Origin: Chryseobacterium camelliae
Lineage (GTDB): Bacteria; Bacteroidota; Bacteroidia; Flavobacteriales; Weeksellaceae
Direction of reading: 5' to 3'
DNA length: 64,000 nt
Assembly: GCF_002770595.1 (NCBI RefSeq)
Contig: NZ_CP022986.1
Coordinates: 186,001 to 250,000, forward strand
The position numbers were made by a program, and so were the translations under genes. The notes under the pieces were generated by a model. The model was not told the origin of the DNA. It did not search any database and saw nothing but the letters and a program-made list of their open reading frames with translations. Shown here in pieces: positions 1 through 64,000 of this stretch (positions are counted from its first letter, which is position 1; each line of letters starts with the position of its first letter).

Positions 1-1
1 T

Positions 2-358
2 ATCGGCTTTGCTATGCTCTCGCATGGATTCCCAAAACTCCAGATGCTTATTGAAGGTAAAACCGACTTCTATAATTTTCTGGGCATGGGACCGCAGATT
101 ACTTTAGTGCTTACGGTTTTTGCAGAGTTTGTGTGTTCCATCCTGCTTATTCTGGGACTGTTTTCCAGGATCGCACTGGGGTTTCTGATTTTTACCATGA
201 CCATTGCCGGATTCGTGATACACTTAAATGAGCCTTTTGAAAGACAGGAGATGAGCCTGGTTTATCTCTCGATCTATCTGATGCTTCTGGTATTCGGGGT
301 CGGTAAGTTTTCAGTAGACCATTTGATCGAAAAAAGAAAAAGAGCCAATGACTGGTAA
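2..358 (+). CDS. DoxX family membrane protein (5' truncated by window edge)
   Basis: The reading frame is already open at base 2, so the true start lies before the window. The visible ~118 residues show a short loop with GFPKLQ, then three hydrophobic segments (roughly residues 28-52, 55-72 and 83-100) and a basic tail KRKRANDW. This fits the four-helix DoxX family of small inner-membrane proteins with the first helix missing. DoxX-like proteins have been linked to redox or sulfur metabolism, but no specific reaction can be assigned here. A strong terminator follows the stop codon, so it ends its transcription unit. The family call rests on helix layout and the Gly-rich loop. Confidence 0.75.
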   Translation: MGFAMLSHGFPKLQMLIEGKTDFYNFLGMGPQITLVLTVFAEFVCSILLILGLFSRIALGFLIFTMTIAGFVIHLNEPFERQEMSLVYLSIYLMLLVFGVGKFSVDHLIEKRKRANDW

Positions 359-378
359 TCAGTTCAACCATAATACAG

Positions 379-406
379 GCAGCAGGAAATCCCTGCTGCT
401 TTTTTT
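379..406 (+). terminator. Rho-independent terminator after the DoxX gene
   Basis: A perfect 8-bp stem (379-386 with 392-399, core GCAGCAGG) closes a 5-nt loop and runs straight into seven T residues (400-406). It sits 20 bases past the DoxX stop. The rest of the gap up to 601 holds no further structure that I can support. Confidence 0.9.
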
Positions 407-601
407 ATGTTTTAAAGAAAAGAAAGTTTGAGGATTAATTTAATTACTTCCATATGTTTTATTTCCGGTTTGATTCCAGACAGTAATACACAGTGTTTAA
501 ACCCCGAGTCTTTCCCATCAGATTTTTATATCTGCTGAAAACTTTCCCTTCTTTTGTCATTCGCCGTAAAATTCATTAAATTCGTCGCAAAAGAGATTAT
601 A

Positions 602-3004
602 ATGAAAATAAAACTAACCATCTGCCTTCTGGCTTTCCTCAACTTTTATGAGGCCCAGGAAAGTATTACCTATCAGAAACCTTCGGCAGAAATCCTGAAA
701 CTCGCCGATTACGAACGACCGCCAAGCGTACTGATGAACAGTAAAAAAGACTGGATCGTTTTTACATACCGTCCGACATATAAAACCCTGGAAGACCTCA
801 GCCAGCAGGAAATGAAGCTGGGAGGATTAAGGATCAACCCCGTAACCAATATCTCGAGTACAGCGAATTATGCCAATAATCTGAAAGTCAGGAAACTGAA
901 TGATAAAACAGAAGTTCAGGTAAAGAACCTGCCTTCCAGCCCGAAAATCACTTATACTTCCTTTTCACCGGATGAAAAGAAAATGGCATTTACCCACACT
1001 ACGGCCAAAGGTGTGGAACTTTGGATTGTAGACCTGGAAACGGCAACCGCAAAGAAAATTACTTCCGATAACCTGAACGCGAACCTGGGAAGCCCTTATG
1101 TATGGAATAAAGATTCTCAGAACATTCTGATTAAAACACTTCCTCAGAACAGGCCTGCTTTAATTGATGCCAGCAAAGACCTTCCTACCGGACCGATTGT
1201 TTCCACAGCAGACGGAAAAGTTTCCCAGAACAGGACTTACCAGGACCTCCTGAAAAATCCGCAGGATGAAAAGAATTTTGAAATACTGACCGCTTCCGAG
1301 ATCTACAATGTCGATCTCAACGGAAACATGAAGAAAATCAAAGATCAGGATATGTATACCGGATTGAGCTATTCTCCGGACGGGAGCTACCTGATGGCCA
1401 CCACTATTAAGAAACCATTCTCTTACATCGTTCCTCTGAGCCGTTTCCCGATGACCACCACAGTGTATGACTTAAATGGAAATACCGTGAAAGTTGTCAA
1501 TGAAATTCCTCTGAATGAAATTATGCCGAAAGGGTTCTCTTCGGTAAGAACCGGAAAAAGAGATATGGGATGGAGAAGCGACATGCCGGCCAGCCTGGTC
1601 TATGCGGAGGCGCTTGATGGAGGAGACCAGTCCAAGAACGCGGATTTCAGGGACGAGATTTTCACCTGGGAAGCACCGTTCAGTGCAGCACCAAAGTCAT
1701 TTTTCAAAACTAAGCAACGGTATGAAGATGTAAGCTGGACAAACGATCATTATGCGATCGTTTCCGAAGGATGGTACGACACCAGAAATACAAAATCTTA
1801 CCTGGTAGACCTGAACAACGGCCAGTCTAAAGTTATTGACGACCGCAATTACCAGGATGTATACAGTGATCCGGGAAATTTCAATACGACGAAGAACCAG
1901 TACGGAAGATATGTGGTAGACATAAAAGGCGGTAAATCATACCTGATCGGAGCCGGATTTACCAAAGACGGCCAGCATCCGTTCATTGATGAAATGGATA
2001 TGGGGAGCCTGAAGAAAAAAAGACTGTATACATCCAATATCAGGAATGCTAAGGAAGAAATCATAGACATCCTGAATCCATCCAAAGGGGAAATCCTGAC
2101 GATTCAGCAATCTGCGAGCCAGTATCCTAATTATTTCAGGAAGAGCATCAAGTCAGGGAAAGCATCGGCTGTTACTGCTTTTGCCAATCCTTTTGAAAGC
2201 ATTAAGGACGTATACAAAGAAGTGATTTCCTATAAAAGGAATGATGGCGTTACGCTGACAGGAACCCTTTATCTTCCTGCCAATTATGACAGAAAAGCCA
2301 AAACAGAAAAGCTTCCATTGCTGATCTGGGCCTATCCTACGGAGTATAAGGATAAAAACACGGCGGGACAGAATACCCAGAACCCGAATGACTTCACTTT
2401 CCCATATTACGGTTCTTTCGTGTACTGGACAACCAAAGGATATGCTGTGCTTGATGACGCTGCATTCCCGATCATCGGTGAAGGAAAGACGGAACCGAAT
2501 GACACGTTTATCCCACAGCTGGTAGCCAATGCACAGGCAGCAATTGATGCGGTAGACCAACTAGGATATATCGACCGTAAAAAAGTTGCGGTAGGAGGCC
2601 ATTCGTACGGTGCGTTTATGACCGCTAACCTTCTGACCCATTCCAAGCTTTTTGCCTGCGGAATTGCCAGAAGCGGTGCCTACAACAGGACGCTGACGCC
2701 GTTCGGTTTCCAGAGCGAGCAGAGGAATTACTGGGATGTACCGGAAATTTATAATACGATGTCCCCGTTCATGAATGCCGATAAAATGAAAACCCCATTA
2801 TTGCTGGTTCACGGAGATGCCGATAACAACCCGGGAACATTCACATTGCAGACCGAAAGGTATTTCCAGGCCCTTAAAAACCTGGGGGCACCGGTAAAAA
2901 TGGTGCTGCTGCCAAAAGAAGCGCATGGGTACGCTGCGAAAGAAAACATCCTGCACCTGCTATGGGAACAGGATCAGTTCCTTGAGAAATGCCTGAAAAA
3001 ATAA
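602..3004 (+). CDS. S9 family serine peptidase, glutamyl-endopeptidase-like (prolyl oligopeptidase fold)
   Basis: Secreted peptidase of about 800 residues. I chose the ATG at 602 rather than the in-frame ATG at 554 because it gives a clean signal peptide (MKIKLTICLLAFLNFYEAQ). The N-terminal two thirds have beta-propeller-like repeats such as FSPDEKKMAFTH and YSPDGSYLMATT. The C-terminal alpha/beta hydrolase carries the catalytic Ser in GGHSYGAF (Ser668), Asp in HGDADNN (Asp739) and His in EAHGY (His775). The segment WAYPTEYKDKNTAGQ resembles the S9D glutamyl endopeptidases known from plant chloroplasts and Bacteroidetes, which cleave after Glu; that specificity is inferred. It stands alone and is followed by its own terminator. 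Confidence 0.9.
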   Translation: MKIKLTICLLAFLNFYEAQESITYQKPSAEILKLADYERPPSVLMNSKKDWIVFTYRPTYKTLEDLSQQEMKLGGLRINPVTNISSTANYANNLKVRKLNDKTEVQVKNLPSSPKITYTSFSPDEKKMAFTHTTAKGVELWIVDLETATAKKITSDNLNANLGSPYVWNKDSQNILIKTLPQNRPALIDASKDLPTGPIVSTADGKVSQNRTYQDLLKNPQDEKNFEILTASEIYNVDLNGNMKKIKDQDMYTGLSYSPDGSYLMATTIKKPFSYIVPLSRFPMTTTVYDLNGNTVKVVNEIPLNEIMPKGFSSVRTGKRDMGWRSDMPASLVYAEALDGGDQSKNADFRDEIFTWEAPFSAAPKSFFKTKQRYEDVSWTNDHYAIVSEGWYDTRNTKSYLVDLNNGQSKVIDDRNYQDVYSDPGNFNTTKNQYGRYVVDIKGGKSYLIGAGFTKDGQHPFIDEMDMGSLKKKRLYTSNIRNAKEEIIDILNPSKGEILTIQQSASQYPNYFRKSIKSGKASAVTAFANPFESIKDVYKEVISYKRNDGVTLTGTLYLPANYDRKAKTEKLPLLIWAYPTEYKDKNTAGQNTQNPNDFTFPYYGSFVYWTTKGYAVLDDAAFPIIGEGKTEPNDTFIPQLVANAQAAIDAVDQLGYIDRKKVAVGGHSYGAFMTANLLTHSKLFACGIARSGAYNRTLTPFGFQSEQRNYWDVPEIYNTMSPFMNADKMKTPLLLVHGDADNNPGTFTLQTERYFQALKNLGAPVKMVLLPKEAHGYAAKENILHLLWEQDQFLEKCLKK

Positions 3005-3006
3005 GG

Positions 3007-3033
3007 AAAAACCGTTCATCTGAACGGTTTTTT
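3007..3033 (+). terminator. Rho-independent terminator after the S9 peptidase
   Basis: An A-rich stem with core ACCGTTCA pairs with TGAACGGT across a 2-base centre and ends in a run of six T, immediately after the stop codon at 3004. Confidence 0.9.
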
Positions 3034-3157
3034 CGTTTTACTTTGGGTTTCCAGACTGATTTCTATCTGATTTTACTGATTTATCTTTGTACACTTAAAT
3101 TGATCTATTACAATAATGCTTTAACCCATAAAATCAGGTTAAAAGAAGGCATCAGTT

Positions 3158-3844
3158 TCATAAATAATCCAAAACCTCCCGGATATTTTTAAATTCCATA
3201 AACCGGTCAGATTCGGGCTTTTGCTCATGCCGTTCGTGTGCCCAGGTAACATGATAGGGTATATGTGCTGCATATCCGCCGGTTTCCAGAACGGGAAGGA
3301 TGTCCGATTTGACAGAATTCCCGATCATGAGAAAATGCTCTGGCTGGCAGTCCAGATGCCTGATGAGCTTCTGGTAATCCGCATTCCTTTTATCACTCAT
3401 AATTTCTATATGATGGAAATATTCCTGTAGTCTGGATTTTCTCAGTTTCCTTTCCTGATCCAGGAGGTCACCTTTGGTCGCTACAACCAGCCTGTACTTT
3501 CCTTTCAGCTCATCCAGCGTTTCAGCGACTCCGTCTAGGAGTTTGACCGGTTTCTGCAGTATTTCATGTCCGATCGCGATAATTTTATCCATTACCGGCA
3601 GGGAGGCGGCTCCGTTAGAGATCCTGGTTGCCGTCTCCACCATAGACAGCATGAATCCCTTCACTCCGTATCCGTACAGGTGAAGGTTCTTAATTTCGGT
3701 GGCCAGCAGCTGCTGGGCTACCGCTTCATGTGGAAGGTAGTCTTCAAAAAGCTGGCAGAATGCTGTTTCGGCTTCTTGAAAGTAAGGCTCATTGACCCAA
3801 AGGGTGTCATCTGCATCGAAAGCGATGGTAGTAATAGAATTCAT
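3158..3844 (-). CDS. HAD family hydrolase
   Basis: Cytosolic phosphatase-like protein of 228 residues. Motif I appears at the N-terminus as FDADDTLW (nucleophile and general acid Asp pair), motif II is the Thr in LVVATKGD, and motif III/IV is seen around KSDILPVLETGG with the preceding MIGNSVKSD. The region between motifs I and II is a helical cap of the type found in small-molecule HAD phosphatases. The physiological substrate cannot be read from sequence. It is divergent from the Crp/Fnr gene with an 88-base shared upstream region. Confidence 0.88.
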   Translation of the reverse strand: MNSITTIAFDADDTLWVNEPYFQEAETAFCQLFEDYLPHEAVAQQLLATEIKNLHLYGYGVKGFMLSMVETATRISNGAASLPVMDKIIAIGHEILQKPVKLLDGVAETLDELKGKYRLVVATKGDLLDQERKLRKSRLQEYFHHIEIMSDKRNADYQKLIRHLDCQPEHFLMIGNSVKSDILPVLETGGYAAHIPYHVTWAHERHEQKPESDRFMEFKNIREVLDYL

Positions 3845-3932
3845 ACTGTGTTAAACTTAGATTTTGTATTTTTCAGGCACTAAATTCAGAATAAAAAACA
3901 AATCAGAAAAGGACATTTGTCCTGACAAGAAT

Positions 3933-4529
3933 ATGCTGCGAACCAACCAACCGTTTTTAGACTATCTGGAAGAGCTGTATCATCAGCAGGCTCATAAGGA
4001 ACATATTGTGCTCAGGTCTTATGACAAAGGGGATAAAATCCTGACCCAGCACCAGGAATCCACGAAAATCATGCTGATTAAGAGCGGGATTACCAAATGC
4101 TATTTTGTAGAGGAAAATGATAAGGAATATATCGTTGAGTTTTTAGGGAAAGGTGAAATCATCGGAGAAATCGAGGTCATTAAGAATGTTCCCTGCCTAT
4201 GCAGTATCGAGGCCATGACTGAAGTATCTGTGTATGCCATGTCGATACTGTACTTTCAGGCTTTGTTGAAAAAAGACCTTAGACTGAACAGTTTCCTGCT
4301 GGATGTCTTTGCCGAACGTATTGTCAACACTTCAAGCAGGGCTTCCTATCAGCAACTTCATACCACTGAGCATACACTCAGCCAGCTGCTCGACCTGAAG
4401 TCCCGTGAAATGGAAATTTCCAAAGAAGATATGGCGGCTTACTTGGGCATTACAGTAAGGAGCCTGAACAGGGCTTTAAGAGAGATTCAGGATAACAGCA
4501 GTGTTGAAGAAGAAAATGATAAAAAATAA
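3933..4529 (+). CDS. Crp/Fnr family transcriptional regulator
   Basis: The start at 3933 (MLRTNQPFLDYLEEL) gives 198 residues and the usual family N-terminus; the longer frame from 3864 adds 23 polar residues and is less likely. Residues ~20-120 form a cyclic-nucleotide-binding-like beta roll (GDKILTQ, EYIVEFLGKGEIIGEIEV). The C-terminus carries a Crp-type helix-turn-helix (SKEDMAAYLGITVRSLNRAL). No CxxC iron-sulfur motif is present, so it is not a classic FNR. The effector and targets are unknown. A GNAT gene with its own promoter follows 38 bases downstream. Confidence 0.88.
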   Translation: MLRTNQPFLDYLEELYHQQAHKEHIVLRSYDKGDKILTQHQESTKIMLIKSGITKCYFVEENDKEYIVEFLGKGEIIGEIEVIKNVPCLCSIEAMTEVSVYAMSILYFQALLKKDLRLNSFLLDVFAERIVNTSSRASYQQLHTTEHTLSQLLDLKSREMEISKEDMAAYLGITVRSLNRALREIQDNSSVEEENDKK

Positions 4530-4539
4530 AATCTTCTCT

Positions 4540-4548
4540 TATCTTTGC
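4540..4548 (+). promoter_or_regulatory. Bacteroidetes-type -7 promoter element for the GNAT gene
   Basis: TATCTTTGC matches the TAnnTTTG(C) -7 consensus, 19 bases before the GNAT ATG. A 7-bp hairpin (4547-4553 with 4559-4565, GCAGCAA/TTGCTGC) begins at the end of this element and would sit at the very 5' end of the transcript. No good -33 TTTG was found. Confidence 0.6.
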
Positions 4549-4567
4549 AGCAAAACTATTGCTGCTT

Positions 4568-5071
4568 ATGAATGAATTGGTATTCAGGAATGCCATTCCT
4601 GATGACTTGCCGAAAATTATCGAAATCTACAATTCCACGATCGCTTCCAGAATGGTAACGGCTGATACGGAGCCCATAACTGTAGAAAGCAGGGTGCAGT
4701 GGTTTCATGAGCATAATATGGAAACACGTCCGTTATGGATCGTGGAAGATTCAGAACACCATACGCTCGGCTGGGTCAGTTTTTCCTCGTTTTACGGCCG
4801 TCCCGCGTATAGCGGAACTGTGGAGGTGAGCATTTACATGTCTGAAGACAGCCGCGGAAAAGGTTATGGAAAACAAATACTGCAGTATTGCATTGGCCAG
4901 GCCGCGAAATTCGGAGTGAAGACGCTCCTGGGATTTATTTTCCTGCACAATGAGCCCAGCCTAAAGCTCTTCAGGCATTTCGGGTTTGAAGACTGGGGCG
5001 TATTTCCGGATGTGGCTGTGCTGGATGGAGTAGAGCGTACGCTGGTCATTGTAGGGAAAAGAATCGGATAA
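4568..5071 (+). CDS. GNAT family N-acetyltransferase (phosphinothricin-acetyltransferase-like)
   Basis: Cytosolic acetyl-CoA-dependent acetyltransferase of 167 residues. The start at 4568 (MNELVFRNAIPDDLP) is preferred to 4559 because it gives the standard beta-1/alpha-1 opening. Motif A, which binds the pyrophosphate of acetyl-CoA, is seen as VSIYMSEDSRGKGYGKQIL, followed by the NEPSLKLFRHFGFEDWG segment typical of the PAT/YwnH-like subgroup. These enzymes acetylate small amines such as amino-acid analogues. The substrate here is not known. Confidence 0.88.
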   Translation: MNELVFRNAIPDDLPKIIEIYNSTIASRMVTADTEPITVESRVQWFHEHNMETRPLWIVEDSEHHTLGWVSFSSFYGRPAYSGTVEVSIYMSEDSRGKGYGKQILQYCIGQAAKFGVKTLLGFIFLHNEPSLKLFRHFGFEDWGVFPDVAVLDGVERTLVIVGKRIG

Positions 5072-5115
5072 ATTAAATACTTCTGTCAATTCAAACAGAG
5101 GGTTCATCAGATCTC

Positions 5116-5228
5116 AGGAGCTGATTCCCGCTTTCACTACTCGCTTTTCAGCTTATTTGCGGCGGCAAAGCCGCCGCAAATAAGCTGAAAGAGCTCAGAC
5201 AGGCCGTTCAATCGGGGCTAAGCTGCAG
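5116..5228. repeat. Nested inverted-repeat element in a gene-free stretch (5072-5454)
   Basis: The centre is a perfect 21-bp stem (5146-5166 with 5170-5190) around a 3-base AAA loop, rich in GCGGCGGC. Outside it a second stem forms between 5119-5130 (AGCTGATTCCCG) and 5213-5224 (CGGGGCTAAGCT), 10 of 12 pairs. No T-run follows, so it is not a simple terminator. The flanking AGGAGCTGATTCCCGCT and ATCGGGGCTAA blocks resemble a dispersed intergenic element I recall from Flavobacterium and Chryseobacterium genomes; that recollection was not checked. Nothing else is visible in this gap apart from the MATE gene terminator. Confidence 0.75.
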
Positions 5229-5363
5229 CCGTTACGATCACTTTCTCATTCAATCATCTAACTTCATCATATATCCTAATTGTACAACAGGAAGATGAAC
5301 TGACAAAGCTTAGTCAATTCAGTTTTACGGTAAAATCTTTTCAATACAGCAATGCACCAGCAT

Positions 5364-5392
5364 CAAAAAAAGGCAGCCACAAAGGCCACCTT
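5364..5392 (-). terminator. Rho-independent terminator of the MATE gene
   Basis: Read on the minus strand, AAGGTGGCC pairs with GGCTGCCTT (two G-T wobbles) across a 5-nt loop and runs into seven T. It lies about 60 bases beyond the MATE stop. Confidence 0.8.
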
Positions 5393-5454
5393 AATTTATA
5401 TCTTCTCAAATCCAGAAGCTGAAATCTATAATTTAAAATCTATAATTCAAAATT

Positions 5455-6828
5455 TTAAATGTCCTCCGCCTGCCTGATCTTCTTCTCAGACATATTCAGA
5501 AAGCGTTTTACGAGCATCACAGCGGAGATGGTCAGTCCGAGTCCCAGAGCGATCCACATTCCGAATGCACCCATCTTTAAGGTAACACAAAGGAAATAAC
5601 CGAGCGGAATCGTAATGATCCAATATGCGATAAACGTGTAGATCGATGGGATTTTCACATCCTGGATGCCCCGCAGTGAACCCAGCGCTGTGACCTGGAT
5701 GCCGTCTGAAAGCTGGAACAGGGCTGCAATAATCATCAGTTTGGAAGCCAGCGTAATGACTTCCACTTCCTCGCTTTTCGTAAAAAAGGTCGGAAGGACA
5801 TGGCGTCCGAGAATGAAGGTGATACCGCAGATGCACATGAAGACAAAAGCGATTTTCAGGTTGTTGATGCCTACTTTTCTCAGCTCCACATAATTCTGTT
5901 CCCCGAGCTTTCTACCGATCATTACGGTAGAAGCCACACTGAATCCGACGCATAAGTTAAATGTAAAGGAAGCCATGCTCAGCGCGATCTGGTGGGACGC
6001 AATATCATGTGCGGAAATAAGCCCGCAGATAAAAGCGGCTCCGGCAAAAGCAGTTACTTCAAAGAACATCTGCAATGCAGTAGGCAGGCCCAGCCTAACC
6101 ATTCTTTCAAACATTTTTTTAGAAAACATTTCAAGCTTAAGCGTGAAGTCTTTGATGTATCGCTGAGTTTTCTTCTCTTTCAACAGAACGATATACAGGA
6201 ATACTACCATGAAAATCCGGGCAATCAGTCCGGCCAGTGCAGAACCCTTTACGCCCATCGGCGGAAACCCGAAAAGCCCTTTGATGAAAACATAATTCAG
6301 GACAATATTGATGATATTGGCAATGATAGTGGCTTTGGTTACGCCAATGGTATAGGATAACCCTTCCGAAACTTCCCTCAAAGTCTGGAAAGCCATAAAC
6401 GGCACAATGCTGATGGCCATAATCGTAAGGAAGTCTACTGTACCCGGGACGATCTTTTCCGGTTGTCCGGAATGGTAGAGCAGAGGCATTCCTAACAATA
6501 GTACACCCATCAGCAGAATTCCAACGGTCAGATTGATAACAAACCCGTGGCTGAATACAGAATTGATGGTTGCATGGTCATGCTTTGAATGGGCCTCAGA
6601 AACAAGGGGCGGAATGGCAAAGGAAAATCCGAGCGCCAGGACAAACATGGAAAAGAAAACTGCGTTTCCCAGTGAAACGGAAGCCAGGGCATCGGCGCCA
6701 AGCAATTGCCCGACGATAATATTGTCAAAGAGATTCACCGAAACTTGCCCAACCTGGGTCAGCATAACGGGGAGGGCCAGGGTAAGACATTCTTTGGTAT
6801 AGTTCTTATTTAAAAAGTTCATGATCAT
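5455..6828 (-). CDS. MATE family efflux transporter
   Basis: Inner-membrane multidrug/sodium or proton antiporter of 457 residues, a normal family length. About twelve hydrophobic helices are visible in two similar halves. The first helix has ALPVMLTQVGQVSVNLFDNIIVGQLLGADALAS, and the second half opens with a matching GLPTALQMFFEVTAFAGAAFICGLISAHDIASHQIA. The start may be the ATG at 6828 or the one two codons later (6822). Its upstream neighbour ends at a terminator, so it is probably transcribed alone. The substrate cannot be told from sequence. Confidence 0.92.
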   Translation of the reverse strand: MIMNFLNKNYTKECLTLALPVMLTQVGQVSVNLFDNIIVGQLLGADALASVSLGNAVFFSMFVLALGFSFAIPPLVSEAHSKHDHATINSVFSHGFVINLTVGILLMGVLLLGMPLLYHSGQPEKIVPGTVDFLTIMAISIVPFMAFQTLREVSEGLSYTIGVTKATIIANIINIVLNYVFIKGLFGFPPMGVKGSALAGLIARIFMVVFLYIVLLKEKKTQRYIKDFTLKLEMFSKKMFERMVRLGLPTALQMFFEVTAFAGAAFICGLISAHDIASHQIALSMASFTFNLCVGFSVASTVMIGRKLGEQNYVELRKVGINNLKIAFVFMCICGITFILGRHVLPTFFTKSEEVEVITLASKLMIIAALFQLSDGIQVTALGSLRGIQDVKIPSIYTFIAYWIITIPLGYFLCVTLKMGAFGMWIALGLGLTISAVMLVKRFLNMSEKKIRQAEDI

Positions 6829-6913
6829 TTAATTCTTAATAATTTTAATCCAAACCCGGTTAAATCAGGTCATATATCATTGAGTGTTTTTTATTATAAC
6901 AGGAAGTATCAAT

Positions 6914-6948
6914 AAAAAAATTGCAGTAATCAATGATACTGCAATTTT
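6914..6948 (-). terminator. Rho-independent terminator of the response-regulator gene
   Basis: A perfect 12-bp stem (6917-6928 with 6937-6948, core TTGCAGTA) with an 8-nt loop. On the minus strand it runs into seven T (6920-6914), just past the stop at 6973. Confidence 0.88.
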
Positions 6949-6972
6949 ATAGGGTATAGGAAAAAATATCTT

Positions 6973-8157
6973 CTACTTCCTTACAAAGCTTGCAACATCA
7001 TCTGCTGAAACGGTAGCACCGCCCAGGATGATCAGTCTTTCCACCACGTTCCTTAATTCTCTGATATTTCCGGTCCAGGACAGTGCTTTAAGCGCATCAA
7101 TGGCTTTATCATCAAATTTTTTCATCGCAGTGCCATGTTCATCGGCAATAATAGTGGAAAAATGTTCCACTAACAGTCGGATATCTTCTTTCCTATCGTC
7201 CAATGGCGGCACATAGATTTCAATAACGGATAGTCTGTGGTATAAATCCTCACGGAATCTCCCTGCTTCTATTTCCACCTGCATATTTTTATTCGTAGCG
7301 GCAAGAACCCTTACATCTACTTTGATCTCTTTATCGCTTCCTACCGGAGAAACTTTGCTCTCCTGCAGGGCCCGCAGTACTTTTGCCTGGGCAATAAGGC
7401 TCATATCCCCGATTTCATCCAGGAAAATCGTTCCGCCGGTCGCCTGTTCAAATTTCCCTTGCTTATCTTTGATTGCTCCCGTAAAGGAGCCTTTTACGTG
7501 TCCGAACAGTTCAGATTCGATCAGTTCAGAAGGAATGGCAGCACAGTTCACCTCGATCATCGGTCCTCTGGCACGGTCACTCTGGCTGTGAATAGCGTGG
7601 GCAACCAGTTCTTTACCCGCACCGTTCGGACCTGTTATAAGAACCCTTGCATCAGAAGCCGCTACCTTGTCGATCATATCCTGGATCTTCTTCAATGCAG
7701 GAGATTCGCCGATCATCTGGTATTTTTTACTGACTTTCCTTTTTAAGGTTTTGTTTTCGGTCTGTAGGTTTTTATTTTCTTTCTTCAGCGTTTCCTTAGC
7801 TAAAGCATTTTTAACACTGGTAATCAGTCGGTTGATATCAATTGGCTTGGAGATAAAATCATACGCTCCTTCTCTCAGACAGGATACGGCAGAATCGATG
7901 TCTGCATGCCCGGAGATCATGATAAAGGTACTTTCAGGTTTCAGGTTCAGGCTTTGCCTCAGCAGTTCAGTCCCGGAAAGTTTGGGCATTTTTATATCTG
8001 AAATAACAAGCGCAAAGTCTTCTTTTTCGATCTGTTTGTAGCCTTCAAGACCATCTTCGGCAATTGTAAACTCATAACCGCTAAGCTCGTCAGATAAAAT
8101 GCTCTGGAGAACTCCGGAAATGGCTTTTTCGTCTTCTACGATAAGGATTTTTTGCAT
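6973..8157 (-). CDS. Sigma-54-type AAA+ response regulator lacking a C-terminal HTH
   Basis: NtrC-like protein of 394 residues from the start MQKILIVEDE; the longer frame adds 13 residues but the promoter lies in that stretch. Residues 1-120 are a receiver with the phospho-acceptor Asp in LVISDIKMP. Residues ~135-370 are the AAA+ domain: Walker A-like GPNGAGKE, the sigma-54 contact loop as GSFTGA (usual form GAFTGA), Walker B TIFLDEIGD, and the R-finger region FREDLYHRL. The protein stops at SADDVASFVRK, right after the AAA+ lid, where a Fis-type DNA-binding helix-turn-helix normally follows. No histidine kinase is adjacent. It could act without binding an enhancer, as proposed for FlgR- or CtcC-type regulators (inference). 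Confidence 0.9.
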   Translation of the reverse strand: MQKILIVEDEKAISGVLQSILSDELSGYEFTIAEDGLEGYKQIEKEDFALVISDIKMPKLSGTELLRQSLNLKPESTFIMISGHADIDSAVSCLREGAYDFISKPIDINRLITSVKNALAKETLKKENKNLQTENKTLKRKVSKKYQMIGESPALKKIQDMIDKVAASDARVLITGPNGAGKELVAHAIHSQSDRARGPMIEVNCAAIPSELIESELFGHVKGSFTGAIKDKQGKFEQATGGTIFLDEIGDMSLIAQAKVLRALQESKVSPVGSDKEIKVDVRVLAATNKNMQVEIEAGRFREDLYHRLSVIEIYVPPLDDRKEDIRLLVEHFSTIIADEHGTAMKKFDDKAIDALKALSWTGNIRELRNVVERLIILGGATVSADDVASFVRK

Positions 8158-8161
8158 AGGT

Positions 8162-8170
8162 GCAAATTTA
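8162..8170 (-). promoter_or_regulatory. -7 promoter element placing the transcript start at the ATG of the response regulator
   Basis: TAAATTTGC (read on the minus strand) fits TAnnTTTG(C) and ends 4 bases before the ATG at 8157. Transcription would start at or within a few bases of the start codon, predicting a leaderless mRNA. A possible -33 TTTG at 8197-8194 is spaced 23 bases away, slightly long. Confidence 0.55.
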
Positions 8171-8214
8171 GAATTTTTTTCATTCATGAGCAGCAAAAAC
8201 CATTCCTAAATATC

Positions 8215-8874
8215 TTATACGGAATAATCCCGCTGCCCGAAAATAGCTGAACCTACCCGTACGGAATTGGCACCACATTCTATGGCGACCGGGAAGTCAT
8301 CACTCATTCCCATGGAAAGCGTCTCTAATGTTTTATCGTGGCTGAATTCATCAAAAAGCTCCTTCAGGCTCATGAATTCTTTCCTGACCTGCTCTTTGTC
8401 TTCCGTAAATGTTGCCATTCCCATCAGACCGCTGATGGCAATGTGGGGGAACGCACCGTTCAGGGATTGCCGGAACAGCTCACGGGATTCATCCTTTGTT
8501 AAGCCATATTTGGTATCTTCCTCAGCAATTTTTACCTGTAACAGGACTTTGATGGTCCGGTTATGTTTGGCTGCTTCCTTATCAATTTCTTTCAGCAGTT
8601 TTTCGGAATCGACACTTTGGATGGTATCTATGAAACCGGCAATATATTTCACTTTATTGGTCTGGAGATGGCCGATAATATGCCATTGTATATCCTGAGG
8701 AAGCTCCAACTGTTTTTCCGTCAGTTCCTGGACCTTATTCTCTCCAAATATCCTCTGCCCGAGATCATACACTTCACGGATGGCTGAAACCGGATGGGTT
8801 TTGGAAACGGCAACCAGCTGTACATGTGCCGGAAGCCGGTTTTTGATATAATGATAGTTTTCCTGAATGCTCAT
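8215..8874 (-). CDS. yggS: YggS/PLPBP family pyridoxal-phosphate homeostasis protein
   Basis: Cytosolic PLP-carrier protein of 219 residues with a single TIM-barrel domain. The PLP-binding Lys sits in VQLVAVSKTHP. Other family hallmarks are IFGENKVQEL, WHIIGHLQTNKVKYI, the LMGMATF segment and the C-terminal SMGMSDDFPVAIECGANSVRVGSAIFG, which binds the phosphate. The family balances PLP supply and affects amino-acid metabolism but has no known enzymatic activity. It starts 149 bases downstream of the small-protein gene on the same strand, separated by two hairpins. Confidence 0.95.
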   Translation of the reverse strand: MSIQENYHYIKNRLPAHVQLVAVSKTHPVSAIREVYDLGQRIFGENKVQELTEKQLELPQDIQWHIIGHLQTNKVKYIAGFIDTIQSVDSEKLLKEIDKEAAKHNRTIKVLLQVKIAEEDTKYGLTKDESRELFRQSLNGAFPHIAISGLMGMATFTEDKEQVRKEFMSLKELFDEFSHDKTLETLSMGMSDDFPVAIECGANSVRVGSAIFGQRDYSV

Positions 8875-8941
8875 AGCGCAAATTTCCGAATTTTAAAGGC
8901 AAAAAACAACCGTTTTGCCATTTGTGAATATCAATTAACCA

Positions 8942-9003
8942 ATACACCTTACAGGTTCGCATTCCTGTAAGGTGTATGATTTGGTCAGATGACCAGTCAT
9001 CTG
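8942..9003. repeat. Two adjacent strong hairpins between the small-protein gene and yggS
   Basis: Hairpin 1 is a perfect 14-bp inverted repeat (8942-8955 with 8964-8977, arm ATACACCTTACAGG) with an 8-nt loop. Hairpin 2 is an 8-bp repeat (8986-8993 with 8996-9003, CAGATGAC/GTCATCTG) with a 2-base centre. Neither is followed by a T-run. They lie just beyond the stop of the 9024-9245 gene and upstream of yggS, so they may act as 3'-end stabilisers or an attenuator. Confidence 0.65.
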
Positions 9004-9023
9004 GCATTTTGTTAAAGAAACGA

Positions 9024-9245
9024 TCAGAACTGTACCCTGAAGTCAACAGGCATGTCCATAGAAATCCTCACTGTATTGAAATCTGATTCAATATCACAGT
9101 CCATTTTAGCGTACGTGCCGTCTTCCTGTTTCAGCTGTACGGTAATTTCCCTGTCTCCGATCTCATCTTTCGGGATTTCGATGTAATAATTCTCTGATCC
9201 GTCATCATACGTCAGATGATCGGTCGTAAAATCAATAAATTGCAT
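9024..9245 (-). CDS. Small acidic uncharacterised protein (73 aa)
   Basis: A 73-residue soluble protein, MQFIDFTTDHLTYDDGSENYY onward, with alternating hydrophobic and acidic residues that suggest an all-beta fold (REITVQLKQEDGTYAKMDCDIE, NTVRISMDMPVDFRVQF). It has no signal peptide, no membrane segment and one Cys. I do not recognise a family. The even codon-position pattern, A-rich upstream region and the downstream hairpins support a real gene rather than a chance frame. Confidence 0.65.
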   Translation of the reverse strand: MQFIDFTTDHLTYDDGSENYYIEIPKDEIGDREITVQLKQEDGTYAKMDCDIESDFNTVRISMDMPVDFRVQF

Positions 9246-9325
9246 AATATTTTGTTTTAGTGTTTTGTTATCATAGCAAAAAGAGGGCTATTCTTAAATA
9301 TTTTGCCTTTTATTGCACGTGAAAT

Positions 9326-10060
9326 TTACAGCTGTCCCGTTATTTTTTTCAGATACAGCGCATTATGGATGGCAGCACTTCCCCAGGTATTGTTGAAGAA
9401 TATGTAGGTCTTTTTATTTTGTGTCCTGATATCATCAGCCAGCTTTTCAATGACTGTCTCCGGATATTCTGATTTATACAGGACCGGCTTACCATGCAGG
9501 CGGTAATAGAGGACTTCAGGGTGATTGCTGATCACTTCTTCCGGTAAATTTCCCGGAAAGCTCACTCCTGAAACAACAATATCATGCTCTGCCAGCATGT
9601 TAAAAACTTCATCAGTCCACCAGGACTCATGCCTGAATTCAACAACATTCAGGTACTGATCATCGACGGTTTTTAAAATCAGATCCATATTTTGAGGGGT
9701 ATTCCTGAACGATGGCGGAAACTGGTAAAGAAAGCCTGACAGTTTATTTTTAAGCCCTCCTGCAATATGGCTGCAGAATTCCTTTATTTCATGTTCACAG
9801 TTTTCCATACGGGCTACATGCGTTACCGTTTTGGGTATTTTAATGAAAAACCTGAATTCATCAGGGGTATCATCAGCCCATTTCTGCAATGTCTTTACAG
9901 TAGGTTTCCTGTAGAAGGTAGAGTTGATTTCAACAGCGTTAAAGGTATGCGAATATAAGCTTAAGAAATCTTTATTCGCAGCATCAGCGGGATATAGAAC
10001 CCCTTTCCAGTCGGTATTATAAAACCCTGAACAGCCGATATAAAGGTGATTTTGCTCCAT
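9326..10060 (-). CDS. DUF72 domain-containing protein (YecE-like)
   Basis: 244-residue cytosolic protein of the DUF72 family, a TIM-barrel-like fold of unknown activity. Family hallmarks visible are the N-terminal YIGCSGFYNTDWKGVLYP, FNAVEINSTFYRKPT, the WADDTPDEFRFFIKIPKTVTH segment, VVEFRHESWW and the C-terminal TYIFFNNTWGSAAIHNA. Length matches the family. It is downstream of the copper ATPase on the same strand with a 34-base gap, but no functional link is known. Confidence 0.92.
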   Translation of the reverse strand: MEQNHLYIGCSGFYNTDWKGVLYPADAANKDFLSLYSHTFNAVEINSTFYRKPTVKTLQKWADDTPDEFRFFIKIPKTVTHVARMENCEHEIKEFCSHIAGGLKNKLSGFLYQFPPSFRNTPQNMDLILKTVDDQYLNVVEFRHESWWTDEVFNMLAEHDIVVSGVSFPGNLPEEVISNHPEVLYYRLHGKPVLYKSEYPETVIEKLADDIRTQNKKTYIFFNNTWGSAAIHNALYLKKITGQL

Positions 10061-10094
10061 ATGATATGATTTGATTGAATGCCCGAAGGCAGGT

Positions 10095-12947
10095 TTATGT
10101 GATCTGCTTTTTCCCGCTGCTCAAATCCACCGAATTCAGCCTTAAAGAATTCAGAATAACCGATAATGAACTGAAGCTCATTGCCGCAGCCGCTATCATG
10201 GGTGAGAGCAGAATTCCGAAAAACGGGTACAATAATCCTGCCGCTACCGGTACTCCAAGGACATTATAAATAAAAGCAAAGAATAAATTTTCTTTGATGT
10301 TTTTTAAAAGCTTTTCGCTCAGAAGCTTAGCTTTTGCCACACCCGACAGGTCTCCTTTCAGCAGTGTAATTTCAGCGCTTTCAATGGCTACACCGGTTCC
10401 GGTACCCATTGCAATACCTACATTGGCCTGGGCCAGAGCAGGAGAGTCGTTGATGCCGTCTCCCGTCATGGCTACGGTTTTTCCCTCTTTTTGCAGCCTT
10501 TTTACTTCATTCAGTTTATCCTCGGGACTGCAGCTGGCCTTGAAATGCCTGATGCCTAAGGCATCAGCCACTGCTTTGGCCGTATGTTCATTATCACCGG
10601 TCATCATGATGACCTCAACACCTTCCTGGAGCAGCTGATTTACCGCTTTTGCCGCGGTCTCTTTAATTTTATCCGTAAAGCTGATAAAGCCGATCACCTC
10701 CGTATCCTGAGCTACATAAGAAACCGTATGTGCTCTGGACTGTGCTTCCGAAGTTTTTTGTTTAAGCGCTTCAGGAATTTCAATGCCGTTTGAGGCCAGC
10801 AGGCTTTCATTGCCCAGATACATCGTTTTTCCGCTGATTTTCCCCTGAACACCTTTTCCTGAAATATTTTCAAAATCATCCGCTTTTTCTAAAGTGATTT
10901 GTTCTTCCTGAGCTTTTTTAAGGACAGCACTTGACAGGGGATGTTCAGAATTCCGGTTTAAAGCAGCAGCGATCGCAAGAATATTTTCACGGTCCGAGTG
11001 ACTGACGGCCTCAACCGATGCTACAGATGGTTTTCCTTCCGTCAAGGTCCCCGTTTTGTCCGTTATCAGGACATTTACTTTATTCATATGCTCAAGAGCT
11101 TCTGCATTTTTGATCAGGATTCCGTTTGCTGCTCCCTTTCCGATTCCTACCATAAGGGACATGGGCGTTGCAAGGCCCAATGCACAGGGACAGGCGACAA
11201 TAAGCACAGCTACGGCATTTACAAAAGCAAATAATGTCCTTTTGCCTTCAGGCCCGAAAAATTGCCAAAGGATAAACGTGAGCACAGATATCGCTATTAC
11301 TGAAGGCACAAAAACCTTAGCTACCTTATCTGTCAGTTTCTGGATTGGTGCCCTGCTCCGGCTGGCCTCATGGACCATTCTGATGATATGGGCAAGAAGG
11401 GTTTCATCGCCAACCTTTTCGGCCTTCATTATGAATACCTGGTTCCCGTTAATGGTTCCTGAAGAAACCTGGTCACCGGTTTCCTTCTGTACAGGGACGG
11501 GCTCGCCGGTAATCATGCTTTCATCTATTGACGAACTGCCTTCTGTAATGATTCCGTCCACAGGAATTTTTTCTCCCGGCTTTACTTTCAGCAGGTCACC
11601 TTTTTGTACCTGGGAAAGAAGGACTCTTTTTTCTTCTCCGTTTACTATCAGGTGGGCTTCATCCGGCGACAGGCTGATCAGTTCCCGGATGGCATTTCCT
11701 GTTTTTTTATGTGCGGCAGCCTCCATGAGCTGGCCTAAAATAACCAGTGTTAAGATCACACAGACTGCTTCAAAATAAAGGGGGGTATCATGATGCTGAG
11801 TACTGATCTCATGGGGAATGACATCCGGAAAGAATAACGCTGTTATACTGAAGAGAAATGCAGCTGTTACGCCCAAGGCAATCAGGCTGAACATATTCAG
11901 GTTACGGGTTTTGAAGGAAGTCCAGCCCCGTTTCATCAGGAACCATCCCGAATAAAAAATTACCGGAAGGGTCAACAGCAATTCAATGTAGCCCTGCATG
12001 GTATAGGAAAAAGGAAAATCTATGACCATACCGCCCATTGAAAGTATAAATACCGGAATGGTAAACACCAGAGAGATGATCAGCTTTTTTTTAAGGATCT
12101 GATAAGTCTTATCTTCCTCATGATCATTCTGATCCGGGACTCTGACCAGATCCATGCCGCATATCGGGCAGCTTCCCGGCTCATTACGGATGATCTCGGG
12201 GTGCATTGGACAGGTATATTGTACCGTTTTCTTTTCAGGGTATTTTACCAGGTCCATACCACAGACCGGGCAGCCTACATTCGTGTCATAGATCTTATCT
12301 CCTTCGCAATACATCGGACAGTAATATTTTCCAGCCATATCATCCGATATTTCCGGTGCTTCATGGTGATGCGCAGGATGGTGGCTATGCCGGGAACCCG
12401 AATTCTGTATCAGTTCTTCCGTAATTTCTTCCAGATGCATATGGCAGACCGGACAGTCGGTTTTTTCTTCGTACACCTTGTCTCCTTCACAAAACATCGG
12501 ACAATAATAGCTTCCTATATGATCTTTGAAGTTTTCCGGCAGGTTCGTTTTGGAAAAGGCAGGTGTATAATTCGGATCTTTTGATAGTTTTTCTTCGACG
12601 GGAACCAGGTACATATGGCAGACCGGGCATCTTTTGCCCTGCTGGAAGTATACTTTATCCCCTTCACATTCCATTGGGCAATAGTATACGGAAGATGGGG
12701 AAACCCTGTCCTGGGGTTTGATGAATTCAGGTTCAGGAATAGCGGGATCCGCCAATGTATAATTCCCGGCTTCCTGTAATCTTTTATTGATGGTGTCAAG
12801 ATCTGTGTGCTGATCGGATTTCAGCATAACCGTATGGTCTTCCGGATGTACTTCTGCTTCTATACCTTCAATACTGTTCAGTTTTTCAGATACTTTTTTC
12901 CGGCAGCCGGAGCAGCTCATCCCCAGAATTTTATATTGTTTTTGCAT
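10095..12947 (-). CDS. copA: Cu+-exporting P1B-1 ATPase with one HMA and four Cys-rich metal-binding repeats
   Basis: Inner-membrane heavy-metal exporter of 950 residues. The order is: HMA domain (~1-65, CxxC in GMSCSGC); four heavy-metal-binding repeats of the form YxCPM...CPxCxMxL (~residues 88, 147, 207, 243; the last as [20 protein letters not shown]); then the ATPase core. The core shows the actuator TGE ([10 protein letters not shown]), the membrane CPC motif ([12 protein letters not shown]), phosphorylation DKTGTLTEG, nucleotide-binding SEHPL and hinge [13 protein letters not shown] in helix 7 ([11 protein letters not shown]) and MSFSS in helix 8 are the Cu+ signature. The AraC-type CxxC regulator lies directly upstream on the same strand. 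Four tandem repeats is more than most CopA proteins carry. Confidence 0.95.
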
Positions 12948-13052
12948 TGCATTTTCAATTTACAACAAATTTCCAAAATGAATGCCGAATGCTGTTACAG
13001 ATATTTGGATAATCGTTACAGAATTCTTCCTGATGCCTGAATTACCGGTAAT

Positions 13053-13613
13053 TTAAATTTCATCCAGTGGTTGACGGTGGTGGTTTTTCAGTTTTCTGAA
13101 CGTGGTCGGCGTAAATCCGGTGGTATTTCTGAACTGTGCAGATAAATGCTGAACACTTTTATAGCCTAATTTTCCTGCAATTTCCGTCAGGGTAAACTCA
13201 TTGTACAGCAGGAGTTCCTTCACTTTTTCAATCTTCTGGAGGATGAAAAACTGCTCCAGTGTTGTGCTCTCATATTGTGAAAAGGTCTTCGACAAAGAGC
13301 TGTAGTCTTTATGAAGGGCATTGCTGAGAAATTCAGATAATACAAAGCCCTCCTCAATATCCAGTCCGCTGATCTTCATGATGACCAGGTTACGGATCTT
13401 CTCTGTAATTTGCCGTGCTGCATCTTTGATCCTTTCAAAACCTGCCTCGTACAGCTTCTTTTCAATGCGCATAAGCTCATGATCGCTCAGTTCACGATCT
13501 GTTTCTGCTTCACCCAGCGTTACCGATTTCATGGAGATACCGGACCCGCTGAAAACCTGTTCAACAGCAGATATGCATCTGTTGCAGACCATATTTTTAA
13601 TGAAAATTTTCAT
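13053..13613 (-). CDS. AraC-type regulator with N-terminal CxxC metal-sensor-like domain
   Basis: 186 residues. The N-terminus (MKIFIKNMVCNRCISAVEQVF, residues 1-75) looks like a degenerate HMA/MerP fold with a CxxC pair in MVCNRC. The C-terminal ~95 residues form a double helix-turn-helix of AraC type (FTLTEIAGKLGYKSVQHLSAQFRNTTGFTPTTFRKL). Its start overlaps the stop of the upstream thioesterase by 4 bases (ATGA), implying coupled translation. The downstream neighbour is the Cu+ ATPase, so a copper- or heavy-metal-responsive activator of that ATPase is the likely role. That function is inferred from domain and context. Confidence 0.85.
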   Translation of the reverse strand: MKIFIKNMVCNRCISAVEQVFSGSGISMKSVTLGEAETDRELSDHELMRIEKKLYEAGFERIKDAARQITEKIRNLVIMKISGLDIEEGFVLSEFLSNALHKDYSSLSKTFSQYESTTLEQFFILQKIEKVKELLLYNEFTLTEIAGKLGYKSVQHLSAQFRNTTGFTPTTFRKLKNHHRQPLDEI

Positions 13614-14005
13614 AACCGTCCGTTGAGCCTGTCTTTTACAAACTCTACCTGGGTTTTTCCATGTGGGGCAGGAAGTCCGTCTTCGTCAAGGTTAACCATT
13701 ACGATTTTCTCCACGGTAATAATCGTCTGATGGGTCATTTTGTTCCGCACTTCACATCTCAGGGTGATAGAGCTGGATCCGAATGAAGATACTTCAATGC
13801 CGATTTCAATAATATCACCCTGCTTGGCAGAACTGACAAAGTTGATTTCAGAAATAAACTTGGTTACCACTTTGGTATTTTCCAGCTGGATGATCGCGTA
13901 GAGCGCTGCCTCTTCATCAATCCACTGCAGCAGCCTGCCTCCGAACAATGACTGGTTAGGGTTGAGGTCCTCGGGTTTTACCCATTTTCTGGTATGGTAA
14001 TTCAT
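13610..14005 (-). CDS. Acyl-CoA thioesterase (hotdog fold, YciA/BFIT-like)
   Basis: 131-residue cytosolic hotdog-fold protein. Family marks are the N-terminal KWVKPEDLNPNQSLFGGRLLQWIDEEAALYA, the central helix with the catalytic Asp in LQWIDEEAA, and the strand INFVSSAKQGDIIEIGIEV. Such enzymes hydrolyse acyl-CoA thioesters to free acid and CoA. It is first in a short unit with the AraC regulator (ATGA overlap). A promoter element lies 18 bases before the ATG. No link to metal handling is known for this family. Confidence 0.9.
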   Translation of the reverse strand: MNYHTRKWVKPEDLNPNQSLFGGRLLQWIDEEAALYAIIQLENTKVVTKFISEINFVSSAKQGDIIEIGIEVSSFGSSSITLRCEVRNKMTHQTIITVEKIVMVNLDEDGLPAPHGKTQVEFVKDRLNGRL

Positions 14006-14022
14006 CTCGTATAATTTTCAGT

Positions 14023-14031
14023 GCAAATTTA
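14023..14031 (-). promoter_or_regulatory. -7 promoter element for the thioesterase/AraC unit
   Basis: TAAATTTGC on the minus strand fits TAnnTTTG(C) and lies 17 bases before the thioesterase ATG at 14005. Confidence 0.6.
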
Positions 14032-14366
14032 CTATTAATAATTTTTTAACCGAAAAAATAAAGATCAGGTAAACAGATCGGGATGATTAATACGGTCAAT
14101 GGAGGATGAAATCGGATGATTTAGGTCCCTTTTGAGTGCCTTACTTTGTTCTTTATGCAATATTTTTCTTTCCGGAATGCCTTATTTCAGACCGTTTTAC
14201 ATCAGGAATACAAAATATATGGACTATTCGTAAAAAAATATTTTGTTATAATATTATAAATCGTATCTTGCACCTGTTTATATTTGGAATCAATATTTGT
14301 TCATTACGTTATGTTGTTTTTCTTTTATATACCAAATCGTTATTAATTTTTAATTTTTTATTCAAA
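14032..14366 (+). promoter_or_regulatory. Promoter region and U-rich leader of the RRM protein gene
   Basis: This 335-base divergent intergenic region holds no gene. TATATTTG at 14279-14286 fits the -7 consensus. A second candidate is TATCTTG at 14264-14270, one T short of consensus, with a TTTTG 18 bases upstream (14241-14245). Either start gives a 5' leader of about 75-95 bases that is very rich in A and U, ending in long T stretches just before the ATG. Such leaders are typical of cold-induced genes. Confidence 0.5.
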
Positions 14367-14741
14367 ATGAACATTTTTGTTTCTAACATCAATTACGCAA
14401 CTAAAGAGTACGAGTTGCAGGATCTATTTTCAGAATTTGGAGACGTTTCTTCTGCTAAAATTATTACAGACAAAGAAACTGGTCGTTCCAGAGGTTTTGG
14501 TTTCATCGAAATGAGCGATGAAGAAGGGCAGGAAGCTATTGAAGCTCTTAACCAAAAAGAATTTAACGGAAAAGTATTAAACGTTTCTGAAGCTAAACCA
14601 AGAGAGGAAAAGCCTAGAAGAACTTTCAGCAACAATGGAGGAAACAACAGAGGTGGCGGAAGTTATGGTAATAACAACAGAGGTAATGGCGGTGGCTATG
14701 GCGGTAGTAACAACCGTAGCGGCGGCGGAAACCGTTGGTAA
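14367..14741 (+). CDS. RRM RNA-binding protein with Gly/Arg/Asn-rich tail
   Basis: 124 residues. I chose the ATG at 14367 (MNIFVSNINYATKEYELQDLF); the longer frame from 14136 adds 77 residues encoded by the AT-rich leader. Residues 1-80 are one RRM, with RNP2 IFVSNI and RNP1 RGFGFIEM. The tail from ~95 is GGNNRGGGSYGNNNRGNGGGYGG-like, without folding propensity. This is the design of the small cold-induced RNA-binding proteins of cyanobacteria and Bacteroidetes, which act as RNA chaperones or post-transcriptional regulators. A terminator follows directly. Confidence 0.93.
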   Translation: MNIFVSNINYATKEYELQDLFSEFGDVSSAKIITDKETGRSRGFGFIEMSDEEGQEAIEALNQKEFNGKVLNVSEAKPREEKPRRTFSNNGGNNRGGGSYGNNNRGNGGGYGGSNNRSGGGNRW

Positions 14742-14747
14742 AATATA

Positions 14748-14770
14748 AAGCGGCTCAGGCCGCTTTTTTT
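14748..14770 (+). terminator. Rho-independent terminator after the RRM gene
   Basis: AAGCGGC pairs with GCCGCTT (7 bp) around a 4-nt loop and is followed by seven T. It lies 7 bases past the RRM stop, in the 36-base gap before the stop of the convergent BlaI-like gene. Confidence 0.9.
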
Positions 14771-14777
14771 ATGTCTT

Positions 14778-15254
14778 TTAATTGATCTTTTTCTTTTTCT
14801 TCTTTTTCTCCTTTTCTTTTACCTTCTTGTTTTTCTTGGTCTTAAGGATTTCATTGGCAAATTCATACTCAGGCTCTTTATTCCTGGCGGGTTTAAGCTC
14901 AATTTTCAGATCGAGGTAATCGGCAAAATCATTCTTCGAAATCAGATTTTCTTCAAGCAGCAGTTCCAGCACATCCTTCCCGGAGTCATCAAAAAAATGT
15001 TGGCAAAGCTCTTTTAGCAGGAATTTCCTGTAGTCAGCGAAAGGGATGATCACCGTATATTTAAAGATCCTTCCTTCCTTTTCAGTAGCCAGGAAGCCTT
15101 TTTCAGTAAGGATTTTCAGGTAGGTAGACACCGTGTTCTGGTGGGGTTTCGGTTCAGGATGCCTTTCCATAGCATCTTTAAGGTAAAAAGAATCCAGCTT
15201 CCAGAATAGTTTCATCAGGTTTTCCTCCGCAGCGGTAAGATGGTTTATTTTCAT
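14778..15254 (-). CDS. BlaI/MecI/CopY family repressor with a poly-lysine tail
   Basis: 158 residues. Residues 3-75 form the winged helix of BlaI/MecI repressors (LTAAEENLMKLFW, HQNTVSTYLKILTEKGFLATEKEGRIFKY). Residues 80-110 match the dimerisation segment (FLLKELCQHFFDDSGKDVLELLLEE). The last ~22 residues are almost only Lys with a few Glu, encoded by a long A/G tract; this tail is not part of the usual ~120-residue fold. No BlaR-type sensor protease is adjacent. It starts 9 bases after the PAP2 gene stop, so the two form an operon. The regulated target is unknown. Confidence 0.87.
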   Translation of the reverse strand: MKINHLTAAEENLMKLFWKLDSFYLKDAMERHPEPKPHQNTVSTYLKILTEKGFLATEKEGRIFKYTVIIPFADYRKFLLKELCQHFFDDSGKDVLELLLEENLISKNDFADYLDLKIELKPARNKEPEYEFANEILKTKKNKKVKEKEKKKKKKKIN

Positions 15255-15263
15255 AAGATTGGT

Positions 15264-15866
15264 TTACGGTTGAAGTTGCATACTGCAATATAGATAAATT
15301 AAAGATACCACGAAAGCAATTCCGGCTCCGGTTATTACTTCCCGTACGGTATGCCTTTTCAGAATTACCCTTGTTACTCCCACCAAAGCAGCAATTCCCA
15401 GCCAGATCATACCTGTTATCAAGCTCATGGGTACAAAGAGGGCCGCGACCAGTACATTAAATGCAGTGTGCATAGAACTTTTAATAAAGAAATTGCTGAT
15501 CTGAAGTGCCAGCAGGAGGATCAGGATAAACAGCATTACCAGATCAATACTTCCATTGGTCAGGTATGCATATACCATATAAACCATCACGCATACCACA
15601 ATAAAAATATACAGTGTCTTCCTTTGTACACGATTGGATACGTCCATATTAACATACCTTCCGGTCTTAACATTCCATAAAATCCAGATGATTACAGGCA
15701 GTATTACAATCAATAAAATAGGCAGGAAGTAAAATACGGAGTCTCTGAGCGAATATTTCCATATGCTCGTCAGGACGAAAAAAATAAACAGGGAAATCAG
15801 CGGATTAAAAAAATCTGAAATGATTTTTGATATTTTATGTACAAAAGACGGTTGCTTTTCCTGCAT
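15264..15866 (-). CDS. PAP2-like membrane protein
   Basis: 200-residue inner-membrane protein with about six hydrophobic helices. The C-terminal half keeps a weak form of the PAP2 (type 2 phosphatidic acid phosphatase) signature: KSSMHTAFNVLVAA in place of the PSGH motif, and RVILKRHTVREVITGAG resembling SRxxxxxHxxxDVxxG. Some canonical catalytic residues are altered (Ser-Met-His instead of Ser-Gly-His, Glu instead of Asp), so phosphatase activity is uncertain. It precedes the BlaI-like repressor in an operon and is divergent from pdhA. Confidence 0.75.
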   Translation of the reverse strand: MQEKQPSFVHKISKIISDFFNPLISLFIFFVLTSIWKYSLRDSVFYFLPILLIVILPVIIWILWNVKTGRYVNMDVSNRVQRKTLYIFIVVCVMVYMVYAYLTNGSIDLVMLFILILLLALQISNFFIKSSMHTAFNVLVAALFVPMSLITGMIWLGIAALVGVTRVILKRHTVREVITGAGIAFVVSLIYLYCSMQLQP

Positions 15867-15882
15867 GCTTCAATTTAAAATC

Positions 15883-15890
15883 CAAAGATA
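15883..15890 (-). promoter_or_regulatory. -7 promoter element for the PAP2/BlaI operon
   Basis: TATCTTTG on the minus strand fits TAnnTTTG, 16 bases before the PAP2 ATG at 15866. Confidence 0.55.
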
Positions 15891-15946
15891 ATACTATAAC
15901 CAAAAAAACAATTGACATCAATACAATAAAAACAAAGTTTTTTTTA

Positions 15947-15954
15947 TAATTTTG
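15947..15954 (+). promoter_or_regulatory. -7 promoter element for pdhA
   Basis: TAATTTTG followed by C fits TAnnTTTG, 37 bases before the pdhA ATG. A TTG at 15912-15914 is too far upstream (32 bases) for a standard -33 box. Confidence 0.5.
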
Positions 15955-15991
15955 CTCTACTATTTCATTACAAATAAGCAACAGCTAACAC

Positions 15992-16993
15992 ATGAAAGAA
16001 TTTTCCAAAGAGGTATACCTGAAGTGGTATGAAGATATGACAATGTGGAGAAGGTTTGAAGACAAATGCCGTTCTCTCTATCTAAAGCAAAAAATCAGAG
16101 GTTTTTTACATTTGTACAATGGTCAGGAGGCTATTCCTGCCGGTTTCACCCATGCAATGGATTTAACCAAAGACAGTATGATTACTGCTTACAGATGCCA
16201 CATTCACCCAATGGCGATGGGGGTAGATCCTAAAAGAATCATGGCCGAACTTTGCGGGAAAGCAACAGGTACGTCCGGAGGTATGGGCGGATCTATGCAC
16301 ATTTTCAGCAAGGAACACCGTTTTTACGGTGGCCACGGTATTGTAGGGGGACAAATTCCTTTAGGAGCTGGAATTGCTTTTGCCGATAAATACTTTGACA
16401 GAAAGGCGGTAAACATCTGTTTCTTCGGAGACGGTGCTGCAAGACAGGGATCACTGCATGAGACATTCAATATGGCTATGAACTGGAAGCTTCCTGTGGT
16501 ATTTGTAGTAGAAAATAACCAGTATGCTATGGGGACTTCCGTTAAAAGAACGGCAAACCATGAAGATATTTACAAATTGGGATTGGGATATGAAATGCCT
16601 TGTCTTGCTGTAGATGCCATGGATCCTGAAAAAGTAGCTGAAGCGGCTTACGAAGCTATTGAAAGAGCAAGGAGAGGTGACGGTCCTACATTCATCGAAG
16701 CAAGAACATACCGTTACAGAGGGCATTCTATGTCTGATGCTGAACCATACAGGAGCAAGGAAGAAGTTGCTGTTCACAAAAATGATGATCCTATCGAACT
16801 GATCAAGCAGAGGATTTTAGCCAATAGCTGGGCTTCTGAAGAAGAGCTGGAAGCTATGGATAATCAATCAAGAGATTTTGTGGATGAGTGCATCGAATTC
16901 ATGGAAAACTCTCCATACCCGGATCCGGAAAAAATCTATGAGTATGTCTATGCTCAGGAAAACTATCCGTTCTTAGATAAATTAGAAAACTAA
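15992..16993 (+). CDS. pdhA: Pyruvate dehydrogenase E1 component, alpha subunit
   Basis: 333-residue cytosolic subunit of the PDH complex, which with E1-beta decarboxylates pyruvate using thiamine diphosphate. The ThDP-binding motif appears as FFGDGAARQGSLHETFNMAMNWKLPVVFVVENN (GDG...NN). RYRGHSMSDAEPYRSKEE holds the conserved His and the Ser of the phosphorylation-loop region. Family marks YNGQEAIPAGFTHAM and GTSGGMGGSMHIF are intact. E2 follows 86 bases downstream; no E1-beta or E3 gene is in the window, so the complex is assembled from separate loci. Confidence 0.97.
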   Translation: MKEFSKEVYLKWYEDMTMWRRFEDKCRSLYLKQKIRGFLHLYNGQEAIPAGFTHAMDLTKDSMITAYRCHIHPMAMGVDPKRIMAELCGKATGTSGGMGGSMHIFSKEHRFYGGHGIVGGQIPLGAGIAFADKYFDRKAVNICFFGDGAARQGSLHETFNMAMNWKLPVVFVVENNQYAMGTSVKRTANHEDIYKLGLGYEMPCLAVDAMDPEKVAEAAYEAIERARRGDGPTFIEARTYRYRGHSMSDAEPYRSKEEVAVHKNDDPIELIKQRILANSWASEEELEAMDNQSRDFVDECIEFMENSPYPDPEKIYEYVYAQENYPFLDKLEN

Positions 16994-17007
16994 AAAAATA
17001 ATGAGTC

Positions 17008-17053
17008 AATTTGTTCATTTGAATTGTTTACTAGCATTTCAAATGAACAAATT
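17008..17053 (+). repeat. Perfect 16-bp inverted repeat between E1-alpha and E2
   Basis: AATTTGTTCATTTGAA (17008-17023) is repeated in inverse at 17038-17053 with a 14-nt loop. The AU-rich hairpin has no trailing T-run and lies inside the presumed pdhA-E2 transcript, 26 bases before the E2 ATG. Confidence 0.8.
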
Positions 17054-17079
17054 ACCACATTTTCAAATTAAAATAAATT

Positions 17080-18699
17080 ATGGCAGAAGTAATTACAATG
17101 CCGCGTCTTTCCGATACAATGACGGAAGGTAAGGTGGCAAAATGGCATAAAAAAGTGGGCGATAAAGTAAAGGAAGGTGATATTCTTGCTGAAATTGAAA
17201 CTGACAAAGCCGTTCAGGATTTCGAATCTGAGGTTGAAGGTACGCTTTTATATGTAGGTGTAGAAGAAAACGGCGCAGCAGCTGTGGATTCTGTACTGGC
17301 CATCATCGGTAATGAAGGAGAAGATATTTCCGGATTAACCGGTGGAAGTGCTCCTGCATCCGGTGACTCTGAAGAGAAAAAAGTGGATGAGGAACTGAAA
17401 ACAGAACATCATGCCAGCAGCGTAGAGCAGACGGATGCCGAAGTGCCTGCCGGTGTGGAAATGATTACGATGCCAAGGCTTTCCGATACCATGACTGAAG
17501 GGAAAGTGGCTAAATGGCATAAAAAAGTAGGAGACCAGGTAAAAGAAGGGGATCTCCTCGCTGAGATAGAAACCGATAAGGCTGTTCAGGATTTCGAGTC
17601 TGAATTCAACGGTGTCCTGTTGAAGCAGGGTGTGGAAGAAGGCGGTGCTGCACCGGTGGATTCCGTACTGGCGATCATTGGCCCTGAAGGTACCGACATT
17701 TCTTCTGTAGGTGCTCCGAAATCTGAAACCAAAACGGAATCACAGAAGCCTGCTGCTGAAGAGAAAGCACAGTCTAAAGAGGAAAAAGCTGCTGAACCGG
17801 CTGCAGACCATGCATCTTCAGACCGTGTGGCTATTTCTCCGCTGGCTAAGAAAATGGCTCAGGATAAAGGGGTTGATATCAATGCAATCCAGGGTTCGGG
17901 TGAAAACGGAAGGATCGTTAAAAAAGATATCGAAAATTACCAGCCTTCACAGGCTCAGCCTACGGCATCCGCGCCTGCAGCCAGTGCCGCTGCTCAGGTT
18001 GCTGTAAACTTCGTACAGGGTGAAGATACCGAGACCCAGAATTCTCAGGTAAGAAACATCATTGCCAAAAGACTTTCCGAAAGCAAATTCTCTGCGCCTC
18101 ACTATTATCTGATGGTGGAAATCAACATGGATAAAGCTATTGCAGCGAGAAAAGAAATCAATTCCTTACCGGATACCAAAGTTTCTTTCAATGATATGAT
18201 CATTAAGGCAACTGCCGTAGCTTTAAGAAAGCATCCACAGGTGAATTCAAGCTGGGCCGGAGATAAGATCATTCACAGAGGCAATATCAATATCGGTGTA
18301 GCGGTGGCTATTCCGGACGGATTAGTAGTTCCTGTCCTTAAAAATACGGATCAGATGAACTATACGCAGATTTCTGCCGCAGTAAAAGACATGGCGTCAA
18401 GAGCGAAGTCTAAAGGCCTTAAGGCGAATGAAATGGAGGGGTCTACCTTCTCAATTTCCAACCTGGGTATGTTCGGAATCGAGACGTTCACCAGCATTAT
18501 CAACCAGCCAAACTCTGCCATCCTTTCCGTAGGGGCTATCATTGAAAAGCCTGTAGTGAAGGACGGACAGATTGTTGTAGGTAATACGATGAAGCTTTCA
18601 CTGGCTTGCGACCACAGAGTAGTGGATGGAGCTACAGGAGCTGAATTCCTTCAGACTTTAAGAACGTATCTGGAAAATCCTTTAACGCTGTTACTGTAA
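17080..18699 (+). CDS. Pyruvate dehydrogenase E2, dihydrolipoamide acetyltransferase, two lipoyl domains
   Basis: 539-residue core subunit that carries acetyl groups from E1 to CoA. Two nearly identical lipoyl domains occupy residues ~2-78 and ~127-203; each has the lipoylated Lys in ETDKAVQDFESE. A Glu/Lys/Ala-rich linker leads to the peripheral-subunit-binding domain (~247-285, AISPLAKKMAQDKGVDINAIQGSGENGRIVKKDIE). The catalytic acetyltransferase domain (~315-539) ends with the active-site His in CDHRVVDGATGAEF. It is co-oriented with pdhA and closed by a terminator. Confidence 0.97.
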   Translation: MAEVITMPRLSDTMTEGKVAKWHKKVGDKVKEGDILAEIETDKAVQDFESEVEGTLLYVGVEENGAAAVDSVLAIIGNEGEDISGLTGGSAPASGDSEEKKVDEELKTEHHASSVEQTDAEVPAGVEMITMPRLSDTMTEGKVAKWHKKVGDQVKEGDLLAEIETDKAVQDFESEFNGVLLKQGVEEGGAAPVDSVLAIIGPEGTDISSVGAPKSETKTESQKPAAEEKAQSKEEKAAEPAADHASSDRVAISPLAKKMAQDKGVDINAIQGSGENGRIVKKDIENYQPSQAQPTASAPAASAAAQVAVNFVQGEDTETQNSQVRNIIAKRLSESKFSAPHYYLMVEINMDKAIAARKEINSLPDTKVSFNDMIIKATAVALRKHPQVNSSWAGDKIIHRGNINIGVAVAIPDGLVVPVLKNTDQMNYTQISAAVKDMASRAKSKGLKANEMEGSTFSISNLGMFGIETFTSIINQPNSAILSVGAIIEKPVVKDGQIVVGNTMKLSLACDHRVVDGATGAEFLQTLRTYLENPLTLLL

Positions 18700-18721
18700 T
18701 TCTTCAGATTCAAAATAACAG

Positions 18722-18748
18722 AAACCTCTCTTAACGGGAGGTTTTTTT
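18722..18748 (+). terminator. Rho-independent terminator of the pdh unit
   Basis: AAACCTCTC pairs with GGGAGGTTT (one G-T wobble) around a 5-nt loop and is followed by a T-run to 18748. Confidence 0.88.
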
Positions 18749-18863
18749 GTGGATTTAACGGAAGCTTTAAACTTTCTGAAAGTATCAGGTTTAAAAAATT
18801 AATGGGTGGTATAAAATGATAAAATTTGGTGGTTTATATGCTGAAAATTCTGTTGAGATTCAT

Positions 18864-18871
18864 TACTTTTG
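18864..18871 (+). promoter_or_regulatory. -7 promoter element adjacent to the LolD-like ATG
   Basis: TACTTTTG fits TAnnTTTG and ends 4 bases before the ATG at 18876, predicting a leaderless or nearly leaderless transcript. No suitably spaced -33 TTTG is visible. Confidence 0.5.
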
Positions 18872-18875
18872 AAAT

Positions 18876-19544
18876 ATGATTATAGCAAGGAATATTCATA
18901 AATCCTACGGGAATCTGAATGTATTAAAGGGGGTTGATATCACCATCAAGACAGGTGAGGTCGTGTCTATTGTGGGAGAGTCCGGTGCAGGGAAATCTAC
19001 ATTGCTACAGATTCTGGGAACTCTTGACCAGCCTACCAGTTCTAAACAGTATGATACAGAGATAAGCATTGCCGGAGAGTCTTTCATCAATATGAATGAC
19101 AGGCAGCTTTCCCGTTTCAGGAATCAGAATATCGGATTTGTATTTCAGTTTCATCAGCTTTTACCTGAATTTACAGCATTGGAAAATGTATTGCTTCCTA
19201 CAAAAATTGCCGGAGCTCAGGAAAAGGATGCTTTGGAAAAAGCTTATGCCCTGTTTGAGGACCTTAAGATAGAGCAGAGGCTGCACCATAAGCCTAACCA
19301 GCTTTCGGGAGGCGAAGCACAGAGGGTAGCGGTAGCGAGAGCTTTAATCAACACCCCAAAAATTATTTTCGCCGATGAACCGACAGGAAATCTGGATTCA
19401 AAAAATGCAGATGACTTACACCGGCTTTTTTTTGATCTCAGGGATAAATATAACCAGACTTTCGTGATTGTGACGCACAATCCTAACTTAGCTGAAATTA
19501 CTGACCGTAAATTAGTGATGAGAGATGGGATGATCATTGAATAA
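18876..19544 (+). CDS. lolD: ABC transporter ATP-binding protein, LolD-like
   Basis: 222-residue ATPase subunit. Walker A is GESGAGKST, the Q-loop is in [21 protein letters not shown], the ABC signature is [15 protein letters not shown], and Walker B is [13 protein letters not shown], followed by the H-loop in IVTHNP. The [14 protein letters not shown] and [11 protein letters not shown] segments are typical of the MacB/LolD/FtsE group, with LolD (lipoprotein release from the inner membrane) the best match. No permease gene is adjacent, so the partner must be encoded elsewhere. Confidence 0.85.
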
Positions 19545-19616
19545 TGGTGGACGCCCGATCATATTGTAAAAAAGATTTTATACATTTAAATTTATCATTA
19601 TAAACAGCTGTAAACC

Positions 19617-20294
19617 ATGACCATAAAATTTCTTGCAGAAGATGACCGGCCCAGGGAAAAGTTCCTGCTCAAAGGCAGGAGCTCGCTTTCGGATTCTGAG
19701 CTCCTTGCCATTATCATGGGAAGCGGAAGCAGGAATGAATCGGCAGTGGAGCTGGCAAGAAAAGTCCTGGCTTCGGTGAATAACAGTTGGCATCAGCTGA
19801 GCCTGCTTTCTGCAAAGGAGCTGATGAAATTCAAGGGCATAGGCGAAGTAAAAGCCATTTCCATCGCTACAGCTCTGGAAATCGGCCGTAGAAGGGCTCA
19901 TCAGGAAATTCCGGACAAAGCAGTGATTGGCAACAGCGATGATGCCTACCATCTTTTAAAAACATACCTTTCGGATCTCCGCACAGAAGAATTCTGGGCT
20001 GTATTCCTCAATCAGAGCAATAAGGTCATCCATATTTCCAAACTTACACACGGTGGAATCAGCCAGTCTATTGTAGATGTCAGGATTCTTTTTAAAACGG
20101 CACTTGAACATTTCTCTACAGGGATCATTATTGCACACAACCACCCATCAGGCAGCCTGAAGCCCAGCCGTGAAGATATGAGCATTACAGCCAAAATCAA
20201 AGAAGCAGGAAGTTTCCTGAACATACAGCTGCTGGATCATCTTATTATCACCGAAAATGCTTATTTCAGTTTTTCAGACGAAGGATTAATATGA
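19617..20294 (+). CDS. radC: RadC family protein (JAB/MPN domain)
   Basis: 225 residues. The N-terminal helix-hairpin-helix-like part contains LLKGRSSLSDSELLAIIMGSGSRNESAVELARKVL and MKFKGIGEVKAISIATALEIGRRR. The C-terminal MPN/JAB domain has the metal-binding JAMM signature, with the Glu in RTEEFWAVFLN and HNHPSGSLKPSREDMSIT. RadC was once tied to DNA repair; its real activity is unsettled, and metal-dependent hydrolase or nuclease roles have been proposed. The stop overlaps the next gene by 4 bases (ATGA), suggesting coupled translation. Confidence 0.95.
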   Translation: MTIKFLAEDDRPREKFLLKGRSSLSDSELLAIIMGSGSRNESAVELARKVLASVNNSWHQLSLLSAKELMKFKGIGEVKAISIATALEIGRRRAHQEIPDKAVIGNSDDAYHLLKTYLSDLRTEEFWAVFLNQSNKVIHISKLTHGGISQSIVDVRILFKTALEHFSTGIIIAHNHPSGSLKPSREDMSITAKIKEAGSFLNIQLLDHLIITENAYFSFSDEGLI

Positions 20295-21157
20295 TCAGGA
20301 AGATACGCTACAACGACATTGATTTTGAAAAATATTCCGCCTGTCTGCAATTTTCTGTACAGAAAAACTGGTATGCGCGTAAAGAAGTCCTTGACGAACT
20401 TTCCGGTAACTGGCATATTTTGGTGCTCAATGACTATGAAGCGGTTATGCCTGTCAGCATAAAAAAAAAGCTGGGAATCAACCTTGTATCAATGCCACTG
20501 TTCTGTCAGCAGCTTGGAGTCTTTTCCAAAATAGATAGTCCTGAAATCAATGAGCGATTTTTAAACTTTTTAAATACATATTATGTCGTTTTCTTCTATT
20601 CGTTTAATGATGTAAATGTCTTTTTACAGCCTATATCCAAAAGAAAAAATTATATAATCGGTAAGACAGAATACAGCATTTTGCGGCGGCAAAAATATTT
20701 TAAGGGAAGAAAATCCACTGTGAAATGGTCACAACATCTGTTTTATAAAAAAATAAGCGATTTTAGAGAAGTATTTTCGTTTATACAAGGTCATTTCAAA
20801 GGATTGCCTAAGAAAAATGATTTTGAAAAACTTATTCGTTACCTTAATTTTCTCCAGCAACATCAATCCCTTCAGTGTTGTGGCGCCTATAAAGGAGATC
20901 AGCTTATTAATCTTGCTATAATGGTAGCGGAATCGGATCAGTTATCGTTGTTGGCACTCATTAATGATGATACATTCAAAAAAGAAAACGGCGCATCATT
21001 TCTCATTGATAAAATACTGAATACCTACATTCATGAAAAATCATTCAATTTCATGGGCAGCAACCTGCGTGGAATTGAAATTTTCTTTAAAAGTTTCGGG
21101 GCAGAACTTCATGAATATTGCTACATTGAAAACCGCTTTCTCAAAAGATTTGCATAA
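20291..21157 (+). CDS. Uncharacterised protein, possible GNAT/FemAB-like acyltransferase
   Basis: 288 residues, translationally coupled to radC. I do not recognise a firmly named family. The protein is rich in aromatic and Lys residues. The middle and C-terminal parts (QCCGAYKGDQLINLAIMVAESDQLSLLALINDD, GASFLIDKILNTYIHEKSFNFMGSNLRGIEIFFKSFGAELHEYCYI) have the strand-helix rhythm and the final 'individual fell in the fold' pattern of FemAB/GNAT acyltransferases, where a substrate side-chain contributes late in the sequence. No signal peptide or membrane helix is seen. The acyltransferase label is a guess from pattern. Confidence 0.6.
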   Translation: MIRKIRYNDIDFEKYSACLQFSVQKNWYARKEVLDELSGNWHILVLNDYEAVMPVSIKKKLGINLVSMPLFCQQLGVFSKIDSPEINERFLNFLNTYYVVFFYSFNDVNVFLQPISKRKNYIIGKTEYSILRRQKYFKGRKSTVKWSQHLFYKKISDFREVFSFIQGHFKGLPKKNDFEKLIRYLNFLQQHQSLQCCGAYKGDQLINLAIMVAESDQLSLLALINDDTFKKENGASFLIDKILNTYIHEKSFNFMGSNLRGIEIFFKSFGAELHEYCYIENRFLKRFA

Positions 21158-21214
21158 TTTATATCATAGACTATAAACAGCTGTGAGTGTAGGCCGTAAT
21201 TCAGAAAATATTAT

Positions 21215-21222
21215 TAATTTTG
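21215..21222 (+). promoter_or_regulatory. -7 promoter element before the 21232 gene
   Basis: TAATTTTG followed by C fits TAnnTTTG and ends 9 bases before the ATG at 21232. This argues against the TTG at 21220 as the start, since that codon lies within the promoter. Confidence 0.6.
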
Positions 21223-21231
21223 CATCCTGAA

Positions 21232-21747
21232 ATGATGACAAGTTTTTCTGGATATCTGCCCTATGCATTTGCGCTCATTATTGCAATCCCTTTTCTGGTT
21301 TTGCTGAGGCAATTCGTACATTCCTACATCACGCTTAAAAATCAGGAGCTCAAACTTCTTACGATAAAATCAGGCTCAGAGAATAAGACGAATGCATATG
21401 AAAGGATGACGCTTTTTATGGAGCGGATCAAGCCGTCTAACCTGATCCAGAAATTTGACAGGGACCTTGCCGTTCACGAATTTATTTTCCTTACTGAGAA
21501 AGCCGTTACTGAGGAGTTTGAATACAATGCCTCGCAGCAGCTTTATCTGACGAAAAATGCATGGCAGAATATTACCGATTCTAAAACAGCGGTCATTGCC
21601 CTGCTTCACAAAACTTACGAAGACCTGAACAACAATCCGAGCCTGGAAGAGTTCAAAACGGTGTTCATTATGAACTACATCAATGGTGAAGATTATATTG
21701 CCGCCACGATGGAAGATCTGCGGAGAGAAATTTTAATATTAACTTAA
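21232..21747 (+). CDS. Membrane-anchored uncharacterised protein
   Basis: 171 residues from the ATG at 21232. One N-terminal membrane segment (YLPYAFALIIAIPFLVLLRQF, ~7-27) is followed by a soluble helical domain with YERMTLFMERIKPSNLIQKF and a long charged helix region ending MNYINGEDYIAATMEDLRREI. It lies 16 bases before ppa on the same strand and likely shares its transcript. I recognise it only as a conserved-looking flavobacterial protein with no assigned function. Confidence 0.7.
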   Translation: MMTSFSGYLPYAFALIIAIPFLVLLRQFVHSYITLKNQELKLLTIKSGSENKTNAYERMTLFMERIKPSNLIQKFDRDLAVHEFIFLTEKAVTEEFEYNASQQLYLTKNAWQNITDSKTAVIALLHKTYEDLNNNPSLEEFKTVFIMNYINGEDYIAATMEDLRREILILT

Positions 21748-21763
21748 AAATAATAAATAAATA

Positions 21764-22375
21764 ATGATTCCAAATTTTAAAGCACATCCATGGCATGGAA
21801 TTTCTGCAGGGGAAGATGCGCCGAATGTGGTGAACGTTTTTGTAGAAATCGTTCCTTCAGATACCATCAAATATGAAATTGATAAGGAAACCGGGTACCT
21901 TAAAGTAGACAGGCCCCAGAAGTTTTCCAATATCATTCCTGCTTTATACGGTTTCGTTCCGAGAACCTACTGTAATAACGAAGTGATGAGGCTGGCTGTG
22001 GAAAGAGGAGCACAGGATGTTACGATGGGGGATCATGATCCTTTGGATATCTGTGTATTGAGTTCTCACAACATCCATGCAGGCGGATTGCTTATGGAGG
22101 CGATTCCTATCGGAGGCTTTAAAATGATTGACGGAGGTGAGGCTGATGATAAAATTGTTGCTGTCATGATCAATGACCATGCATTCGGACATTTCAGAGA
22201 TATTTCTGAACTTCCGCAGGCGGAAGTAAACCGGTTGATGCACTATTTCCTAACCTACAAAAACCTTCCGGATGAGCCTGCGAAATGCAGAATCCAGGAG
22301 ATATACGGCGCTGAACATGCCAAGCTGGTGATCAAGGCTTCACAGCAGGATTACGCAGATAAGTTCGGGGGATAA
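21764..22375 (+). CDS. ppa: Soluble inorganic pyrophosphatase, family I
   Basis: 203-residue cytosolic enzyme hydrolysing pyrophosphate to two phosphates with Mg2+. The family I signature is present as GDHDPLDI (the D-x-D-P-x-D metal site). KYEIDKETGYLKVDR and YGFVPRTYCNNE supply the conserved Lys, Glu and Tyr residues. Length is a little above the bacterial norm (about 175). It sits immediately upstream of the membrane pyrophosphatase on the same strand, so both pyrophosphate-consuming systems are side by side. Confidence 0.95.
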   Translation: MIPNFKAHPWHGISAGEDAPNVVNVFVEIVPSDTIKYEIDKETGYLKVDRPQKFSNIIPALYGFVPRTYCNNEVMRLAVERGAQDVTMGDHDPLDICVLSSHNIHAGGLLMEAIPIGGFKMIDGGEADDKIVAVMINDHAFGHFRDISELPQAEVNRLMHYFLTYKNLPDEPAKCRIQEIYGAEHAKLVIKASQQDYADKFGG

Positions 22376-22580
22376 TCTGCTCCGGCATACCGATATAGAC
22401 ATAGGGATAAGCATTTTGTTTATCCCTATTCTGTTATATGAATTCATGAATTCTGAACCGGATCTGATACCTTAGTAACCGTACCGTATTGCTTTTCAGG
22501 ATTCAGCGCAGAAATAATCAGCAGGATTTAATATTCTATGAGAATTATTCATTATATTTCTGTAACCAAAATATTAAACT

Positions 22581-25316
22581 ATGAATCTATTTGCACTAGT
22601 ACCCGTTTTCGGTATTATTGCTTTGGTTTACACATTTCTTCAGAGCAAATGGGTGAGCAAGCAAAATGCCGGGGATGAAAAAATGAAACTGATCAGCGGA
22701 TATATTGCTGACGGTGCCATGGCTTTTCTAAAAGCCGAATACCGAATTCTTACTTATTTTGTTATTATTGTCGCCATCCTCCTTGCTGTAATGGGCATGA
22801 CCAATCCCGATTCTCACTGGACGATCGGAATTGCATTCATTGTAGGCGCGGTGTTTTCTGCCTGTGCAGGTTTCATCGGGATGAAAATTGCCACCAAAGC
22901 CAATGTCAGGACGGCTGAAGCGGCAAAGACCTCATTGTCCAAAGCGCTGAAAGTATCATTTACAGGAGGTTCCGTAATGGGGATGGGAGTAGCCGGGCTG
23001 GCTGTACTGGGACTGGGAGGCCTTTTCCTGATCATCAAGCAGATTTTTGCTTCAGATGCCCCTGTGGATTCCCTGGAGATGCAGAGGACCATTGAAATTC
23101 TTACCGGATTTTCACTGGGAGCAGAATCCATTGCCCTGTTTGCCAGGGTGGGTGGTGGAATTTACACGAAAGCAGCCGATGTAGGCGCAGACCTAGTAGG
23201 TAAAGTAGAAGCAGGAATTCCTGAAGATGATCCGAGAAATCCTGCAACCATTGCAGACAACGTAGGGGACAATGTGGGGGATGTTGCCGGTATGGGAGCT
23301 GACCTTTTCGGGTCATATGTAGCAACCGTCCTTGCTACCATGGTATTGGGAAGAGAAACCATATCGGATGATGCATTCGGTGGTTTTGCACCAATCCTAT
23401 TACCGATGCTGATTGCCGGAACCGGGATCCTGTTTTCGATTGCAGGTACTTTTTTCGTCAGGATCAATGATCACGAGGATTCCTCAACCTCCAGCGTGCA
23501 GAACGCACTGAATCTCGGAAATTGGGGCAGCATCATTATAACCGCTATCGCATCGTATTTCCTGGTCACTTATCTTCTGCCTGAAACCATGGTGTTAAGA
23601 GAATATGAGTTTTCAAAAATGGGTGTTTTCGGAGCTATTATTGTTGGCCTGGTGGTAGGAACCCTCATGAGTCTTATCACGGAATATTATACTGCTATAG
23701 GCAAAAGACCCGTATCCAGCATTATACGGCAGTCATCTACCGGGCATGCTACCAATATTATCGGGGGGCTTTCCGTCGGGATGGAATCTACATTGTTACC
23801 GATCATCGTACTGGCCGGCGGGATTTACGGATCTTATCTCTGTGCCGGATTATATGGTGTTGCCATTGCAGCTGCCGGAATGATGGCTACTACAGCCATG
23901 CAGCTGGCCATTGATGCATTCGGGCCAATTGCCGACAATGCCGGTGGTATTGCAGAAATGAGTGAACTTCCGAAAGAAGTTAGGGAGAAAACCGATATCC
24001 TGGATGCAGTAGGCAATACGACGGCTGCTACCGGAAAAGGTTTTGCCATTGCTTCTGCTGCATTAACTGCCCTTGCACTTTTTGCCGCTTTTGTGGGGAT
24101 TGCAGGGATTGATGGCATTGATATTTACCGTGCCGATGTACTGGCAGGTTTATTCATTGGAGGGATGGTCCCGTTTATCTTTTCCTCATTAGCCATTACC
24201 GCCGTAGGACAGGCAGCCATGGCTATGGTGGAGGAAGTAAGAAGGCAGTTCAGGGAAATACCCGGAATCCTGGAAGGAAAGGCCCAACCGGAATATGAAA
24301 AATGCGTAGCCATTTCTACCGATGCTTCCATCAGGAAAATGATGATGCCGGGGGCAATCGCCATCATTTCTCCTTTACTGATCGGATTTATTTTTGGCCC
24401 TGAAGTCCTGGGAGGTTTTCTGGCAGGAGCAACGGTTTGCGGTGTGCTCATGGGAATGTTCCAGAATAACGCAGGAGGAGCCTGGGACAATGCGAAAAAA
24501 TCTTTTGAAAAAGGGGTGGATATCAACGGACAGACTTATTATAAAGGTTCTGAGCCTCATAAGGCTTCTGTAACAGGAGATACGGTAGGAGATCCTTTTA
24601 AAGATACATCCGGGCCATCCATGAACATCCTGATCAAGCTGATGTCTATCGTTTCACTGGTTATAGCGCCTACATTGGCCGTGATCCATAAAGATAAGAT
24701 TGAAGCGGAGCGAACCGCTAAAATAGAGCGGCTTACCGGAACTGTGGCAAGCCAGCCTGTTCAGGGTCCGGCCGGATCACCTGCCATTTCACCTGCCATA
24801 CTGGAAACCAAAGGCCATTTAAATGAAAACGGTGACTTCGTATACGAAACAGGAAATGTACAGCAGGTTAAACTAAAAGGAGGGAAAACCATTTCCATTG
24901 GAGACGGTACCCAACTCTACCAGATGTATACCTTATTAAAACGTAAGGATCAGGCTCTTCTGAATCCTGATCAATGGTTTACGATTGAAAATTTATATTT
25001 TGAAAATGGTTCTAGTGATCTTAAGGCAGGCGCTGACGCACAGCTCCTGAACCTGGCTGAGATCATGAATGCGTACCCTGACCTGAAAATCAAGATCGGA
25101 GGCTATACGGATAATACCGGCAATGAAGAAAGCAATCAAAGCTTATCCAACCTGCGTGCTCAGACGGCTAAACTGAAACTATTGGAGATGGGCATTGCAG
25201 CAGACCGTATGGATGCAGAAGGTTACGGATCCCAGCATCCGGTTTGCGTTGCCAATGATACGGATGAATGTAAAGCCAGGAACAGAAGGATTGATATCCG
25301 TGTCCTTTCTTTCTGA
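22581..25316 (+). CDS. hppA: K+-dependent ion-pumping membrane pyrophosphatase fused to a C-terminal OmpA-like domain
   Basis: 911 residues. Residues 1-~700 are a full membrane pyrophosphatase with about 16 helices and the active-site block [20 protein letters not shown] followed by [29 protein letters not shown] has Ala482 and Gly485, the pair that marks K+-dependent enzymes. Glu182 sits in [13 protein letters not shown] (helix 5) where Ser is usual, while the helix 6 Glu is absent ([11 protein letters not shown]). This Glu shift is known from the Flavobacterium-type H+-pumping subfamily. After a Pro/Ala linker (~720-745), residues ~800-911 form an OmpA-like peptidoglycan-binding domain ([56 protein letters not shown]). 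Both termini of M-PPases face outward, so that domain would be periplasmic. Confidence 0.93.
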
Positions 25317-25360
25317 TTCCGGAAATCAGGAATTAAATAAATTTCAAGGTTTAACAATAC

Positions 25361-25388
25361 AGCACTGTCTTTCGGCAGTGCTTTTTTT
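25361..25388 (+). terminator. Rho-independent terminator of hppA
   Basis: AGCACTG (25361-25367) pairs with CAGTGCT (25376-25382) around an 8-nt loop and is followed by a T-run to 25388. It abuts the stop codon of the convergent aminotransferase gene. Confidence 0.88.
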
Positions 25389-25391
25389 GAT

Positions 25392-26531
25392 CTACAAAAC
25401 TCTCTTAAGATGCTCTAAAGCCTGAATAATGGTTTCGTCTTTTTTTAAGAAACTGAAACGGATATAATCTGAGTTTTGCCTTAGATGGTAGAATGCGGAT
25501 AAGGGAAGGCACGCTACCAACTTTTCAGCTGTGAGCCATTGTGAAAATTCCACATCAGTCATTGTCTTCGATACATTCCTGAAATTGACGGTCTGAAAAA
25601 CACTTCCTTCACATGGATGATCCGTTTCTAAAGGAGTTTCGGCAATCAGTGTATTGAACAAATCCCTTTTATGCTGCATCACACTCTGATGCTGCTCAAA
25701 ATCGAATCCATGCAGATACTTTGCCAGTGCATACTGTGCCGGAGCATTGGCTCCGTAGGAAAGATACTGCTGATGAGAACGGAATTGTGAGGTAAGGTCT
25801 TCCGGGGCCAGCATATAACTTACTTTCCATCCGGTACAGTGAAACATTTTCCCGAATGAGAATATGCAGAACGTTTTTTTCTTAAGCTCAGGATGAAGGA
25901 AAGAACTGTAATGCTCTGCGCCGTCATAACAGTACAGGTCATAAATTTCTTCTGATATCAGGTAAATATTGCGGTCGGAAATAAGATGATACAGCTGGTT
26001 CCAGTCGGACTGGTTCCACACTTTACCGGTTGGGTTTTGCGGCGAGTTGACAATAACAGCTTTGGTTTTTGACGAAATGCAGGATTTCAGCTGATCCCAG
26101 TTGGTGGAGAAATCAGGTTCAGGTTCATAATAGACAGGAATTCCGCCGTTCATCACGACTGAAGGGCCATAGGTATAATACGACGGCTGTATGATGACTA
26201 CTTCGTCTCCGGGTTTCAATACAGATTTCAGTGCGGTGTGCAATGCAAAAGTAGCACATGGAATGATGCTGATCTCGTTTTCATTTATAATAATGCTGTT
26301 TTTCCTTTGCGCATTAAAACGTATGATATTCTGAATCAGCATCGGGCTTCCGGCAAGAGGTTCATACTGATGCACATCACATTCTACTGATTCTTTCAGA
26401 TAGTATTTCAGGCGTTCATCAATATCAAAGTCGGGAAGTCCCAGCGAAAGGTCAAAACTATTGTTTTTACGAGCAAGTTCGGACATGTCCGAAAAAAAAG
26501 AATAATCACTGAACCGGTAAATTTTTTTCAT
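25392..26531 (-). CDS. PLP-dependent class I/II aminotransferase (methionine/kynurenine aminotransferase-like)
   Basis: 379-residue cytosolic fold-type I aminotransferase. Substrate-binding marks are LSLGLPDFD near the N-terminus and YEPLAGSPMLIQNI. NSPQNPTGKVW holds the conserved Asn, and the PLP Schiff-base Lys lies in IFSFGKMFHCTGWKVSYML; the terminal carboxylate-binding Arg is in SDYIRFSF. The GKMFHCTGWKVSY block is typical of the KAT/YbdL methionine aminotransferase group. It has its own promoter, is divergent from the M28 peptidase and convergent with hppA. Confidence 0.88.
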   Translation of the reverse strand: MKKIYRFSDYSFFSDMSELARKNNSFDLSLGLPDFDIDERLKYYLKESVECDVHQYEPLAGSPMLIQNIIRFNAQRKNSIIINENEISIIPCATFALHTALKSVLKPGDEVVIIQPSYYTYGPSVVMNGGIPVYYEPEPDFSTNWDQLKSCISSKTKAVIVNSPQNPTGKVWNQSDWNQLYHLISDRNIYLISEEIYDLYCYDGAEHYSSFLHPELKKKTFCIFSFGKMFHCTGWKVSYMLAPEDLTSQFRSHQQYLSYGANAPAQYALAKYLHGFDFEQHQSVMQHKRDLFNTLIAETPLETDHPCEGSVFQTVNFRNVSKTMTDVEFSQWLTAEKLVACLPLSAFYHLRQNSDYIRFSFLKKDETIIQALEHLKRVL

Positions 26532-26548
26532 CCGCTATGCATTTAAAT

Positions 26549-26556
26549 CAAATATA
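26549..26556 (-). promoter_or_regulatory. -7 promoter element for the aminotransferase
   Basis: TATATTTG on the minus strand fits TAnnTTTG, 17 bases before the ATG at 26531. Confidence 0.55.
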
Positions 26557-26619
26557 ATAAAAATACACATCCATTCAGGATTAAATAAATTTCTTTATTT
26601 TTAGGCAAATTATTTGAAA

Positions 26620-27660
26620 ATGAAAAAACTGATCATCCCTCTTTTTTCCATGGCTTTAGCGGTAAGCTGCAGCACTACAAAGGTTTCTGACGGAAAAACT
26701 GCTTCTCAGTCAGCTTCCCCCGCTGATAAAGCTTTTATGGCTTCCTACAAAAGTATTAAAGCAGAAGAGCTGAAGAAAAACCTGTATGTGATTGCTTCAG
26801 ATGAAATGGAAGGCCGCGATACAGGCAGCCCCGGCCAGAAAAAAGCAGGTGTTTACATGGTTGATTATTATAAAAGCCTTGGGATATCGTATCCTAAACC
26901 ATTGGGATCATATTATCAGAAAGTACCCGCAGATTTTATGAAGGAGAGAGGAGCGTCCGGTCTCCCGGATTCTGAAAATATCCTGGCATTTATAGAAGGC
27001 ACAGAAAAACCGGATGAAATTGTCGTGGTTTCTGCCCATTATGACCATGTCGGAACAAAAAATGGGGTAGTCTTTAACGGCGCTGATGATGATGGCAGTG
27101 GAACGGTAGCTGTAATGCAGATCGCAAAAGCTTTCCAGGCTGCTAAAAAAGCCGGTCACGGACCGAAAAGATCCATTCTTTTCCTTCATGTAACCGGTGA
27201 GGAGCATGGACTGTTCGGGTCAGAATATTATTCTTCCCATCCTGTCTTTCCGCTGGCCAATACGGTCGTGGATCTTAATATTGATATGATAGGAAGGGAT
27301 GACCCCGAAAACAGGGGAAAACAGTACGTCTATGTTATTGGATCAGAAATGCTGAGCACAGAACTGAAGGTAATTAATGAAGCGGCCAATAAGAGGACCC
27401 ATAATCTTGAATTGAATTATAAATATGATGATCCCAATGATCCCCAGCGATTGTATTACAGGTCTGACCATTATAATTTTGCGAAGAACAATGTTCCCGT
27501 AGCTTTTTTCTTTGACGGTATCCATGAAGATTACCATAAGCCTACGGATGACCCGGAAAAAATAGATTATCCGCTGTTACAAAAAAGAGCACAGCTGGTA
27601 TTTACCACAGCCTGGGATATTGCCAACAGAGCAGAAAGGATAAAAGTCGATAAGAAATAA
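26620..27660 (+). CDS. M28 family metallopeptidase, lipoprotein
   Basis: 346 residues from the ATG at 26620; the frame can be extended two codons to a TTG. It has a lipoprotein signal ending in a lipobox (LAVSC, Cys18), so it is anchored in an envelope membrane. The M28 zinc aminopeptidase core shows the metal ligands His in SAHYDHVG, bridging Asp in GADDDGSG, catalytic Glu pair in TGEEHGLFGSEYY, Asp in NIDMIGR, and His in EDYHKPTDD. The N-terminal VIASDEMEGRDTGSPGQKKA is common in Bacteroidetes members. Peptide specificity is not predictable. A strong terminator follows. Confidence 0.93.
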   Translation: MKKLIIPLFSMALAVSCSTTKVSDGKTASQSASPADKAFMASYKSIKAEELKKNLYVIASDEMEGRDTGSPGQKKAGVYMVDYYKSLGISYPKPLGSYYQKVPADFMKERGASGLPDSENILAFIEGTEKPDEIVVVSAHYDHVGTKNGVVFNGADDDGSGTVAVMQIAKAFQAAKKAGHGPKRSILFLHVTGEEHGLFGSEYYSSHPVFPLANTVVDLNIDMIGRDDPENRGKQYVYVIGSEMLSTELKVINEAANKRTHNLELNYKYDDPNDPQRLYYRSDHYNFAKNNVPVAFFFDGIHEDYHKPTDDPEKIDYPLLQKRAQLVFTTAWDIANRAERIKVDKK

Positions 27661-27667
27661 CTGAATG

Positions 27668-27696
27668 AAAAGCCTGCAATTTCTTGCAGGCTTTTT
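27668..27696 (+). terminator. Rho-independent terminator of the M28 peptidase gene
   Basis: AAAAGCCTGCAA pairs perfectly with TTGCAGGCTTTT around a 4-nt loop, merging into a T-run. Confidence 0.92.
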
Positions 27697-27843
27697 AGCA
27701 GTAATCATCCTGGGAGAAGCAAAAATAAGTTCTGATATAAAAGGATCAGGGTGGACAAGAAGAATATTTAACAATTGGGAATTGCAGGATCCATGATCTC
27801 TTTAAAAGCTGGACCTGCTGTTCAGAGTCGTTTAATGGCGTTT

Positions 27844-27857
27844 ATGATATATATCAT
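27844..27857. promoter_or_regulatory. Palindrome ATGATATATATCAT, operator-like
   Basis: A perfect 14-bp palindrome 33 bases upstream of the -7 element at 27891. Its half-site ATGATA recurs in the 16-bp palindrome at 28388-28403, so one regulator may bind both. AT-richness makes chance occurrence possible. Confidence 0.4.
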
Positions 27858-27902
27858 GTGTTTATTATTTTTATTAATTCTAAATAAATATAAATTTGTA
27901 CC

Positions 27903-27990
27903 AGTAATTTCAACAGAACCAAAAACACAATTATCATATCCATATCAATTTTTGTTTTTAACCGGTGAGGCTGTATCTTACCGGTTTTGT
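27903..27990 (+). ncRNA. Candidate small RNA between the M28 peptidase and the NUDIX regulator
   Basis: TAAATTTG at 27891-27898 fits the -7 consensus. About 60 bases after the predicted start a terminator-like hairpin forms between 27960-27969 (AACCGGTGAG) and 27977-27986 (CTTACCGGTT, one G-T wobble), followed by TTTTG. The preceding M28 gene already has its own terminator at 27668-27696, so this second terminator implies a separate short transcript of about 85-90 bases. The only frame across it (27775-28005) starts before the promoter and looks non-coding. The block TTTGnnCCAGTAATTTCA at its start is repeated at 28065-28082. No known RNA family is recognised. Confidence 0.4.
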
Positions 27991-28360
27991 TTATACGCTT
28001 CTTAAGGCAGGGAAAAATTTGGTGGTAGACCATACAGCACGGGCTGGCAAAATACGGTATAGGTTTTGATCCAGTAATTTCATCATCAGCTCTGAGATCC
28101 TCATCTATGGGGTAACAATCCGCATAATTCCGGATCCTGGCAGCAGATTTCTTAAATAGAGTAAAATTATGTTCCTGACGTTCAAAAATTGTGAAAAATT
28201 ATTGGATATTTAATCCGTAATTAACATTAAAACTGCGATTTTTTACACTATTTTCAAAAAATTATAATAAAATTTATAATTTTTCTTATCATTTTTTACT
28301 TCCTTTTTTTTGTTAAAATTTTTAAGTGTATTTTTTAAACTTATTTCCTGTTTATGAATG

Positions 28361-28426
28361 GGTTATCATTCTAATATTGTCAAAAATATGATAACCTTAT
28401 CATATTTTGTATGTCATTGTTATCAT
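28361..28426. promoter_or_regulatory. Cluster of ATGATAA/TTATCAT half-sites upstream of the NUDIX regulator
   Basis: GGTTATCAT (28361-28369) faces ATGATAACC (28388-28396), and the latter joins TTATCAT to form the perfect palindrome ATGATAACCTTATCAT (28388-28403). A further TTATCAT is at 28420-28426. The cluster lies 75-140 bases upstream of the -7 element of the regulator gene. It is a likely operator for the NUDIX regulator or another sugar regulator. The rest of the 27,991-28,499 gap is AT-rich with no gene I can support. Confidence 0.5.
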
Positions 28427-28499
28427 CAAAAATCGATATGTAAAATATTGATTCGCAGGGAATAGAATTAAATTTATTTTTTTTTCTCGTATGAATTTT

Positions 28500-28529
28500 T
28501 ATATTTGTGATGTTACGTAAATGTTAACA
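28500..28529 (+). promoter_or_regulatory. Promoter and two leader palindromes of the NUDIX regulator
   Basis: TATATTTG (28500-28507) fits the -7 consensus. The 27-base leader contains two palindromes, TTACGTAA (28513-28520) and TGTTAACA (28522-28529), overlapping the expected transcription start. This placement suits autorepression. No clear -33 box is seen. Confidence 0.5.
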
Positions 28530-28534
28530 ATCAA

Positions 28535-29260
28535 ATGAGCCCAAGCTTTATTCATACGTATGTTTCTGTAGACTGTGTTGTTTTTGGATTTGACCACGAA
28601 AACAGGCTTAATATTTTGCTCGCACAGCGTCATTTTGAAAATGTACCGATAGAAAGGCAGAAAAAACTGCCGGGAAGCCTCATCCTGAGTGAAGAGGACG
28701 TTGACGATGCTGCACAGCGGGTATTGCACGAACTGACTGGTATCAAAAAAATGGTACTGAAGCAGTTTAAATGCTTTGCCGATCCTATGAGAGCCAGCAG
28801 CAAAGATGACATCAAATGGATGGGCGAGGAGTATAAACACAATATAGACCGAATTATTACGGTTGCCTATCTTTCTCTGTGTAAAATAGACCATAAGATC
28901 AACAGTACCAAATACGATACGGTAGACTGGTGCCCGATTGACAAAGTACCATTGCTTCCTTTCGACCATAATAAAATCATCAGCGAATCGCTGATAGAGA
29001 TCAGGAAATGGATCGAGTCAGACTTCTCCATCATTTTCGAATTGCTTCCGAAAAGATTTACCATCAGGCAGCTGTACCAGCTGTACAGTGCCCTGAGTGA
29101 AAAGCGGATCGATATCAAAAACTTCCATAAAAAGATTTCTTCATTCAACTACATCATCCCTCTGGACGAGATAGAAACGAATGTAGCGCACCGTGCGGCA
29201 AGATACTATAAATTCGACGCCAAAGTGTTCAGGAAAAACAATACGAAACTTATAAAATAA
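28535..29260 (+). CDS. NUDIX-domain sugar regulator (NrtR/AraR/XylR-like) with C-terminal winged helix
   Basis: 241 residues. Residues ~8-140 are a Nudix fold. The Nudix box region GSLILSEEDVDDAAQRVLHE has lost the catalytic Glu pattern (RVLHELTGI instead of RExxEExGI), so it should bind rather than hydrolyse its ligand. Residues ~165-235 form a winged helix (LPKRFTIRQLYQLYSALSEKRIDIKNFHKKISSFNYI) with the RAARYYKFD end typical of NrtR-type regulators. In Bacteroidetes, members of this family regulate arabinose and xylose use. The next two genes are xylulokinase and xylose isomerase, only 16 bases away, so a xylose-responsive role is likely. Confidence 0.88.
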   Translation: MSPSFIHTYVSVDCVVFGFDHENRLNILLAQRHFENVPIERQKKLPGSLILSEEDVDDAAQRVLHELTGIKKMVLKQFKCFADPMRASSKDDIKWMGEEYKHNIDRIITVAYLSLCKIDHKINSTKYDTVDWCPIDKVPLLPFDHNKIISESLIEIRKWIESDFSIIFELLPKRFTIRQLYQLYSALSEKRIDIKNFHKKISSFNYIIPLDEIETNVAHRAARYYKFDAKVFRKNNTKLIK

Positions 29261-29276
29261 ATCACTTTTTGAAATT

Positions 29277-30761
29277 ATGTACTTGCTAGGCTACGATATC
29301 GGCAGTTCTTCTGTGAAAGTTTGTCTCATTGAGGCATCCAGTGGAAAAATAATTGCTTCAGACTTTTCCCCTAAAAAAGAAATGAAAATTACTGCTGTCC
29401 ATCCTGGCTGGGCAGAGCAGAACCCTGCAGACTGGTGGACCAACCTTAAGCTTGCCCACGAATCTGTGATGCATGAGTCCGGAGTGGATGCGGAAGACAT
29501 TAAGGCCATCGGCATTACCTGGCAGATGCATGGGCTGATCCTGGTAGACAAAGACCAGAGCCTCCTGCGCCCATCCATCATCTGGTGTGACAGCCGTGCC
29601 GTGCCGTACGGTGAAAAAGCATTCCAGGAAATAGGCCCTGAAAAATGCCTTTCCCATCTTCTGAATTCTCCGGGAAACTTTACCGCCTCCAAACTGGCCT
29701 GGGTAAAGGAGAATGAGCCTGAAATTTTCGAAAAAATCGACAAGATCATGCTTCCGGGCGATTATATTGCCATGAGGCTTTCCGGACAGATCGGAATGAC
29801 GGTTGAAGGTTTATCTGAAGGGATTTTCTGGGATTTCAAAAACAACTGTATTTCAGAAGATGTGGTGAATCACTACGGGATTCCTTCAAGCTTCTTCCCT
29901 GAAATCATCCCGACTTTCGGTATTCAGGCTGCCGTATCTGCAGAAGCAGCCCGCGAATTAGGGCTTAAAGAAGGTACCCCGATCTCTTACAGAGCCGGCG
30001 ACCAGCCGAACAACGCCCTTTCACTGAATGTCTTCAACCCAGGGGAAATTGCCTCTACGGCGGGAACTTCAGGAGTCGTATATGGTGTCCTGGATAAGCT
30101 TGAATATGATGACCTTTCCAGAGTCAACACCTTTGCACACGTTAACCATACTGCAGACCAGACCCGTCTGGGCGTATTGCTCTGCATCAATGGAACAGGA
30201 ATTCTGAATTCCTGGATGAAACATAATTTCGCCACTTCACTGTCGTCTTACGGGGACATGAACGATATGGCCTCTCTTTCTCCTATCGGATCAAAGGGGC
30301 TGAGCATTATTCCTTTCGGAAACGGAGCAGAACGAGTGCTGGAAAATAAAGATACGCACTGTTCTATCCATGGTATCAATTTCAATATCCACTCCAAAGG
30401 GGATATCCTGCGTGCAGCCCAGGAGGGAATTGTCTTCTCCTATGAATACGGAATGAACATCATGAGGAATATGGGAATGGAGATCAATGTGATCCGTGCC
30501 GGAAATGCCAATATGTTTTTAAGTTCAATCTTCAGGCAGTCCCTTTCCAGTGTAAGCAACGCCGTTATTGAACTGTATGATACGGATGGAGCGGTAGGAG
30601 CAGCAAGGGCAGCGGGAATCGGAATCGGGTTTTATGCCAATTCTGACGAAGCCTTTTCTTCATTGGAAAAAATAGCCGTGTTTGAGCCGGAAACCGAAAA
30701 AAGAGAACAGTATTTAGAAGCCTATTCAAGATGGCAGGAACATCTTAAAGAAATCGTATAA
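29277..30761 (+). CDS. xylB: Xylulokinase (FGGY family)
   Basis: 494-residue cytosolic kinase phosphorylating D-xylulose to xylulose-5-phosphate. The N-terminal ATPase-fold phosphate-1 loop is YDIGSSSVKVCLIEASSGK. GITWQMHGLILVDKDQ and IIWCDSRA are the xylulose-binding block found in XylB (catalytic Asp in WCDSR). AGDQPNNALSLN and STAGTSGVVYGV provide the adenosine and phosphate-2 motifs, and IRAGNANMFLSSIFRQ the C-terminal signature. Its pairing with xylose isomerase downstream settles the FGGY specificity. Confidence 0.93.
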   Translation: MYLLGYDIGSSSVKVCLIEASSGKIIASDFSPKKEMKITAVHPGWAEQNPADWWTNLKLAHESVMHESGVDAEDIKAIGITWQMHGLILVDKDQSLLRPSIIWCDSRAVPYGEKAFQEIGPEKCLSHLLNSPGNFTASKLAWVKENEPEIFEKIDKIMLPGDYIAMRLSGQIGMTVEGLSEGIFWDFKNNCISEDVVNHYGIPSSFFPEIIPTFGIQAAVSAEAARELGLKEGTPISYRAGDQPNNALSLNVFNPGEIASTAGTSGVVYGVLDKLEYDDLSRVNTFAHVNHTADQTRLGVLLCINGTGILNSWMKHNFATSLSSYGDMNDMASLSPIGSKGLSIIPFGNGAERVLENKDTHCSIHGINFNIHSKGDILRAAQEGIVFSYEYGMNIMRNMGMEINVIRAGNANMFLSSIFRQSLSSVSNAVIELYDTDGAVGAARAAGIGIGFYANSDEAFSSLEKIAVFEPETEKREQYLEAYSRWQEHLKEIV

Positions 30762-30882
30762 ACCTGAATATTAAAAGCAAAAAACCTGATCCTGGGATAA
30801 TGAAAAAATCAGCAGGAAAGGGGGATCATATGCCTGAAAACGGCATCAACATTAATCAATATAAAACAAAAAATAAATATAT

Positions 30883-32211
30883 ATGAACATTGTAAAAGAA
30901 ACGAAAGAGTTTTTCCCTGGTATTGACGAAGTTAAATTTGAGGGCAGAGAAAGCAGGAACCCTATGGCGTTCCGCTATTATGATGCAGAAAGGATCGTTA
31001 TGGGAAAACCGATGAAAGACTGGACGCGCTTTGCCATGGCTTGGTGGCATACCTTATGTGCAGACGGAAGCGACCCTTTCGGAGGGGCAACTATCCACCA
31101 TCCCTGGAATATGGGAACTGATGCGGTTTCCAGAGCGAAATATAAAATGGATGCCGGTTTCGAATTCATGAAAAAAATGGGCTTCGGTTTTTACTGTTTT
31201 CATGATATCGACCTGGTAGAACCTGCAGGAAACTGGAAGGAATACGAAAGCAACCTTCAGGCTGTAGTAGAATATGCCAAAGAAAAGCAGCAGGAAACAG
31301 GAATCAAACTTTTATGGGGAACGGCCAATGTATTTACCCACGAAAGATATATGAACGGAGCTTCTACCAACCCTAATTTTGATGTAGTAGCCTGTGCAGG
31401 AACCCAAGTGAAAAACTCTATTGATGCTACCATTGCACTGGGAGGAGAAAACTATGTGTTCTGGGGAGGAAGAGAAGGGTATATGAGCCTTCTGAATACC
31501 GATATGAAGCGTGAAAAAGAACACCTGGCACGTTTCCTTACCATGTCCCGTGATTATGCCCGTAAGCAAGGCTTCCAGGGAGCTTTCCTGATCGAGCCTA
31601 AACCTATGGAGCCTACAAAGCACCAGTATGACTATGATGCGGAAACGGTAATCGGATTCCTGAGACATTACGGTCTTGATAAAGATTTCAAACTGAACCT
31701 TGAGGTGAACCACGCTACCTTGGCTGGACATACTTTCGAGCATGAATTACAGGCTGCTGTAGACGCAGGATTATTAGGAAGCATCGATGCCAACAGAGGT
31801 GATTACCAGAATGGATGGGATACAGACCAGTTCCCGATCGATTACTACGAACTGGCTCAGGCATGGATGGTTATTCTCCAGGGAGGAGGATTAGGAACCG
31901 GAGGTGTGAATTTCGATGCTAAAATCCGTCGTAATTCAATTGATGCCGAAGATCTTTTCATCTCTCACGTTTCCGGTATGGATGCTTTTGCCAAAGGTTT
32001 GATAGTCGCTGCCGATATCCTGGAAAATTCAGATTATAAATCATTGAGAACAGAAAGATATTCTTCTTTTGACCTTGGAAGCGGAAAAGCATTTGAGGAA
32101 GGTAAGCTTACACTGGAAGACCTTCAGAAAATTGCTCACGAAATAGGGGAGCCACAGCCGAAGAGCGGCAAGCAGGAATTATTCGAGGCCATTATCAACA
32201 TGTATATCTAA
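30883..32211 (+). CDS. xylA: Xylose isomerase
   Basis: 442-residue cytosolic TIM-barrel enzyme converting D-xylose to D-xylulose. It is class II in length, with the extended N-terminus (KTKEFFPG...[22 protein letters not shown]). The catalytic His and Asp lie in [12 protein letters not shown]. The metal-site residues occur in [37 protein letters not shown] and [19 protein letters not shown]. It is 121 bases after xylB on the same strand and feeds that kinase. The gap contains no strong terminator. Confidence 0.97.
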
Positions 32212-32289
32212 CCATGAATACAAAAAACTTTGGAATGAAGCCGTTACAGAACCCTTCATCCCGGATGTATAATTAAAATACGAGTAATT

Positions 32290-35184
32290 ATGAAAGGATT
32301 TAAACCTATTAAAATTAATAAGGCAACGGTATTTTTTGCCATGGCATTATTGCCTTCCAGCCTTGCTTATTCACAAGCGAAGAGAGATACCCTGCCTAAA
32401 GAGAAAAAGATAGAGGAAGTTGTTGTCATCGGATACGGTACCCAGAGAAAAGAAGCGGTTACCGGATCTGTAGCCACCGTAAAAGGTGACGCTTTAAGAG
32501 AGGTTCCTTCTGCCAACATTACCCAGGCTTTACAGGGCAGAGCAGCGGGGGTGGACATATCACAGTCTTCCACAAAGCCGGGGGCTTCGATGCAGATCCG
32601 TATCCGTGGAACAAGGTCTCTTACCGGAAGCAATGATCCTCTGATCGTTCTGGACGGAATTCCGTTTGTGGGATCATTAAGTGACATCAGCTCCAGCGAT
32701 ATCAAGAGTATTGATATCCTAAAGGATGCTTCTGCAACAGCCATTTACGGTTCAAGAGGAGCCAACGGGGTTATTTTAGTGACAACCAACAGAGGTTCTA
32801 AAGGCCAGAAACCGCGTTTCACCTACAATAACTTCACCGGAGTTCAGACGCTGTTTTCTAAATACCCGATGATGGACGGTCCTAAGTTTGCGAAACTTCG
32901 TGCTTATGCTACTCCTTTTAACAGTGCGAATCCGTTGTATGCGACTACCGGAGACGAATCTGTAAACAACAATACAGACTGGCAGGATTTATATTATAAG
33001 CCGGCTATGATCACCAGCCACGATATCGGCGTATCCGGTGGAACGGAAGGCGGAAACTATAATGTTGGCTTATCTTATTTCAAACAGGATGCCTTGATTC
33101 CGCTTCAGAATTACGAGCGATTTGCCCTGCGTATGGCTGTTGACCAGCAGGTAGGTAAGAATTTCAAATTCGGTTTCACCACCAATACCAATTACTCGCA
33201 ATCAGAAGGAAACGGGCTGAATCCCGGAGCTGTACTGGGATATTCTCCACTAGTTAATCCGTACAATGCAGACGGCAGCCTTAAGAGAACCATGATTACG
33301 GCCGGAGGAATCGACCAGACATGGATTTATACCCGTCAGTCTATAGAAAGTTTAGGTGATAAATATGTTGATGAAACCAAATCCTTTGCTTCCTACAACA
33401 ATATGTACGGTGAACTTACTTTACCGCTGAACGGATTGAAATACAGACTAAACGTAGGATTGGATTACCGTACTTCCAACAGTGGCAACTATGCTGGAGT
33501 AGGGGTATTCAATACCAATCCGCTTGGACCTTCATCTGCCGGTAGAGGGAACAACCAGACATACCACTGGGTACTGGAGAACCTCCTGACATATGACCGT
33601 AATTTCGGGAAGCATAAAATCAATGCTGTTGCCTTATATTCTGCAGAAGATAATAAGTACACCAGTTCTTATATGAGTGCTAAGAATGTACCTGCAGATT
33701 TCTTCCAGTATTATAACCTGGGACAATCGCCCCAGGCAGACATTACCGTTAGGCCGGAAGATCAGGTATATACTAAAAACGGACTTCTGTCGGCTATGGG
33801 AAGGGTAATGTATACTTTCGACAATAAGTATATGATTACAGCAACACTGCGTGCTGACGGATCATCCAGACTGGCCCCGGGAAATAAATGGCATACCTAT
33901 CCTGCATTATCATTAGGATGGAATGTAACGAATGAGTCATTCATGCAGAATATCAAAGCGATCAACCTGTTGAAGCTAAGAGCAGGATGGGGACAAACAT
34001 CCAACCAGGCAGTAGCGCCATATTCCACATTAGGGCAGATGGCTGTGGCTCCGTATAATTTCGGATCCGGCAGCAGCACAGGGGTGTATGTAACTCAGGC
34101 TCCTAATCCGGGCTTAGGATGGGAATATTCCAAAACACAGAATTACGGTGTGGATTTCGGGTTATTTAACAACAGGCTTTCCGGTAGCGTAGAATATTAT
34201 AAAACGCATACTTTCGACTTATTGACATCTAAAAACCTTCCGATGTCATCCGGTCTTGTCAATGTAATTTCCAATGTTGCTGAAACAGAAAACAAAGGAT
34301 TTGAAGTAGCTTTGAACGGCGTTATTTTCGACAATCCTGAAGGATTTACCTGGGAAGCAGGCGTAAATTTCTATACCAACAGAAACAAAATCTTAGCGCT
34401 TGCCTCAGGAATTGATAAAGATGAATCCAACCTTTGGTTTGTAGGCCATAATATTAATGCTTTGTATGATTATCAATACATCGGATTATGGCAGGCCGGA
34501 GATCAGCACATGGGAATTCTGGAACCTGGCGATCCGAGAGATGTTGTAGGATCTATCAAGGTACTGTATACCGGAGGATATAATGCAGACGGAACACCGG
34601 TAAGAGCGATCGGCCCTGCAGACCGTCAGATTTTCGATACTGCTCCTAAATTCCAGGGAGGTTTCAACATGCGTTTCGCGTATAAAAACTTTGATTTAAG
34701 TACCGTTGGAGCATTCCAGCATGGCGGAATCCTGATCAGTACGCTGTACGGATCTGCGAGTTACCTGAACAGAATGACCGGTAGAGGAAATAACGTGGAT
34801 GTTGATTACTGGACAGAAGACAATACGGATGCTTATTTTCCGCGTCCTGGAAGACACTTAAGCGGAGACAACCCTAAATATTCTTCCACACTGGCTATGT
34901 TTGACGCGTCTTATGTTAAACTGCGTACCATTACGTTAGGGTATAACATCAACAAAGATTTCCTGAAAGATTTAAAAATCAACAGCTTCAGGGTGTATTT
35001 TACCGTTACCAATCCGGTAGTGTTGTTCTCTCCGTACCATAAATTCTCCGGAATGGATCCGGAACCGAACTCTTTTGGTAATCAGAATCAGGCTGTCAAC
35101 GGATACCAGTCCCGTCAGTTGGTAATCGGAACCAATAACCCTTCTACCCGAAATTATTTAATGGGAATTAACTTAACTTTTTAA
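32290..35184 (+). CDS. SusC-family TonB-dependent outer-membrane glycan importer
   Basis: 964-residue outer-membrane barrel. It has a signal peptide (MKGFKPIKINKATVFFAMALLPSSLAYSQ), then a TonB-box-like KKIEEVVVIGYGTQRK and the plug domain (AGVDISQSSTKPGASMQIRIRG, YGSRGANGVILVTT). Unlike many SusC proteins it lacks the N-terminal carboxypeptidase-regulatory beta-sandwich. The C-terminus ends in the barrel motif RNYLMGINLTF. SusD follows after 11 bases. The ligand is predicted to be xylan-derived oligosaccharide from the neighbouring genes. Confidence 0.95.
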   Translation: MKGFKPIKINKATVFFAMALLPSSLAYSQAKRDTLPKEKKIEEVVVIGYGTQRKEAVTGSVATVKGDALREVPSANITQALQGRAAGVDISQSSTKPGASMQIRIRGTRSLTGSNDPLIVLDGIPFVGSLSDISSSDIKSIDILKDASATAIYGSRGANGVILVTTNRGSKGQKPRFTYNNFTGVQTLFSKYPMMDGPKFAKLRAYATPFNSANPLYATTGDESVNNNTDWQDLYYKPAMITSHDIGVSGGTEGGNYNVGLSYFKQDALIPLQNYERFALRMAVDQQVGKNFKFGFTTNTNYSQSEGNGLNPGAVLGYSPLVNPYNADGSLKRTMITAGGIDQTWIYTRQSIESLGDKYVDETKSFASYNNMYGELTLPLNGLKYRLNVGLDYRTSNSGNYAGVGVFNTNPLGPSSAGRGNNQTYHWVLENLLTYDRNFGKHKINAVALYSAEDNKYTSSYMSAKNVPADFFQYYNLGQSPQADITVRPEDQVYTKNGLLSAMGRVMYTFDNKYMITATLRADGSSRLAPGNKWHTYPALSLGWNVTNESFMQNIKAINLLKLRAGWGQTSNQAVAPYSTLGQMAVAPYNFGSGSSTGVYVTQAPNPGLGWEYSKTQNYGVDFGLFNNRLSGSVEYYKTHTFDLLTSKNLPMSSGLVNVISNVAETENKGFEVALNGVIFDNPEGFTWEAGVNFYTNRNKILALASGIDKDESNLWFVGHNINALYDYQYIGLWQAGDQHMGILEPGDPRDVVGSIKVLYTGGYNADGTPVRAIGPADRQIFDTAPKFQGGFNMRFAYKNFDLSTVGAFQHGGILISTLYGSASYLNRMTGRGNNVDVDYWTEDNTDAYFPRPGRHLSGDNPKYSSTLAMFDASYVKLRTITLGYNINKDFLKDLKINSFRVYFTVTNPVVLFSPYHKFSGMDPEPNSFGNQNQAVNGYQSRQLVIGTNNPSTRNYLMGINLTF

Positions 35185-35195
35185 TACGTACAATC

Positions 35196-37151
35196 ATGAT
35201 ACATTTCAATAAAAAATTGTTGTTAGGAGCGATATTTATGTCGCTGACATTTACCGGTTGTAATGAAATCCTGGATGAACAGCCCAGATCAATATACACT
35301 GTAGATTATTTCAGTACGGCAGACGGTGTTAATCAGAGTTTCACTTCACTATACAGACAGTTAAGGCTTTTATATGGTAACGGATACTTTATGAGTAACT
35401 GCCAGAACGGGACTGATGAATCCACGTTCGCACAGAGTGCTGACGGGAACTTCAAAGACCTGGATATGTCCGGAAACGGAAACATCAATGCTGCCACATT
35501 CCCTACGAGTATGGTATGGGGGTCTGTATTCCCTTATATCAATACGGCCAATGGGATTATTGAGAAAGGACCAGGTTTCGGTATTGCGGAATCCATGATT
35601 TCAGAAGCCAGATTCTTCAGGGGATTTGATTACTTCATGCTCGTGCAGACGTATGGAGGAGTGCCTTTGGATTTAGGGTCCGGTGAACTGAAATTCAACA
35701 GCTCACCAACGACAAGCTCAGTAAGAAATACAGTTCCGGAAGTATATACGAAAGCTATTTTTCCTGATCTGGTGAAGGCCGTAGACAATTTACCTGTAAC
35801 ACCTCGGGTAACCGGAGGCGTAACGAAAAATGTAGCCAGATTATTCCTGGCGAAAGCATACCTTACTTATGGCTGGTGGTTGCAGAACCCTAACAATATT
35901 CCTACCTATCCGGATGCACAGCGTGTGGATCCGGATGGTCATAATGCACAGTGGTATTTCCAGCAGGCATATGATGTCGCCATGACGGGAATCAGCAACC
36001 CGGGATCTTATGGTTTACAGCCTACGTTCTATGATGTTAATGCAGGAGCAAATGACCGTAACAGCGAGTGCATGCTGTATGCAGACCATACCCAGTCCAG
36101 TGTATTCTATAATGAAAGTGATCCTGTGGGATTCGGCTCAGGATGGGCTCCGGATAATTTTGCTGCATGGATGCAGACCTGGAACTATACGGCTATCAAA
36201 AGCAGCAAGACTACTTCATGGGCTTCAGCAGATGTGGTAAGTTCAGTACAGCGTGAAGCTGCACAATCTTTAGGGCGTCCTTGGGTGCGTATGTGTCCTA
36301 CTTTAGGCGTGATCAAAAATACATTTGCAGATAAAACAAATGACTCCCGTTATGATGGTACCTTCGTAACTACCTACAGAGGAAACTGGCAGAAGCAGGG
36401 TACAGGTTTAACCGCTGTACCGGTATTATACAATGCCAACAACCTTCCTGTACAGCCGGGAGGCGCCATCTTAAGCTTCCTGAATGATGATTCTCAGGCA
36501 CCGACTTATCCTACAGGATCCGGACAGAACGGTGTAGGAGCAGGTACATTGCCGGGAAGGGCGGATTGGGTCATTGCACCAAACGGGATCAACAGAATTG
36601 TATATCCTGGACTTTGGAAGATCGGAACTTACCGTACGGATGACCCGAACGGACTTGGATATCCTAATGCGGGTTTAACACGTCCGTTTAACGTTGCTAA
36701 ATTCTCTGAATTCTATTTTATTGCAGCAGAAGCAGCCGTAAAAGGTGCCTCAGGATCTATGAGTGCCAGAGACCTGATCAACGTCATCCGTGCCAGAGCA
36801 GGAAAATGGAAATTCAACAATGCCCAGAATGTGGCCTATGTCGCAGATAATAGCGCTGCTATGACTGCCGCTACTCCTTCAAGCATTACGGTTGACTATA
36901 TCCTTGCAGAGAGATCCAGAGAGTATTACGGAGAATTCTACAGATGGTATGACTTGGTACGTACACAGAAATGGGCTCAGTATGCAGCTACTTACCAGAT
37001 TGGGGGAGCGTCTTACGGAGATCATACTCCGCAGACGGTAACCAGAACCATTCAGCCGTTCCACTACCTGAGACCAATTCCTCAGAGCCAGCTGGATGCA
37101 ATGGAGGTTAGCGCTGACGTAAAAGCTAAATTCCAAAACCCTGGATATTAA
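35196..37151 (+). CDS. SusD-family surface glycan-binding lipoprotein
   Basis: 651 residues. The lipoprotein signal ends at TFTGCNEILDEQP (Cys22), with the LDEQPRSIYTVDYFST opening typical of SusD. TPR-like helices follow (EARFFRGFDYFMLVQTYGGVPL, VARLFLAKAYLTYGWW), and the C-terminal NVIRARAGKW, ILAERSREYYGEFYRWYDLVRT and HYLRPIPQSQLDAM blocks are diagnostic. It works as a lid on the SusC barrel at the cell surface. It is somewhat longer than average (~550) with extra loops in residues ~240-500. A terminator hairpin follows. Confidence 0.95.
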   Translation: MIHFNKKLLLGAIFMSLTFTGCNEILDEQPRSIYTVDYFSTADGVNQSFTSLYRQLRLLYGNGYFMSNCQNGTDESTFAQSADGNFKDLDMSGNGNINAATFPTSMVWGSVFPYINTANGIIEKGPGFGIAESMISEARFFRGFDYFMLVQTYGGVPLDLGSGELKFNSSPTTSSVRNTVPEVYTKAIFPDLVKAVDNLPVTPRVTGGVTKNVARLFLAKAYLTYGWWLQNPNNIPTYPDAQRVDPDGHNAQWYFQQAYDVAMTGISNPGSYGLQPTFYDVNAGANDRNSECMLYADHTQSSVFYNESDPVGFGSGWAPDNFAAWMQTWNYTAIKSSKTTSWASADVVSSVQREAAQSLGRPWVRMCPTLGVIKNTFADKTNDSRYDGTFVTTYRGNWQKQGTGLTAVPVLYNANNLPVQPGGAILSFLNDDSQAPTYPTGSGQNGVGAGTLPGRADWVIAPNGINRIVYPGLWKIGTYRTDDPNGLGYPNAGLTRPFNVAKFSEFYFIAAEAAVKGASGSMSARDLINVIRARAGKWKFNNAQNVAYVADNSAAMTAATPSSITVDYILAERSREYYGEFYRWYDLVRTQKWAQYAATYQIGGASYGDHTPQTVTRTIQPFHYLRPIPQSQLDAMEVSADVKAKFQNPGY

Positions 37152-37180
37152 TTTTTAAGCACATTTACATTCATATCAAC

Positions 37181-37214
37181 ACAAAGTAGGTGCCTTAAAC
37201 ACCTGCTTTGTTTT
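37181..37214 (+). terminator. Terminator hairpin between susD and uxuA
   Basis: ACAAAGTAGGTG (37181-37192) pairs with CACCTGCTTTGT (37200-37211, one G-T wobble) across a 7-nt loop, then four T. It would separate high-level susCD transcription from the uronate genes or allow partial read-through. Confidence 0.85.
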
Positions 37215-37239
37215 AATGATAAAAACTTAACAGACGATT

Positions 37240-38418
37240 ATGGAAAAAACATGGAGATGGTTCGGTAAAAAGGATAAAATACAGTTAAATATGCTCCGTC
37301 AGATCGGTGTGGAAGGCATTGTCTCCGCGCTGCATGACGTTCCGAACGGACAGGTTTGGACACTGGAAGCCATTCAGGAATATAAACAATACATAGAAAG
37401 TCACGGTCTTCGCTGGTCTGTAGTGGAAAGTCTTCCCGTAAGCGAAGCGATCAAATACGGAGGTGAAGACCGGGACTCTTTAATAGAAAATTATATTCTG
37501 AGCCTGGAAAATCTGGGAAAAGCAGGAGTAAAGACCGTATGTTATAATTTTATGCCGGTGCTGGACTGGGCAAGGACGGATCTCTTTCACGAATGGGAAG
37601 ACGGTTCTTCGTCGTTGTACTTCGACAAAGCCAGATTTGCGTATTTTGAAATCCATATCCTGAAAAGGCAAGGGGCTGAAAACGATTATCAGCCGGAAGT
37701 CCTTCAGAAAGTTGAAGAACTGAAAACTACCCTCAGTGAGGAAGACAACAATGACCTGATTGATTCCGTGATTGTTAAAACACAGGGATTCGTAAACGGC
37801 AATATCAGGGAAGGGGAACTGAATCCGGTGGAAAAGTTCAATAACCTCCTGGCTTTATACGATGGGATCGATAAAAACCAGCTTCGGGAGAACATGAAGT
37901 ATTTCCTGGAGAAAATAATGCCGGCATGCGAGGAATGGGATATCCAGATGTGCGTTCATCCTGATGATCCGCCATACTCATTGCTGGGCCTCCCAAGAAT
38001 TGTAACCAATGAGGAGGATATCGACTGGTTCCTGAATGCCGTGGACAATCCACACAACGGACTGACATTCTGTGCCGGTTCCTTAAGTGCGAATCTTCAG
38101 AATGATGTTCCAGCGCTGGCGCAAAAATTTGCCGGCCGCACAAAATTCGTCCACCTCAGAAGCACCAATGTTTTTGAAAACGGCGATTTCATTGAAGCGC
38201 ATCACCTGGGTGGCAGAGGAAAACTGATTGAGGTTGTCCGTGTATTTGAAAAAGAAAACCCGGAACTCCCGATGAGGATCGACCATGGAAGGCTGCTGAC
38301 GGATGATATCGACAAAGGATACAATCCCGGCTACTCCTTCTTAGGCAGAATGCTGGCTTTAGGACAGATCGAAGGCGTAATGGCTGCCGTTCAAAATGAA
38401 ATGGCAGGAAAAAGCTAA
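37240..38418 (+). CDS. uxuA: Mannonate dehydratase
   Basis: 392-residue cytosolic TIM-barrel enzyme converting D-mannonate to 2-keto-3-deoxygluconate with Mn2+/Fe2+. The N-terminus MEKTWRWFGKKDKIQLNMLRQIGVEGIVSALHDVP is diagnostic. Metal-site residues are expected in MQMCVHPDDPPYSLLGLPRIV-like (here QMCVHPDDPPYSLLGLPR), LTFCAGSL, KFVHLRSTN and MRIDHGR. It opens the uronate catabolic cluster and precedes the SDR by 45 bases. Confidence 0.96.
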   Translation: MEKTWRWFGKKDKIQLNMLRQIGVEGIVSALHDVPNGQVWTLEAIQEYKQYIESHGLRWSVVESLPVSEAIKYGGEDRDSLIENYILSLENLGKAGVKTVCYNFMPVLDWARTDLFHEWEDGSSSLYFDKARFAYFEIHILKRQGAENDYQPEVLQKVEELKTTLSEEDNNDLIDSVIVKTQGFVNGNIREGELNPVEKFNNLLALYDGIDKNQLRENMKYFLEKIMPACEEWDIQMCVHPDDPPYSLLGLPRIVTNEEDIDWFLNAVDNPHNGLTFCAGSLSANLQNDVPALAQKFAGRTKFVHLRSTNVFENGDFIEAHHLGGRGKLIEVVRVFEKENPELPMRIDHGRLLTDDIDKGYNPGYSFLGRMLALGQIEGVMAAVQNEMAGKS

Positions 38419-38463
38419 ATTGCTCTTTCCATCAATTATCAATCATCAATGATCAACCATACA

Positions 38464-39279
38464 ATGAACGAAATATTCAGTATAAAAGATAAAGTAGCTG
38501 TTATTACCGGAGCATCCGGTGTTTTGGGTGGCAGCCTTGCGAAAAGCTTCATAGAGGCCGGTGCCAAAGTTGTGGCGTTAGGAAGAAAACAGGAAACGCT
38601 TGACAGCAGGGTAGAGGAACTGATCGCCAATGGGGGGGAAGCCTTTGCTGTAGAGGCCAACGTCATGAGCATTGAAAGCCTTGAGAAAGCCGCAAAAAAA
38701 ATCACAGAAAAATACGGAAGGATAGACATCCTCCTGAATATTGCCGGAGGAAATATTCCTTCAGCCACCTTATCTCCGGATCAGTCCTTCTTCGACATGA
38801 AGATAGAAGGCTGGAATGAAGTTACCGACCTGAACATCAACGGGACGGTTTATCCGAGCTATGTTTTCGGAAAAGTAATGGCAGAACAGGGAAGCGGAAG
38901 TATTGTTAATATTTCATCAATGGCCGCCTATTCGGCCATTACAAGGGTAGCCGGTTATTCGGCGGCAAAATCGGCAATCACCAATTTTACCCAATGGCTC
39001 GCATCCGATGTAGCCTTGAAATTCGGGGATAAAATCCGTGTCAATGCTGTAGCTCCCGGATTTTTTATCGGTGACCAGAACCGTGCCATCCTGTTGAATC
39101 CTGACGGCTCGTTAACAGACAGAAGTAAAAAGGTAATTGCTAAAACCCCAATGGGACGTTTCGGAGATGTAGAAGAGCTCAACGGAGCCGTACAGTTCCT
39201 GTGTTCGGATGCTGCGAGCTTCATCACCGGTGCCTTGTTGCCTGTGGATGGCGGCTTCAGCGCATTCAGCGGTGTTTAG
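38464..39279 (+). CDS. uxuB: SDR family D-mannonate oxidoreductase
   Basis: 271 residues from the ATG at 38464; an ATG five codons upstream is also possible. NAD(P)-binding motif TGASGVLGG, NAG-equivalent NIAGG, catalytic Ser in VNISSMAAYS, and YSAAKSA (Tyr/Lys) define a classical short-chain dehydrogenase. INVNAVAPGFFIGDQNR-like (RVNAVAPGFFIGDQNRAILL) matches the SDR-type fructuronate/mannonate oxidoreductases, which replace the E. coli UxuB family in many bacteria. Between uxuA and uxaC it supplies the fructuronate-to-mannonate step. The terminator at 39316 ends this subunit. Confidence 0.87.
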   Translation: MNEIFSIKDKVAVITGASGVLGGSLAKSFIEAGAKVVALGRKQETLDSRVEELIANGGEAFAVEANVMSIESLEKAAKKITEKYGRIDILLNIAGGNIPSATLSPDQSFFDMKIEGWNEVTDLNINGTVYPSYVFGKVMAEQGSGSIVNISSMAAYSAITRVAGYSAAKSAITNFTQWLASDVALKFGDKIRVNAVAPGFFIGDQNRAILLNPDGSLTDRSKKVIAKTPMGRFGDVEELNGAVQFLCSDAASFITGALLPVDGGFSAFSGV

Positions 39280-39315
39280 CCGGATCAGAATTGAGTTAAT
39301 TATTTCTTATATATG

Positions 39316-39354
39316 ACAGGACCCTGTGAAATTGGTCATCCGGGTCTTGTTTTT
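39316..39354 (+). terminator. Terminator-like hairpin between the SDR gene and uxaC
   Basis: ACAGGACCC (39316-39324) pairs with GGGTCTTGT (39342-39350, one wobble) across a 17-nt loop and is followed by T residues to 39354. The large loop makes it moderate in strength. Confidence 0.65.
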
Positions 39355-39432
39355 AAGAACTCTGTTTTAATAATAATGTTGGCAGATAAGAGTACCTGAG
39401 GCACAAAGTCTGTCAAAAATAAAAAGAGACTA

Positions 39433-40851
39433 ATGAGTAATTTCATTAACCAGAAAGAAGTTTTCGGAGATTCGTTTTTGCTGGAATCGGCAAAGGCGGA
39501 GAACCTGTACTTCGGATATGCGAAAGACCTTCCGGTGATCGATTACCATAATCACCTGGAACCGGATGTCATTGCTAAAAATCATAACTTCCGGTCACCG
39601 GCCGCGATCTGGCTGGACGGCGACCATTACAAATGGAGGGCGATGAGGAACTTCGGCGTTGAGGAAAAATTCATTTCCGGAAATGCAACGGACGAAGAAA
39701 AATTCCGGAAATGGGCGGAAGTGGTACCTTACACATTAAGAAACCCTTTATTCCACTGGACCCATCTTGAACTTAAAAACCCGTTCGGGATTACGGAATA
39801 CCTTTCCGGAAAAAATTCGGCAGCGGTATATTCCAAAATGAACGAAGCGCTCCAGTCGGACCCGTTCCGGCCGCAGCAGCTCCTTCAGCATTTCAAAGTA
39901 GAAACGCTTTGCACAACGGATGATCCTTCAGACAGCCTGGAATTCCATCAGGCCATCAAAGCCTCTGATTTTACAGCCGGTGTATTCCCGGCATTCAGGC
40001 CGGATGTTTACATTGCTTTCAGTGATGCGGAAGCGTACTGGAACAATCTTCAGAAGCTTGAAAGAGCGAGCGGAATCAACATCAGGTCAGCTTCGGATCT
40101 TCTTGAAGCATTACAATCAAGAATCCATTATTTCCACGATAACGGAGCCCGTATTTCAGATCACGGCTTTGAGTTTTTCCCGGACACGCAGAAATGGAAC
40201 AGCGCTTTGGATCAGGAATTCTCAGAATTTTTAAAAGGTGACCGCAAAACATTTTCGGATCCTGAAGCTCTATCCGGTTACCTGCTGAAAGAACTTTGCA
40301 AAATGTATGCAGCCAAAGGCTGGGTGCAGCAGTTCCATGTGGGGGCTACCCGGAACAACAATTCCAAAATGCTCCAAAGCATCGGGGTGAATGCAGGGTA
40401 TGATGCCATCGGTGAGTCTTACTTTGCCCAGCGGATGAGCGTAATGTTTGATGAACTGAATGCCCAGCACAAGTTGCCAAAAACCATTATTTACACCCTT
40501 AATCCAACATTGAATGAAGTACTGGCTACCATGGCCGGAAACTTTAATGAGGAAGGCATTAAAGGAAAAGTACAGTTCGGGGCGGCATGGTGGTTTCTGG
40601 ATCAGCTGGACGGGATGGAAAAACAGATGAATGCCGTTTCCAATTTAGGACTGATCAGCACCTTTATCGGGATGCTGACAGATTCCAGGAGTTTCCTTTC
40701 CTTCTCAAGGCACGAGTATTTCAGGAGGCTGCTGTGCAATATGTTCGGTTCCGAAATGGAGCGGGGACTATTGCCTAACGATGAAGAATGGGTGGGGAAA
40801 ATCATTCAGGATATATGTTACTACAATACAAAAAACTATTTCGGATTCTAG
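39433..40851 (+). CDS. uxaC: Glucuronate isomerase (uronate isomerase)
   Basis: 472-residue cytosolic amidohydrolase-superfamily enzyme converting D-glucuronate to D-fructuronate (and galacturonate to tagaturonate). The HxH metal motif is in VIDYHNHLEPD. Other marks are FHWTHLELKNPFGI, ETLCTTDDPSDSLEFH, WVQQFHVGATRNNN and FGAAWWFLDQLDGM, and LTDSRSFLSFSRHEYFRR near the C-terminus. It is the entry step for glucuronic acid cut from xylan side-chains. Confidence 0.97.
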   Translation: MSNFINQKEVFGDSFLLESAKAENLYFGYAKDLPVIDYHNHLEPDVIAKNHNFRSPAAIWLDGDHYKWRAMRNFGVEEKFISGNATDEEKFRKWAEVVPYTLRNPLFHWTHLELKNPFGITEYLSGKNSAAVYSKMNEALQSDPFRPQQLLQHFKVETLCTTDDPSDSLEFHQAIKASDFTAGVFPAFRPDVYIAFSDAEAYWNNLQKLERASGINIRSASDLLEALQSRIHYFHDNGARISDHGFEFFPDTQKWNSALDQEFSEFLKGDRKTFSDPEALSGYLLKELCKMYAAKGWVQQFHVGATRNNNSKMLQSIGVNAGYDAIGESYFAQRMSVMFDELNAQHKLPKTIIYTLNPTLNEVLATMAGNFNEEGIKGKVQFGAAWWFLDQLDGMEKQMNAVSNLGLISTFIGMLTDSRSFLSFSRHEYFRRLLCNMFGSEMERGLLPNDEEWVGKIIQDICYYNTKNYFGF

Positions 40852-40855
40852 CGTA

Positions 40856-40886
40856 GCCTCGTCAAGGTTCAAAACCTTGATAAGGC
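40856..40886. repeat. Hairpin repeat after uxaC (TCAAGGTT type)
   Basis: TCAAGGTT (40862-40869) pairs with AACCTTGA (40873-40880) around CAA, extended by GCCT (40856-40859) with AGGC (40883-40886) across a 2x2 internal mismatch. No T-run follows. Confidence 0.7.
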
Positions 40887-40932
40887 TCTAATTAAAAGGG
40901 TTTGGAATAAATCTAATGAAAGAAGTTATCCC

Positions 40933-40960
40933 GCAGGAGCTTTGAAAACGAAGCTCCTGC
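40933..40960. repeat. 10-bp hairpin repeat before the KDG kinase gene
   Basis: GCAGGAGCTT (40933-40942) pairs perfectly with AAGCTCCTGC (40951-40960) around an 8-nt loop. Its AAGCTCC/GGAGC core recalls the repeat array at 50.25-50.46 kb, in the opposite nesting order. It lies about 80 bases upstream of the next start codon. Confidence 0.7.
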
Positions 40961-41040
40961 CGATAATGAAACTGAAAATTAATGAAAAGAATAGCCTTTA
41001 CCGCGTGTAAACCGGAAAGGTTGGAAAAGAATATAAAACG

Positions 41041-42039
41041 ATGGATTCAGGAAAAATACTTTGTTTCGGTGAACTGCTTCTCCACTTTGCTCCGGATTCC
41101 GCAGGAAACTGGCTTGGCGAGCAGTCCATGAAAATTTTTGTGGGCGGTGCCGAATACAATGTGGCTTCTGCACTCGCTCAGTGGAATCATCCGGTAAAAC
41201 TGCTTTCGGCATTGCCTGAAAACTTTGTCGGAAAACACCTTGAAGCTCAGCTTCAACACAAAAAAATAGAAATTCTTGCTGAAAGAAGCAGTGGCAGGAT
41301 CGGGACATTTTACCTGTCTTCTGATGGAGATATGCAGCATGCACAGGTCATCTACGACCGTTTTCCTTCCGTATTTACAGAATCAGACTTTTCCTCTTTC
41401 AATCCGGAGGAGATATTCGGGGGTGTTCAGTGGCTGCACATCAGCACCATTACGCCGGCTTTGAGCGAAAGTGCCTTTATGAAATGCCTGCAACTGATGA
41501 AAGAAGCGGCATCAAGGAAGATTACGGTATCTCTCGACCTGAATTACCGTGCTGCGCTTTGGCAGGGCAGAAATCCATCGGAAAAAATCCTTAAACTGAT
41601 GCCGTATGTAAATGTGCTGATGGGAAATATATGGTCCATCCAGCAATTCCTGGACATTCCGGTTACCTGTGAACTGGACGGGACTTTCAATGATAAAAGC
41701 CTGCTGAAGCAGGCCGAACAGTCAGCACTGGAAATACAGAAAGCCTATCCCAATGTCGAAATGGTGGCCAATACCTTCCGTTTTACCCAGGGTGATGAAG
41801 TGAATTATTATGCAACACTGTATGCAAACCGTCAGCTTTACGTATCGGAACCGTATTATTCCGAAAAATTAGAGGAAAGAGTAGGCAGCGGTGATTCCTT
41901 TATGGCGGCGCTGATCCACGGAAAAATCAAAGGCAATCCCACACGCCAGATTTTAGAAGACGCCACAAAAATCGCTTTCAGAAAACTCTTTGTGAAAGGC
42001 GATACCATCAATGAAACCATCAATATAGAACAGTTATGA
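41041..42039 (+). CDS. kdgK: 2-keto-3-deoxygluconate kinase (PfkB family)
   Basis: 332-residue cytosolic ribokinase-fold enzyme making KDPG from KDG and ATP. The N-terminal GELLLHFAP and GGAEYNVASALAQW form the sugar site, and VSLDLNYRAALW matches KDG kinases. The catalytic anion-hole motif is EERVGSGDSFMAALIHG (the Asp acting as base; usual GAGD here GSGD). Its stop overlaps eda by 4 bases (ATGA), so the two are coupled and encode consecutive steps. Confidence 0.93.
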   Translation: MDSGKILCFGELLLHFAPDSAGNWLGEQSMKIFVGGAEYNVASALAQWNHPVKLLSALPENFVGKHLEAQLQHKKIEILAERSSGRIGTFYLSSDGDMQHAQVIYDRFPSVFTESDFSSFNPEEIFGGVQWLHISTITPALSESAFMKCLQLMKEAASRKITVSLDLNYRAALWQGRNPSEKILKLMPYVNVLMGNIWSIQQFLDIPVTCELDGTFNDKSLLKQAEQSALEIQKAYPNVEMVANTFRFTQGDEVNYYATLYANRQLYVSEPYYSEKLEERVGSGDSFMAALIHGKIKGNPTRQILEDATKIAFRKLFVKGDTINETINIEQL

Positions 42040-42674
42040 GCCAGTCAGTCATTCAGCAGATCAAAAACCAGAAAATCGTTCCGTTGTTTTACCATGAGTC
42101 CTTTGAGGTCTCAAAAAATACGGTGAAAGCTCTGTACGAAGCCGGAATCCGGGTCATAGAATATACCAACCGTGGCGTTCAGGCACTGGACAATTTCACT
42201 AAGCTAAAAGAAATTTCCGCTGAAGAATTCCCGGAACTACTGCTGGGAATCGGAACGGTAAAAAATACAAAAGAACTGGACGACTATGCAGAAGCGAAAG
42301 CCGATTTTATCATCACACCCGTCATCAGCGAAGAGCTGGTCAGCCATTCTGCGGATAAGAATATCCTGCTGATTCCGGGTTGTTTTACGCCGTCTGATGT
42401 CAATATTGCTTTTCAACATGGCCTGACCATGGTCAAAATATTCCCTGCAGATGCTTTAGGGAAAAATTACATCAAATCTATCAGGCCCGTATTCCCGGGA
42501 ATGAACTTCATGCCGACCGGCGGAGTCAATGCCAATGCTGATGACATCCATGAATGGCTGAAAGGTGGTGCCGTAGCGGTTGGATTGGGAAGTGCACTGA
42601 TCAGAGCAGATCTGGCTTCCGAACAGCTGACGGAAAAAGTAAAGGATTTATTACAACAACTTAACCAAAACTAA
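42036..42674 (+). CDS. eda: KDPG/KHG aldolase
   Basis: 212-residue cytosolic class I aldolase splitting 2-keto-3-deoxy-6-phosphogluconate into pyruvate and glyceraldehyde-3-phosphate. The Schiff-base Lys is in GLTMVKIFPADALG. Other signatures are the Glu-containing GIRVIEYTNRG, LLGIGTVKN, IIPGCFTPSDV-like (LLIPGCFTPSDV) and the phosphate loop FMPTGGVN. Translation is coupled to kdgK, and the MFS gene begins directly after the stop codon. Confidence 0.95.
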   Translation: MSQSVIQQIKNQKIVPLFYHESFEVSKNTVKALYEAGIRVIEYTNRGVQALDNFTKLKEISAEEFPELLLGIGTVKNTKELDDYAEAKADFIITPVISEELVSHSADKNILLIPGCFTPSDVNIAFQHGLTMVKIFPADALGKNYIKSIRPVFPGMNFMPTGGVNANADDIHEWLKGGAVAVGLGSALIRADLASEQLTEKVKDLLQQLNQN

Positions 42675-43946
42675 ATGCAGGCTCCTAAAAACCAAAATAT
42701 ACGATGGTTCATGCTGTCCCTGGTCTTTCTGGCAACGACCATCAATTATCTCGACCGCCAGGTGATGGGACTTTTGAAACCCGTTCTGGAAAAAGAATTC
42801 AGATGGGACGAAAAGGATTACAGCTACATCGTCATGGCTTTTACCGCTACCTATGCCGTAGGCTATCTGGCGATGGGCAGGTTTATCGACCGGGTAGGAA
42901 CCAAGATCGGCTATGCCGTTTCATTAATTGTGTGGAGTCTCGCCTCTATCGGGCATGGCTTCGTAAAAAGCACCGTAGGGTTTTTAGTAGCGAGAAGTAC
43001 ACTGGGAATCAGTGAGGCGGGAAATTTTCCGGCAGCCATCAAATCTGTTGCCGAATGGTTCCCGAAAAAAGAACGGGCTCTGGCAACCGGGATCTTCAAT
43101 TCCGGAGCTACCGTAGGAGCCATCCTTGCTCCGCTTCTCGTGCCGTTTATTTTAGGCCATTACGGCTGGAGGCAGACTTTTGTCTGGATTGGCGCTTTGG
43201 GTTTGTTATGGATCATTTTGTGGTGGAGATTCTATTCCATTCCGGAGAAAACGAAAAAACTTAGCAGAGAAGAGCTGGAATACATTAAAAGCGATCAGGA
43301 CGGGAAAACGGAGGAACAGTCAAAAGTTCCCCTCTCCGAAATCCTGAAATACAGAGTCACCTGGTCATTTGCCATCGGAAAAATCATGACGGATCCTATC
43401 TGGTATTTTTTCATGTTCTGGCTGCCGGCCTATTTTGCCGATGTGTTTAAAATGGATCTTACCAAGCCATCCATTCCGCTGATCATCATCTATAGCGGGA
43501 CGACCATAGGAAGCATCGGAGGCGGGTACCTTTCCTCCATGCTGATCAAAAAAGGCTGGGACATCAGAAAGGCAAGAAGCCTTACCATGCTTCTGTTTGC
43601 CTTAATGGTCGTACCGGTGATGTTTTCAAAATATGTAGACAATATGTGGCTGATTACCATTATTATTGCTTTTGCTACTGCGGCGCACCAGGGTTGGGGA
43701 GCCAACCTGATGACTACGGTGGGAGATAAACTACCCAACAATTACGTAAGTTCCGTCATCGGTTTCGGAGGAATGCTGGGCTCGGCAGCAGGAATTATTT
43801 TCCCGCTTTTCATCGGGATTGTTCTGGACACCTTCAAGAAAGCAGGCAACATCAACGGCGGTTACAACATCATCTTTTTTATCGCCGGGATGTCCTACAT
43901 TGCAGCCTGGGGAATCATCAGACTTATCAACCGAAAGAAATCATAA
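42675..43946 (+). CDS. exuT: MFS hexuronate transporter (ExuT-like)
   Basis: 423-residue inner-membrane permease with 12 hydrophobic helices. The anion:cation symporter signatures are clear: ATTINYLDRQVMGLLKP in helix 1, YLAMGRFIDRVGTKIGY in the helix 2-3 loop, and ISEAGNFPAAIKSVAEWFPKKERALATGIFNSGATVGAI. These fit the ExuT/GudP branch importing glucuronate or galacturonate. It starts on the base after the eda stop, so kdgK-eda-exuT are one transcript. It would bring uronate released in the periplasm into the cytosol. Confidence 0.93.
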   Translation: MQAPKNQNIRWFMLSLVFLATTINYLDRQVMGLLKPVLEKEFRWDEKDYSYIVMAFTATYAVGYLAMGRFIDRVGTKIGYAVSLIVWSLASIGHGFVKSTVGFLVARSTLGISEAGNFPAAIKSVAEWFPKKERALATGIFNSGATVGAILAPLLVPFILGHYGWRQTFVWIGALGLLWIILWWRFYSIPEKTKKLSREELEYIKSDQDGKTEEQSKVPLSEILKYRVTWSFAIGKIMTDPIWYFFMFWLPAYFADVFKMDLTKPSIPLIIIYSGTTIGSIGGGYLSSMLIKKGWDIRKARSLTMLLFALMVVPVMFSKYVDNMWLITIIIAFATAAHQGWGANLMTTVGDKLPNNYVSSVIGFGGMLGSAAGIIFPLFIGIVLDTFKKAGNINGGYNIIFFIAGMSYIAAWGIIRLINRKKS

Positions 43947-44038
43947 CAGCCATATATCACTGGCAGAACTAAAAAAACACAAGAGAAGAATCATAATTTT
44001 AGTAAAAAAAGAAATATATAACTGAATATCTGAAAGTA

Positions 44039-46501
44039 ATGATCTTTAAACCTTGCCTATTCACTTTCTGTCTTTTCATAAGCGGATCTTTCCTTGCCCA
44101 GAAAGGCTGGAAAAACAAGCTTTGGTACGACAGGCCTGCTGCCCAGTGGGTGGAAGCTCTGCCTGTCGGAAACGGGAGGCTTGCAGCAATGGTTTATGGA
44201 GATCCAAATAAAGAAAAGCTACAGCTCAATGAAAGTACCTTCTGGTCCGGTGGTCCTTCCCGCAACGATAACCCGGATGGCCCGAAATTTTTGGATTCGA
44301 TCCGGTATTATTTGTTCAACGGAAATTACAAAAGAGCGCAGATCCTTGCCGACAAAAGTTTAACGGCAAAAACCCTTCACGGTTCAGCCTATCAGAATAT
44401 TGGTGAGTTAACCCTTGAATTTAATATTAGTAATGATGTTAAAAATTACTACCGGGAGTTAGACATTGAAAAAGCAATCACAACGACTACATTTTCAGCC
44501 AACGGAATCAATTTTAAAAGAGAAGTTTTCGCTTCCATTCCGGACAATGTGATTGTTATTAAATTAAGTTCAGATAAAAAAAATGCGCTGAGTTTCTTCG
44601 CAGGTTTCAACAGCGAGCTCAAAAAAAACAGCAAAGCCATTGATTTCAATACCTTGCAGATGGACGGTTTGTCTTCAACTTTAGACGGCGTTCAGGGGCA
44701 GGTTAAATTTAATGCCATCGCAAAAATCCTCAACAAAGGTGGCAAAACAGAAGTTTCACAAAAAGGAATTTCAGTAAGTAACGCCAACGAAGTGATGATT
44801 CTCATTTCCATCGCCACCAATTTTACTGATTACAAAACTTTGAACACTGACGAAGTTTTAAAAAGCAAAAAATACATTTCGGAAGCAGAACCTAAAAGCT
44901 TTAATACCTTATTTAAGAACCATCTGAATGCCTATCAGAACTACTTTAAAAGAGTATATTTCGATTTAGGCACTTCCGAAGCGGCTAAAAATCCAACGGA
45001 TATCAGGATTAAAAACTTTGCCACAACCTATGATCCGGAACTCATCGCACTATATTACCAGTTCGGGCGCTATCTCCTGATTTCCTCCTCACAGCCAAGC
45101 GGACAGCCCGCCAATCTTCAGGGCATCTGGAACAATTCCAACAAACCGGCCTGGGACAGCAAATACACCATCAACATCAACACGGAAATGAACTATTGGC
45201 CGGCGGAAAAAACCGGACTTCCGGAAATGCACGAACCGCTGATCCAAATGGTAAAAGACCTTAGCGAATCCGGACGAGAAACGGCAAAAACCATGTACAA
45301 CAGCCGGGGTTGGGTTGTTCATCACAACACCGATATTTGGAGAATCAGCGGAGTGGTGGATTTCGCCAACGCCGGCATGTGGCCGATGGGTGGCGCATGG
45401 CTTTCCCAGCACCTTTGGGACAAATACCTGTACAGCGGAGATCTGAATTACCTCAGATCGGTTTATCCGGTTCTGAAATCCGCTGCACAGTTCTATGAAG
45501 ACTTTCTTATTGAAGACCCGACCCATCACTGGCTCGTCGTAAGTCCGTCCATGTCTCCTGAAAACATTCCGCAGGGGCATCAGGGCAGTGCTCTGGCGGC
45601 TGGAAATACCATGGACAACCAACTGATGTTCGACCTGTTCACCAAAACCAGAAAAGCAGCACAGCTTCTGAATCTCGATGCAGATCAAATTCCGGTTTGG
45701 AACAGCATCATCTCTAAATTACCGCCGATGCAGATCGGGCGTTACGGCCAGTTGCAGGAATGGATGGAAGATGTTGACGATCCGAAAGACAATCACCGCC
45801 ACGTTTCCCATCTGTACGGATTATTTCCGTCCAATCAAATCAACCCTTTCACGACACCGGAACTGACGGATGCAGCCAGAACGGTTCTTATTCACCGGGG
45901 CGACGTTTCCACAGGTTGGTCAATGGGCTGGAAGGTGAATCTTTGGGCGAAATTGCTTGATGGAAACCATGCTAATAAATTAATCAAAGACCAATTAACT
46001 TTAGTGGAAAAAGACGGCTGGGGCAGTAAAGGCGGAACCTATCCGAACCTGTTCGATGCCCATCCGCCGTTCCAGATCGACGGAAATTTTGGCTGTACTT
46101 CCGGGATTACCGAAATGCTCCTGCAAACCCAGAACGGTTTCATCGACATTCTTCCGGCCCTTCCGGACGAATGGAAAAACGGGAAAATTTCCGGGCTGAA
46201 AACCTATGGCGGTTTTGAAGTTAGCATCGTCTGGGAAAACAACAAAGCCAAAGAAGTCATCGTCAAATCAACACTGGGCGGAAATTGCCGATTGAGAACA
46301 CCCAATGAAATGCAGCTAACTGGAAATGCAAAACTAAAAAGAGCGGAAGGCAAAAACCCGAATCTCTTTTTTGATACCCCGGAAATAAAGACACCGTTGA
46401 TCTCAAAAGAGGCAAAACTGAATCCTGTTGAAATTAAAAACGAATTTATCTATGATTTTCCAACGGAGGCCGGAAAAATATATACATTAAAAATAAAATA
46501 A
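44039..46501 (+). CDS. GH95 family glycoside hydrolase (alpha-L-fucosidase / alpha-L-galactosidase)
   Basis: 820-residue secreted enzyme with signal peptide (MIFKPCLFTFCLFISGSFLAQ). An N-terminal beta domain carries WVEALPVGNGRLAAMVYG and LNESTFWSGGP; the (alpha/alpha)6 catalytic barrel carries NINTEMNYWPAE, GWVVHHNTDIWR, SPENIPQG, HVSHLYGLFPSNQI and DGNFGCTSGITEMLLQ, all family hallmarks. GH95 enzymes invert alpha-1,2-fucosides; some act on alpha-L-galactosides of complex xylans. In this cluster the L-galactosidase reading is attractive, but sequence alone does not decide it. Confidence 0.92.
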   Translation: MIFKPCLFTFCLFISGSFLAQKGWKNKLWYDRPAAQWVEALPVGNGRLAAMVYGDPNKEKLQLNESTFWSGGPSRNDNPDGPKFLDSIRYYLFNGNYKRAQILADKSLTAKTLHGSAYQNIGELTLEFNISNDVKNYYRELDIEKAITTTTFSANGINFKREVFASIPDNVIVIKLSSDKKNALSFFAGFNSELKKNSKAIDFNTLQMDGLSSTLDGVQGQVKFNAIAKILNKGGKTEVSQKGISVSNANEVMILISIATNFTDYKTLNTDEVLKSKKYISEAEPKSFNTLFKNHLNAYQNYFKRVYFDLGTSEAAKNPTDIRIKNFATTYDPELIALYYQFGRYLLISSSQPSGQPANLQGIWNNSNKPAWDSKYTININTEMNYWPAEKTGLPEMHEPLIQMVKDLSESGRETAKTMYNSRGWVVHHNTDIWRISGVVDFANAGMWPMGGAWLSQHLWDKYLYSGDLNYLRSVYPVLKSAAQFYEDFLIEDPTHHWLVVSPSMSPENIPQGHQGSALAAGNTMDNQLMFDLFTKTRKAAQLLNLDADQIPVWNSIISKLPPMQIGRYGQLQEWMEDVDDPKDNHRHVSHLYGLFPSNQINPFTTPELTDAARTVLIHRGDVSTGWSMGWKVNLWAKLLDGNHANKLIKDQLTLVEKDGWGSKGGTYPNLFDAHPPFQIDGNFGCTSGITEMLLQTQNGFIDILPALPDEWKNGKISGLKTYGGFEVSIVWENNKAKEVIVKSTLGGNCRLRTPNEMQLTGNAKLKRAEGKNPNLFFDTPEIKTPLISKEAKLNPVEIKNEFIYDFPTEAGKIYTLKIK

Positions 46502-46547
46502 TCAATAGGAACGATATCATCCTATTAACTATTAACGAGAAATTAGA

Positions 46548-46660
46548 AACCCTGAAAGGGTTGAACAACAATAGCCACAGGTGAAACCTGTGGGGAATGA
46601 ATAGAAAAAATCACGAACCCTGAAAGGGTTCCACAACCATAATCACAGGTGCGGCCTGTG
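46548..46660. repeat. Tandem pair of double-hairpin repeats (family A)
   Basis: Four hairpins alternate: AACCCT-GAA-AGGGTT (46548-46562), CCACAGGT-GAA-ACCTGTGG (46575-46593), GAACCCT-GAA-AGGGTTC (46615-46631) and CACAGGT-GCG-GCCTGTG (46644-46660). The spacer within each pair is exactly 12 bases and conserved in sequence (ACAACAATA / ACAACCATAA). So a ~67-base unit made of two different hairpins is duplicated. Just before it, 46504-46526 holds AATAGGA/TCCTATT and the prefix of family B. The gap 46502-46800 holds no gene. Confidence 0.8.
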
Positions 46661-46800
46661 TAAAACCAAAAACTGATTCAAAATTTAAAATAAAAAATTA
46701 AGAAATTTATATATGAAATCGCCAGGGTTAGCAGCAAACGCAAACACCAATGAAGATACAGCGATTCCATATGACCTTTGAAAATAATCAATATCTACAT

Positions 46801-48519
46801 ATGAAAAAGAGACCCATGAATCCGAATTTTTTAAAGAACAAATTCACTCTGCTAACGGCAGCAGCGTTCTTAAGCGTGAGCAACATTTCTGCTCAGACCT
46901 TTTCCGATTTCAACTACCGTGGAAACGATAAAATATACAACGATAATCCGCTGAAACCGGACGAATTCTATTCGCCGATCCTTCAGGGGTGTTATCCGGA
47001 TCCGAGCATTACGAAAAAAGGTGACGACTATTATCTGGTGAATTCATCGTTCTCCATGTTTCCTGGGGTTCCGATTTTTACGTCTAAAGATATGGTTAAC
47101 TGGAAGCAGATCGGTCACGTGTTGGACAGGCCTTCTCAATTGAAAGTTGAAAAAGGAGGTGTTTCGCAGGGAATTTATGCACCGGACATCAAATACAACA
47201 AATACAACGACACCTTCTACATGATCACCACCCAGATCGCGGGCGGAGTAGGAAACATGGTCGTAAAAACCAAAGATCCTGCAAAAGGCTGGAGCGAAGT
47301 ACAGAAGCTGAATTTCGATGGGATCGACCCTGCGATCTTCTTTGACGACGATGGAAAAGCGTACATCGTTCACAACGATGCACCGCCAAAGGGAACCGAG
47401 CAGTATCAGGGTCATCGTGTGATCAAAATGTGGGATTATGATCTTGAAAAAGACCAGGTAGTAGCAGGATCCGATAGAATTATTGTGAACGCCGGGGTGG
47501 ATATTACCCAGAAACCGATCTGGATTGAAGGGCCGCATTTATACAAATACAAAGGGAAATATTACCTGATGTGCGCGGAAGGCGGAACCGGAGGATGGCA
47601 TAGCGAAGTCATCTTCATGGCCGATTCTCCGAAAGGACCGTTTGTTCCGGCTAAAAACAACCCGATCCTGACGCAGCGGTATTTCCCGAAAGACCGCAAG
47701 GAAAAAGTAGACTGGGCAGGCCACGCCGACTTAGTAGAAGGACCGAACGGACAATGGTATGGTGTATTCTTGGCTATCCGTCCGAATGTCAACAACCGCG
47801 TGAACAAAGGCCGTGAAACATTCCTGCTTCCGGTGGACTGGAGCGGAACCTATCCGGTATTCCAGAACGGACTGGTACCGATGAAACCGAAACTGAAATT
47901 ACCGGAAGGCACTCAAAACCAGACCGGACAAAACGGATTCTTCCCGAACGGAAACTTCACATATAACGATAAATTAACGGATAAAAACCTGGATTACCGT
48001 TGGATCGCTATGCGCGGGCCGCGTGAAAATTTCATCACTGCAACGAAAAACGGGGTAAAAGTGAATCCTATGGAAACTAATATCAAAGCCTTGGCTCCGG
48101 TATCCGCGTTGTTCCACAGGCTGCAGCATGAAGATTTTGAAACGTCTGTAACCCTGGATTTCAAACCGAAATCGGAAAAAGAACTCGCCGGGATTACCTG
48201 CTATCAAAGCGAAAGGTTCAACTATGTCTTCGGGATTACCAAAAAAGACAAAGACTACTATATCGTTCTCGAAAGAACCGAAAAAGGAGCCTCCAAACTG
48301 ATTGCCAGCGAGAAAATTTCCCTTTCCAAAACCATTAAATTACAGGTAACCGGTGAGAATGATAACCTTAGCTTCAACTATGCACTGGACGGTAAAAACT
48401 TTAAAAACCTGGGCGGACCGGTTTCCGGAGACATCTTATCAACCGATGTAGCCGGCGGTTTCACCGGAAGCTTAATCGGGTTATACAGTACGTTGTCTAA
48501 TGATATTGTACCGAATTAA
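46801..48519 (+). CDS. GH43 family beta-xylosidase/alpha-L-arabinofuranosidase with C-terminal beta-sandwich
   Basis: 572 residues from the ATG at 46801, which gives a signal peptide ending at VSNISAQ; an upstream ATG at 46750 would add 17 residues. The five-bladed propeller shows the general base Asp in GCYPDPSITKKGDDYY, the pKa-modulating Asp in FDGIDPAIFFDDDGKAYI and the acid Glu in WIEGPHLYKYKGKYYL. Residues ~390-572 form a concanavalin-like domain (DKNLDYRWIAMRG, FETSVTLDFKPKSEKELAGITCYQ) typical of GH43 xylosidases. The Ile-His/FPGVPIFTSKDMVNW block is that of xylan-active members. Confidence 0.92.
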   Translation: MKKRPMNPNFLKNKFTLLTAAAFLSVSNISAQTFSDFNYRGNDKIYNDNPLKPDEFYSPILQGCYPDPSITKKGDDYYLVNSSFSMFPGVPIFTSKDMVNWKQIGHVLDRPSQLKVEKGGVSQGIYAPDIKYNKYNDTFYMITTQIAGGVGNMVVKTKDPAKGWSEVQKLNFDGIDPAIFFDDDGKAYIVHNDAPPKGTEQYQGHRVIKMWDYDLEKDQVVAGSDRIIVNAGVDITQKPIWIEGPHLYKYKGKYYLMCAEGGTGGWHSEVIFMADSPKGPFVPAKNNPILTQRYFPKDRKEKVDWAGHADLVEGPNGQWYGVFLAIRPNVNNRVNKGRETFLLPVDWSGTYPVFQNGLVPMKPKLKLPEGTQNQTGQNGFFPNGNFTYNDKLTDKNLDYRWIAMRGPRENFITATKNGVKVNPMETNIKALAPVSALFHRLQHEDFETSVTLDFKPKSEKELAGITCYQSERFNYVFGITKKDKDYYIVLERTEKGASKLIASEKISLSKTIKLQVTGENDNLSFNYALDGKNFKNLGGPVSGDILSTDVAGGFTGSLIGLYSTLSNDIVPN

Positions 48520-48531
48520 TCTGGCTCAATA

Positions 48532-48598
48532 TCAATAGGAACGGGCTTTAGCCCGTTTTCACAAAAAAACAGCATCCATTTGGCTTTAGCCAAAACTT
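48532..48598. repeat. Double-hairpin repeat (family B, copy 1) in the leader of a GH43 gene
   Basis: After the prefix ATCAATAGGAA, hairpin one is AACGGGC-TTTA-GCCCGTT (48540-48557) and hairpin two is TTTGGC-TTTA-GCCAAA (48579-48594), separated by 21 bases. A second copy with identical design and spacing lies at 56578-56642. It ends 33 bases before the GTG start at 48628. Confidence 0.8.
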
Positions 48599-48627
48599 AC
48601 CAAGCACCTAAACCACAATATCAAACC

Positions 48628-50250
48628 GTGAATATTAAAAAATCATTTTATATAGTTTCTTTTTTGGGATTTATCGGGCTGAATTCAATTTCAGCCCAGG
48701 TAAATCCTTTTCAGAAAGCAACGACAGCATTTACCAATCCCATCATCTGGGCGGATGCTCCGGACTTATCCATTACCCGGAACGGTGATGACTTTTACCT
48801 CATCAGCACCACGATGCACCTCATGCCGGGCGCTCCGGTCATGCATTCCAGAGACCTGGTGCACTGGGAAATGTCGAGCTATGTTTTTAATACCTTAAAT
48901 GACAATTCCAAATACGATCTGCTGAACGGAACCGTTTACGGTCGCGGACAGTGGGCCTCTTCCATCCGGTATCACAAAGGGAAATATTACGTTTTGTTTT
49001 CCCCAAATGACGAACCGTTCAAATCATATTTTTACGTTACCGACAATCCCGAAAAAGGAAACTGGAAGCTGTTGACGAGAACAAGGCATTTTCATGATGC
49101 GTCTTTGCTGTTTGACGATGACGATCGGGTGTATGTCTTCACTTCCAATAAGGTTTTTGAACTGAGCCCGGATTTTAAAACCATTATCGGAAATCCTGAC
49201 GGAACGGAAGTTTTCCAAAAGGATGCCTCGGAAACCGGACTGCTGGAAGGCAACCAGATCATTAAAAAAGATGGGAAATATTACATGATGATGATTTCCT
49301 GGCCAAGAGGCGGGAAGCGCCGTCAGGAAGTGTACAGAGCGGATAAAGTCACCGGGCCTTTTGAGAAGAAAGTCGTTCTCGAAGATAACTTTTTAGGGTT
49401 TTCCTACGCCGGGCAAGGTGCTCTGATTGATGATAAAAACGGCAACTGGTATTCCCTGATCTTTCAGGACAGAAATGGAGTAGGTCGGGTTCCGATTCTA
49501 ATTCCGGTAAAATGGGAAAACGGCTGGCCGATATTGGGCGACAATGGAAAAGTACCTTTAAAAGGAGAAGTTCCTCTTCCGCCGTTTAAGCCGAAAAATC
49601 ACCTGGTAGAAAGCGACGAATTTACCGATAAGAAAATGAAAATCCAATGGCAATGGAATCATAATCCCGTCAATTCAGCCTGGTCGTTATCCGAAAGAAA
49701 AGGATTTTTAAGACTAAAAACATCCAGGATTGTAGATAATGTATATCTCGCTCCGAATACGCTCACCCAAAGAATGGAAGGTCAGGAATGCAGCGGAGTT
49801 GTAGCCTTGGATGTTAAAGGAATGAAGGACGGTGATGTGGCAGGTTTCAGTGCATTCAATGGTGATTCCGGGATTCTGTCTATCGTAATGGAAGACGGCA
49901 AAAAGTTTGTCACTTTTGAAAGTAATGAAGTCAGTCTCGATAACAAAACCAAGGCGGTTACTGGGGTTAAAAAAGAAGAGAAAAAACGGATTCTGCTCAA
50001 TTCAGACAAGGTTTATTTTAAAATTGATGCCGATTTTAACCTGGGGAAAGACCTGGCGGATTTTTATTACAGCACCGATCAGAAAAACTGGACCGAAATG
50101 GCAAAAGATTACAAAATGATTTTTGATTACCGGAGATTATTCATGGGTTCCAAGTTTGCGGTTTTCAATTATGCCACCAAAAGCCTGGGCGGTTTTGTAG
50201 ATGTCGACTTTTTCAGGGTCAAAACAGATTTAGACACAATAGAGGAATAA
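48628..50250 (+). CDS. GH43 family glycoside hydrolase with C-terminal beta-sandwich, GTG start
   Basis: 540 residues. The frame opens at a TTG (48580) inside the family-B repeat; the GTG at 48628 is preferred as it gives the signal peptide MNIKKSFYIVSFLGFIGLNSISAQ. Catalytic positions are the Asp in IIWADAPDLSITRNGDDFY, Asp in FHDASLLFDDDDRVYV, and Glu in LLEGNQIIKKDGKYYMMM. The TMHLMPGAPVMHSRDLVHWE block is typical of a GH43 subgroup of arabinofuranosidases/xylosidases. Residues ~330-540 form a sandwich domain (FTDKKMKIQWQWNHNPVNSAWSLSERKGFLRLKT). Start choice is moderately certain. Confidence 0.88.
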   Translation: MNIKKSFYIVSFLGFIGLNSISAQVNPFQKATTAFTNPIIWADAPDLSITRNGDDFYLISTTMHLMPGAPVMHSRDLVHWEMSSYVFNTLNDNSKYDLLNGTVYGRGQWASSIRYHKGKYYVLFSPNDEPFKSYFYVTDNPEKGNWKLLTRTRHFHDASLLFDDDDRVYVFTSNKVFELSPDFKTIIGNPDGTEVFQKDASETGLLEGNQIIKKDGKYYMMMISWPRGGKRRQEVYRADKVTGPFEKKVVLEDNFLGFSYAGQGALIDDKNGNWYSLIFQDRNGVGRVPILIPVKWENGWPILGDNGKVPLKGEVPLPPFKPKNHLVESDEFTDKKMKIQWQWNHNPVNSAWSLSERKGFLRLKTSRIVDNVYLAPNTLTQRMEGQECSGVVALDVKGMKDGDVAGFSAFNGDSGILSIVMEDGKKFVTFESNEVSLDNKTKAVTGVKKEEKKRILLNSDKVYFKIDADFNLGKDLADFYYSTDQKNWTEMAKDYKMIFDYRRLFMGSKFAVFNYATKSLGGFVDVDFFRVKTDLDTIEE

Positions 50251-50251
50251 A

Positions 50252-50460
50252 GCTCCGCAGGAGTAACCTGTTAATAGAAAGTAGTGATAATGACGGCAAG
50301 CATAGCTCCATGGGAGCGGCCTTATAATAGATTAATGATGGACAAGTAATTAGTATAAAGGTTCAAGCACCAAAAGAAAGCTCCATAGGAGCACCGTGTT
50401 AATAGCAAAATATTGGCAATACCAGCAAAATGAAGCTCCGTAGGAGCGACCTGTCAATAA
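50252..50460. repeat. Array of four short GCTCC/GGAGC hairpin repeats (family C)
   Basis: Cores at 50252, 50305, 50380 and 50435 share the form AGCTCC-3nt-GGAGC followed by ACCTGTTAATAG with small changes. Loops are GCA, ATG, ATA and GTA. Start-to-start distances are about 53, 75 and 55 bases, so spacers differ in length. The array fills most of the 324-base gap 50251-50574, which holds no gene. There is no adjacent cas gene. Confidence 0.75.
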
Positions 50461-50568
50461 CAAGTCCGTTTATAAAACAACGGTCAACCCATAATAAAAT
50501 GAAAAAAAATAAACCCTTGCCGGTCTTATTTTTTTGCCTAAATTAATAAGTGTAAAAATTACAAATAA

Positions 50569-52500
<1,932 letters not shown>

Positions 52501-52708
52501 CAATATACAAAATCAATATCCCTTGAATTTTTGACTAAATAAAGATTGAGATCAAATAATACATAACTTCATAGAAAACGTATACGGCGGCAAGTCTGTA
52601 TACCACTCAAAAAAAACACCACAAGTCATTTGCAGCATTCTGCAGCGGACAACTTTGAAATTTGATGAAAAAAAGAGATCTGAACCTGATTTCAAATCCT
52701 CTTATGCC

Positions 52709-55162
52709 ATGAAATACAAAGATATCAACCTTAAAAAAGCAACATTCACCGTAATAATGATCACGGCGGGATGGAGTCATTCGGTCTACGCACAGGCCTA
52801 CGTTAAAAATGATTCGGGACTGAGCCTTACCGCTGACCGGATGGATGTAAAAGTAATGTTTTACGCGCCCGGTATCGTACGGGTAGTAAAATACCCTGCT
52901 GGTAAACCATTTTCAAAAAGAAGTCTGGCAGTGATTAAAAAAGAACAAAAAACCCAATTTTCCATTTTGGAAAAGGACGGTTCTATTGTATTAAAATCAA
53001 ATGCTCTACAGCTTTCCATTGATGCTAAAACCGGAAAAATATTGTACCGGTCACCATTAGGACAGGAGCTTCTGAAAGAAACCGGAAGCGGTTTCAGGCC
53101 CTTTAATGATACCGGAAATCAAACCTATTCTGTGTCTCAATCATTTCAATTGGAAAAAGATGAACCGATCTATGGTTTAGGAATTCTTCAAAACGGGAAA
53201 ATGTCCCAGCGGAATACGGATGTCAAGATGATCCAGAACAACACCTGGGATTTTGTGCCGTTTTTCCAGTCGGTAAAGGGCTACGGTGTCTTTTGGGACA
53301 ACTATTCTCCTACGCAGTTTACCGATACCCCGCACAAAACCTCTTTCTCTTCAGAAGTAGGCGAAGGTGTGGATTATTATTTTATCTACGGGAAAAATGC
53401 CGACGGCGTGGTGGCAGGAATGCGGAACCTGACGGGAAATGTACCGATGCTTCCGCTTTGGACCTACGGCTACTGGCAGAGCAAAGAACGCTACAAAAGT
53501 CAGGATGAACTGGTAGATGTAGTGAAAAAATACAGGGAATTAAAAGTCCCTCTTGACGGAATTATTCAGGATTGGCAGTATTGGGGAAACAATTACCAAT
53601 GGAACGCGATGGATTTCATCAGTCCCGATTTTCCTGATGCCCCAAAAATGATGAAGGATATTCATGACAGGAATGCACATCTTTCTGTTTCCATCTGGTC
53701 GTCATTCGGGCCGATGACCCATCCGTACCGGGAAATGGATCAGAAAGGAATGCTGTTCAACTTTAAAACCTGGCCGGAATCGGGAAGGGAAGTCTGGCCG
53801 CCGGATATGAATTATCCTTCCGGAGTACGTGTATACGATGCGTACAATCCCGAAGCCCGGAACGTGTACTGGAAATATCTGAACAAAGGTCTTTTCAGCC
53901 TCGGCATAGATTCCTGGTGGATGGATTCTACCGAGCCGGATCATCTCAGCCAGAAACCTGAAGATCTGGATACAAAGACTTATTTGGGCTCATTCCGAAA
54001 AGTGAGAAATGCGTATCCTTTAATGACGGTCGGCGGAGTGTACGATCACCAACGCGAAACAACGAGTGACAAAAGGGTTTTTATTTTAACAAGATCAGCT
54101 TTTGCCGGACAGCAACGATACGGAGCCAATACCTGGTCGGGTGATGTCAACTCTTCCTGGGATATGTTGCGCAATCAGGTTCCTGCGGGTTTAAATTTCA
54201 GCCTTACCGGAAACCCGAATTTCAATTCCGATATCGGCGGCTTCTTTTCCGGAGTCTATAAAAGAAACGGAGGTGCCAAAAACCTGCTGTTTCAGGAATT
54301 GTACGTGCGTTGGTTGCAGTACGGCACTTTCACTCCGATGATGCGTTCCCACGGAACCGATGTACCGAGAGAAATCTATCAGTTCGGACAGAAAGGTGAT
54401 GTGGTGTACGATGTGATTGAGAAATTCATCAAATTGCGTTACAGTATGTTGCCGTACATTTATTCGACCTCGTGGGATGTTTCTGAAAATAATTCAAGTT
54501 TCCTGAGAGCTCTGGCGATGGATTTTTCTTCAGATCAAAAAACCTGGGACATAAACAATGAATATCTTTTCGGAAAGTCATTTTTAGTGGCTCCGGTTCT
54601 CAATGCCCAGTATACTCCGGAAAAAATCATCACCACCGATGAAAATGAGGGATGGAACAAAAAACAGGAAAGCGGGGAAAATGTTCCTTCCAAAGTAGAT
54701 TTCACACAAAACAAAACCGTGAAAGTCTATCTTCCGGCTGGTGCAGAATGGTTCGACTTCTGGACGAATGAAAAACACAAAGGCGGCCTGGAAATTCACA
54801 AAAACGTTAATATTCAAAGTATTCCGCTATATGTAAAAGCGGGAAGCATTATTCCGTTTGGTCCTGACGTGCAATATGCAACAGAGAAAAAATGGGACCA
54901 TCTCAAGGTAAAAATTTATCCGGGAACGGATGCAGATTTTGTTTTGTACGAGGATGAATTCGACAATTACAACTACGAGAAAGGTGCGTTTACCGAAATC
55001 CCTTTTCACTGGAACGAAAAATCAAAAACTTGTACTATAGAAGCCAGGAAAGGCAGATATAACGGGATGATTGAAAAAAGAAATTTCAGCTTAATCCTTC
55101 CCAATGGCCAACAGAAAACAGTGGAGTATTCCGGGAAAAAAATCAATGTAAATTTTAAATAA
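52709..55162 (+). CDS. GH31 family glycoside hydrolase, probable alpha-xylosidase
   Basis: 817 residues from the ATG at 52709, giving the signal peptide MKYKDINLKKATFTVIMITAGWSHSVYAQ; the longer frame starts at a TTG 54 bases earlier. N-terminal beta-sandwich, then the (beta/alpha)8 barrel with GIIQDWQYWG, the catalytic nucleophile Asp in GIDSWWMDSTEPD, the RSAFAGQQRYGANTWSGDV block holding the acid/base Asp, and GGFFSGV. The WWMDSTEP form is common in Bacteroidetes alpha-xylosidases. It ends 9 bases before the next gene. Confidence 0.9.
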   Translation: MKYKDINLKKATFTVIMITAGWSHSVYAQAYVKNDSGLSLTADRMDVKVMFYAPGIVRVVKYPAGKPFSKRSLAVIKKEQKTQFSILEKDGSIVLKSNALQLSIDAKTGKILYRSPLGQELLKETGSGFRPFNDTGNQTYSVSQSFQLEKDEPIYGLGILQNGKMSQRNTDVKMIQNNTWDFVPFFQSVKGYGVFWDNYSPTQFTDTPHKTSFSSEVGEGVDYYFIYGKNADGVVAGMRNLTGNVPMLPLWTYGYWQSKERYKSQDELVDVVKKYRELKVPLDGIIQDWQYWGNNYQWNAMDFISPDFPDAPKMMKDIHDRNAHLSVSIWSSFGPMTHPYREMDQKGMLFNFKTWPESGREVWPPDMNYPSGVRVYDAYNPEARNVYWKYLNKGLFSLGIDSWWMDSTEPDHLSQKPEDLDTKTYLGSFRKVRNAYPLMTVGGVYDHQRETTSDKRVFILTRSAFAGQQRYGANTWSGDVNSSWDMLRNQVPAGLNFSLTGNPNFNSDIGGFFSGVYKRNGGAKNLLFQELYVRWLQYGTFTPMMRSHGTDVPREIYQFGQKGDVVYDVIEKFIKLRYSMLPYIYSTSWDVSENNSSFLRALAMDFSSDQKTWDINNEYLFGKSFLVAPVLNAQYTPEKIITTDENEGWNKKQESGENVPSKVDFTQNKTVKVYLPAGAEWFDFWTNEKHKGGLEIHKNVNIQSIPLYVKAGSIIPFGPDVQYATEKKWDHLKVKIYPGTDADFVLYEDEFDNYNYEKGAFTEIPFHWNEKSKTCTIEARKGRYNGMIEKRNFSLILPNGQQKTVEYSGKKINVNFK

Positions 55163-55171
55163 TCTTAAGGT

Positions 55172-56551
55172 ATGATAAAGAAATTTTTAAGTGTAACCAT
55201 TGTTTTAGGATTTTTCCAGCTTTCGTTGGCCCAGAATCCCATCATCCAGACCAAATTCACTGCCGACCCTGCGCCGATGGTGTATAAAGACACGGTTTTC
55301 CTTTATACCAGCCATGATGAGGACGATGCTTTCGGGTTTAAAATGAAAAACTGGCTGCTGTACACTTCTACGGATATGGTCAACTGGACCGATCATGGTG
55401 TTATCGCTTCCCTTAAAGATTTTAAATGGACGGATCCGGAAAACGGAGCCTGGGCGCCTCAGGTCATCGAAAGAAACGGCAAATTTTATATGTACTGTCC
55501 GATGCCCGGACAGAGAGGGATCGGCGTCTTGGTAGCAGACAGTCTGTACGGCCCTTTCACGGATCCGATCGGGAAACCGTTGGTTAAAAATTCATCCGAT
55601 GACATCGACCCGACCGTTCTGATCGATGACGACGGACAGGCATATCTCTATTGGGGAAATCCGAATCTCTGGTATGTGAAGCTGAACGAAGATATGATTT
55701 CGGTGAAAGGCGAAGTCGTGAAAGATCCGTCCATTGCCAAAGTAAAAGGGGCAGCCGATCCTTTTCATTATCAGGAAGGACCGTGGGCGTGGAAAAGAAA
55801 CGGGAAATATTATATGGCTTACGCTTCGACCTGCTGTCCCGAAGGAATGGGCTATGCCATGGGAAAATCAGCGACCGGACCGTGGGAATTCAAAGGAATG
55901 ATCATGGACAGCGACAGACGTTCCAACGGGAACCATCCCGGAATCATCGATTATAAAGGAAAAACGTATGTTTTCGGATTTAATTACAATATCGGAAAAC
56001 AGACCATGAGCAAGCATTACGAACGCCGTTCCGTATGCATCAGCGAAATGAAATATAATGCCGACGGGACCATCCAGAAACTTCCGTTCTGGAATCCGGA
56101 AGGCGTAAAAAGAATAGGAACCCTCAATCCGTACAACCGGATAGAGGCGGAAACCATCGCATTCAGTGAAGGCTTAAAAACCGAAAAGATGACCGAGTGG
56201 GAAAGGAACAATCCGTATGACACCGGAAAAAAAATCACCGACCGGATCGTAGTTTCTTCCATCAACAACGGCGATTATCTCAAAGTTCAGGGCGTAGATT
56301 TCTCCAGGGGAGCACAATCAATCGAAGTTTCCGTAGCACCTTTGTATGGCGGAACGATCGAAATCCATACCGATGCGGTGGACGGACCGATTTTAGGAAC
56401 CGTAAAAGTAATCGGTAAAGCGGAAGGCGATGTTTTCAGAACGATTAAAACACCGGTAAAAAATACCAAAGGCATCCACGACCTCTATTTTGTTTTCAAA
56501 GGAGATAAAGACCTTTTCTATTTCGATTGGTGGAAGTTTAATGCAAATTAA
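55172..56551 (+). CDS. GH43 family glycoside hydrolase with C-terminal CBM6 (paralogue 1)
   Basis: 459 residues, signal peptide MIKKFLSVTIVLGFFQLSLAQ. The propeller shows base Asp in [24 protein letters not shown], Asp in SDDIDPTVLIDDDGQAYLYWG and acid Glu in HYQEGPWAWKRNGKYYMAY. CBM6 occupies ~325-459 (NRIEAETIAFSEG, SINNGDYLKVQGVDF, GIHDLYFVFKGDKDLFYFDWWKF). Family members with this layout release arabinose from arabinoxylan. It is closely related to the proteins at 60735 and 62394. Confidence 0.93.
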   Translation: MIKKFLSVTIVLGFFQLSLAQNPIIQTKFTADPAPMVYKDTVFLYTSHDEDDAFGFKMKNWLLYTSTDMVNWTDHGVIASLKDFKWTDPENGAWAPQVIERNGKFYMYCPMPGQRGIGVLVADSLYGPFTDPIGKPLVKNSSDDIDPTVLIDDDGQAYLYWGNPNLWYVKLNEDMISVKGEVVKDPSIAKVKGAADPFHYQEGPWAWKRNGKYYMAYASTCCPEGMGYAMGKSATGPWEFKGMIMDSDRRSNGNHPGIIDYKGKTYVFGFNYNIGKQTMSKHYERRSVCISEMKYNADGTIQKLPFWNPEGVKRIGTLNPYNRIEAETIAFSEGLKTEKMTEWERNNPYDTGKKITDRIVVSSINNGDYLKVQGVDFSRGAQSIEVSVAPLYGGTIEIHTDAVDGPILGTVKVIGKAEGDVFRTIKTPVKNTKGIHDLYFVFKGDKDLFYFDWWKFNAN

Positions 56552-56577
56552 ATTGGTTTGGATTTGAATTTAAGAAT

Positions 56578-56642
56578 ATCAATAGGAATGGGCTTTAGCC
56601 CATTTAACAAAGAGAATAAGGCGTGTGGCTTTAGCCAAAACA
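56578..56642. repeat. Double-hairpin repeat (family B, copy 2)
   Basis: ATCAATAGGAA is followed by AATGGGC-TTTA-GCCCATT (56587-56604) and, after 21 bases, TGGC-TTTA-GCCA (56626-56637) with flanking AAAAC. A C-to-T change in one arm of hairpin one relative to copy 1 is matched by G-to-A in the other arm, so pairing is kept. Confidence 0.8.
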
Positions 56643-56684
56643 TATTGTTATAAGTTATATTAATTATCAGTTAAAATTTTAAAA

Positions 56685-58703
56685 ATGTCCAGATTTAAAT
56701 TTTTTGTTCTCAGCTTTCTCAGTGCCGGATGCTGTTTAAATGCACAGTCAACCGTCTGGCTGGATCAACTGGACCTGAGCGTTGCTACGCAGGGAAACGG
56801 AAAACCGGGCGTCAATACTTCGGTGGACGGAAAACCTTTAATGGTTGCCGGCGAAGTGTTTAAAAGAGGTTTCGGAACCCACGCCGAAAGTTCTTTGCTG
56901 ATTAAACTCAATGGAAAAGCCACAAAATTTTCGGCACTGGTCGGACTCGACGATGAAATGAAAGGCCACGATCCCGCGGTGGAATTTGAAATTTACGGCG
57001 ACAACAAAAAGCTCTGGTCAAGCGGCGTTATGCATCTCGGCGACAAAGCCAAACCCGTTTCGGTATCGTTAAAAGGAATCAAACAGCTGGAACTGGTCGT
57101 TGCAGACGGCGGTAACGGTCCGTATTACGATCACGCCGATTGGGTGAATGCCCGGTTTGAAACCGCAGGCGTTTCCACATTGGAGACTTTCAATCCGATT
57201 GCTTCCGAACCTTATATTTTAACCCCAAAACCGGCAGCCACCCCAAAAATCAACTCTGCCACGGTTTACGGCGTTCGTCCGGGTTCACCATTTCTGTTCA
57301 GGATCGCAGCGACTGGCGACCGGCCGATGACTTTCGCCGCAAAAAATCTTCCGGAAGGATTAAAAATAGATCCACAAACCGGAATTATCACCGGAAAAAT
57401 TGCTCAAAAAGAAACGTATGAAGTTGAATTAATGGCTAAAAATGCCAAGGGTTCAGCCTCGAAAAAATTAAAAATAGAATCCGCCGACCGGATTGCCCTG
57501 ACGCCGACTATGGGATGGAACAGCTGGAACTGTTTCGGACACGAAGTTTCGGCCGATAAAGTGAAACGTGCTGCCGATGCTTTGGTTAAATCAGGACTTG
57601 TCAACCACGGCTGGAACTATATCAACATCGATGATTCCTGGCAGTACAACCGGAACGGAAAAGACCCGTCTTTCAATGGGCAGTTCCGGGATAAAGACGG
57701 GTATATTTTAACCAACTCCAAATTTCCGGACATGAAAAACCTTGGCGATTATATCCATGGAAACGGTCTCAAAATGGGGATTTATTCCTCTCCTGGACCG
57801 TGGACCTGCGGCGGATGTGCCGGAAGCTACGGCTACGAAAAACAGGATGCCGAAAGCTACGCCCAATGGGGTGTCGATTACCTCAAATACGACTGGTGCA
57901 GCTACGGCGGCGTGATCGACGGACTGCCGGATCACGATCCGAATAAAGTTCCTTCACTGGCATTCAACGGCGGTAGCGATTTGGATAAAGGCGTAAAACC
58001 TTTTAAACTGATGGGAAATTTACTCAGACAACAGCCCAGGGATATCGTCTACAACCTCTGCCAATACGGAATGGGCGACGTCTGGAAATGGGGAGATGAA
58101 GCCGATGCCCAATCCTGGCGCACCACCAACGATATTACCGATACCTGGGCCAGTGTAAAAAATATTGCCCTAGCTCAGGACAAAGCCGCTCCCTACGCCA
58201 AACCCGGCAACTGGAACGATCCCGATATGCTGGTTGTCGGCGTAGTCGGCTGGGGAAATCCGCACCAAAGCAAGCTGAAACCGGATGAACAATACCTTCA
58301 CATCAGTCTTTGGAGCATCTTTTCCGCACCGCTACTAATCGGGTGTGACCTTGAGAAAATGGATGATTTTACCTTAAATCTTTTAACCAACGATGAAGTC
58401 ATTGCCGTTAATCAGGATGCATTGGGAAAACAGGGCGTTTGTTTAAACACCCTTGGCGAACTGAAAATCTATGTGAAAGACCTTGAAGACGGCGGCAAAG
58501 CGATGGCCTTTGCCAATTTCGGAAGGGAAAAAGTAAAGCTCGCTTATAAGGATTTTAAAAAACTGGGAATTTCCGGAAATCAGACGGTGCGCGATCTGTG
58601 GAGACAGAAGGATATTGCGAAAATCAATACCGGTATGGGAAGCCTGGCACTGGATATTCCGGCGCACGGGGTAGCCTATTATAAATTCATTTCAAATCAA
58701 TAA
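56685..58703 (+). CDS. GH27 family glycoside hydrolase with N-terminal NPCBM and Ig-like domains
   Basis: 672 residues, signal peptide ending at CCLNAQ. Residues ~22-165 are an NPCBM/CBM51 domain (FKRGFGTHAESSLLIKLNGKATKFSALVGLDDE). Residues ~185-265 are a putative Ig domain (FLFRIAATGDRPMTFAAKNLPEGLKIDPQTGIITGK). The GH27 barrel begins TPTMGWNSWNCFG and has the nucleophile Asp in YLKYDWCSYGG and the acid/base Asp in RTTNDITDTW. GH27 members cleave alpha-D-galactosides or beta-L-arabinopyranosides, both possible xylan caps. The CGGCAGSYG loop has two Cys likely in a disulfide. Confidence 0.93.
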   Translation: MSRFKFFVLSFLSAGCCLNAQSTVWLDQLDLSVATQGNGKPGVNTSVDGKPLMVAGEVFKRGFGTHAESSLLIKLNGKATKFSALVGLDDEMKGHDPAVEFEIYGDNKKLWSSGVMHLGDKAKPVSVSLKGIKQLELVVADGGNGPYYDHADWVNARFETAGVSTLETFNPIASEPYILTPKPAATPKINSATVYGVRPGSPFLFRIAATGDRPMTFAAKNLPEGLKIDPQTGIITGKIAQKETYEVELMAKNAKGSASKKLKIESADRIALTPTMGWNSWNCFGHEVSADKVKRAADALVKSGLVNHGWNYINIDDSWQYNRNGKDPSFNGQFRDKDGYILTNSKFPDMKNLGDYIHGNGLKMGIYSSPGPWTCGGCAGSYGYEKQDAESYAQWGVDYLKYDWCSYGGVIDGLPDHDPNKVPSLAFNGGSDLDKGVKPFKLMGNLLRQQPRDIVYNLCQYGMGDVWKWGDEADAQSWRTTNDITDTWASVKNIALAQDKAAPYAKPGNWNDPDMLVVGVVGWGNPHQSKLKPDEQYLHISLWSIFSAPLLIGCDLEKMDDFTLNLLTNDEVIAVNQDALGKQGVCLNTLGELKIYVKDLEDGGKAMAFANFGREKVKLAYKDFKKLGISGNQTVRDLWRQKDIAKINTGMGSLALDIPAHGVAYYKFISNQ

Positions 58704-58726
58704 TTTAAATAAAATTTGAAAATCAA

Positions 58727-60685
58727 ATGAATATTATTAAAAACCATATTAATCCGAAAATCTTTTCAAAAGCAGCTTTATACCTCGTTTTTTTACTTGG
58801 AAGCATGTTGGTTTCTGCAAATAATCTGCTGGTCAAATCTCCGAATGGTAAGATTATAGTGAATGTTTTACATTCAGATCGTTCCGGGAACGGAAGATGG
58901 TTTTTGAATGTGAACTATAATGATAGCGGTAAATTGACAGAAGCCATTTCTACCATTGATCTGGGATTGATACTTTCAGACAATATTTCTTTTGATAATA
59001 TCACTTTTTTAAAAGCTTCAAAACCTGTTCTGATCAGGGAAAGTTATACCATGCCCCACGGAAAATCTTCTCAGAGAACTAATCTGGGAAATGAAGTGGT
59101 TTTCACTTTTCAGAATCGGGAAAAGAAAAAAATGGAGGTCATCCTTCGGGTGTATAACGACGGGATTGCTTTCCGGTATTCACTTTCCGGAAAAGGAAAT
59201 TATACGGTGATGGATGAATTGACTTCCTACACCGTTGGCAACGAAACCGCACGCTGGACTGAAAAATGGAATCCCGCCAATGAAGGCCTGTATTCCGCGA
59301 TGGCGGGCGATACAACCCAGCAGGAAGAGTGGGGCTATCCGGCCTTGTTTCAGATCAAAGAGAAGAACTGCTGGTTTTTGCTGCACGAGTCGGCTGTTGA
59401 CGGAAATTACTGCGGTTCCAAACTCAGCAACAAATCCGATAAAAATAAATATAAAATAACGTTTCCGGACCCGAAAGACGGTCGCGGAAAAGGAGACTCA
59501 CTGCCTAAAATTACCTTTCCCTGGAAATCGCCTTGGAGAGTGATCATTATCGGGAGTCTCAATGATGTTGTCACTTCCACATTGGTTGATGACGTTGCGC
59601 CGCCTTCTGTCATCAAAAATACGGACTGGATAAAACCGGGAGCCGTTTCCTGGAACTATTGGTCCGATAACCATGGAACCAGAGACTTTAAAACGGTCTG
59701 CACATTTGCCGATCTGGCCGTCGCCATGAACTGGACGTATACCTTGCTCGATTGGGAATGGGATGCCATGGGCAACGGCGGCAACCTGGACGATGCTTTG
59801 AAATACATTCGTTCCAAAGGGATCAAACCGTTGATGTGGTACAATTCCGGCGGCGACCATACCTGGGTTTCTTCCACTCCGAAAGACCGGATGCTTACCC
59901 ATGAAAACAGAGTGGAAGAATTTTCAAAGCTCAGAAAATTGGGCGTTGCCGGCGTAAAAGTCGATTTTTTTGAGAGCGAAAAGCAGGAGATGATTCAGTA
60001 TTATATCGATATTCTGGAAGATGCGGCGAAGTTTGAAATGATGGTCTATTTTCATGGCTGCCTGGTTCCGAGAGGCTGGGCGAGGACCTATCCGAACCTG
60101 CTGACCTACGAAGCCGTTCGCGGTGCCGAATGGTACAACAACGGCCCGGAATTTACCGCCACGGCACCTGTTCACAACACCATTTTGCCTTTTACACGGA
60201 ATGTGGTGGGTTCCATGGATTATACACCGGTCACTTTTACCAATTCACAGTTTCCGCATCTGACTTCATATGGTCATGAGCTGGCATTAAGTGTCCTGTT
60301 TGAATCTGCGCTTCAGCACTTTGCCGACCGGCCGGAAGGCTATTCCGACTTGCCGGATGCGCCGAAGCAATTTTTAAAAGAAGTTCCCACAAGTTGGGAC
60401 GAAACGGTTTTGTTGCAGGGCTTTCCCGGAAAAGAGGCGGTGCTGGCAAGAAGGAAAAGCCAGAAATGGTATATCGGCGGAATCAACGGAGAAAATATCG
60501 AAAAGAACATTAAAATCACCTTTGATTTCTTAGAAAAAAATAAGAAGTATAAGTTAAGACTGATAAAAGACGGGAAGCACGATAAGCAGCTGGTGACCGA
60601 TGATCTGGTAATCGGAAGTGCAGACTCCGTTACAGTGAAAGAGTTGAGGAGAGGAGGTTTTGCTGCGGTAATTTCACCGTTGTAA
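58727..60685 (+). CDS. GH97 family glycoside hydrolase, retaining type
   Basis: 652 residues, signal peptide MNIIKNHINPKIFSKAALYLVFLLGSMLVSAN. N-terminal beta-sandwich (DELTSYTVGNETARW), the barrel with KPGAVSWNYWSDNHGTRDF, YTLLDWEWDAMGNGG, IKPLMWYNSGG, and the nucleophile Asp in AGVKVDFFESEKQ. This Asp marks the retaining branch of GH97 (alpha-galactosidase or beta-L-arabinopyranosidase), as opposed to inverting SusB-type alpha-glucosidases which use Glu. It is 23 bases after the GH27 gene, so two enzymes of overlapping specificity are adjacent. Confidence 0.93.
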   Translation: MNIIKNHINPKIFSKAALYLVFLLGSMLVSANNLLVKSPNGKIIVNVLHSDRSGNGRWFLNVNYNDSGKLTEAISTIDLGLILSDNISFDNITFLKASKPVLIRESYTMPHGKSSQRTNLGNEVVFTFQNREKKKMEVILRVYNDGIAFRYSLSGKGNYTVMDELTSYTVGNETARWTEKWNPANEGLYSAMAGDTTQQEEWGYPALFQIKEKNCWFLLHESAVDGNYCGSKLSNKSDKNKYKITFPDPKDGRGKGDSLPKITFPWKSPWRVIIIGSLNDVVTSTLVDDVAPPSVIKNTDWIKPGAVSWNYWSDNHGTRDFKTVCTFADLAVAMNWTYTLLDWEWDAMGNGGNLDDALKYIRSKGIKPLMWYNSGGDHTWVSSTPKDRMLTHENRVEEFSKLRKLGVAGVKVDFFESEKQEMIQYYIDILEDAAKFEMMVYFHGCLVPRGWARTYPNLLTYEAVRGAEWYNNGPEFTATAPVHNTILPFTRNVVGSMDYTPVTFTNSQFPHLTSYGHELALSVLFESALQHFADRPEGYSDLPDAPKQFLKEVPTSWDETVLLQGFPGKEAVLARRKSQKWYIGGINGENIEKNIKITFDFLEKNKKYKLRLIKDGKHDKQLVTDDLVIGSADSVTVKELRRGGFAAVISPL

Positions 60686-60734
60686 TTCAGCAATCTTAAA
60701 TAATCGTACAGTCAGAAAATTAAAATAACAGTTA

Positions 60735-62138
60735 ATGAAAAATATAAAAACAATACTAGCCCTGATAGCCTGCAGTCTGGGATCTGCGGTTTCCGCACAG
60801 AACCCGGTGATCCAGACGCACTTCACACCTGATCCGGCGCCGATGATTTACAAAGGTAAGATGTATCTATATACTGGGGACGACCAGCCGGGATTCGATT
60901 TTTATACGATGACGAAATGGCATGTGTATTCATCGGATGATATGGTGAACTGGACCGATCACGGTTCTCCGGTTTCGCTCGAATCGTTCAGCTGGGCAAG
61001 AGACCGGGCATGGGCGGCACAATGTGTAGAGCGCAACGGCAAATTTTACTGGTACATCTGTGTCCAGACGGTGGACAACAATATGGCCATCGGCGTGGCG
61101 GTCTCCGATAGTCCGGCTGGCCCTTTCAAAGATGCTCTGGGGAAACCGCTGGTGACCACGGCAACCTGGGACAATATCGACCCAACGGTTTTTATCGATG
61201 ATGACGGACAGGCCTATCTGTATTGGGGAAACAGCAAACTGTTTTATGTAAAGCTCAATAAAGATATGACTTCCTTCAACGGGAAAATCACGGAAATTCC
61301 GCAGTCAGTCGAAGCTTTCGGCGGGATGAGACGTCCCGGGAAAAGTGATGAGGTCCTGCAGAAACAGGAAAAATTCGACGACGTCTACGTGGAAGGGCCG
61401 TGGCTATACAAACGCAACAAGCAGTATTACATGATGTACGCAGGAATGACCAATAGAACGGAATGTTTGTCTTATGCAACCAGCGCGTCCCCAACCGGAC
61501 CATGGAAATACCAGGGAAAAATCATGACCGACCAGCCCACCAACAGCTTTACCAACCACGGTGGAATTATTGATTACAAAGGAAAATCCTACCTCTTCTA
61601 CCACAACGCTTTATTGCCGAACGGAGGCAGCTATGGGCGTTCAACGGCGATTGAAGAATTTAAATACAATCCTGACGGCAGCATTCCGAAAATCAAAATT
61701 ACCAAAGAAGGCGTAAATCCTGTCGGTACCTTAAACCCATACCAGAGAAACGAAGCCGAAACAATGGCCTGGTCGGAAAAATGCACCACTTCCGAAAATA
61801 AGAAGACCGGCGTTTACGTTTCCGACATCAGGACCGGAGGCTACATCAAAGTCCGTGCAGTCGATTTTGGAAAAGGTGCATCTGAATTTTCCGCATCTGT
61901 AGCCGCAGGCATCGACGGCGGCATCCTGGAAGTTCATTTGGATGATGTAAAAGGCACTAAGATCGCCCAGATCGAAATCCCGAGAACCGGTGGCTGGGAA
62001 GAATTTAAAACCCTGACCTCCAAAATCTCAGAATCCGTCTCCGGCATCCACGATGTCTACTTTGTTTTCCAAGGAAAGAACATCACCGCCGGCAGAAAGC
62101 TGTTCAACTTCGATCACTGGAGTTTCAAGAAAAAATAG
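60735..62138 (+). CDS. GH43 family glycoside hydrolase with C-terminal CBM6 (paralogue 2)
   Basis: 467 residues, signal peptide MKNIKTILALIACSLGSAVSAQ. Catalytic residues are the Asp in FTPDPAPMIYKGKMYLYTGDD, Asp in NIDPTVFIDDDGQAYLYWG and Glu in [22 protein letters not shown]6 is seen at ~335-467 (QRNEAETMAWSEKCTT, GGYIKVRAVDFGKGA, GIHDVYFVFQG). It has an insertion GMRRPGKSDEVLQKQEKFDD before the acid Glu that is shorter in paralogue 1. Most similar to the gene at 62394. Confidence 0.93.
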   Translation: MKNIKTILALIACSLGSAVSAQNPVIQTHFTPDPAPMIYKGKMYLYTGDDQPGFDFYTMTKWHVYSSDDMVNWTDHGSPVSLESFSWARDRAWAAQCVERNGKFYWYICVQTVDNNMAIGVAVSDSPAGPFKDALGKPLVTTATWDNIDPTVFIDDDGQAYLYWGNSKLFYVKLNKDMTSFNGKITEIPQSVEAFGGMRRPGKSDEVLQKQEKFDDVYVEGPWLYKRNKQYYMMYAGMTNRTECLSYATSASPTGPWKYQGKIMTDQPTNSFTNHGGIIDYKGKSYLFYHNALLPNGGSYGRSTAIEEFKYNPDGSIPKIKITKEGVNPVGTLNPYQRNEAETMAWSEKCTTSENKKTGVYVSDIRTGGYIKVRAVDFGKGASEFSASVAAGIDGGILEVHLDDVKGTKIAQIEIPRTGGWEEFKTLTSKISESVSGIHDVYFVFQGKNITAGRKLFNFDHWSFKKK

Positions 62139-62162
62139 AAATTTAATCACAAAGCATTATTT

Positions 62163-62351
62163 AACCACAAAAGTTGCAAAAGATATTGATGCTGCATAGT
62201 AAAGTTAAATAGAAAACGTGAAACAAGTCCGCAAAAGCTTTTAAAAATCTTTGATTTTTAATCTCATGTGTTCTAAAAATATGCGCAATAATTAAAACTA
62301 AAAAAATCTAATGTGCCTCATGTGTTAAAAGCTTTTGTGACTTTTGTGGTT
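62163..62351. repeat. MITE-like element with ~20-bp imperfect terminal inverted repeats
   Basis: Left arm 62163-62182 begins AACCACAAAAG; right arm 62332-62351 ends CTTTTGTGGTT. The arms pair at 18 of 20 positions. Inside lies a 9-bp hairpin (62241-62249 with 62253-62261, TTAAAAATC/GATTTTTAA), plus two copies of CTCATGTGTT (62263 and 62318). There is no coding frame. It fills most of the gap 62139-62393 between two GH43 paralogues. Confidence 0.6.
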
Positions 62352-62393
62352 ATATAAAACGCCCTTAGTACTCAAAAAAATGAAATAGAAAAT

Positions 62394-63770
62394 ATGAAAA
62401 AGACCTTACAATCCATACTCGGCCTTCTCCTGATCGGATGTTCAGCGAATTTGTTCGGCCAGAATCCTATCATTCAGACCAACTACACCGCCGATCCGGC
62501 ACCGATGGTCTACAACGGCAGGCTGTACGTATACACCACGCATGATGAAGACGATTCCACCTGGTTTACCATGAACGACTGGAAAGTCTATTCCACCGAC
62601 GATATGGTGAACTGGACCGATCACGGAACCATCCTTTCCTACAATGATTTCGACTGGGCCAAGCGGGATGCCTGGGCCGCGCAATGCGTTGAAAGAAACG
62701 GCAAATTTTTTATGTACGTTCCGATGTGGTCGAAAACCAATAACAAAGGCGCGATCGGTGTGGCGGTGGGCGATAGTCCGTTCGGGCCGTTTCACGATCC
62801 GCTGGGAAAACCTCTGGTGCAGAGCGAATGGGGCGATATTGATCCGACCGTTTTCGTGGACGATGACGGACAGGCCCACATGTACTGGGGAAACCCGAAG
62901 CTGAAATATGTGAAGCTGAATGAAAATATGATTTCCTATTCCGGCGATATCGTAGAAGTTCCGATGACCGCAGAATCTTTCGGCAAAAGGGACGGAAAAG
63001 AAAACCCGGAAAGACCAACGAAATATGAAGAAGGCCCGTGGCTCTACAAAAGGAAAAACCTGTATTACTTGTTCTGGCCGGGCGGTCCGCTTCCTGAATT
63101 CATTGGCTATTCCACCAGCAAAAGTGCGCAGGGACCATGGAAATACGGCAGAATTGTCATGCCAACCGAAGGGAAATCGTTTACCAACCATCCGGGAGTG
63201 ATTGACTTTAAAGGCAAAACCTACTTTTTCTACCATAATGGGGCGTTGCCCGGCGGAAGCGGATTTACAAGGTCAGTGAGCATCGAAGAACTTAATTTTA
63301 ATAAAGACGGTTCCATTTCGCCCATTAAAATGACGAATGGAATCATCAAAGCCATTGCAACTGTCAATCCGTACAGCTTCAACCACGCCGAAACCATCGC
63401 CTGGTCGGAAAATGTAAAATCTTATCAGAACAAAGAAGCCGGCGTGTTTGTCAAGGCTAAAAAAAGCGGCGCGTACACTAGCGTGAAAAATGTTGACTTC
63501 GGTAAAAAAGGACCTTTAAATTTCACGGCAAGAGTCGGAACCACGCACAACAGTGAGGTAACGATGGATGTTCATCTGGACAGCCTTACCGGACCGGTGG
63601 TGGCCACAGTAAAAGTTCCGCTAACCGGAGGCGACGATCGCTGGGAAACCGTGAAAGCCGAAGTGAAGGAAAAAACAACCGGGGTTCACGACCTGTATTT
63701 TGTGTTTAACGGAAAAGCCGCAAAAGATGTGATGTTTTTCGATTACTGGACCTTTCTTGAAAATAAATGA
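62394..63770 (+). CDS. GH43 family glycoside hydrolase with C-terminal CBM6 (paralogue 3)
   Basis: 458 residues, signal peptide [23 protein letters not shown]; an LIGCS sequence could alternatively be a lipobox. Catalytic residues are the Asp in [24 protein letters not shown], Asp in [19 protein letters not shown] and Glu in [22 protein letters not shown]6 covers ~330-458 ([39 protein letters not shown]). The stop is 2 bases before the next ATG. Confidence 0.93.
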
Positions 63771-63772
63771 TT

Positions 63773-64000
63773 ATGAATAAACTATTTTTAAAACTATCAA
63801 TCATCCTGGGTATTCTCCTCCTGAATACCGTTTTTGCCCAGGTCGCCGAAGTCTCGAGCCCTGACGGAAAGCTAAAGCTGAATGTCTTCTCAGAAGACGG
63901 AAAAGCACTGTACAAGGTGATTTTTCAGGGGAAAACCATGCTGGAAAAATCACCATTGGGCCTTGTTACCAATGAATCTGATTTTTCTAAAAATTTAAAA
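63773..64000 (+). CDS. GH97 family glycoside hydrolase (3' truncated by window edge)
   Basis: 76 codons are visible, open to the last base. MNKLFLKLSIILGILLLNTVFAQ is a signal peptide, and EVSSPDGKLKLNVFSEDGKALYKVIFQGKTMLEKSPLGLVTN matches the first strands of the GH97 N-terminal sandwich. The remainder lies beyond the window, so retaining or inverting type cannot be told. It starts 2 bases after paralogue 3 of GH43. Confidence 0.82.
   Translation, partial: MNKLFLKLSIILGILLLNTVFAQVAEVSSPDGKLKLNVFSEDGKALYKVIFQGKTMLEKSPLGLVTNESDFSKNLK

Follow-up and report, generated by a model that had tools for sequence, protein, structure and literature searches.

Integron attC sites, which occur in cassette arrays beside an integrase gene and have a core of the GTTRRRY type, consist of imperfectly paired arms enclosing a variable hairpin at the tip and could fold as single strands. 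REP elements carry an invariant GTAG or CGTC adjoining the palindrome, and pneumococcal BOX repeats combine conserved ends with a variable middle. The element described here shares with attC the paired arms enclosing a variable hairpin; it differs in occurring as single dispersed copies, in which neither a cassette array nor a GTTRRRY-type core was noticed. REP and REPIN sequences with their RAYT transposases, as described in parts of PMC2817692 and PMC3116915, resemble it in being short, extragenic, palindromic, and multicopy and in having no gene of their own, whereas here the link to a Y1 gene is missing and the interior varies while the slots persist. The pneumococcal BOX, RUP, and SPRITE families (part of PMC3049150) are likewise small dispersed repeats, but of another sequence and another bacterial group, and in the present element the middle is a hairpin that is swapped as one unit. 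Template-switch maintenance of hairpins (parts of PMC8794818 and PMC7202029) offers a route to perfectly paired long stems, which explains perfect stems but not wholesale exchange between slots. The closest relative is Flavo-1. In part of Weinberg et al. 2010 (PMC2864571), it is a Bacteroidetes motif rated as probably an RNA and probably not cis-regulatory; a section of a review (PMC9029176) ranks it with the Rfam sRNA families of highest abundance. In a portion of a Flavobacterium psychrophilum transcriptome report (PMC9723704), Flavo-1 hits occur in sense and antisense positions alike, and many fall outside transcripts.

The window analyzed here is a 64,000-base stretch (positions 186001-250000) of the 4,376,354-base single-contig genome of Chryseobacterium camelliae (G000). 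The element begins 45 bases past the GNAT stop codon (stop at 5071; Table 1). A preliminary description had reported a perfect inner stem with no T-run behind it, and indeed all 21 pairs form around a 3-base loop and no T-run is visible by eye 3' of the hairpin. Its outer stem (5119-5130/5213-5224, with 10 of 12 pairs) needs correction: only 9 of the 12 pairs are Watson-Crick, and 10 are reached if one T-G wobble is allowed. The outer stem backed by comparison is the one in Table 1, with six of seven positions paired, and the outermost AGCT/AGCT pairing (5119-5122/5221-5224) does not hold across copies, most others having GGGGCTA followed by other letters. Folded as single-stranded DNA, region 5112-5230 reaches -34 kcal/mol (z = -6.3), and its minus strand folded as RNA gives z = -4.8; in each case, none of 200 shuffles did as well.

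Table 1. Features of the element and its neighbors (window coordinates)
Feature	Position	Strand	Remarks
Whole element, subtype A1	5117..5220	+	GGAGC ... GGGGCTA orientation; arms located by pattern
Left arm GGAGCTGATTCCCGCTTTCAC	5117..5137	+	Conserved in the 34-copy alignment
Outer stem, 5' side	5127..5133	+	Partner 5210-5216; one C-T mismatch
Two-base purine-pyrimidine pair, 5' side	5136..5137	+	Partner 5206-5207; coordinates by eye
Inner stem, 5' side	5146..5166	+	21-bp perfect pairing; interior varies between copies
Inner stem, 3' side	5170..5190	+	Pairs with 5146-5166
Right arm GGCCGTTCAATCGGGGCTA	5202..5220	+	34-copy alignment; 5210-5216 is the outer stem 3' side
GNAT acetyltransferase gene	4568..5071	+	ORF; Pfam PF13302, PF00583
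MatE-family transporter gene	5455..6828	-	ORF; Pfam PF01554; convergent with the GNAT gene

An Rfam scan placed Flavo-1 (RF01705) on the minus strand of the element (5120-5223; 28.5 bits; E value, 0.0014), the Rfam family being drawn on the strand opposite to the plus orientation used here. Because this score lies below the curated gathering cutoff of 42 bits, the window copy is termed a diverged relative of Flavo-1 rather than a member. Aligned to Rfam model positions 1 to 76, it has the hallmark Flavo-1 arms (TAGCCCCGATTG ... GCGGGA..AGC) with their paired structure, and it shares the overall structure and the occurrence in Bacteroidetes, its slot being present in named Chryseobacterium records. 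It differs in its score, the inner arms of its subtype (A1) scoring poorly under the Rfam model. Elsewhere in G000, copies do exceed the cutoff: the Rfam model finds 13 places at E values up to 10, of which 3 pass and 11 look real (two weak ones do not). Look-alike elements (subtype D and C-like) fill the same slot in other species. In the taxonomic family of the window, 123 of 148 genomes have an Rfam Flavo-1 match at an E value of ≤0.001 and 116 have one over the cutoff, with copies per genome ranging from 0 to at least 29.

We built a family model from 34 copies in five subtypes, named by their inner arms (A1, including the window copy; A2; B; C, which comes closest to the Rfam consensus; and D). 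The model gave 16 matches in G000, among them the window copy (G000:C1:191114-191222, i.e., window 5114-5222), and 106, 58, and 117 matches in the relatives G105, G202, and G217, respectively; as in REP elements, this is a short, multicopy, extragenic palindrome. No invariant GTAG was found, the GTAG-like stretch of the arms varying by eye in the A1 alignment. The preliminary description had likened the element to dispersed flavobacterial elements with a conserved frame around a variable hairpin, and the family bears this out, as the arms recur while the hairpin differs from copy to copy; other copies exist and their arms covary, the two points on which that idea had been made to depend.

The two weakest G000 matches belong to a second, related repeat family (TGGGCAGC or TGGGGCGCC ... 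GTCGGGCTGC or GTCGGGGCGC), whose inner hairpins are of the same kinds as those of Flavo-1. This second family was seen at loci L116 and L117 of the same genome and at L182-L184, L187, L202, and L208:14359-14443, with many copies in the genomes searched. A longer form, whose left end (TAGGAGCAAC) precedes the CCCGCT arm by about 40 bases and whose right extension is different, occurs at L164, L167, L173, and L176 in G105 and at L188-L203 in G202. Yet another repeat (GTCATTGCGAA...GAAGCAATC) lies inside the interiors of L150, L153, L155, L156, L161, L296, and L304 and also stands alone nearby (L062); these interiors give the impression that the loop has taken up a second repeat.

In the 34-copy alignment, standard pairing accounts for 97.8% of the eight arm pairs. 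In the outer stem (columns 14-20/101-107), 99.5% of cells are paired and two pairs have changed on both sides; the purine-pyrimidine pair (columns 24-25/96-97) is 92.6% paired and is shifted by one column in subtype A1. The covariation score of the arms was 0.418 versus 0.119 in shuffles (reached by 0 of 500), and sliding the arm alignment by one column cut pairing to 46 to 59%. Two of the five covariation measures were unexceptional, namely, both-side changes (reached by 78 of 500 shuffles) and further pair types (120 of 500). Two arm positions each show C-G, U-A, G-C, and A-U, and G-U is absent from all eight arm pairs. For the hairpins, 100 of the 106 G105 copies were parsed and the 70 with a clear stem were used; 39 stems are perfect, and alongside 1,023 paired positions there are 10 G-T, 19 A-C, and 22 transversion mismatches, with no excess of G-U (G-T versus A-C, P = 0.14). 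Selection on a one-strand RNA should favor G-U on that strand, and no such bias shows. Judged from these sequence comparisons, the family data appear to fit better with a DNA repeat than with an RNA.

The flanking genes of 16 G000, 55 G105, and 35 G202 copies were compared across genera. One gene-gene slot is common to all three genomes and is filled by subtypes A1, D, and C (L110, L179, and L119, respectively). Two further slots are common to two genomes (L108/L146 and L117/L182), and others are shared across genera with different subtypes (L009/L090 and L008/L091). Seven G105-G202 pairs have the same left-side gene in the same orientation, against about 0.4 expected by our own rough estimate. 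Apart from such orthologous loci, no neighboring gene family common to the copies was found.

Within the genus, a 20-kb G105 stretch was compared with ten relatives. At the slot behind hemB (Pfam ALAD; the hemB slot), 8 of the 10 genomes shown (G225 being left out) carry the element, with five different interiors; the slot is empty in G217 and G149, where a target duplication was not visible by eye, and the flanks elsewhere are too diverged for this comparison. Slot 3 of L208 is occupied in all eight genomes shown (G149, G203, and G230 were not covered) by five interior types. Here G225 and G232 have near-identical DNA to either side of an interior that belongs to subtype B in one genome and to subtype D in the other. 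At slot 2, which holds a member of the second family, the left anchor is 99% identical between G105 and G217 and the interiors differ. The same stretch includes about 80 bases (L208:10475-10552) that are present in G105 and absent without a gap from G217 and G149, with no kinship to Flavo-1 noticed.

The window slot itself is held by a minority of Chryseobacterium, as 11 of the 60 loci found with the GNAT protein carry the element behind the GNAT gene and 3 of 20 regions do so in a separate set from the same genus (at least one of these being the same contig as L345). All 11 elements lie 8 to 116 bases downstream in one orientation, and eight GNAT loci of other groups lack the element. The nearest relative (L342) is 89% identical over the region and matches the window copy in its interior; counted by eye, 5117-5220 contains three changes. 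The remaining occupants are of subtype A1 with other stems (L346, L354, L361, and L364), A2 (L345, L349, L357, and L366), D (L356), or degenerate (L348).

The replacement of interiors was followed slot by slot between G105 and G217, using 55 of 106 and 70 of 117 matches, respectively, picked by score. Flanks identified a G217 counterpart for 46 of the 55 G105 copies (42 by both sides and 4 by one flank only). The interiors of these pairs are split: 18 of the 46 fall below 0.70 identity (median, 0.51) and 28 lie above it (median, 0.95). The left 100 bases have a median identity of 0.91 in both changed and unchanged pairs, and the right 100 bases have medians of 0.79 and 0.88 (P = 0.15); left-arm identity is 0.92 in changed and 0.95 in unchanged pairs, and right-arm identity is 1.00 in both. 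By eye, ten of the 18 changed pairs have switched subtype, and about eight have an altered hairpin within the subtype. The seven changed pairs in which both flanks reach ≥0.80 include L128/L299, with flanks of 0.98 and 0.98, an interior of 0.40, and 25 unaltered bases on each side, and L178/L291 (flanks, 0.96 and 0.95; interior, 0.45).

Some interiors recur at different slots. The flanks of L296 in G217 match those of L146 in G105, and its interior is letter-identical to that of L304 at another G217 slot. The G105 counterpart of L304 (L156) has a similar interior (0.92), and the tract shared by L296 and L304 stops inside or at the arms. This pattern is what slot-to-slot copying would leave; its direction is inferred and depends on which interior the L146/L296 slot held earlier. 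In G105, the interiors of L128, L134, and L146, at three slots, are identical to each other and missing from their G217 counterparts. The mobile cassette proposed in the preliminary description therefore holds for the hairpin interior, which is exchanged, but not for the element as a whole, whose slot is mostly stable between species.

We consider it fairly probable that the element is a REP-like, nonautonomous DNA palindrome sitting in a fixed slot, whose core would be overwritten by ectopic gene conversion through the shared arms. The palindrome would extrude or fold at the replication fork and be cut or stall the fork, and palindromes are substrates of SbcCD-like processing. Repair would then copy another element as a template, pairing through the arms, and fold-back or template-switch synthesis would keep the stems perfect. 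Serving as the homology for this pairing would keep the arms alike, and the slot would persist since replacement is confined to the inside; any host use, such as an mRNA 3' structure, would be secondary. Several points tell against conversion. Both 100-base flanks reach ≥0.80 in only 7 of the 18 changed pairs and the right flank tends to be less alike, so that some changes may be larger replacements or reinsertions; the within-subtype changes (about 8 of 18) could be mutation; and the 20 to 25 bases shared by the arms are short for homologous recombination. Conversion also does not account for the tendency of G105 copies to lie near stop codons (see below).

A rival reading, possible but doubtful, is that the element is a structured RNA of mRNA 3' regions, in which the transcript matters (for stability or for RNase III or protein binding) and different hairpins are interchangeable. 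Slots that persist in one orientation from species to species and from genus to genus would suit it, as would placement, for which genes were called as the longest ORF. In G105, 12 of 35 left ends and 0 of 22 right ends lie ≤15 bases from a stop codon (P = 0.002); in G000, G105, and G202 pooled, the counts are 17 of 67 and 3 of 46 (P = 0.012), and in G217, which is not independent of G105, they are 19 of 42 and 0 of 24. The preference is absent, however, from G202 (3 of 22 versus 2 of 17) and G000 (2 of 10 versus 1 of 7) taken alone. Tandem contexts lean toward sense (25 to 12 in G105, 16 to 11 in G202, and 6 to 3 in G000), but divergent contexts exist (8 of 55, 2 of 35, and 3 of 16, respectively). 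An intrinsic terminator about 60 bases downstream of slot 3, recognized by eye, implies that the element there would be transcribed. The suggestion of a structured RNA in the preliminary description keeps in its favor that Rfam files the family as an sRNA, and loses ground to stems without a G-U excess, arm pairs without any G-U, and the sense, antisense, and untranscribed hits described in part of PMC9723704. That the element is itself an intrinsic terminator is extremely improbable: a strong hairpin between convergent genes would fit, but the T-run is absent, copies occur in divergent and tandem contexts, and most relatives without the element have, by eye, a separate terminator-like hairpin by MatE, so that other hairpins fill that role. 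This hairpin (window 5350-5400; L052-L069) looks degenerate in the window. A T-rich stretch precedes the left end of the element; strict placement behind terminators was an impression from a few loci that did not prove general, as T-rich left flanks also lie beside 5' ends.

That a transposase acting in trans moves the element as a MITE or REP, and that repeated loss and reinsertion at preferred sites (T-rich and behind genes) mimic swapped interiors, is unlikely. The wide range of copy numbers, the T-rich left flank, and the empty hemB slots would agree with this, as would the correlation between Y1 transposase and Flavo-1 counts (Spearman, 0.52 in 143 of 148 genomes, five zero rows being left out); relatedness and genome size confound this correlation. 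None of 31 Y1_Tnp loci, however, had a significant copy within about 1.5 kb (two weak ones had E values of 0.098 and 0.28), Y1_Tnp matches are missing from 6 of 58 copy-rich genomes, no target duplication was seen by eye at the hemB slot, and in changed pairs such as L128/L299 the adjoining 25 bases are unaltered on either side. A RAYT-driven REP is thus unsupported, though the correlation argues against a flat rejection. The two Y1 transposase genes of G000 (L070 and L071) adjoin, by eye, other palindromes of the GGGCTTTAGCCC and ATTCCGTAGGAAT types. No gene-bearing copy was seen in G105, where each of the 40 exact right arms (20 per strand) has a left arm or model match no more than about 160 bases away; one left arm (726029) is partnerless among the matches listed. 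The Y1 loci without a copy and the lack of a gene-bearing copy favor overwriting by general recombination, for which a break or stall at the palindrome would be the trigger. It seems quite unlikely that a dedicated recombinase or nuclease recognizes the folded arms as one-stranded DNA, as with attC, and copies interiors between fixed slots, making a genome-wide pool of hairpins behind genes; the evidence does not separate such a system from RecA-dependent gene conversion.

The Flavo-1 family is already known, and its fixed slots with exchanged cores are the interesting part; no account of this behavior was found in the literature searched, most subscription journals lying outside it. On the comparative evidence, a family catalogued as a small RNA seems to behave more like a self-overwriting DNA repeat. 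If this is true, many annotated flavobacterial "small RNAs" would not be RNAs, in a family that has no known function, and Flavo-1 would offer a naturally occurring system, simple to score, in which to study how hundred-base repeats undergo ectopic conversion and how perfect palindromes are maintained.
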